A DNA stretch of 23,994 nucleotides, from positions 1-23,994 of the IMG/VR virus record IMGVR_UViG_3300046616_000026; one strand, 5' to 3'. Position 1 is the stretch's first letter. Each line of letters starts with the position of its first letter. The stretch is from a virus. A program made the position numbers and the translations under genes. Of the stretch, positions 1 through 23,994 are shown in pieces. Under the pieces are notes generated by a model. It made no database searches and was not told the DNA's origin. It was given only the letters and a program-made list of their open reading frames with translations.

Positions 1-25
1 AGTGCACCGACCGGGGGGATTCGCG

Positions 26-313
26 TTATCTCTGTTCGCCTGTCACGTTGCTGCGGAGAAGCCGCACGTGTTCCGTGCCTATCCATTCCGCGCGGAGCGA
101 CTTGCGTTCTCCCAACCCGTCGCCGGAATCAACGCCCGTGGGCTGCACCTTCAGGCGGGGCACAACCTTGCCGAGCACCCGCACGGTCTTGATGTCGCGA
201 ATGATCGCGTCCGAAGCGCGCGCACGATTCCCGCAGCGGGTTGCGTAGTTGATCAAGTCGCCCTTGTACAGGGCTTCCCCCGCGTAGTCAGTTACCGTGC
301 CGCGCTTGCCCAC
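26..313 (-). CDS. Small basic protein of unknown function, 95 aa
   Basis: The start is GTG, preceded by GGAG about eight bases upstream, and the stop is TAA. The GTG shares one base with the TAG stop of the preceding gene (TAGTG), so translational coupling is likely. The product is basic (many Arg and Lys) with no signal peptide and no membrane segment. Its middle (about residues 40-60) reads as alternating hydrophobic beta strands (IKTVRVLGKVVPRLKVQP). I do not recognise the family. It is the last gene before the window edge in the early-type operon headed by the gp3-like gene. Gene reality rests on tight packing, coupling and a sensible composition; function is unknown. Confidence 0.65.
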   Translation of the reverse strand: MGKRGTVTDYAGEALYKGDLINYATRCGNRARASDAIIRDIKTVRVLGKVVPRLKVQPTGVDSGDGLGERKSLRAEWIGTEHVRLLRSNVTGEQR

Positions 314-489
314 TAGTGGTACTCCGGATCGAAATCGTCAGCGGACGGGACGCCGAAACGCACCCGCCGCTCATGAAGGATGTGCGGCACGTAGTACGGA
401 TGGAACTCCCAAAGGGGCTGACGAAGGTAATCGTCGTCAGCGCCCTTCAGGATTCGTACAGCCGTTGCCCGCTGCCACTTACTCAGCAT
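313..489 (-). CDS. Small protein of unknown function, 58 aa
   Basis: I place the start at an ATG overlapping the last 11 bases of the gp3-like gene. The frame is open further upstream, but that stretch is Ser/Arg-rich and antisense-like, so the longer form is unlikely. The protein begins [16 protein letters not shown] and ends in an acidic tail (DDFDPEYH). The centre is rich in aromatic, His and Arg residues (residues about 27-45). There is no recognisable domain. It sits between the gp3-like gene and the 95-aa gene with overlaps on both sides, so the three are probably translated from one message. Function unknown. Confidence 0.6.
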
Positions 490-1207
490 CGTCGGCAATC
501 GCCGCGCCGTACGCCTTGACGATGTTGATGACGGGCTTGGTGTACGAAACGAGCTTGTTCCGCATCGGGCCCTTCGTCGGCGTGTACTCGACGTACTCAA
601 GCTCAAGCTCGCCGAACGCCGTCTGCCCGACACGGTCAAGCGCGTCTTCCGCCTCGTGCAGAACCTTCATGAGCGTCCATGCGCCGGTCTGGAACTTGAA
701 CTTCCCAAGCTCCGGATCGTCAGCGAGACGGAACGTCACCGTGATGGAAGGGTTCGGGCCCTGGTAGTCCTTCGCAGCCTGCTTCCGCTCAGCGAAGAGC
801 GTCGGGCACCCGCACGGCTCGCCGGACTTCTCCTCCGGGCTCTTGAACTCGAAGCCGTCGCAGTGGTGCGTCAGCTTGCCGTTCACCCACTGCTTCATGT
901 CCCAGTCGATGCCGTCGAGCTCGATGATGACGGGAAGCTTCGTCGCCTCAGTGAAGATGTCGATGAAGTTCTCGGACGCCGACTCCTCATTCTCGGCAGG
1001 CGTGCCGCCGAAGAGCTGAGCCACCGCGTCCGCTACGGTCTTGTCGCCGGTCGAGAAGCGCCACTCAGACAGCGCGACCGGGCGAGGCTTGCGACCCGTC
1101 TCGTCCATGTAGCCGCTGTGCAGCCGGCCAACGGTGTCGTCGGAGTAGGTGGGGCGCTCCTTCGGCTTGTTCTCTTCGTCCTGCGCCCAAATGCTCTGAC
1201 GTGCCAT
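479..1207 (-). CDS. phiC31 gp3-like protein (recombination directionality factor family), 242 aa
   Basis: I chose the ATG giving [20 protein letters not shown] because AAGGGAG lies nine bases upstream; the frame is open further but without a ribosome site. Length matches phiC31 gp3, the directionality factor that binds the serine integrase and switches it from integration to excision. Assignment is by remembered resemblance and size, not by a search. The middle holds a His/Cys cluster (HH at 114-115, Cys116, Cys132, Cys134) that could bind metal; relatives are often annotated as metal-binding or hydrolase-like. A C-terminal alpha/beta region follows. No integrase gene lies in the window, so an RDF role here is inferred. 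The start region is preceded by a long leader with two possible hairpins and the GTNACCGACTC motif. Confidence 0.65.
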
Positions 1208-1301
1208 AGAGGGTTGCTCCCTTGGTAGGTGAGCGGGGAGGAATGACCACTCCCCGCTCATCCGCTGTGCTCTGTCACTTGTGGGTAAGGGAGTCGGTGA
1301 C
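1205..1301 (-). promoter_or_regulatory. Leader with SD-sequestering hairpin, gp3-like gene (site A)
   Basis: In transcript order, the motif GGTCACCGACTC runs into CTCCCTT (1293-1287). This is perfectly complementary (7 bp) to the Shine-Dalgarno AAGGGAG of the gp3-like gene (1223-1217). Between the arms lies an independent 11-bp perfect hairpin (1230-1240 with 1250-1260, 9-base loop). Together they form a bulged or three-way structure that would hide the ribosome site. The motif and the SD/anti-SD layout recur at four other genes. Base pairing is seen directly; regulation is inferred. Confidence 0.55.
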
Positions 1302-1320
1302 CCGGTGCTGCGCAGCGTGC

Positions 1321-1375
1321 TACAAAGCACAAAACAAAGAAGCCCCCCAATGCCCTTGTGAGGCACTGAGGGGCT
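1321..1375 (-). terminator. Rho-independent terminator after the micro-ORF
   Basis: On the minus strand, AGCCCC (1375-1370) pairs with GGGGCT (1346-1341). The stem continues with CA/TG and TGCC/GGCA pairs, interrupted by wobbles, around a loop TCACAA. A T-rich tail (TTCTTTGTTTTGTG) follows. It lies 20 bases after the 21-residue micro-ORF and before the gp3-like leader, so it would separate the nuclease/ligase operon from the gp3 operon. Confidence 0.75.
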
Positions 1376-1394
1376 CCGGTAGGGGAGTTGGGTG

Positions 1395-1460
1395 TTAACC
1401 GCCGCAAGATGTGCACAGCCCAGACTTCTGGGGGTTACACAGACAGTTGGGACCGGTCAT
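1395..1460 (-). CDS. Four-cysteine micro-ORF, 21 aa
   Basis: The ATG overlaps the TGA of the 61-aa gene (ATGA) and GAAGGG lies about 11 bases upstream, so coupled translation is plausible; the stop is TAA. The peptide starts [14 protein letters not shown] and ends LCTSCGG. It has a CxC pair and a CxxC pair eight residues apart, a spacing compatible with one zinc ion or two disulfides. It is the last coding unit before an intrinsic terminator, which argues against chance antisense reading. It is too short for family recognition. It could be a zinc-knuckle peptide acting with the ligase or nuclease upstream, or a fortuitous frame. Confidence 0.45.
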
Positions 1461-1642
1461 GCGCGGCCCTGCCCTTCGGAGAAGATCAAGTTGGTCAGCT
1501 TCCTGCGGATAGCGGCTAGTTGCGGAAGCTCTTCGGGGTCGAGCGGGACAGCGTCCGCGAACTCTTCAAGAAGCTCGACCACTTCGGCCCGCTTCAGATG
1601 CACGCTGTAGGGGTGCATACGGTTCGTGTGCGTAGCAAGCAC
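1457..1642 (-). CDS. Small helical protein of unknown function, 61 aa
   Basis: I chose the GTG two bases after the RNA ligase stop because GGGAGG, within the ligase's last codons, lies at ideal spacing. A downstream ATG (giving MHPYSVHLKRAEVV) is the alternative. The body is predicted helical with hydrophobic heptads (AEVVELLEEFADAV, then LPQLAAIRRKLTNLIF), consistent with a two-helix hairpin or a dimer. It resembles small regulators or antitoxin-like folds in general shape only; no family is claimed. It is tightly packed between the RNA ligase and the 21-aa ORF, implying one operon. Confidence 0.6.
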   Translation of the reverse strand: MLATHTNRMHPYSVHLKRAEVVELLEEFADAVPLDPEELPQLAAIRRKLTNLIFSEGQGRA

Positions 1643-1644
1643 GC

Positions 1645-2271
1645 TCAGACCTCCCACTTGCCAGCGTCGTTGTTGTCGAGCGTCACCTTGAACACCTTGC
1701 CCACCGCGCTGTGGTAGACGCACACCCCCTCAGGGTCCATGAAGCCGGGTGCAGCGAGCGAGCCCTTCGTGCGCAGGTCGCGAAGCTCGTTCGTCACAGC
1801 CTCTTCACTGAACGGGCCCTGATACAGAACAGGAACGCGACTGAGCCACACGTCGCCCACAAGCGCGTGAGTCGTCGCGAAGCGGTGCGTGTTGAACAGC
1901 GAGAAGCGGCGTTCGTCGAGCCCGTAGCCGCGCTGAATGCCCCTGCCCCACCACTCGCCGTAGTGCAGCCCCTCACCCAGCAAGCGCACAAGGTGCTCAG
2001 CGTTGCCGTACACCCAGCCAGCGAAGCCGTAGTTGTCCGTCGTCTTGCCCGGAGTGATGATGCGCTTGCGTGACTGGGCGCTCACCACGTAGCGGACTCC
2101 GTCAACGACTACGCTGTACGACTCGGGCGGGAACGCGTCAGACTCGGCCAGCGAAGCGCCCAGCACGCTGACGTGAATCGCCGCGTTCGTGCCGTCGAGC
2201 TTCTCCGTGACCGTGATGTCCCGGAACAGTCGCGCCGTCTTCGGCCACGCCGTGAACTCGTGCTGTGCCAT
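1645..2271 (-). CDS. RNA ligase family protein, 208 aa
   Basis: The covalent nucleotidyltransferase motifs appear in order: motif I EKLDGTN with the adenylated lysine at K24; a basic strand SAQSRKR near 64-70; motif III HYGEWWGRG with the GE at 105-106; motif IIIa FSLFNTHRF near 123-131; motif IV PEGVCVY with E181; and motif V GKVFKVTL (191-198). These match the ATP-dependent RNA ligase (Rnl2-like/REL) catalytic core, which joins RNA ends through protein-AMP and RNA-adenylate intermediates. At 208 aa it has essentially no extra C-terminal domain. The ATG follows GAAGGGAG at seven bases. A 14-bp perfect hairpin covers that ribosome site. Likely role: repair of RNA cleaved by host defences; a DNA-nick role cannot be excluded. 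Confidence 0.85.
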   Translation of the reverse strand: MAQHEFTAWPKTARLFRDITVTEKLDGTNAAIHVSVLGASLAESDAFPPESYSVVVDGVRYVVSAQSRKRIITPGKTTDNYGFAGWVYGNAEHLVRLLGEGLHYGEWWGRGIQRGYGLDERRFSLFNTHRFATTHALVGDVWLSRVPVLYQGPFSEEAVTNELRDLRTKGSLAAPGFMDPEGVCVYHSAVGKVFKVTLDNNDAGKWEV

Positions 2272-2277
2272 GCGGCA

Positions 2278-2327
2278 ACTCCCTTCGTGGTTTCTCTTTC
2301 CTGAGCACCACGAAGGGAGTCGGTAAC
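2278..2327 (-). promoter_or_regulatory. SD-sequestering hairpin, RNA ligase gene (site B)
   Basis: A perfect 14-bp inverted repeat (2278-2291 with 2307-2320, 15-base loop) places the Shine-Dalgarno GAAGGGAG entirely in a stem, seven bases before the ATG. The upstream arm follows directly on GTTACCGACTC, beside the stop codon of the nuclease gene. There is no U tract, so this is not a standard terminator. It is the clearest member of the five-site family. Confidence 0.7.
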
Positions 2328-3172
2328 TAGCGCGCCCGTCGCTGCGTACCGGTCACGAGCTTGCCCGTGGTCTTCTTCGCAATGGGCTTGCCGATGACCC
2401 GCTTCGAGCCCTCACGGTCCCAATCGAACGTGCCGCGAAGCCGCAGGAACTCAGCGAACACGGTCTCGTCCGCGACCACGGGCTTGAACGCCCAAGTCTC
2501 GTCCGTGATGTGCAGCACCGCAGCGCCGTCGAACTCCGGCATCGGCTCCCGGTTGCCGTCGGCGTCAATGACGAAGTCGGCGTTCATGTACGCGGCCATT
2601 TGCAGCGCCACGTCCGGGTATGTGGCCTTCGACGTCTTCCAGTCGCCCATGATCAGGTGTTTCACGCCGGAACGGTCCGGGGTCGGCATGCCGTTCTCGT
2701 CCAGCCACACGTACAGCCACACGTCGAATGAGCCGGCGTACCCGTAGGTGTCCGACCACGCCACATCTTCGGCGCGTACGAACTCCGGGTTCACAGCGGC
2801 CAGGAACTCCCGGAAGTGCTGCACGTACGGTTCAAGGTCGCTGCGGACCCTGCCGACGTACTCACCACGGATGAGCCGCTCAAACAGGTCATGCGCTTCG
2901 GAGCCGATGTCCGCGCGCACCTTCGTGTATCGGCGAGCCGCCCCGCTGAGGTACTGAATCGCGCCCTCACGGTCCCGCGCTGCCATGTCTGCCACGAAGT
3001 CGATGGAATCAACGGCCAGCGTCGCAGCCATTTTGCCGTTCCACGGGCCTAGGAAGTTCTGCTTCGGCAGCATGCCGATAACCGACGTCACGCCCGGGTG
3101 GATAATCTCGCGGTCAACCGGATGGACGTAAAAGCGGCTTCCGCCCCTGTAGATCGTGCGTACCTTGCCCAC
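2327..3172 (-). CDS. PD-(D/E)XK nuclease, Cas4/RecB-like exonuclease, 281 aa
   Basis: Numbering is from the GTG start. The RecB/Cas4 signature is present in order: GSEAHDLFE with His94; YAGSFDVW with Asp150; IMGDWKTSKA with Asp177 and Lys179; and the QxxxY helix QMAAY (Gln191, Tyr195). This is the metal-dependent nuclease core of phage exonucleases used in recombination and replication. I see no four-cysteine Fe-S cluster, unlike true Cas4. The C-terminus is basic (KRVIGKPIAKKTTGK), plausibly DNA-binding. Start choice is uncertain. GTG at 3172 has AAGGGA six bases upstream; the ATG at 3178 abuts the Shine-Dalgarno and the GTG at 3196 has none. A 254-base leader with nested repeats precedes it. 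Confidence 0.8.
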   Translation of the reverse strand: MGKVRTIYRGGSRFYVHPVDREIIHPGVTSVIGMLPKQNFLGPWNGKMAATLAVDSIDFVADMAARDREGAIQYLSGAARRYTKVRADIGSEAHDLFERLIRGEYVGRVRSDLEPYVQHFREFLAAVNPEFVRAEDVAWSDTYGYAGSFDVWLYVWLDENGMPTPDRSGVKHLIMGDWKTSKATYPDVALQMAAYMNADFVIDADGNREPMPEFDGAAVLHITDETWAFKPVVADETVFAEFLRLRGTFDWDREGSKRVIGKPIAKKTTGKLVTGTQRRAR

Positions 3173-3178
3173 GTGCAT

Positions 3179-3219
3179 TCCCTTCGTTGCTGTCACTCAG
3201 CAGTAAGGGAGTCGGTGAC
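3179..3219 (-). promoter_or_regulatory. SD-sequestering hairpin, nuclease gene (site C)
   Basis: GTCACCGACTCCCTT is followed by an interrupted hairpin. TCCCTT (3210-3205) pairs with the Shine-Dalgarno AAGGGA (3184-3179), and CTGCTG pairs with CAGCA on the loop side, with small bulges between. It is less perfect than the site upstream of the RNA ligase but has the same motif, polarity and distance to the start. Confidence 0.5.
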
Positions 3220-3234
3220 TGCACAGCGGCGGGT

Positions 3235-3318
3235 GTGACGTTGCGACGATGGGACGCCGATTCTGGATTGCTTATAGAGAAGTCTTATGTGAATCCAGAA
3301 AATGAGTAACAACGTCAC
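3235..3318. repeat. Nested inverted repeats in AT-rich spacer
   Basis: An outer perfect 9-bp inverted repeat (GTGACGTTG 3235-3243, CAACGTCAC 3310-3318) encloses an inner one (TTCTGGATT 3261-3269, AATCCAGAA 3292-3300). The 22-base centre and its flanks (3261-3305) are only about one third GC, in otherwise GC-rich DNA. The 254-base spacer (3173-3426) holds no convincing gene. Candidates are a replication origin, a regulator site or a promoter region. I find no clean -35/-10 pair. Confidence 0.55.
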
Positions 3319-3370
3319 AGCATCACAACCCGCTGGTCAGACGCTTGCGCTGTGGCCTGGGCGTGACGAA

Positions 3371-3406
3371 GCCCCGACCCTTCCCGCTGTGGGGATGAGC
3401 CGGGGC
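3371..3406 (-). terminator. Possible terminator hairpin after the 457-aa gene
   Basis: GCCCCG (3371-3376) pairs with CGGGGC (3401-3406), with a further CCC/GGG pairing inside. It lies about 20 bases beyond the stop of the 457-aa gene. On the minus strand it is followed only by TTCG, with no U tract, so it may be a weak terminator or a 3' stabilising hairpin. Confidence 0.4.
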
Positions 3407-3426
3407 GACGTAGAGTGGTCGGTCGG

Positions 3427-4800
3427 TTACTTAGCGGTGGCCTTCAGCGCGCTCAGGTCGAGCCCGAAGGTGTCCGCCACTTCGCTAATGAGCTTGTACA
3501 TGTCCGCCTTCACGTCGTCGCGACGCGCTTCGTCCAACTTGCTGAGGCGCTTCCCCGCACGCTGGAAGGTTTCGCGCACCTTCGTGAGGGCTTCTTCCGT
3601 GCGCTCGAAGTCTGTCTTTTCCGGTGTCAGCTCTTCGGCCTTCGCCGCAGCGTCGCCCAGGTCCGCCGTAAGCTCGCGCACCTTCGACTCAAGCTCTTCG
3701 ACGTCTTTGGGCTCGACGTCGTCAGCGTCCTTCGCTGCCTCAAGCTCGCGGCGAGCCTGCACTAGCGCCTTCACCTTCCGGTCTTCGCGCATGGCTTCTG
3801 TGCGCCCACGGGCAGGAAGCTCAACCTTCTTTTCCGCGTACAGCGCGCGAATGGCGGCTTCGGGCGAAAGGTCTTCGCTCGCCTCAACCTTGTCGGCGGC
3901 AGCGGGGAAGATTTCGCGCAACAGTTCCATCGACTCGGCACTGTTCCGGTCGTAACCGCGCAGCCACGCAACAAGCACGTCGCTGGCCTTGTTCTGTGAA
4001 GCCTTTTTGATCGACTCGTGCGCAGCGGTACGCACAACGTCATCGTCGGCCACGTCCTTGCGCGCGTTCTTGTACACAAGGTTTGCAGCGTCGCGCGTCA
4101 CCCGCATGCGCGCCGGAAGGTCCGGGAGCCCCGTCTCGGGGTCGATCATGTTCTGACGGATGGTCAGAATGACGTTCGCCACCGCTTCGCCGGCGTGCGT
4201 CATCTTCAGCCCGAGCTCGACACCCTCGCGCACCTTCTCTACGCCGTGCGCCACAAGCTCCGGGATGTGTTCCCAGTCAAGCGGGTTGTTGCTGACCACG
4301 GCGACTTCTGTGGACGGCTCCGGCTCCGGCTTCTCCGCGGCGTCTTCCACAGCCTTACGCGCGTCCGCCACAGTCTTCCGCAGCGCCGTGTGATGCTTCC
4401 TGGGAAGCTGACGAATCTTCTCGTCCGCCTCAGCGCTGAGATCGCCCGCCTTCGTGGCCGCGCCGTCGCTTCCCGGATCAATCTCGACCATTTGATCAAC
4501 GATGTCGTGTACGTCGCTGATCAGCGCGTCAACGTCGACGGGCGCAGCGGCAGCGGTCTTCTTCCTTGGGGGCATGACTTCTCCGGTGGCGAGTTGGGTC
4601 AATCGGGCAGTCTTCGCGGCGTGCAGGTCCTTACGCAGCGCGACACGGTCCCCCGCAGGAAGCCAGCGAATGGTTCCTTCGGCAGCGTCGACAAGGGCTC
4701 CGACCGTGCCAGCGGTACCGGCCACCTTGACGGCTTCGATCGTGTCGCGCGCGTCAATGGTCAGCTTGTCGATCATGTCCGTTGTCATGGTGCCGGGCAT
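3427..4800 (-). CDS. Helical, charged protein with N-terminal tandem repeat, 457 aa
   Basis: The ATG giving MPGTMTTDMIDKL has AAAGGAG at good spacing; the longer open frame lacks one and would cross the promoter. The protein is Ala/Glu/Lys/Asp-rich and almost wholly helical. Two related segments occur in tandem (about 12-66 and 92-152), each ending in IRxLP, then ALRK and a helix. A linker EKPEPEPSTE (157-166) leads to a middle domain (about 170-330), then a probable coiled coil (about 340-420). No catalytic motif or membrane segment is visible and I do not recognise the family. A second ATG at residue 76 (4575) has its own GGAG and could give a shorter form. It is transcribed from its own promoter beside a palindrome. 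Confidence 0.75.
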   Translation of the reverse strand: MPGTMTTDMIDKLTIDARDTIEAVKVAGTAGTVGALVDAAEGTIRWLPAGDRVALRKDLHAAKTARLTQLATGEVMPPRKKTAAAAPVDVDALISDVHDIVDQMVEIDPGSDGAATKAGDLSAEADEKIRQLPRKHHTALRKTVADARKAVEDAAEKPEPEPSTEVAVVSNNPLDWEHIPELVAHGVEKVREGVELGLKMTHAGEAVANVILTIRQNMIDPETGLPDLPARMRVTRDAANLVYKNARKDVADDDVVRTAAHESIKKASQNKASDVLVAWLRGYDRNSAESMELLREIFPAAADKVEASEDLSPEAAIRALYAEKKVELPARGRTEAMREDRKVKALVQARRELEAAKDADDVEPKDVEELESKVRELTADLGDAAAKAEELTPEKTDFERTEEALTKVRETFQRAGKRLSKLDEARRDDVKADMYKLISEVADTFGLDLSALKATAK

Positions 4801-4829
4801 GGTGCGCTCCTTTGGGTTACCGCATGCTG

Positions 4830-4880
4830 AGCTTAGCGTGGTGATCTTGCGGGTGTCCAACGTACTCACCGAGAGTACGT
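4830..4880 (-). promoter_or_regulatory. Promoter with adjoining operator-like palindrome
   Basis: On the minus strand, TGGACA (4859-4854, five of six to TTGACA) and TAAGCT (4835-4830, a TANNNT -10) are 18 bases apart, about 30 bases upstream of the 457-aa start. An inverted repeat ACGTACTC/GAGTACGT (4860-4880, 5-base spacer) abuts the -35. It shares its TACTC/GAGTA core with sites at 5110, 5159 and 18630. A repressor or activator site is inferred. Confidence 0.55.
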
Positions 4881-4894
4881 CGGGAATTTGGTAA

Positions 4895-4923
4895 GGAGGC
4901 CGGAGCGATGTGCCCCGGCCTCC
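4895..4923 (-). terminator. Terminator hairpin after the 57-aa gene
   Basis: GGAGGCCGG (4895-4903) and CCGGCCTCC (4915-4923) form a perfect 9-bp GC-rich stem with an 11-base loop, seven bases past the TAG of the 57-aa gene. On the minus strand it is followed by TTACCAAATT, a weak T-run. It probably separates that gene from the downstream promoter. Confidence 0.6.
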
Positions 4924-4930
4924 CCGCTGC

Positions 4931-5104
4931 CTAGTCGAGAACCTCAACCTGTTCGGTCGGTCCGAAGACCAGCGAGAAGCCCCCCTTCCCCTTCACGAGG
5001 GTCGTTCCCGCGTACATGTCCGTGGCCACCGTTGCCACTGTGAGGAGCCCCGACTCGGTTACGAGCAAGTCTCCAAGGGTTATGTCCTTCGCGCGCTTCG
5101 TCAT
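4931..5104 (-). CDS. Small protein of unknown function, 57 aa
   Basis: The product starts MTKRAKDITLGDLLVTESG and ends EQVEVLD, with no Cys and no membrane segment. The pattern is of short beta strands (LLTVATVATDM, TTLVKGKGGFSLVFG, EQVEVLD), suggesting a small beta-barrel. It stands alone between a promoter/operator palindrome just upstream and a hairpin terminator just downstream, so it is a separately controlled single-gene unit, the first of the early-type region. The -10 hexamer ends seven bases before the ATG, so the transcript may be leaderless. Family unknown; a small regulator is one possibility. Confidence 0.65.
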   Translation of the reverse strand: MTKRAKDITLGDLLVTESGLLTVATVATDMYAGTTLVKGKGGFSLVFGPTEQVEVLD

Positions 5105-5109
5105 AGGTA

Positions 5110-5140
5110 GAACCTACTCACGTGAGTAGGTTCGACGCAA
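5110..5140 (-). promoter_or_regulatory. Promoter overlapped by a 24-bp perfect palindrome
   Basis: Positions 5110-5133 are a perfect palindrome with half-site GAACCTACTC around a central ACGT. On the minus strand, TTGCGT (5140-5135) and TAGGTT (5116-5111) sit 18 bases apart, as a Streptomyces-type -35/-10 pair, and the palindrome covers the spacer and -10. A bound dimer would block the promoter. The -10 ends seven bases before the ATG of the 57-aa gene. Confidence 0.55.
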
Positions 5141-5152
5141 GCCCTGAAACAC

Positions 5153-5191
5153 AAAAAAGCCCGAACCCACTCACGAAGAGTAGGTTCGGGC
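5153..5191 (-). terminator. Strong rho-independent terminator ending the late block
   Basis: A 14-bp stem with one G-T wobble (5159-5172 with 5178-5191, loop ACGAA on the plus strand) is followed on the minus strand by TTTTTT (5158-5153). It lies six bases past the dNMP kinase stop. The upper stem carries the same CCTACTC/GAGT core as the operator-like palindromes. Confidence 0.9.
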
Positions 5192-5197
5192 TCAGTG

Positions 5198-5797
5198 TCA
5201 GTTGTGGGGGAGGAGCAAGCCGTCCACGATCCTGTTCAGATCGTCCAGCGACCCCGTGTTGCCAATCGTCAGCGACGCGGGCCAGTCATCCATTTCCGTC
5301 TCGCTCCGGTGCTTGCCCGCGTCGCCGTCCAGTCCGGTACCGGGGCGGGTCACCCGGATCAGCACGAAGCCGCGCGCCTGAAGCGATCGTGCCTCGTTGT
5401 GGTGGCGAACATCGGTGACCACCACGGGAAGGTGCAGATCGTGTGCGGCGTGCACAGCGGGCATCGCGGCCTCAACCCAAATCATTGGGTCCAGCTCGCG
5501 CATAGCCTGTCCGAAGGCCTGAAGGAAGCGCCGGACTTCGGGGTACGAGTCCTTAGCGACATCCCAGCCGTGCGACTCCACAAGCGTGGACAGCCGAATC
5601 AGCTCAACGTCGTGGTCGTACTCGTCACAGAATGACGCGAATCCGCTGACGAACGGGTCAACCCTCAGCGCGGCACGCTTCAACTGATCGGCGAACGCGA
5701 CCCGCTGAAAACCGAAGCGCTGACCCATCCGCGCGGCCACCGTGTCCTTGCCGGCGCGAGCATGCCCGATAAGCCCAACGCTCTTGTAATAGGTCAT
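5198..5797 (-). CDS. dnk: Deoxynucleoside monophosphate kinase, 199 aa
   Basis: The N-terminus carries a P-loop of the phage dNMP kinase type (GLIGHARAGKDTVA, residues 8-21), followed by FGFQRVAFADQLKRAAL, the substrate-side helix typical of T4 gp1 and phiC31 Dnk. A later segment PVVVTDVRHHNEARSLQARG (125-144) and then FVLIRVTRPG fit the lid and nucleotide-binding core. The enzyme phosphorylates dNMPs to dNDPs with ATP, feeding phage DNA synthesis. It is the last gene of the late block, after the lysis genes and directly before a strong terminator. Its ribosome site AGGAAGGGA lies in a 9-bp hairpin arm. The symbol follows phiC31 usage. Confidence 0.85.
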   Translation of the reverse strand: MTYYKSVGLIGHARAGKDTVAARMGQRFGFQRVAFADQLKRAALRVDPFVSGFASFCDEYDHDVELIRLSTLVESHGWDVAKDSYPEVRRFLQAFGQAMRELDPMIWVEAAMPAVHAAHDLHLPVVVTDVRHHNEARSLQARGFVLIRVTRPGTGLDGDAGKHRSETEMDDWPASLTIGNTGSLDDLNRIVDGLLLPHN

Positions 5798-5803
5798 CCG
5801 AAG

Positions 5804-5847
5804 TCCCTTCCTAGGTGCTGTTACGCCCCAGGAAGGGAGTCGGTTAC
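5804..5847 (-). promoter_or_regulatory. SD-sequestering hairpin, dNMP kinase gene (site D)
   Basis: GTAACCGACTC runs into TCCCTTCCT (5838-5830). This pairs perfectly over 9 bp with AGGAAGGGA (5812-5804), the Shine-Dalgarno, six bases before the ATG; two more G-C pairs follow a mismatch. There is no U tract. It lies ten bases after the holin stop. Confidence 0.6.
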
Positions 5848-5856
5848 TCGCGGAGC

Positions 5857-6039
5857 CTAGGCCCCGAGAAGCGCGTGCACGACGGAGAGAACGGCAGCGC
5901 CCGGGAAGTTCGGCTTCACTGCACTCACCGCTGCCACGCCACCCGCAACGAAGGCCATGACCGCTCGCCGATGACCCTTCAGGAACGTCAGCGCTGCCCG
6001 CACCCTGCCTACGCTGTCCGGCTTGCTGTGGTCGCCCAT
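5857..6039 (-). CDS. Putative holin, 60 aa
   Basis: I chose the second ATG (MGDHSKPDSVGRV) because TAAGGAG lies six bases upstream; the first, six codons earlier, has no such site. The protein has a charged N-terminus, one clear membrane segment (about 27-42, AVMAFVAGGVAAVSAV) and a hydrophobic C-terminal stretch (about 47-60, GAAVLSVVHALLGA), giving one or two spans. It follows the endolysin by ten bases, the usual place for a holin, which opens the membrane so that endolysin reaches the wall. Assignment rests on size, topology and position, since holins share little sequence. Its end-on order (endolysin then holin) is common in actinophages. Confidence 0.65.
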   Translation of the reverse strand: MGDHSKPDSVGRVRAALTFLKGHRRAVMAFVAGGVAAVSAVKPNFPGAAVLSVVHALLGA

Positions 6040-6049
6040 GGCAGTCTCC

Positions 6050-6859
6050 TTAGACATTCGGGACCTTCAGCGCGTCCCACGTGGCCCTGCCGGGAATGCC
6101 ATCAGCGCCGCTACCGCTGTGCCCGCACTTCCGCTGCCAAGCCGCGTAGGACGCTTCGTCGCCGCTGCCCCACACGTCCGTGTTCCGGCTCGACGCGTAG
6201 TGGTTGCACCCGACGGCAACGAGGCGCTTGTGCATGGCCGCGATGATCGGCGACTTCCGACCGTCCTTGAAGAACGCAGCGCCCGGGTACGGCTCATGGC
6301 TCGGCTTCGGGGTAGCGGGCTTGGTGACAACCGGTGCAGCCACCTTGCCAGACTTCGCACCACCCCAGCGCGGGTCAGCGGATATCAGACCTTCGAACGC
6401 CGGAACGCCGTAGCCGTACACGTGCGCGTCACGCCGGGCACGCTTCTTCAGGTACACACCGTCACCCTCAGCGCTGCCGTTGTCGTTCGTGTTGGCTTCA
6501 ACCGCGTAGATGTAATCGGCGTCGAACGCGACGACCAAGCCCGTGTGAGTGCCGCCACCGGAGCCGTAGAAAACCTGCGCGCCCACAGCGGGGTACTCAC
6601 TGAAGCGGCCCTTGTTCTTGAACCAAGACACACCCGCAGCGCACGAAGCGGTACGCGGGAAGAGCTTGTCTACGCCGGCCTTCAGCGCTGCCCACGAAAC
6701 GAAGGTGGCGCACCACGGCTGATAGTCCGCCCACTCAAGCCCCGGAACCTGCGCCGCGTACTTCTCCTTGTTGTTCCAGTGACCGGACGCCGACTTACCT
6801 TCGTGGTAGCCAACCTCGGCCTTGACGATCGCAACAAGCTTTGCGACGACGTCACTCAT
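6050..6859 (-). CDS. Endolysin: CHAP amidase/peptidase with C-terminal binding domain, 269 aa
   Basis: The ATG giving MSDVVAKLVAIVKAEVGYHE has GGGAG nine bases upstream; the longer frame crosses a hairpin. A CHAP domain spans about 5-150, with catalytic Cys50 in PWCATFVSW, His105 in THTGLVVAF and Glu122 in AVEANTN. A Pro/Lys linker (about 172-190) leads to a C-terminal peptidoglycan-binding-like domain (about 192-269) with SYAAWQRKCGHSGSGADGIP and TWDAL, a pattern common in Streptomyces phage lysins. It should cleave cell-wall peptides or the amide bond at lysis. There is no signal peptide, so release depends on the holin next door. Confidence 0.9.
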   Translation of the reverse strand: MSDVVAKLVAIVKAEVGYHEGKSASGHWNNKEKYAAQVPGLEWADYQPWCATFVSWAALKAGVDKLFPRTASCAAGVSWFKNKGRFSEYPAVGAQVFYGSGGGTHTGLVVAFDADYIYAVEANTNDNGSAEGDGVYLKKRARRDAHVYGYGVPAFEGLISADPRWGGAKSGKVAAPVVTKPATPKPSHEPYPGAAFFKDGRKSPIIAAMHKRLVAVGCNHYASSRNTDVWGSGDEASYAAWQRKCGHSGSGADGIPGRATWDALKVPNV

Positions 6860-6885
6860 ATGTGCTTCTCCCTGCGCATGAAGAA

Positions 6886-6911
6886 GCCCCCCAGCGGTCT
6901 TGCTGAGGGGC
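6886..6911 (-). terminator. Intrinsic terminator or attenuator before the lysis genes
   Basis: A 10-bp stem with one wobble (6886-6895 with 6902-6911, 6-base loop) is followed on the minus strand by TTCTTC. It lies between the tail peptidase gene and the endolysin. The short pyrimidine tail suggests partial termination that would limit lysis gene expression. Its sequence resembles the terminator at 1341-1375. Confidence 0.65.
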
Positions 6912-6929
6912 GGAATCGTGGTGGGTGGG

Positions 6930-8495
6930 TTAGAACCTTCGGATCTTCCGAAGTCGGTTTGCGTACGTGCTGCCACCGTTCAGGGTGGACGCGCCTCCAA
7001 CGTCGCTGAACGTCGGACCGTTCATTGTCTTGCGCGACGAAATGAACCGGTGACTTCCTGCCGCATCCTGGCCAACGTAAATGCCGTTGTGGTCAATCTG
7101 CCCTTCCACCGGCTCACTAGCGTCAGCGTCGAACAGAACGACATCCCCAACCTGAATGCCAGTAAGCGGCGGGGGAGTGCTCGCGGAATCCTGCACGAGA
7201 ATGCCCGGACCGGAAGGCCCGATATCGCGCGTGCGGCGGGGCAAGTTGATGCCGTCAAAGTTGAGATCAAACGTCATCGGAATGCCCATGTGCCTGCCAT
7301 ACACGGTGCGCACAAAGCCTGAGCAATCCACGCAGCCCGTTATTGTGATGCTTCCGTGCGGGTAGTCGCGATGCTCGCCGTTGGGGTAGTCCCACGGAAT
7401 TCCGATGTAATCGTTCCAATCGGAAAACTCGATGCGCGTTCCGTCAGTGTCTGTAGGCCCGTATTTCGCCTGCCCGTGTATCTGCCGCCCCGCCAAACTC
7501 GGGTCAGTCACAGCGGGCGCGTACGCGGTGTACATCATCGCGTAAGCCATCACGTCCGGCGACGTGTCGACCGACCACGCACGCACCTGATCGGCCAGAG
7601 CCTGTGTCCACACACCGTTGAACGGCGCCGACAACACCCGCACCCACGTGTTGTGCGTCACCGTGGGAGGGTGCGCCCAGGCCACCGTGTCAACCGTGAG
7701 ATCGTCGACCAGCGTGTTGAACGGCAGCACCGTCGAGCCTGTTGAGGCGATACAGCGGAAGCCAACGCGACCGGTCATGAACGTTGGGTCAGCGAAGCTG
7801 AACGTCCAAGTACCCGGCTCCGCGCTGCCGTCGAGCCATGCCCGGCACCTGATCGTGCCCCCCGTCCGCTGCGCCCGGATACGCCACCACTGCGATGCGG
7901 TGAACCCGGCGCCCACCGTCACGGACGATCCCAGCGTGGTCAGCGCGCCGGCCAACACGTACTCAAGCGCGAGTTGAACGGTGCCGGTAGTGGTGACCGT
8001 CATACGCGCCCGGTAGTGGTTATTGCTGTCCGTGTACCCGAACAGCATGCTGACGGAGCTGGACGCGCCCCCGGGTACTTTGTCGAACGTGACCTTTGCC
8101 GCTGCGTTGAAGTCCGCTACATCCCCATCGTTAAGACTGGCGTACCGACTTGTGTTCACAACGTCGTTGAGGATCACGCCCTTACTTCCGTCGACAGAGA
8201 AGTTGCCGCTAGTACCTGTCAAGTTCAGCCAACTACCACCAGCGGGCGACATGCCCCAGCCGCTGGACACGGTGCGCGCGAAGTCGTCGGTGAACGGCTT
8301 CTTCTGTTCCGTAAACGTACGCGTCTGCCCGCGCATCGTTACCGTCTTCGCGCCAACGGTGAGCGTCGCCAGGAGCCCGGATGCGTCCGACACCTGCAAT
8401 TGCTGCGGGGGCCCGGCGACCACCGTTGTCGTCAGCGTGGCCGGCGCTGGATCATTCTTCGAATCGTCGTCTTGGACGAGAATCACGCCAGCCAT
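6930..8495 (-). CDS. Minor tail protein with LamG-like and NlpC/P60 peptidase domains, 521 aa
   Basis: The ATG shares one base with the previous stop (TGATG). Residues about 65-270 look like a concanavalin/LamG-type jelly roll (DDFARTVSSGWG, then SQWWRIRAQ and RCRAWLDG), likely glycan binding. The C-terminal part (about 310-521) fits NlpC/P60: DCSGFVRTVYG with catalytic Cys391, DVVLFDAD at 451-458, DHNGIYVG with His469, and SHRFISS with His482. Position among the tail fibre genes, away from the endolysin's start, suggests a virion-borne wall hydrolase that opens the wall during DNA entry. The order jelly roll then peptidase in one chain is notable. The domain calls are by motif only. Confidence 0.75.
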   Translation of the reverse strand: MAGVILVQDDDSKNDPAPATLTTTVVAGPPQQLQVSDASGLLATLTVGAKTVTMRGQTRTFTEQKKPFTDDFARTVSSGWGMSPAGGSWLNLTGTSGNFSVDGSKGVILNDVVNTSRYASLNDGDVADFNAAAKVTFDKVPGGASSSVSMLFGYTDSNNHYRARMTVTTTGTVQLALEYVLAGALTTLGSSVTVGAGFTASQWWRIRAQRTGGTIRCRAWLDGSAEPGTWTFSFADPTFMTGRVGFRCIASTGSTVLPFNTLVDDLTVDTVAWAHPPTVTHNTWVRVLSAPFNGVWTQALADQVRAWSVDTSPDVMAYAMMYTAYAPAVTDPSLAGRQIHGQAKYGPTDTDGTRIEFSDWNDYIGIPWDYPNGEHRDYPHGSITITGCVDCSGFVRTVYGRHMGIPMTFDLNFDGINLPRRTRDIGPSGPGILVQDSASTPPPLTGIQVGDVVLFDADASEPVEGQIDHNGIYVGQDAAGSHRFISSRKTMNGPTFSDVGGASTLNGGSTYANRLRKIRRF

Positions 8496-9781
8496 CAGGC
8501 CCCCTGAAGAACGTCAACCTGAACGGTCACAGCGGACGGAGCGCCCGTAACACCCGTGATCTTCAAGACGAGCGAATCACCCGCAGCAAGCGCCGTGTTC
8601 TGAAGCGTCGCGCCGGAAAGCCACGTGTCCGACGTGCTCAGGGAAAGGTCCGTTGTCACGAGGTCCGCAGTGCCGTTCCGGGACGCGTTGATCGTCGCCC
8701 CCGTCCCGCTGACCCGATAGCCGCGTACGGCCGTGACAGTGCAAGCCTTCGGCGCTCGCCACACGACGTAGGACACAGCTCCGGTAGGCGACGGAAAGAC
8801 AGCGCTCTTCGTCGTTGTAACGGACCCGACAGTCACAATGCTGCCGTCCCCCTGCCGGATGAATGCCTTTCCCGCCTTCGAGTAGAACTGAACGCCAGAA
8901 GCTGCGGTTGCGGGATCAGCGGCTGAATCCCGGACACCAACGCCACCGTAAGACGTCACCTGTGCATCGCCGAACGGACTACTTCCGCCGAACGCAATCT
9001 TCTTCGTCGCGCGGCTGATGTACACGGCGAGCCCCGCATCGGAGCCGTCATCGTTGCGTGCCGATACGCGGAAATTGGAGCCCGCACCGGCGCCGGATTC
9101 AACGGTGCCATCGTTCTGAATCTGCCACCGGTCAACACCCGCCGTCTGAAGCTTGATAGGCCGGTACGTCCCGGTGGAACCGTCAAGGGTGAGGGACGTT
9201 GCTGTCTTGCCGTTGGTCGTCGCCATGGCGGCCACATCAGCGGCAGTAAGTGTGACGTTCGGCCCAAGCTTGCCGTTCACCGTGTCGACGCTGCCGTTAC
9301 CCGGATCGCCCTTCAGCGACGCAAGCCACTGCGCCTCAGTGCCCGCGTAGCCGTTCTGCACGGCAATCTCGTACGCGCTGGGTCCCGGCACCGGAACATA
9401 GTTCGGCGTGGTCGGATCAGTCGACGTGACGTCGGCAAGATCGATCGTCCCCAACGGCGTATCGCGCGGCAGCAGAAGCGCGTACGTACGCGTCCCAGGA
9501 ACGCCCGTAAGCGACTCCTTCACCGTGTACGCCCATCCGGTGGGGTTCATGCCCGGAGAGTCCGTGGCGGGCAGCGTGACGCCGACGTTCCCCGCTGCGT
9601 CGATAATGTGCCCGTTCTCGTCCAGCGTGGCGGCAACAGGGCCGGCCATGAAGAGATCCGACTCCGGGAACGTCAGCATCGGGGGACCTGAGAACGTGAT
9701 TGTTCCCTTCAGGGCTCGCCCGTCCGGCCCCAGGTACGTGCCCGTCACAAGCACCGTGGGAATAGCTGCGGGAATGGTCAC
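8495..9781 (-). CDS. Tail fibre / receptor-binding protein candidate, 428 aa
   Basis: The GTG overlaps the upstream TGA as GTGA. The N-terminal about 130 residues form a beta-rich domain beginning with VLVTGTYLGPDGRALKGTI. A linker PGPSAYEIAVQNGYAGTEAQ and WLASLKG (about 134-160) is a sequence widely seen in phage fibre proteins near collagen-like joints, and a short GDPGNGS follows. The middle (about 190-300) has fibre-like beta repeats (DRWQIQNDGTVESG, KAFIRQGDGS). The C-terminal about 120 residues form a Ser/Thr-rich beta domain that could contact the receptor. It lies between the coiled-coil gene and the tail peptidase gene. Receptor identity is unknown. Confidence 0.7.
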   Translation of the reverse strand: MTIPAAIPTVLVTGTYLGPDGRALKGTITFSGPPMLTFPESDLFMAGPVAATLDENGHIIDAAGNVGVTLPATDSPGMNPTGWAYTVKESLTGVPGTRTYALLLPRDTPLGTIDLADVTSTDPTTPNYVPVPGPSAYEIAVQNGYAGTEAQWLASLKGDPGNGSVDTVNGKLGPNVTLTAADVAAMATTNGKTATSLTLDGSTGTYRPIKLQTAGVDRWQIQNDGTVESGAGAGSNFRVSARNDDGSDAGLAVYISRATKKIAFGGSSPFGDAQVTSYGGVGVRDSAADPATAASGVQFYSKAGKAFIRQGDGSIVTVGSVTTTKSAVFPSPTGAVSYVVWRAPKACTVTAVRGYRVSGTGATINASRNGTADLVTTDLSLSTSDTWLSGATLQNTALAAGDSLVLKITGVTGAPSAVTVQVDVLQGA

Positions 9782-10071
9782 GTGCCGTCGCCTCCAATCA
9801 GCGTGTCAATGTGGGTGCGAAGCTCGCGATTCTCAATGCGCAACTCGGCGACTTCAGCGCGCAGTGCCTCATTCTCGACACGGAGCGCGCGCACTTCGGT
9901 AACTAGCGTTTCCACTTGCTTCTCAAGCGCGTCCGCGCGGGCAGTCTGAGACTCGGCCACGTCGCGCCATGCATCACGCGTACCGGTACGAGCCTGCCGA
10001 TAGACCAGCAACAGGAACGCCGCAGCGCCGCCGACCACCTCAGCCGTTCCGACAAGGTCCGTCACTGCCAT
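9778..10071 (-). CDS. Membrane-anchored coiled-coil protein, 97 aa
   Basis: The ATG overlaps the last ten bases of the upstream gene. One hydrophobic span (about 9-24, EVVGGAAAFLLLVYRQ) is followed by a continuous heptad region (about 38-90) with a Leu/Val register: ALEKQVETLVTEVRALRVEN and EALRAEVAELRIENRELRTH. This is a strong trimeric or dimeric coiled coil ending in a short IGGDGT tail. There is no signal-peptidase site, so the protein probably stays N-terminally anchored. It is unusual among minor tail genes. It could be a lysis accessory (holin or spanin-like), a superinfection-exclusion protein or a fibre trimeriser. I do not recognise a family. Confidence 0.7.
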   Translation of the reverse strand: MAVTDLVGTAEVVGGAAAFLLLVYRQARTGTRDAWRDVAESQTARADALEKQVETLVTEVRALRVENEALRAEVAELRIENRELRTHIDTLIGGDGT

Positions 10072-10691
10072 GTCACCGGCCCACCGTCTGTCGGAGTAAG
10101 CGCACCGCCGATACGCGGGTTGCCGTCCGTCGCTTCTTCTTCATACGTGCCTTCCGGAACGCCGGTGACCAACAGGGGGTTGCCCATACCGACCGTCACA
10201 GACGCGCCGCTAAGGTCCGTCGCCCGCTTGTTCACCCGGTAGTCGACGGCAAAGCCCTTCCACACGTTCTCGTCATCGAAGCCCACCGGCTGAGGGTGCG
10301 CCCACGACCACGTAATCGTGCGCGTGTTACCCGGCGTCGAGTTGTCATCAGCCTGGGTCAGCGTGATTTCCCGAGTCGTTGCCCCGCTGACCATGTCCCG
10401 AATCCACACCGTGACCGACACGTCAAGCGGACCGCTCGCGCCCTGGGGAATGTGAAACGGAATGAGGCACAGAAGCACCGGCTGATTCAGCCCCGTCGAG
10501 TTGATAACCCCCAGGGTGTTCAGCGGCGCGCCCTCCGTGCCTTCCAGCGAAGGAGACTGAAACGACCCGTACGGCAAACTGTCGTTGACGTTGCCGAGTT
10601 GGGGCTTGCGTTCCAGCGCGGTGATCCGGCGCTTCATATCGTTCAGCTCACCGACCAGCGAAGGCGGATGCGCGCTAGTTTGAACTGTCAC
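10062..10691 (-). CDS. Minor tail protein, 209 aa
   Basis: I chose the GTG (VTVQTSAHPPSLVG) overlapping the last 17 bases of the 371-aa gene, with AAGGAAG upstream; the longer frame is antisense-like. Residues about 14-27 form a short coiled coil (VGELNDMKRRITALERK), frequent at the start of actinophage fibre or baseplate proteins. The rest is predicted beta-rich, with strands such as LDVSVTVWIRD and TRTITWSWAHP and a Gly/Pro-rich C-terminus. No enzyme motif is present. Placement between a Tal-like protein and the coiled-coil gene makes it a virion tail-tip component. The specific function is unknown. Confidence 0.7.
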   Translation of the reverse strand: MTVQTSAHPPSLVGELNDMKRRITALERKPQLGNVNDSLPYGSFQSPSLEGTEGAPLNTLGVINSTGLNQPVLLCLIPFHIPQGASGPLDVSVTVWIRDMVSGATTREITLTQADDNSTPGNTRTITWSWAHPQPVGFDDENVWKGFAVDYRVNKRATDLSGASVTVGMGNPLLVTGVPEGTYEEEATDGNPRIGGALTPTDGGPVTWQ

Positions 10692-11790
10692 TGACAAACA
10701 CTTCCTTACTGGCCAGGGACAGCGCGACCGACTCGGTTCCGTTAACGTCAACGGCTATGCGCCGCTCAGTAATTACGAAGTCGTCGCTCAGGCGCACGTA
10801 ACCGGACGTGGCCTTAACCACGCCGTACATGCCCGGACGGAACAGACTTCGGTCGTACACACCCGGGTACAACTCAAGCGACGGAATGGCAATAACGCTT
10901 CGCCCCACAGCGGCCATAGCGGCGGCCTTCGGGTTAAGCTCCGCCGTCGTCTTCAAGTCGGAGTACGTGGTCACTTGCTGAAGACGTGGCGTCAACGGCA
11001 GCGTGTTAGTCACCCGCTGGTAAGCCTTCACGCCTGTTCCCGTGTCAGCGCCGAACGCCCAGGCTTCAGACGCAAGCTTGCTGCCGTCGTATGACACCTG
11101 AGAAACGTCGACGTCCACACGGTGCGTCAGCGTAGGGAAGGTCTGCGAAAGCTTCGGCGAGAGGATGATCCGGTTACCCACCCGCGCGGGGGGCTCCCAT
11201 GGCCGTTCCGTGCGCCCCCAGTAGCTTTCAAACCGGAAGTTGAAGCCGCCGTCTTCGTCCGCAATTTCGTTGATGGCTTCCGCCACATTCTTGAACTCAC
11301 TGAACTTCCACGCACGCCGGCGAATCTCAAACGACGTCAGCAGGAGCCGCGATGTGTCCGTTGCGATTCCGTCGTTGTCGTTGGCGGACTCAATCCAGTC
11401 GCGCAACATCAGGGTTTGGTCTTTCTTACCGCTGTACCCCCTGTACTGCCCGAGCCTGCCACCCGCGCCGCCTACCGGAGTCCAAGACGCCAGATAGCAG
11501 AAGCTGTAGTAGCTAAACCAGCCGGACGCGTTCAGCGCGAGAGTGCCCGCAGCAAGGTCAGCGGAAGCCGCCCAAAGAATCCCACCCCACTGAGGCTCGC
11601 CGTCGGCAGTGACCACAAGCGCGGACCTGCCGGGAACCAACGTGTTCGGGTCGGCAGCGTCGAGCGGGACACCAATAGCGGCCGCACCCGCAGCGTTCAG
11701 AACATCGCTGTATTCAAGGGAGGTGAACGGCAAGGATGCAATAACCTTGCCGCTCTTCGCCTCCAATTGCAGCACTTCATATGTAGGCAT
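10675..11790 (-). CDS. Tail-tip (Tal / Gp37-like) protein, 371 aa
   Basis: The ATG gives MPTYEVLQLEAKSGKVIASL. The N-terminal half resembles the siphovirus tail-associated family found after the distal tail protein in actinophages: LNAAGAAAIGVPLDAAD, VPGRSALVVTADGEPQWGGI at about 53-72, then GWFSYYSFCYLASW. A basic mid-section (about 150-200) contains SEFKNVAEAINEIADEDG and FNFRFESYWG. The C-terminus has LYPGVYDRSLFRPGMYG and FVITERRIAVDVNG, typical of baseplate hub domains. The start codon lies in the loop of a predicted hairpin whose far arm is in codons 2-6. Hub function is inferred from position and pattern. Confidence 0.7.
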   Translation of the reverse strand: MPTYEVLQLEAKSGKVIASLPFTSLEYSDVLNAAGAAAIGVPLDAADPNTLVPGRSALVVTADGEPQWGGILWAASADLAAGTLALNASGWFSYYSFCYLASWTPVGGAGGRLGQYRGYSGKKDQTLMLRDWIESANDNDGIATDTSRLLLTSFEIRRRAWKFSEFKNVAEAINEIADEDGGFNFRFESYWGRTERPWEPPARVGNRIILSPKLSQTFPTLTHRVDVDVSQVSYDGSKLASEAWAFGADTGTGVKAYQRVTNTLPLTPRLQQVTTYSDLKTTAELNPKAAAMAAVGRSVIAIPSLELYPGVYDRSLFRPGMYGVVKATSGYVRLSDDFVITERRIAVDVNGTESVALSLASKEVFVSDSSN

Positions 11791-11827
11791 GAGCGCACCC
11801 CCTACCTATATGAAGTGAGTCGGTTAC
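11773..11827 (-). promoter_or_regulatory. Start-codon hairpin, 371-aa tail gene (site E)
   Basis: After GTAACCGACTC, the arm CACTTCATAT (11817-11808) pairs perfectly over 10 bp with ATATGAAGTG (11782-11773), inside the coding sequence. After a 2-base bulge, GTAGG pairs with CCTAC (5 bp). The loop holds GGGG and the ATG. The arms differ completely from the CCCTT/AAGGG arms of the other four sites, yet complementarity is kept. Confidence 0.65.
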
Positions 11828-12810
11828 GTGTTCCACGGAGACTTCGTGAGCTGAAGATTCACGTACAGCGAAGACGTGGCCACGTCGATACCGAGCTCAA
11901 GCCCGCCCGAAGTCGTGTACGCCACACGCGCATTCCCGCTGCGGTTGCTCGCCCAGGTCTGCCCAACGCTCCCGTACGTGTGCTGAGTCGGTCGCGAAAT
12001 GGCGGACGGAATGGAAGCCACCGACGACACAAGCCCGTCCGCGTTGAACGTGGGGGAGAAGTCCAGCCGGCCCGAGAACTCCCAACACACGGACGACTCA
12101 CGCGCGTACAGCGTGCCCGACGTGGTCACGTTCGTGCCGTCGCCATTCTGGAAGTTCAGCACCGTGCAAGTCACCCACGGGCCCGGGTCGGTCGTGAACC
12201 ATGCCGTGTCGCTCTTGCGCACCCAACGCTGATTGGTGCCGATGTCGTACAGCGTGAAGCCCGTGGGGAAACTGGGACCCGACGGCAGCACTCCGGCCCA
12301 GTCAATGGCTATCTTGCCGTCCTGAAGCACAGCCTGATCCGTGAACAGGCCCGTGTATCGGACGATAGTAATCGTGAACGTGGTGAGCGCCTTCGGCACG
12401 TCGACAACGACCAGCGCAACACAGTTGTCCGGGCGAGTCGGCGCAACAGGCGCAGCGGCGGGGATTCCCTGAATCAGTTCGATCGAAAGCCCGTTGACCC
12501 CCTCAACCGCTGTGGTTGTCAGCCTCGCAACGATCAGGTCCTTACGCGGGTTGTCCGGTGAAGCCGTCGGAATGGCCACCGTATCGCCGCTCGACCACGC
12601 CCAGGTAGCGCCCCCGGATGTGCCGCCGACAAGCACGTTGCCAGCGCCCACAACCACCGTACGGTTCCCAGAGTTTGAGTTCGAAAGGAACTCCGACGTA
12701 GACCGGAACAAGTGACGGAACGCGCCGCGCTGTACCTGTAGCGCTTGCCAATTGGAAAGCTCCGTAGCGCCGTACCCAACGCCGTCTTGAAACCATGCAG
12801 ACGAACTCAC
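11824..12810 (-). CDS. Minor tail protein, 328 aa
   Basis: The start is GTG, three bases from the distal tail protein stop (TGACGTGAG), with GGTGGGTG upstream. The N-terminus (SSSAWFQDGVGYGATELSNW) and a segment DNCVALVVVDVPKALTTFTI (about 128-147) are followed by FTLYDIGTNQRWVRKSDTAW, a pattern common in actinophage minor tail proteins. The C-terminal half is beta-rich (VTCTVLNFQNGDGTNVTTSG, LELGIDVATSSLYVNLQL), suggesting a jelly-roll appendage. No catalytic motif is visible. Its stop TAA lies inside the conserved GTAACCGACTC motif before the next gene. Probable baseplate or fibre-adaptor role. Confidence 0.7.
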   Translation of the reverse strand: MSSSAWFQDGVGYGATELSNWQALQVQRGAFRHLFRSTSEFLSNSNSGNRTVVVGAGNVLVGGTSGGATWAWSSGDTVAIPTASPDNPRKDLIVARLTTTAVEGVNGLSIELIQGIPAAAPVAPTRPDNCVALVVVDVPKALTTFTITIVRYTGLFTDQAVLQDGKIAIDWAGVLPSGPSFPTGFTLYDIGTNQRWVRKSDTAWFTTDPGPWVTCTVLNFQNGDGTNVTTSGTLYARESSVCWEFSGRLDFSPTFNADGLVSSVASIPSAISRPTQHTYGSVGQTWASNRSGNARVAYTTSGGLELGIDVATSSLYVNLQLTKSPWNT

Positions 12811-12811
12811 G

Positions 12812-13678
12812 TCACACCCACCTATCTAGCCACGTCACGGTAGCCGTAGCTTCCGTGTATTCGTCTCTACTGCGAAGGCGCATCCGGTGATCTCCCGGAT
12901 TCAAAGTCGGCCACGTCGACCCCGGGATTATCAGCGCGCTCAAGTCGCTTCCGCCGTTGCTCTTTACCGTCTGTCGCTCCGAATCAATGTTCACGGTGCC
13001 GTCATAGTTGAGCCCGAAATACAGGCCGGTCACGTCGTCAATCAGCGTTGGATGCGCCGCGCCCGTGATGACCACAGTCGGCGTAACGGCGACACTGCCC
13101 GACAGTTCGAAGCGCGCCACCGGATCGGACGCGGGAACACCCTGGGGCCTGATCTGCCACGGAACCGTAGCGGGCAGCACCATGCCGTTCGGCTGTACCG
13201 TCCGCTTGAAGCTCCGTACCGTCACCGCTCGCGACGCATCGCCGATCATTTCCGGCGACGTGGCGTAAAGCTCAATCACCATGTTCGCCGTGAGGTACGC
13301 AAAGTTGAGGTCTAGCGGAGCCGAACGCCGGCGCGTACGAGCCATCACGTACGCCGTCTGTCCGCCCGCTGCGCCCGGGAACCGGAACCGGAAAGGTATC
13401 TCGTCAATGCCCGGCACAAACGCTGCCTGAAGGGCGTTCAGGGCGCTTGTGAACTCCGCCTGAGTGCTCCCGTAGATCTCCAGTGTCAGCGTGACCGTGC
13501 GCCCGTTCAGATAGTCCTTGCCCGGCCACAGCCCGTTGCGCTGAACAAGGACAAGGTCTGATGTCCGCACATCGGGGAGCGACAGAAGCCCGTCGACTCC
13601 CACGATCGAAATGGCGGAGTCGGGCACCCCCATGACCAGCCCGTTAAACTCGCACGTCCAGTCGTCCAACTCCGCCAC
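12812..13678 (-). CDS. Distal tail protein (Dit-like), 288 aa
   Basis: GTG start with AAGGAG seven to eight bases upstream; the gene follows the tape measure by 15 bases. The N-terminal half is the siphovirus Dit fold: WTCEFNGLVMG, then GVDGLLSLPDVRTSDLVLVQ, RTVTLTLEIYGSTQAEF and LQAAFVP (about 8-90). It then has RFRFPGAAGGQTAYVMARTR. The C-terminal half (about 165-288) is a second beta domain with VTPTVVITGAAHPTLIDD and a final Arg-rich segment MRLRSRDEYTEA. Dit forms a hexameric ring joining tail tube to baseplate. Position directly after the tape measure supports the call. Confidence 0.8.
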   Translation of the reverse strand: MAELDDWTCEFNGLVMGVPDSAISIVGVDGLLSLPDVRTSDLVLVQRNGLWPGKDYLNGRTVTLTLEIYGSTQAEFTSALNALQAAFVPGIDEIPFRFRFPGAAGGQTAYVMARTRRRSAPLDLNFAYLTANMVIELYATSPEMIGDASRAVTVRSFKRTVQPNGMVLPATVPWQIRPQGVPASDPVARFELSGSVAVTPTVVITGAAHPTLIDDVTGLYFGLNYDGTVNIDSERQTVKSNGGSDLSALIIPGSTWPTLNPGDHRMRLRSRDEYTEATATVTWLDRWV

Positions 13679-13693
13679 TTCAACACTCCTTCA

Positions 13694-15883
13694 TTACGCC
13701 GGACTCGTACGCAGCGCCCAGGCGACTTCCCGCCCAATCGCCCACGGGTCAGCGTTGGTCTGCACGAACACGGACACGCCGCCACCCGAACTGATTCGAT
13801 GGTTGGGAACAACCGTCGAGCCGTTGGGGAGGAGAATTTCCTCCGGTCCGCGCTCACCAACGCGCACAACGCCAGAAGCCGGGCCACCCATTGCGCGGAT
13901 CTTCGGAATCGGGTTGTCCGGGATATCGATACTGACCTTGCCCCACCCGAGCTTGTTCGGAATGGCGTAGTTCAGCAGATCAATAACGCCGTTCATGGCA
14001 CCCTTCGCAGCGCGCGTCACAGCGGCGGCAAGAGATCCGGCGAAGCTTCCCAGTCGGCTCAGTCCGCTCTTGATTCCGTTGATGATGTACCCGCCGATGG
14101 ACTTACCGGCGCTGATCAGTGCCGAGCCCGCCGAAGCGATGCGCCCCGGAAGGGACTTCACGAAGTCGACGATCGAGTTAAGACCGTCCTTCGCCGCATT
14201 CTTGGCATTCGTGAAAGCGGACTTTGTCGCGCTCACGATCCGGTCCCAATGCTTGATGATGTACCCGACACCCGAGAAGTTCAGGAACAGGTCACCAAGC
14301 CACTTGAAGACAGTTTTGATCCAGTCCCACACCGCCTTGAACGCTGTGACCGTCGCGCTTCGGATCGTGTCCCAGTTGAGGATGATGATCGTGACAAGCG
14401 CCGCAATGGCAGCGATGACCCAGGCAATCGGGCCCATGGCGATAACCCACGCCGCTGCCATGCGCGCCGCCTGAATGAGCGACTGCACGGCCATGAGTAC
14501 CCACTGCCCGACGATGACGGCACCTGCCCACACAGCGCGAGCCGCCGCAGCGATCCACCCGCCGATCGTTGCCCACGAAGACGCCACCTGGGTTGCCGCC
14601 GACGTGACCGAAGCCGTTGCCGTCGTAACCCACCCGGCAACCACCGTGTACGCAGTGACCGTCTGTTGATACGCCCAGGCCAACAGCGCGGGAAGTATGA
14701 CCAGCGTGATAAGGCCGGCGATCGTGCCGAAGATTCCGCTGTGATCCATGATGAACTGACCCGACGTGCCGAACGCATCGGACACCACGCCGAACTTATC
14801 TGACAGATCGTCAAGTATCGGAATGAGCGTGTTGCCCAGGAAGTCAACGACACCTTGCTGAAGGCTGCGCGTGAATTGCTTGACCTTGCTCGCCGTGTTG
14901 TCCGACATGGTGTCGCCCGCGTCCTTCGCCGCGCCGTCCACCTTGCCGAGAGAATCCGTGGCCTTGTCGACGTTCAGCGAGAAGAGCGCGGCACCCAGGT
15001 CTTCACCCGGTCCGCCGAACAGGGTCTTAACTGCGTTGGCCTTGTCGACGCTGGCCGGAAGCTTGTCAATCTGCTCAAGCGTCTTGCCCAGCGCTTCCTT
15101 AGCACGGTCGCCACCCGCGGCAACGTCCTTCGAGATTTGCTTCCCGTTCAGCCCCAGAGTCTTGTACGCAGCGTCAACCGTGTCGCCACCCTGCGAAGCA
15201 ACGAGACTGAATTCCTTGATAGCGTCCGCCACCTGATCGGCGTCACGCGCGCCACCCTGAAGACCCTGGGAAATCAGGCCCATGGCGGTCTTGCCGTCAA
15301 GCCCCATGTTGCGGAAGTTGGTCGAATACTCGTTGAACGTGTCAAGCAAGTCTTCGGCTTTATTCGCGCCGTTCTGAGTGCCAGCAACGAGAATGTCGAA
15401 CGCTTCGGTAGCGTCCTTCGCCATGCCCGTCTTCAGCATCTGTCCGACGGCATTTGCGGTGGGACCGACTTCGTCGCCCAGCACCGTCGACACGTTCATG
15501 GCCTGTTCGCTGATGTTCTTCATTTCATCAGCGGTGGCACCCGAAGGGATGAGCCCCTGTTGCCAAAGGTTCTTCAGCGCCTCATTCGCATCGGCCACAG
15601 CTTCCCCGTAGCCATCCGCGTACACGGCACCCGCAGCCTTACCGAGCTTCTCAGCCTCAGCCGGCGAAGCCCCCAACTGTGCCGCGAGTAGATCAGTGTC
15701 AGCTTCCTGGCTCAGCGCCTCAGCAAGCCCCGCGCCAACGCCGACAGCAATGGCGCCACCCGCGACAAGCGCAAGACTCTTCGCATGCTCGCCGAACGAA
15801 CTGATCTCATCTGCCGCTTCGTCGAGCGTCTCGGAGAGTTGTTCGGCGTCACCCAGGATTGTGATCTGAATGGGCCTAGCCAC
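13694..15883 (-). CDS. Tape measure protein, 729 aa
   Basis: GTG start with GTAGGGGG upstream. The N-terminus MARPIQITILGDAEQLSETL is a standard tape-measure opening. A phage-TMP core occupies about 60-330 (LKNLWQQGLIPSGATADEMK, LLDTFNEYSTNFRNMGLDG, FGGPGEDL). Hydrophobic stretches lie near 34-56, 380-405 and 440-505 and fit the segments thought to enter the membrane. The C-terminus has SGVVRVGERGPEEILLPNGS, a signature of this family. About 0.15 nm per residue predicts a tail near 110 nm. It also takes part in DNA delivery. It follows the chaperone frames by ten bases, the usual order. Confidence 0.92.
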   Translation of the reverse strand: MARPIQITILGDAEQLSETLDEAADEISSFGEHAKSLALVAGGAIAVGVGAGLAEALSQEADTDLLAAQLGASPAEAEKLGKAAGAVYADGYGEAVADANEALKNLWQQGLIPSGATADEMKNISEQAMNVSTVLGDEVGPTANAVGQMLKTGMAKDATEAFDILVAGTQNGANKAEDLLDTFNEYSTNFRNMGLDGKTAMGLISQGLQGGARDADQVADAIKEFSLVASQGGDTVDAAYKTLGLNGKQISKDVAAGGDRAKEALGKTLEQIDKLPASVDKANAVKTLFGGPGEDLGAALFSLNVDKATDSLGKVDGAAKDAGDTMSDNTASKVKQFTRSLQQGVVDFLGNTLIPILDDLSDKFGVVSDAFGTSGQFIMDHSGIFGTIAGLITLVILPALLAWAYQQTVTAYTVVAGWVTTATASVTSAATQVASSWATIGGWIAAAARAVWAGAVIVGQWVLMAVQSLIQAARMAAAWVIAMGPIAWVIAAIAALVTIIILNWDTIRSATVTAFKAVWDWIKTVFKWLGDLFLNFSGVGYIIKHWDRIVSATKSAFTNAKNAAKDGLNSIVDFVKSLPGRIASAGSALISAGKSIGGYIINGIKSGLSRLGSFAGSLAAAVTRAAKGAMNGVIDLLNYAIPNKLGWGKVSIDIPDNPIPKIRAMGGPASGVVRVGERGPEEILLPNGSTVVPNHRISSGGGVSVFVQTNADPWAIGREVAWALRTSPA

Positions 15884-15893
15884 GGTGCACCCC

Positions 15894-16088
15894 CTACGTC
15901 ATGACGGGAGTGCGACGCTCGCCACCCGCACCCTTGCCCCGCTGCACGCGACGCGTTTCCTTCTTCTCGGCCTCAATGTCTTCGGCCATTTGCTCGACCA
16001 GCGCGTTGAAATCCTGAAGTTCCATGCTGCGCACGTCCGACCATGTGAGCCCCTTGAAGTGGCCGATCAGACGCGCGCAACAAATCAC
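15894..16088 (-). CDS. Tail assembly chaperone, T-like second frame, 64 aa (if separately started)
   Basis: The GTG overlaps the TGA of the upstream chaperone (GTGA), in its -1 frame. The sequence ICCARLIGHFKGLTWSDVRS then MELQDFNALVEQMAEDIEAE has the pattern of the downstream part of siphophage G-T chaperones. The C-terminus is basic (RRVQRGKGAGGERR). In most siphophages this frame is reached by programmed -1 frameshifting. Here the -1 frame is open for at least 16 codons before the GTG, so a fusion product remains possible. The Shine-Dalgarno for an independent start is poor. Confidence 0.65.
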   Translation of the reverse strand: MICCARLIGHFKGLTWSDVRSMELQDFNALVEQMAEDIEAEKKETRRVQRGKGAGGERRTPVMT

Positions 16089-16366
16089 GCGCTGGCTTCG
16101 GTAGGGTCCGGCTTGCTCTTCCCCTTCAGGTTGATGCGCAGCGCCCCCGCGTCCTCGATGGAAAAGTCCGGGTGCTTGCGCTTCATGACCACGTACGCCA
16201 TGGCCTTCAGCATCGGGGCACGCCGCGTACCCGGCTTGTTCAGCGCGTCGAGGGGCTGACCCGTGATCTCTTCGATCGCGTCAATCTCGTCAATCGTCAG
16301 ACTGTCGAGCTTGAGATCAAGGGTGAAGTCAGTGGGCAGCGCGGGGGCGGTCTTCTTAACCGGCAC
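16085..16366 (-). CDS. Tail assembly chaperone (G-like), 93 aa
   Basis: I chose the GTG giving VTVPVKKTAPALPTDFTLDL because GGAGAG lies six bases upstream. It overlaps the gp10-like gene by 11 bases, whereas the longer frame is antisense-like. The sequence LDSLTIDEIDAIEEITGQPL (about 24-43), then MLKAMAYVVMKRKHPDFS, is characteristic of the siphovirus tail assembly chaperone, which binds the tape measure while the tail tube forms. The C-terminus is a Lys/Pro-rich tail (LKGKSKPDPTEASA). Position between the major tail and tape measure genes supports the call. Confidence 0.8.
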   Translation of the reverse strand: MPVKKTAPALPTDFTLDLKLDSLTIDEIDAIEEITGQPLDALNKPGTRRAPMLKAMAYVVMKRKHPDFSIEDAGALRINLKGKSKPDPTEASA

Positions 16367-16799
16367 GGTTACTCTCCAAGAATCTCTGGACGACGGCGTA
16401 CACACGTCGCTCATAGGTGGCCGCAACCTGGGGACCCTTGCGAGCCATGGCGCGGAACAGGAATCGGTTCGGGCGGATGTTCCGCTTCCTGAAACCGAAG
16501 TGAATAGCGGCGGCGTACGGAACGCGCGACGCGCTACCCGCCTTAATGACGGCACCCTTCACGGAAGCCGTGACCTTAATGGACTTGTCGAGCTTTCCCG
16601 GACGGTAGCGTTTCGACGACTTCGCATCGCGGTGACCATCCGGACTTTCGTGCACCGCTTGCGGGATAAGGATTTCGGCCGAAGCCTTGTTGGCCGCTCG
16701 CACAGCCTTGTTCAGTTCCTTATCCCGCAGCGTGCGCACATTCCGCTGAAGCTCGCGCAGCCCATCAACACGAATCGTGAATGCGGACCGCTGAGCCAT
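16356..16799 (-). CDS. HK97 gp10-like tail component, 147 aa
   Basis: The ATG shares a base with the previous TAA (TAATG). The sequence FTIRVDGLRELQRNVRTLRD and KELNKAVRAANKASAEILIP (about 7-46) matches the HK97 gp10-like family. A Lys/Arg-rich middle follows, then a hydrophobic strand VPYAAAIHFGFRKRNIRPNR (about 89-108) with the typical AAxIHFG motif. These proteins sit at the head-tail junction or complete the tail. In HK97-type genomes the gene lies before the major tail protein gene; here it lies after it. The C-terminus RVYAVVQRFLESN is helical. The family call is by motif. Confidence 0.8.
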   Translation of the reverse strand: MAQRSAFTIRVDGLRELQRNVRTLRDKELNKAVRAANKASAEILIPQAVHESPDGHRDAKSSKRYRPGKLDKSIKVTASVKGAVIKAGSASRVPYAAAIHFGFRKRNIRPNRFLFRAMARKGPQVAATYERRVYAVVQRFLESNRAG

Positions 16800-17776
16800 T
16801 ACGGCGTAGTGCCCGGCTCGACGTACGTCATCTTCACGGCGGCAGTACCGTCGCCCGGGTCGAGCACACGGAACGGCAGATTGTGAACCGTGACTTCGTC
16901 CGTCGCAGCCTCAGGAGACTCGCCCGTGAACTGAATCGCCGGGCACGCCACGGTCAGCGACGACCCAGCGGTAAGCCCCTCGAAGGTCACCGACAGTTCG
17001 CAAATCTCGCCCGCAATGAAGGCTTCGTACAGGCCCAGCGAAGCGGCGCTGAACTCACCCTCAAGCTGACCTTCGTACGTCGGGACAGCGTTGCGGACGG
17101 GCTTCTTCTTCAGCTCACTGCCGCGAAGGAATCGCCGGTCCACCTTCATGCCCAGGTCGCCGGACAGTTCCAGGGACGTAGCATCGAAGGCCACCGCAGT
17201 GCCGCCACGCTTCAGGGTGACCGAGGTACGCGACCAGTCGTACGGGAACGCTTCAGCGGGATACGTCGGCGCAATGATCTGACCGGCTGTGGTGGTGTGC
17301 GTAACGTCCTGGAAGTCGAACGACACCGTCAGCGTGACCGGGTCTTCAACCTGAGCCGAGAGACTCCACCCGGTGGCCACGCAACCCAGGTGCTTGTACG
17401 CGACCTTCGTGCCGTCGACACCAGGGCGAACCATCTGAGCCGAGAACGACGGAGCCGCGCTGACGTCCGAAGTCTCAAGAACGGTCGTCTTCACGCCGCC
17501 CGAGTCGGTGACCGTGGCCTTGTCGAACGCCGACGTCAGAAGCGAGCCCGCCCCTGCGTCGAGTAGATCGATCTCAAGCTCACCTTCGCCACCCATGTTG
17601 ATGATGTTGCGGCGATCAGCGCGAGCCGTCTGCATACCGGCGCGGAAGCCGACAGACTCAACGAACTCACGTGAGGTCTTCCACGAATCGGCGTGGCCCT
17701 CGTAACCCTCAACCGTGCTGGACAGATTCCCGTACGCGGTTTCCTGGCCAATGCCAATGCTTGCGTCAAGCGCCAT
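16799..17776 (-). CDS. Major tail tube protein, 325 aa
   Basis: ATG with GAAGGGGG upstream. The opening MALDASIGIGQETAYGNLSS and segments FVESVGFRAGMQTARADRRN and GGEGELEIDLLDAGAGSLL (about 36-80) are typical of actinophage tail tube proteins, with beta-rich tube-fold segments such as VTLTVSFDFQDV and SVTLKRGGTAVAFDATSLEL. The C-terminal part (about 240-325) is another beta domain ending in VLDPGDGTAAVKMTYVEPG. It forms stacked hexameric rings of the tail. It follows the putative tail terminator by 14 bases. Confidence 0.85.
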   Translation of the reverse strand: MALDASIGIGQETAYGNLSSTVEGYEGHADSWKTSREFVESVGFRAGMQTARADRRNIINMGGEGELEIDLLDAGAGSLLTSAFDKATVTDSGGVKTTVLETSDVSAAPSFSAQMVRPGVDGTKVAYKHLGCVATGWSLSAQVEDPVTLTVSFDFQDVTHTTTAGQIIAPTYPAEAFPYDWSRTSVTLKRGGTAVAFDATSLELSGDLGMKVDRRFLRGSELKKKPVRNAVPTYEGQLEGEFSAASLGLYEAFIAGEICELSVTFEGLTAGSSLTVACPAIQFTGESPEAATDEVTVHNLPFRVLDPGDGTAAVKMTYVEPGTTP

Positions 17777-17790
17777 GCGTGCGCCCCCTT

Positions 17791-18228
17791 CTATTGGTAG
17801 ACGCGCCCACGAACCCGGACGCGAAGAGTGAGCGCCGAATAAGCGCCGTCGGTCGTCTCAGTGGTTTCGACGCTTGCCGACTCAGGGCGCACGTCAATCA
17901 ATCCGGGCACAGCGGCAGCGTTCGCGTTCATCCACCCGCACGCGTCCTTCACGTAATCCCGGATTGCGTACACGCCGCGCTCAGCGTCAATCGGATTGCC
18001 CGGAGTCGTGACTACGGCGTGCGCTTCCACATACCCCGAAACGCTGGTCGGCTTAGCGCCGGCGCGCATCGCTACCGGAGCCAAATCGTCATCCGTGGTC
18101 GCGCCCAACCACACTTGCTTTCTACGGGAGTTGTCGCCCGTCTCAGCGAAGGAGCACTGAACGCCGCTGGGCGCTGTGGCCTTCAGCCGTTCGTACAGTG
18201 CAACCTTCGCGTCAAAGATCAGTGCCAC
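17791..18228 (-). CDS. Probable tail terminator / neck protein, 145 aa
   Basis: GTG start with GAGGGG about six bases upstream. The opening ALIFDAKVALYERLKATAPS is typical of siphophage neck or tail terminator proteins of about 130-150 residues. Strands QVWLGATTDDD and SGYVEAHAVVTTPGN are followed by a helix AERGVYAIRDYVKDACGWMN and a final strand pair ALTLRVRVRGRVYQ. This alpha/beta pattern fits the gpU/HK97-type terminator that caps the tail tube. Position between the connector and the major tail protein agrees. The alternative is a head-tail stopper, for which I see no separate gene here. Confidence 0.65.
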   Translation of the reverse strand: MALIFDAKVALYERLKATAPSGVQCSFAETGDNSRRKQVWLGATTDDDLAPVAMRAGAKPTSVSGYVEAHAVVTTPGNPIDAERGVYAIRDYVKDACGWMNANAAAVPGLIDVRPESASVETTETTDGAYSALTLRVRVRGRVYQ

Positions 18229-18238
18229 GCCGCGCCCC

Positions 18239-18607
18239 TCACATGAAGATGAACGGCAGGCGAGCGCGGTAAGAGTTCAGTCGCGCGTTCACCTCGGGCA
18301 GCGAAGTCGGTCGCCAATTCCCACCCGCCTGGGCAAGCTGAATCGAGCCGAATTCGGATTGAAGCTGAAGGGCGCGATCAGGAATGCGTGACACGTGGTC
18401 AAGCACGTACTGACGCGCGAGAGTGCGCACACACCAACGGATCGTTTCCGGCGTAGGGTTCTCGACCGTGTCCCACTTTTGCCCGCAGTAGGTTTCAGCG
18501 ATCTCAACCGCTACGTCGATAGCGTCGCTCAGAAGCTCGTCACTGAAGAGCCCCGCATCGTCCAGCCCGTCAAGCGCGCGCAACTCATCAATCGTCGCGT
18601 ATGCCAC
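18239..18607 (-). CDS. Head-tail connector (HK97 gp6-like), 122 aa
   Basis: GTG start with GGGAAGGGG six bases upstream. The sequence MAYATIDELRALDGLDDAGL then SDELLSDAIDVAVEIAETYC and TPETIRWCVRTLARQYVLDH (about 52-71) is the helical bundle of gp6-type connectors, which form a ring below the portal. The C-terminus RLNSYRARLPFIFM continues the helix and ends hydrophobic. The gene lies downstream of the capsid gene and is separated from it by a long hairpin. No separate stopper (HK97 gp7 type) is found next to it. Confidence 0.75.
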   Translation of the reverse strand: MAYATIDELRALDGLDDAGLFSDELLSDAIDVAVEIAETYCGQKWDTVENPTPETIRWCVRTLARQYVLDHVSRIPDRALQLQSEFGSIQLAQAGGNWRPTSLPEVNARLNSYRARLPFIFM

Positions 18608-18629
18608 GCTGCACCCCTTCCCAGGGCAC

Positions 18630-18666
18630 GGGGCGGAACGTACTCACGAAGAGTAGGTTCCGCCCC
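18630..18666 (-). terminator. Long GC-rich hairpin after the capsid gene
   Basis: A 16-bp stem with one mismatch (18630-18645 with 18651-18666, loop ACGAA on the plus strand) lies 13 bases past the capsid stop. No U tract follows, so it may stabilise the capsid message or partly terminate. Its upper stem and loop match the terminator at 5159-5191 almost exactly. Confidence 0.65.
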
Positions 18667-18679
18667 TGCACTAGATGGA

Positions 18680-19843
18680 TCAGGCGCCGATGGTCATGAC
18701 CTTTACGGCCGTCTGGTCGATCAGAAGACCGTCCGCGCGCTGAAGGAACCGGTACACGATCTGATCCGAGGTGAACTTGGTGTCAACCGAACGGTCAACG
18801 CGCAGCGCGCCCGCGAAGCGAACCCGGTACTTGCTCAGGTCGCCGAACAGAATTTTGTCGTCCGGCACGCCGTCGTCGGAAACGATCGGACGACCGTTGA
18901 ACATGTCCTGCGCACCCGCCGTAAGGGCAGGCTGGTACAGGTAGTTCCCGGTCGTGTCCTTCAGCTTCCGCAGCTTTCCGGCGTTCTTGTCCGACACGAC
19001 GTAGGTGGCGTTAGACCGGTACGCCGACTTCAGCTCGTACGACAGGTCAATCAGCGCATCCGACTGGACCGAAGTGGGAGCCGCCGCAGCGGAGAAAGTG
19101 GCGGTGGCCGCGCTGCCGTCCAGGACGATGCCCTTCGGCTGACCCGTACCGGTACCGGTCAGGAAGTGTCGACCCATGGCGTCACCAATGGCCGGCCCAG
19201 CGTCGCCCACCAGGAAGCCGACAAGGTCAAGCACCTGGTCAGTGGCGAACTCATAGGACACGGTGGCCGCGTAGCCGTACTTGTACGCGCCCATGGAACG
19301 CTGAGTGGTCGTGTTGTACGACTCGGCAACGGTGCCGTTCTCAGCGACGATCGCAGCGGTAGACCGACCAGTGACAACGGTGAAGTCGAGCGGGTTGCCG
19401 TCGGCCGTGTTGAACACAGTGGCGCCGTTGCGCATGATCGCGGACCGGTTGACCGCCTGTGCCATGAGCTGACCGTAGAGAGTGCGGTCGATCGCGTTCG
19501 CACCCGAAGCCTTGTCAAGCTGAGCGCGGAACTCCGCACCCTCGTTGGCGGCGAGCGCCCGAAGAATGTCCGCGTCCGAACGCTCAGCGCTGCGGACACC
19601 CAGGCCGGAAGCCCCAGGCTCGATGCTGCCCATGAGGGTCTGGATTCCCTCAGTGGCCTTCAGCGCCTCAACGCCGCGCTTGATCCGGCCGTCAAAGTCG
19701 GCAATGGCGGTGAGAAGGTTCTCTTCCTTCGCGCGCGCATCGGCGTCCATGTCCTTGCCCGCGAACTGCTCGCCCAGCGTGCGAAGCTCAGCGGTGGCCT
19801 GCTCGCGCGCAGTGAAGTTGGCGCTCAGGGTAGTGGCGTCCAT
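18680..19843 (-). CDS. Major capsid protein (HK97 fold), 387 aa
   Basis: ATG with AAGGAG six bases upstream. Residues about 1-90 are helical and charged (AREQATAELRTLGEQFAGKD, FDGRIKRGVEALKATEG) and fit the HK97 delta domain, which acts as a built-in scaffold and is removed by the protease; the cut probably lies near 75-105. The shell domain follows with QAVNRSAIMRNGATVFNTAD, VVTGRSTAAIVAENGTVAES (E-loop region), YEFATDQVLDLVGFLVGDAG, LTGTGTGQPKGIVLDG (about 238-253) and IVSDDGVPDDKILFGDLSKY. It is followed by a long hairpin. Confidence 0.93.
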   Translation of the reverse strand: MDATTLSANFTAREQATAELRTLGEQFAGKDMDADARAKEENLLTAIADFDGRIKRGVEALKATEGIQTLMGSIEPGASGLGVRSAERSDADILRALAANEGAEFRAQLDKASGANAIDRTLYGQLMAQAVNRSAIMRNGATVFNTADGNPLDFTVVTGRSTAAIVAENGTVAESYNTTTQRSMGAYKYGYAATVSYEFATDQVLDLVGFLVGDAGPAIGDAMGRHFLTGTGTGQPKGIVLDGSAATATFSAAAAPTSVQSDALIDLSYELKSAYRSNATYVVSDKNAGKLRKLKDTTGNYLYQPALTAGAQDMFNGRPIVSDDGVPDDKILFGDLSKYRVRFAGALRVDRSVDTKFTSDQIVYRFLQRADGLLIDQTAVKVMTIGA

Positions 19844-19852
19844 GTGGGCTCC

Positions 19853-20494
19853 TTACTTGTTCAGAGCGCGGACAAGTGCACGCGCGTCAAGGTGAGAAAC
19901 CGGCGCAGCTTCAGCCGGCTGGGAATCGCGCTCTTCGCTCGGGGGCGCGAACTCCCCAATGCACAAGGCCTGTTCGATAGACCGAAGTGCCGCCTGTGTC
20001 GTCGGGTAGGCCGGATTCACAACCGGGCCCAACTCGCGGACATCCATGGCCGTGATCTCCCGAATGGGAAGACCCGTCTCGGTGTCGTCCGCTTCGGCTC
20101 GCCGCTGCCCACCGTCCAGCACTCGGAAGGTGAAGGACGAACCCTGAAGGTCGCCGCGCTTCAGAAGCTCAGCAACGTCACGGCCGACAGTCGTATCCGG
20201 TAGATCAATCTCGTACCATCCGCCTTCGCGGTCTTCACCGACCCGCAGCGTGCCCGAAGACGTACGCCCCAGGAGACTTGCCGTGTCATGGTTGAACGTC
20301 GCGTACACGTCGTTCTGACGCAGCGACGGAGCACCCGCACCCGGCACAATGCGCTCGCGGAAGCCGCCCAAGTCGTGCGACAGTTCGTTGAACCGGTAGG
20401 CGTAGCCGCGCATAGAAATGCGCCCGTCATCTGACGAGCGCTCCTCAAGCGGGCTTACGGCGTAGCGGAGTTCACCCGCTGGTCTGTCCGTCAT
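19853..20494 (-). CDS. Prohead protease (HK97 gp4 / U35 family), 213 aa
   Basis: I chose the ATG (MTDRPAGELRYAVSP) preceded by AAGGGGG, overlapping the portal's last 23 bases; the longer frame is antisense to nothing but lacks a ribosome site. The family motifs are visible: ISMRGYAYRFNELSHDLGGF, catalytic His in VYATFNHDTASLLGR, catalytic Ser in GDLQGSSFTFRV and GLPIREITAMDVRELGPVVN. The enzyme cleaves the capsid delta domain during maturation. The C-terminus (about 180-213) is Glu/Ala/Pro-rich and probably a self-cleaved tail. It lies between the portal and capsid genes as usual. Confidence 0.9.
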   Translation of the reverse strand: MTDRPAGELRYAVSPLEERSSDDGRISMRGYAYRFNELSHDLGGFRERIVPGAGAPSLRQNDVYATFNHDTASLLGRTSSGTLRVGEDREGGWYEIDLPDTTVGRDVAELLKRGDLQGSSFTFRVLDGGQRRAEADDTETGLPIREITAMDVRELGPVVNPAYPTTQAALRSIEQALCIGEFAPPSEERDSQPAEAAPVSHLDARALVRALNK

Positions 20495-21815
20495 CCTTTC
20501 CCCCTTCGTCAACCGGCGCATCTGCCGGAGGATCAGCCGGCGTAGCTGCCGGAGCTTCAATGGCGGGGGGAGTAGGGGCGGCAGGCTCTTCGCCAATCTC
20601 GCCCAGGTTCATCGGAACCCGGTATGCCTCGCCCAGCCCATCAGGCAGCGGGGGGAGGTCTTCGGCATGCCGCACTTCGTCAATGCTGTAAATGCCGTTC
20701 TGAAGACCGAGGCTGTACAGTTCCATGCGCTCCTTCGGCGCTCCCCGCTGAATGCCTTCAAGCGAGAACTTGACGAAGCGGAAACGGTCGGCCGTCTGCG
20801 CGAAGAGAAGCCTGTTGAAGCCGGACTCAATGCGCTCAAGCCACGGACGAAGGCTGAACATTGTGAACGCGATGTTCTGCTCAGCGAGCCCGGAGCCCCA
20901 CGACGTCGAGTTCGTCGCGTCAGAAATCAGGTGCGGCGGCACACCAAAGATGCGCGCAATTTCCGGAACCTGAAACTGTCGCGTCTCCAAGAACTGTGCT
21001 TCGTCCGGCGACATTGCGACCTTGCTGAATTTCGCACCCTCAGTGAGGAGCGCAACCCGATGCGCATTGTCAACGCCGGAGTTCGCGGCACGCCACGCTT
21101 CACGCGCACGCGCCAAACCGTCCTCGCTCATGGTGCCGGGAACCTCAACCACAGCACCCGGCATAGCGCCGTTCGCGAAGAACTTGCTGCCGTACTTCTG
21201 AGCCGCCAGCGCAAGCCCGATGGACTCACGCGCGTACGTAATTGGGGAACACCCCTCATACTCACCGGGAAGCATCATCCCGGGAATGTGCAGAACATCC
21301 CGGGGCGTGAACCATCCGAGCAACACTTCGTTGCCGTCGGCGTCAATGTCGAACGCTTCGAAGACCTTCCGGCGAACGCCGTTCTTCTCAATCTGCACCA
21401 TGTGCACTTTGATCTTCGTCGGGTCCAGCACGTCAAGGCCCACGATGTTCGGGCCCTGCCAGCGAATGGCCAGGAACGCGTTCCCCTGAAGGAGGAGCGA
21501 CAGAACCGTCTGGGACAGAATGTCGATGCGCCCCATACCACCCGGCTCAGCGTTCGGGTAGTCGATCCACTCAGGCGAGTCGATCTCCCGTCGAGCCCCA
21601 CCGCGCTTGCTGTACGTCGTCAGCGGCAGCGTGGCAATCGTCTCGGACAGGAGACGGACACAGCCGAAGACTGCTGACACCTGTAGCGCCTCATTCGGCG
21701 TCACCCGCTCGCCCGATGCGGCAAGGCTGAAGCCCCCGTACAGGTCAGGGTCGTACGGTTCCCACGCGCGCTGCGTAGGCTCCTCACGCCCGAAGAGTGC
21801 AGACCAAAATCCCAC
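20472..21815 (-). CDS. Portal protein (HK97 family), 447 aa
   Basis: GTG start with GAAGGGGG upstream. The family pattern is clear: QVSAVFGCVRLLSETIATLP (about 45-64), LLLQGNAFLAIRWQGPNIVG, VLDPTKIKVHMVQ, YARESIGLALAAQKYGSKFF with an N-GAMPGAVVEVPG strand, FLETRQFQVPEIARIFGVPP and LRPWLERIESGFNRLL. The dodecameric portal is the DNA entry and exit pore and the docking site for terminase. The C-terminal about 40 residues form a Pro/Ala-rich tail (TPPAIEAPAATPADPPADAP). The N-terminal about 30 residues are aromatic. The gene follows terminase by 16 bases. Confidence 0.93.
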   Translation of the reverse strand: MGFWSALFGREEPTQRAWEPYDPDLYGGFSLAASGERVTPNEALQVSAVFGCVRLLSETIATLPLTTYSKRGGARREIDSPEWIDYPNAEPGGMGRIDILSQTVLSLLLQGNAFLAIRWQGPNIVGLDVLDPTKIKVHMVQIEKNGVRRKVFEAFDIDADGNEVLLGWFTPRDVLHIPGMMLPGEYEGCSPITYARESIGLALAAQKYGSKFFANGAMPGAVVEVPGTMSEDGLARAREAWRAANSGVDNAHRVALLTEGAKFSKVAMSPDEAQFLETRQFQVPEIARIFGVPPHLISDATNSTSWGSGLAEQNIAFTMFSLRPWLERIESGFNRLLFAQTADRFRFVKFSLEGIQRGAPKERMELYSLGLQNGIYSIDEVRHAEDLPPLPDGLGEAYRVPMNLGEIGEEPAAPTPPAIEAPAATPADPPADAPVDEGGKDDGQTSG

Positions 21816-21831
21816 CGTGCCCCCTTCGGGT

Positions 21832-23397
21832 TTAGAAGTCGTCGAAATCGATATCGGGGTCGCTGCCTGCGCCCACCGTTACCGGGCCCTGGTCGGTCTC
21901 CCACGTCGCGAGAATCGCCGTGTCCGTGCGGAGCCCGTTGTCTTCGCGCCACATCACAGCGCCGTGAACGGCAAGGATCATGGCGATAGCAAGGTCGATC
22001 TTTCGACGGCTCGCCGCGTATTCCTTCGTGACCCGCGCGCCGTTCTTGTCCTCACGCAGCACCGCGTTACCGATGTGCCGGGCAAGCGCCGGGTTGCCGT
22101 CGTGGCTCAGCCGGCCATCACGGCACGCGTCATACACGGCTTGCGTCGCCGGGATCATGCGCTTCAGGGAGTTGGTGGGGAAGGCCTCAACCGGGAAGCC
22201 GTCGGCTTCGAGATTGTCTAGCGTCTCTTCCCAGCGGTACGGGTCAGCGACCAGGTTCCGCACCCGGTACACGTCCAGCGCCTCATGCAGCGCGTCCCGG
22301 ACATCGGCCATGGGCACACGCCAATGGACGTCATCAGCCGGAGCCTCCCAATGCCCCAACACGAACACCCGGAAGTCAGCGATGCGGCACGCGATAAGCG
22401 CCGTACTGTCGCCCTTCCAAGACCCGTCGAAGCCGAGAATGATTTCGTCCCCAGGCTCAAGCGGCTCCGCCTCAGTGTTCAGGGAGTCCCACAGCCCGTG
22501 CGGCAACCACGTAGACGCGCCCCGGACAAACTGTGACAACCGGTAAATGCGGAAGGAAGCTTCCGTACTCCGCTGCGCTGCCGCCTTGAAGTCGTCCGGG
22601 TTGAGAATCTCGTACGACGGATTGCACGCTGCCCACACTTCGGGGTCAAGGTGATCAACCGTCTCGCCCAGCTTCGGGCCCCACGACCGGTAGAACAGAG
22701 TCGGGTCGTCGGCTTCGCCAGAGTTGACGCGCTCGCCCTGTTCGCACAGCGCTGCGAACGGTCCATCAGGATCAGGTCCGGCAGTGCTGATGATGAGGAA
22801 CATAGGCTGATTACGCGCGGCTGATCCCAGCGTGAGCGCGTCGAACAAGTCACTGTGCTTGCTGAACGCGTACTCATCTAGGGATACAGCGGCAGGGTTG
22901 AGTCCCTGTTGCCGTCCCGCGTCCGCGCTGACGACCCGGTAAGTGTTGTCCTTGTACCGGATCACGTCGCGCTGCACGTCGCAGACAGACGCAAGCTTCG
23001 GGCTCGCGTTCACCATTTGCTTCGCCGAGTCGAACACCATGCGCGCCTGATTGCGGTCATTGGCAGCGGCGATGATCTGACGCTGTGAGTCCGCGCGGTC
23101 CGCGATCAGGTGGTACAGCATGATGGCAGCGGCGATCGTTGACTTGCCGTTCTTGCGCGCCACGCAGACAACCACTGTCCGGTGCTTGCGCCTCCAACGC
23201 CCGAAGGAGTCTTGCGTCAGCGCGTACGCGTCTATCAGTAGCGTGCGTTGCCACGGAAGAAGCTTGAAGGGTTGGCCGGCGAAGGAGCCGGTGAGATAGC
23301 AGAACTCTTCGATCCACTTCGCGACGCGGTAACCCTCAGAAGGGAACGGCGCGTCAGCGGGAATGTGCCGGGCGATGACCGGGTCTATGTTGCTCAC
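21832..23397 (-). CDS. Terminase large subunit, 521 aa
   Basis: GTG start behind an excellent AGGAGGTGACC. The ATPase half has the Walker A-like VARKNGKSTIAAAIM (79-93), Walker B AVSLDEYAF (170-178) with Asp174-Glu175, and the coupling motif STAG (204-207). The C-terminal RNase H-like nuclease has its acidic residues at Asp324 (LGFDGSWKGD), Asp385-386 region (LVADPYRW) and Asp468 (KIDLAIAMILA). The protein packages DNA into proheads and cuts concatemers. The family resembles HK97-type cos phages of actinobacteria, although cohesive ends cannot be shown from this window. Length is normal. Confidence 0.93.
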   Translation of the reverse strand: MSNIDPVIARHIPADAPFPSEGYRVAKWIEEFCYLTGSFAGQPFKLLPWQRTLLIDAYALTQDSFGRWRRKHRTVVVCVARKNGKSTIAAAIMLYHLIADRADSQRQIIAAANDRNQARMVFDSAKQMVNASPKLASVCDVQRDVIRYKDNTYRVVSADAGRQQGLNPAAVSLDEYAFSKHSDLFDALTLGSAARNQPMFLIISTAGPDPDGPFAALCEQGERVNSGEADDPTLFYRSWGPKLGETVDHLDPEVWAACNPSYEILNPDDFKAAAQRSTEASFRIYRLSQFVRGASTWLPHGLWDSLNTEAEPLEPGDEIILGFDGSWKGDSTALIACRIADFRVFVLGHWEAPADDVHWRVPMADVRDALHEALDVYRVRNLVADPYRWEETLDNLEADGFPVEAFPTNSLKRMIPATQAVYDACRDGRLSHDGNPALARHIGNAVLREDKNGARVTKEYAASRRKIDLAIAMILAVHGAVMWREDNGLRTDTAILATWETDQGPVTVGAGSDPDIDFDDF

Positions 23398-23408
23398 CCG
23401 GTCACCTC

Positions 23409-23849
23409 CTAAAAGTCTTCGGGACCCGCCGCTATCTTGCGAGCCTCAGCGGCCACAAGACCCAGCCTCAAGCGGGCTTCCGGCGTGAACCCAATCGCAG
23501 TCTCGATGGACCGGAGTTCTTTCTCCGTCGACTCAACGAAGCGGAGCATCGGGTGCGCAACAGGTTGGCCGTTGTACCCCTCCGACATGTAGCCATCGGC
23601 AGCGACCAGGGCGAGCAAGTCAGCGCGGCGATCGTGCAACTCGCAATACCGCTGAATGACGTTGCGGTCCGTCTCGGGGGAGTAGGCACCCATACCCGCA
23701 GACCACACGTTCCGCCAAACGTCCTTGCCCGTCTCCTTCAAGTGGGCAGGGACACGGGGAGCGCGACCCTCATACACGATGGGCGCGGAAGCCTCTGAAG
23801 GCCCGTTGGCGTTCCCGGTACGAAGCTCCGGTGACTTGGCACGGCTCAT
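23409..23849 (-). CDS. Terminase small subunit (P27 family), 146 aa
   Basis: ATG with GGGGGTG about eight bases upstream, inside a preceding open frame. The sequence has the P27 pattern: RAPRVPAHLKETGKDVWRNV (about 29-48), then SPETDRNVIQRYCELHDRRA and a helical C-terminus VESTEKELRSIETAIGFTPE with ARLRLGLVAAEARK. It recognises the packaging site and loads the large subunit. It is 11 bases upstream of the large subunit gene, the classical order. The N-terminal about 25 residues are Ser/Pro-rich and probably disordered. Confidence 0.85.
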   Translation of the reverse strand: MSRAKSPELRTGNANGPSEASAPIVYEGRAPRVPAHLKETGKDVWRNVWSAGMGAYSPETDRNVIQRYCELHDRRADLLALVAADGYMSEGYNGQPVAHPMLRFVESTEKELRSIETAIGFTPEARLRLGLVAAEARKIAAGPEDF

Positions 23850-23852
23850 GGC

Positions 23853-23993
23853 TCACACCCCCTTCAGCGGGCTTCCAGACCCCTTAACGGAGCCGTTCTC
23901 AGCGTGCCGAAGTGGCGCTTGCCCAGGCGTACCACGGGTTGAGGGCGCTGGGGGCCCTGGGTCCGGCCTCACACCTAGCGTGCGTTTTCCGAG
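23853..23993 (-). CDS. C-terminal end of an unidentified ORF, cut by the window edge
   Basis: One minus-strand frame is open from the window edge to a TGA three bases before the small terminase ATG, giving at least 46 codons. The tail is Pro/Gly/Arg-rich (RPDPGPPAPSTRGTPGQAPL) and ends GSGSPLKGV. In many actinophages an HNH endonuclease gene precedes the small terminase and ends in such a tail, but no HNH motif is in this fragment. It may also be non-coding DNA around the packaging site. Confidence 0.35.
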   Translation of the reverse strand, partial: LGKRTLGVRPDPGPPAPSTRGTPGQAPLRHAENGSVKGSGSPLKGV

Positions 23994-23994
23994 C

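Follow-up and report, generated by a model that had tools for sequence, protein, structure and literature searches.

A very likely gene for a 21-residue four-cysteine micropeptide, missed by annotators, between the exonuclease and recombination directionality factor genes of Streptomyces phages

The window, i.e., the whole 23,994-nt stretch of IMG/VR virus record IMGVR_UViG_3300046616_000026 analyzed here, contains a row of minus-strand genes in which a very short open reading frame (micro-ORF) is embedded. In the order in which this strand is read, the features are:

2327 to 3178, minus strand: exonuclease (phrog_298, assigned by PHROG), free of cysteine; relatives are annotated as Cas4 family exonuclease; constant upstream neighbour
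1645 to 2271, minus strand: RNA ligase (PF09414, assigned by Pfam and PHROG), upstream in the same apparent operon; optional neighbour
1457 to 1642, minus strand: preceding small gene of 61 aa with a GTG start two bases past the ligase stop; relative of gp25 (RemusLoopin, Heather, Euratis, Sebastisaurus)
1457 to 1460, minus strand: ATGA start-stop overlap, with the micro-ORF ATG (1460-1458) on the TGA (1459-1457) of the 61-aa gene
1395 to 1460, minus strand: putative micropeptide gene of 21 codons (from the ORF listing, the cysteine-blind and exonuclease-seeded scans and the codon comparison)
1339 to 1377, minus strand: intrinsic terminator-like hairpin of 17 pairs with a T tail, starting 17 nt past the micro-ORF stop
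479 to 1207, minus strand: phiC31 gp3-like recombination directionality factor (RDF; PF18897, assigned by Pfam); constant downstream neighbour

The micro-ORF ends with TAA (1397-1395), and its product carries cysteines at C6, C8, C16 and C19, i.e., with the spacing CxC-x7-CxxC. The overlap and the hairpin bear out the original prediction of a 21-residue, four-cysteine frame that sits on the preceding stop and ends just before a terminator. From the ATGA geometry, the micro-ORF would be translationally coupled to the preceding 61-aa gene, whose last 53 residues gave no significant Pfam or PHROG match.

We scanned IMG/VR with a pattern that left the cysteines free (G-P-N-x-hydrophobic-x-N-P-Q-x-x-G-hydrophobic) and obtained 22 contigs. 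All four cysteines were present in 22 of 22, in agreement with the conservation of cysteine codons in relatives that had been proposed as a check. In the 16 distinct nucleotide sequences of this set, window included, cysteine occupied 64 of 64 cells at codons that the search had left free, written as TGT 19 times and as TGC 45 times. The frame is under selection at the protein level: mean pS was 0.66 and mean pN 0.13, the latter somewhat underestimated because the pattern fixed non-cysteine residues (GPN, NPQ, G), though not the cysteine codons. Shifted frames showed the reverse, with pS 0.11 and pN 0.33 over 120 pairs, or 0.17 and 0.30 over the 28 of these 120 pairs that were stop-free, and synonymous change exceeded amino-acid change in the micro-ORF frame only. 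Variable sites numbered 6, 5 and 18 of 19 each at codon positions 1, 2 and 3. A broader comparison of 33 micro-ORF rows comprised 24 distinct nucleotide cores with synonymous variation in cysteine, leucine, proline and glycine codons, most of these residues being fixed by the search pattern used there. The peptide usually measures 20-22 residues, and the residue after CxxC is G, A, S or Q; members that depart outside the cysteines are L100, with CLCDPQ, and L012, with CLCNPNN (loci are referred to by L numbers). Frameshifts or lost cysteines in relatives that keep the flanking genes would have spoken against a gene. We looked for them and found none, and copies were whole or absent in the sets examined. 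Judged from these sequence comparisons, a real gene for a 21-residue four-cysteine micropeptide that annotators missed is very likely, and its conservation within a group of Streptomyces phages looks strong.

Six named Streptomyces phages carry the micropeptide without annotation: RemusLoopin, Euratis, AbbeyMikolon, Nesbitt, Heather and Sebastisaurus. As had been anticipated for a frame that gene finders drop, it is absent as a feature from the records of all six. tblastn matched 6 phage records (RemusLoopin, Euratis, AbbeyMikolon twice, Nesbitt and Heather), whereas the Sebastisaurus copy was overlooked by tblastn and found by reading the DNA, so that tblastn counts are lower bounds. A scan of IMG/VR with the motif pattern matched 27 contigs; 25 belong to the family, and L017 and L029 were set aside as chance matches. 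Among the 26 new loci of a further scan, 25 were likewise chance matches and L100 was the sole true addition. The pattern was also run on a collection of 84,980 genomes, where it matched four contigs. Two of these, L034 and L036, were chance matches and set aside, and the other two were family members, both from Streptomyces and with exonuclease and RDF alongside. The same two came up as the only matches in 392 Streptomyces genomes. A host origin was hence rejected, as just two Streptomyces genomes have the gene, each next to exonuclease and RDF; these matches indicate a phage-borne gene. Spread by plasmids was rejected as well, since tblastn gave no match.

Seeding searches with neighbouring genes made the pattern of presence and absence visible. 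With the exonuclease as the only seed, 30 loci were recovered. The micropeptide was present with 12 of 12 motif residues in 16, cut off in one and degenerate in none, and the other 13 had exonuclease and RDF but at most five motif residues. Redundancy affects both groups, as 4 of the 16 carriers are near-copies sharing the window's exonuclease and 5 of the 13 non-carriers share one exonuclease sequence. Seeding with the RDF gave 11 loci, of which 11 had the motif; all lie on contigs already found by the motif, and the set reaches close relatives only. The micropeptide was absent from the region read in 14 named phages, namely phiC31, phiBT1, TG1, Vash, Lilbooboo, Samora, Shawty, Dubu, phiSASD1, Shady, Rowa, Samy, Attoomi and Janeemi, and their regions point to a dispensable, accessory gene. 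After 37 of 81 loci had been dropped as duplicates or for a missing flank, 44 exonuclease rows remained for comparison, with one contig represented by two cuts, L031 and L082. The micropeptide is present in 27 and absent in 17 of them, which is not a frequency because the motif itself served to retrieve most member loci; 16 of 29 uncut exonuclease-seeded loci is the fairer figure. On the exonuclease tree, micropeptide presence requires at least 6 changes of state, compared with a mean of 13.6 and a minimum of 8 in 500 label shuffles. The tree thus indicates that the micropeptide is inherited, yet was gained or lost several times.

Wherever the micropeptide occurs in this table, it lies in the order exonuclease - micropeptide - RDF (27 of 27 rows, counting L035, a repeat of L028, and Nesbitt beside AbbeyMikolon). 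The constancy of this location could stem from common ancestry and from recombination at conserved neighbours rather than from a functional link. The gene directly in front varies: it is gp25-like in many loci, the exonuclease in AbbeyMikolon, L021 and L037, where the micro-ORF start overlaps the exonuclease stop codon, and others elsewhere. We surveyed 27 loci, near-copies left out and L100 not included, taking the last ATG, GTG or TTG ahead of the first cysteine as the start and any frame of at least 50 codons between stops as a preceding gene. The start overlapped the preceding stop in 22 (20 as NTGA, 2 as TGATG) and lay 2 nt past it in three (L007, L014, L033); near the micro-ORF starts of the remaining two, L020 and L024, we found no such stop. 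Some of the preceding frames may not be genes, because GC-rich DNA readily yields frames of at least 50 codons, and the overlap is firm only where the preceding frame has relatives, as for the gp25-like gene and the exonuclease. C-terminal extensions occur in L007, L014 and L033. L020 (8909-9007) and L030 have in-frame N-terminal extensions to 33 and 45 aa, respectively, in which the cysteine module may have been fused to a further small protein. A copy of the motif in L012 (3254-3295, minus strand), NCLCNPNNSGLCSRC, is TGATG-coupled to a 92-aa ORF; within the 5.2-kb stretch read of this 47.5-kb contig, neither exonuclease nor RDF was detectable. A neighbouring ORF there is, as we presume from its look, thyX-like. 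In L069 (around 5030), the gp25-like gene is kept and the place of the micro-ORF is held by a different ATGA-coupled frame that starts MTREEALNKATEHV.

The hairpin that begins so closely behind the micro-ORF stop in the window is strong, a 76-nt stretch at this site folding at -33.7 kcal/mol with z -3.8. The micro-ORF could hence encode a leader or ribosome-arrest peptide, where translation of the cysteine-rich frame controls the following terminator and the RNA event matters rather than the peptide. Arrest peptides can show conservation at the amino-acid level. We surveyed a single terminator motif at the other loci. It was close behind the micro-ORF in only 3 of 24 rows (the window, L022 and L028; 26 rows were given, two of them without RDF), and by eye also in L011, a row without RDF. 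Ahead of the RDF, it was found in 9 of the 24 micro-ORF rows, and about 120-185 nt ahead of the RDF also in 9 of 16 loci that have no micro-ORF. These positions indicate that the terminator goes with the upstream region of the RDF rather than with the micro-ORF. Moreover, in many other loci another frame follows soon after the micro-ORF, and the mixed use of TGT and TGC argues against a leader peptide. An attenuator role was rejected on this one-motif survey, in which the terminator was neither regularly right behind the micro-ORF nor tied to it, and we regard the leader-peptide reading as improbable.

The RNA ligase was one of two neighbours named at the outset as a possible partner of the micropeptide. 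In support of a partner subunit, both genes share one apparent operon in the window, and a ligase accompanies the micropeptide in 11 of 27 rows, against none of the 17 rows that lack it (Fisher p 0.003, with rows related by descent). Its side varies, however, with 4 upstream and 7 downstream, and 16 of the 27 micropeptide rows have no ligase in the locus. Relatives of the ligase were found in 81 phage records (E limit 1e-5), nine of them from Streptomyces: RemusLoopin, Sebastisaurus, Heather, GiJojo, LuckySocke, Alone3, pSt2308 and BRock twice. Three of the six named carriers, RemusLoopin, Sebastisaurus and Heather, thus have a ligase, and the carriers Euratis, AbbeyMikolon and Nesbitt lack one at this limit, because they are outside the nine Streptomyces records. 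Conversely, the other 72 of the 81 ligase records, those of Arthrobacter and Mycobacterium phages included, gave no micropeptide match in the tblastn search that also missed Sebastisaurus. We dropped an obligate partnership, because the ligase is optional, stands on either side and is missing in three carrier phages at the above limit, and consider a ligase subunit highly improbable.

A partnership with the adjacent nuclease, the other proposal, stands on a constant neighbour, the exonuclease being present in 27 of 27 micropeptide rows; it falls short in that the exonuclease also occurs without the peptide. Cas4 nucleases hold a four-cysteine iron-sulphur cluster within a RecB-like nuclease. 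The micropeptide might accordingly be an accessory subunit that gives the exonuclease in trans the cysteine cluster which true Cas4 has in cis, with the cysteines in a separate 21-aa ORF instead of inside the nuclease. In line with this, the matched part of the exonuclease has no cysteine in 43 of 44 rows, and a Cas4-type iron-sulphur cluster is hence not expected in it; the above-mentioned overlaps of the micro-ORF start with the exonuclease stop would also fit. However, the exonucleases of the 17 peptide-less rows are likewise without cysteine, apart from a single one in Janeemi, so that the exonuclease seems not to need a cysteine cluster. Cysteine supply as a necessity was therefore rejected, as the exonuclease is cysteine-free whether the peptide is present or not, and we assign the accessory-subunit reading a low probability.

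With its constant downstream neighbour, the peptide might also be a modulator of excision, in contact either with the RDF or with the serine integrase, at the zinc domain to which the RDF binds. In phiC31, gp3, the RDF, binds integrase via the zinc domain (PMC5814800), and all 11 loci seeded with the window's RDF carry the peptide. Speaking against it, these 11 are close relatives only, 13 exonuclease-seeded loci have an RDF without the peptide, and the L012 motif stands in a stretch without detectable RDF or exonuclease. An excision modulator is hence improbable in our view.

The explanation that we favour, and hold to be reasonably probable, is an accessory, co-translated C4 metal-binding micropeptide that would act on a phage or host protein, in analogy to lambda genes located between exo and xis. 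In this model, a genuine accessory phage gene would encode the four-cysteine peptide. Its transcript would run from the exonuclease towards the RDF, and ribosomes finishing whichever gene precedes, the 61-aa gene in the window or the exonuclease in AbbeyMikolon, would go on to the micro-ORF by translational coupling. The invariant cysteines of CxC-x7-CxxC would most likely coordinate a single metal ion, probably of zinc, and the metal would give the NPQ[KR]xG loop the shape of a small knuckle, which may bind a phage or host protein during excision or early in lytic growth. With four invariant cysteines and a conserved NPQ..GL loop in a 21-mer, a single metal site, probably for zinc, is the simplest reading. 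The arrangement of a C4 zinc finger, four conserved cysteines in two close pairs, recurs in the 22 contigs of the cysteine-blind scan, and zinc binding is plausible. Classical zinc ribbons use CxxC, from which the CxC at one end of the micropeptide differs, and this counts against a metal site. AlphaFold gave no confident fold for the 31-aa version of L007 (pLDDT 53.9), and searches with the micropeptide matched no Pfam or PHROG family (0 families), the best PDB match having E = 5.

Bacteriophage lambda offers a parallel. Its exo-xis interval contains seven ORFs without assigned function. One of them, the TraR homologue Orf73, keeps the four cysteines forming a C4 zinc finger in TraR; Orf73 inhibits host promoters, and lysogens with Orf73 yield 3- to 4-fold more phage (PMC9239242). 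Like this member of the TraR/DksA family, the micropeptide has four cysteines and is encoded by a small gene flanked by those for an exonuclease and an excision factor. In contrast, TraR measures 73 residues compared with 21, and TraR/DksA proteins combine CxxC-17-CxxC with N-terminal aspartates, which the CxC-x7-CxxC peptide lacks, as it lacks a Pfam match. We hence take the comparison as a works-like analogy only. Stand-alone, very small proteins with four cysteines are also found in Haloferax volcanii as C(P)XCG one-domain zinc-finger micro-proteins, and for one of them, HVO_0758, all four cysteines are reported as essential for folding (PMC10716476). These proteins are cellular, have fewer than 70 residues and carry two C(P)XCG motifs, whereas the micropeptide is phage-borne with one CxxC and one CxC. 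Closer to the locus, phiC31 gp2 is a small gene in the same exonuclease-RDF interval; phiC31 and phiBT1 have gp2 and TG1 has gp24 there, related to RemusLoopin gp26, in place of the micropeptide.

Beyond the favoured explanation, and doubtful as it seems to us, the peptide might be a C4 knuckle some 21 residues long that ranks among the smallest stand-alone metal-folded virus proteins. It would be swapped as a unit between upstream partners in the exonuclease-RDF interval of phiC31-like phages and, as lytic growth begins, switch a host or phage machine (RNA polymerase, exonuclease or integrase/RDF). The N-terminally extended versions of L020 and L030 would then carry this knuckle as a C-terminal tag.

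Our searches of publications on small phage genes, zinc or CXXC small proteins, phiC31 early genes and phage ribosome profiling found no naming of this gene, and for the names of the carrier phages just a taxonomy report. Fremin et al. 2022 reportedly describe predicted phage small-gene families, by title overlooked small phage genes, and their catalogue may list the family without a name. With the micropeptide, hand-annotated actinophage genomes gain one more gene, in the interval beside the RDF of phiC31-type integration systems. As 21 residues are cheap to synthesise, metal binding and partners are directly testable. In general, cysteine-blind and neighbour-seeded scans, as used in this work, provide a simple test for micro-ORFs below gene-finder limits.

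Two further elements recur around these loci. Small membrane proteins with a single span and an APC...RC motif are encoded near the micro-ORF in L003, L004, L005, L014, L021, L030, L033 and L037. The AbbeyMikolon protein of this type may start further upstream than annotated, as a longer frame extends across the micro-ORF stop. The Euratis protein has a relative in 62 Streptomyces phage records, Likavirus included; with 62 records and the micro-ORF absent in the three Likavirus regions read, this protein was rejected as micropeptide partner. The second element is the motif GT(C/T)ACCGACTCCCTT, which stands between early genes in the window (1287-1301, 2313-2327 and 3205-3219, minus strand) and is possibly an operator, promoter or processing element. 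It recurs in many phiC31-like loci, with the micro-ORF present or absent.
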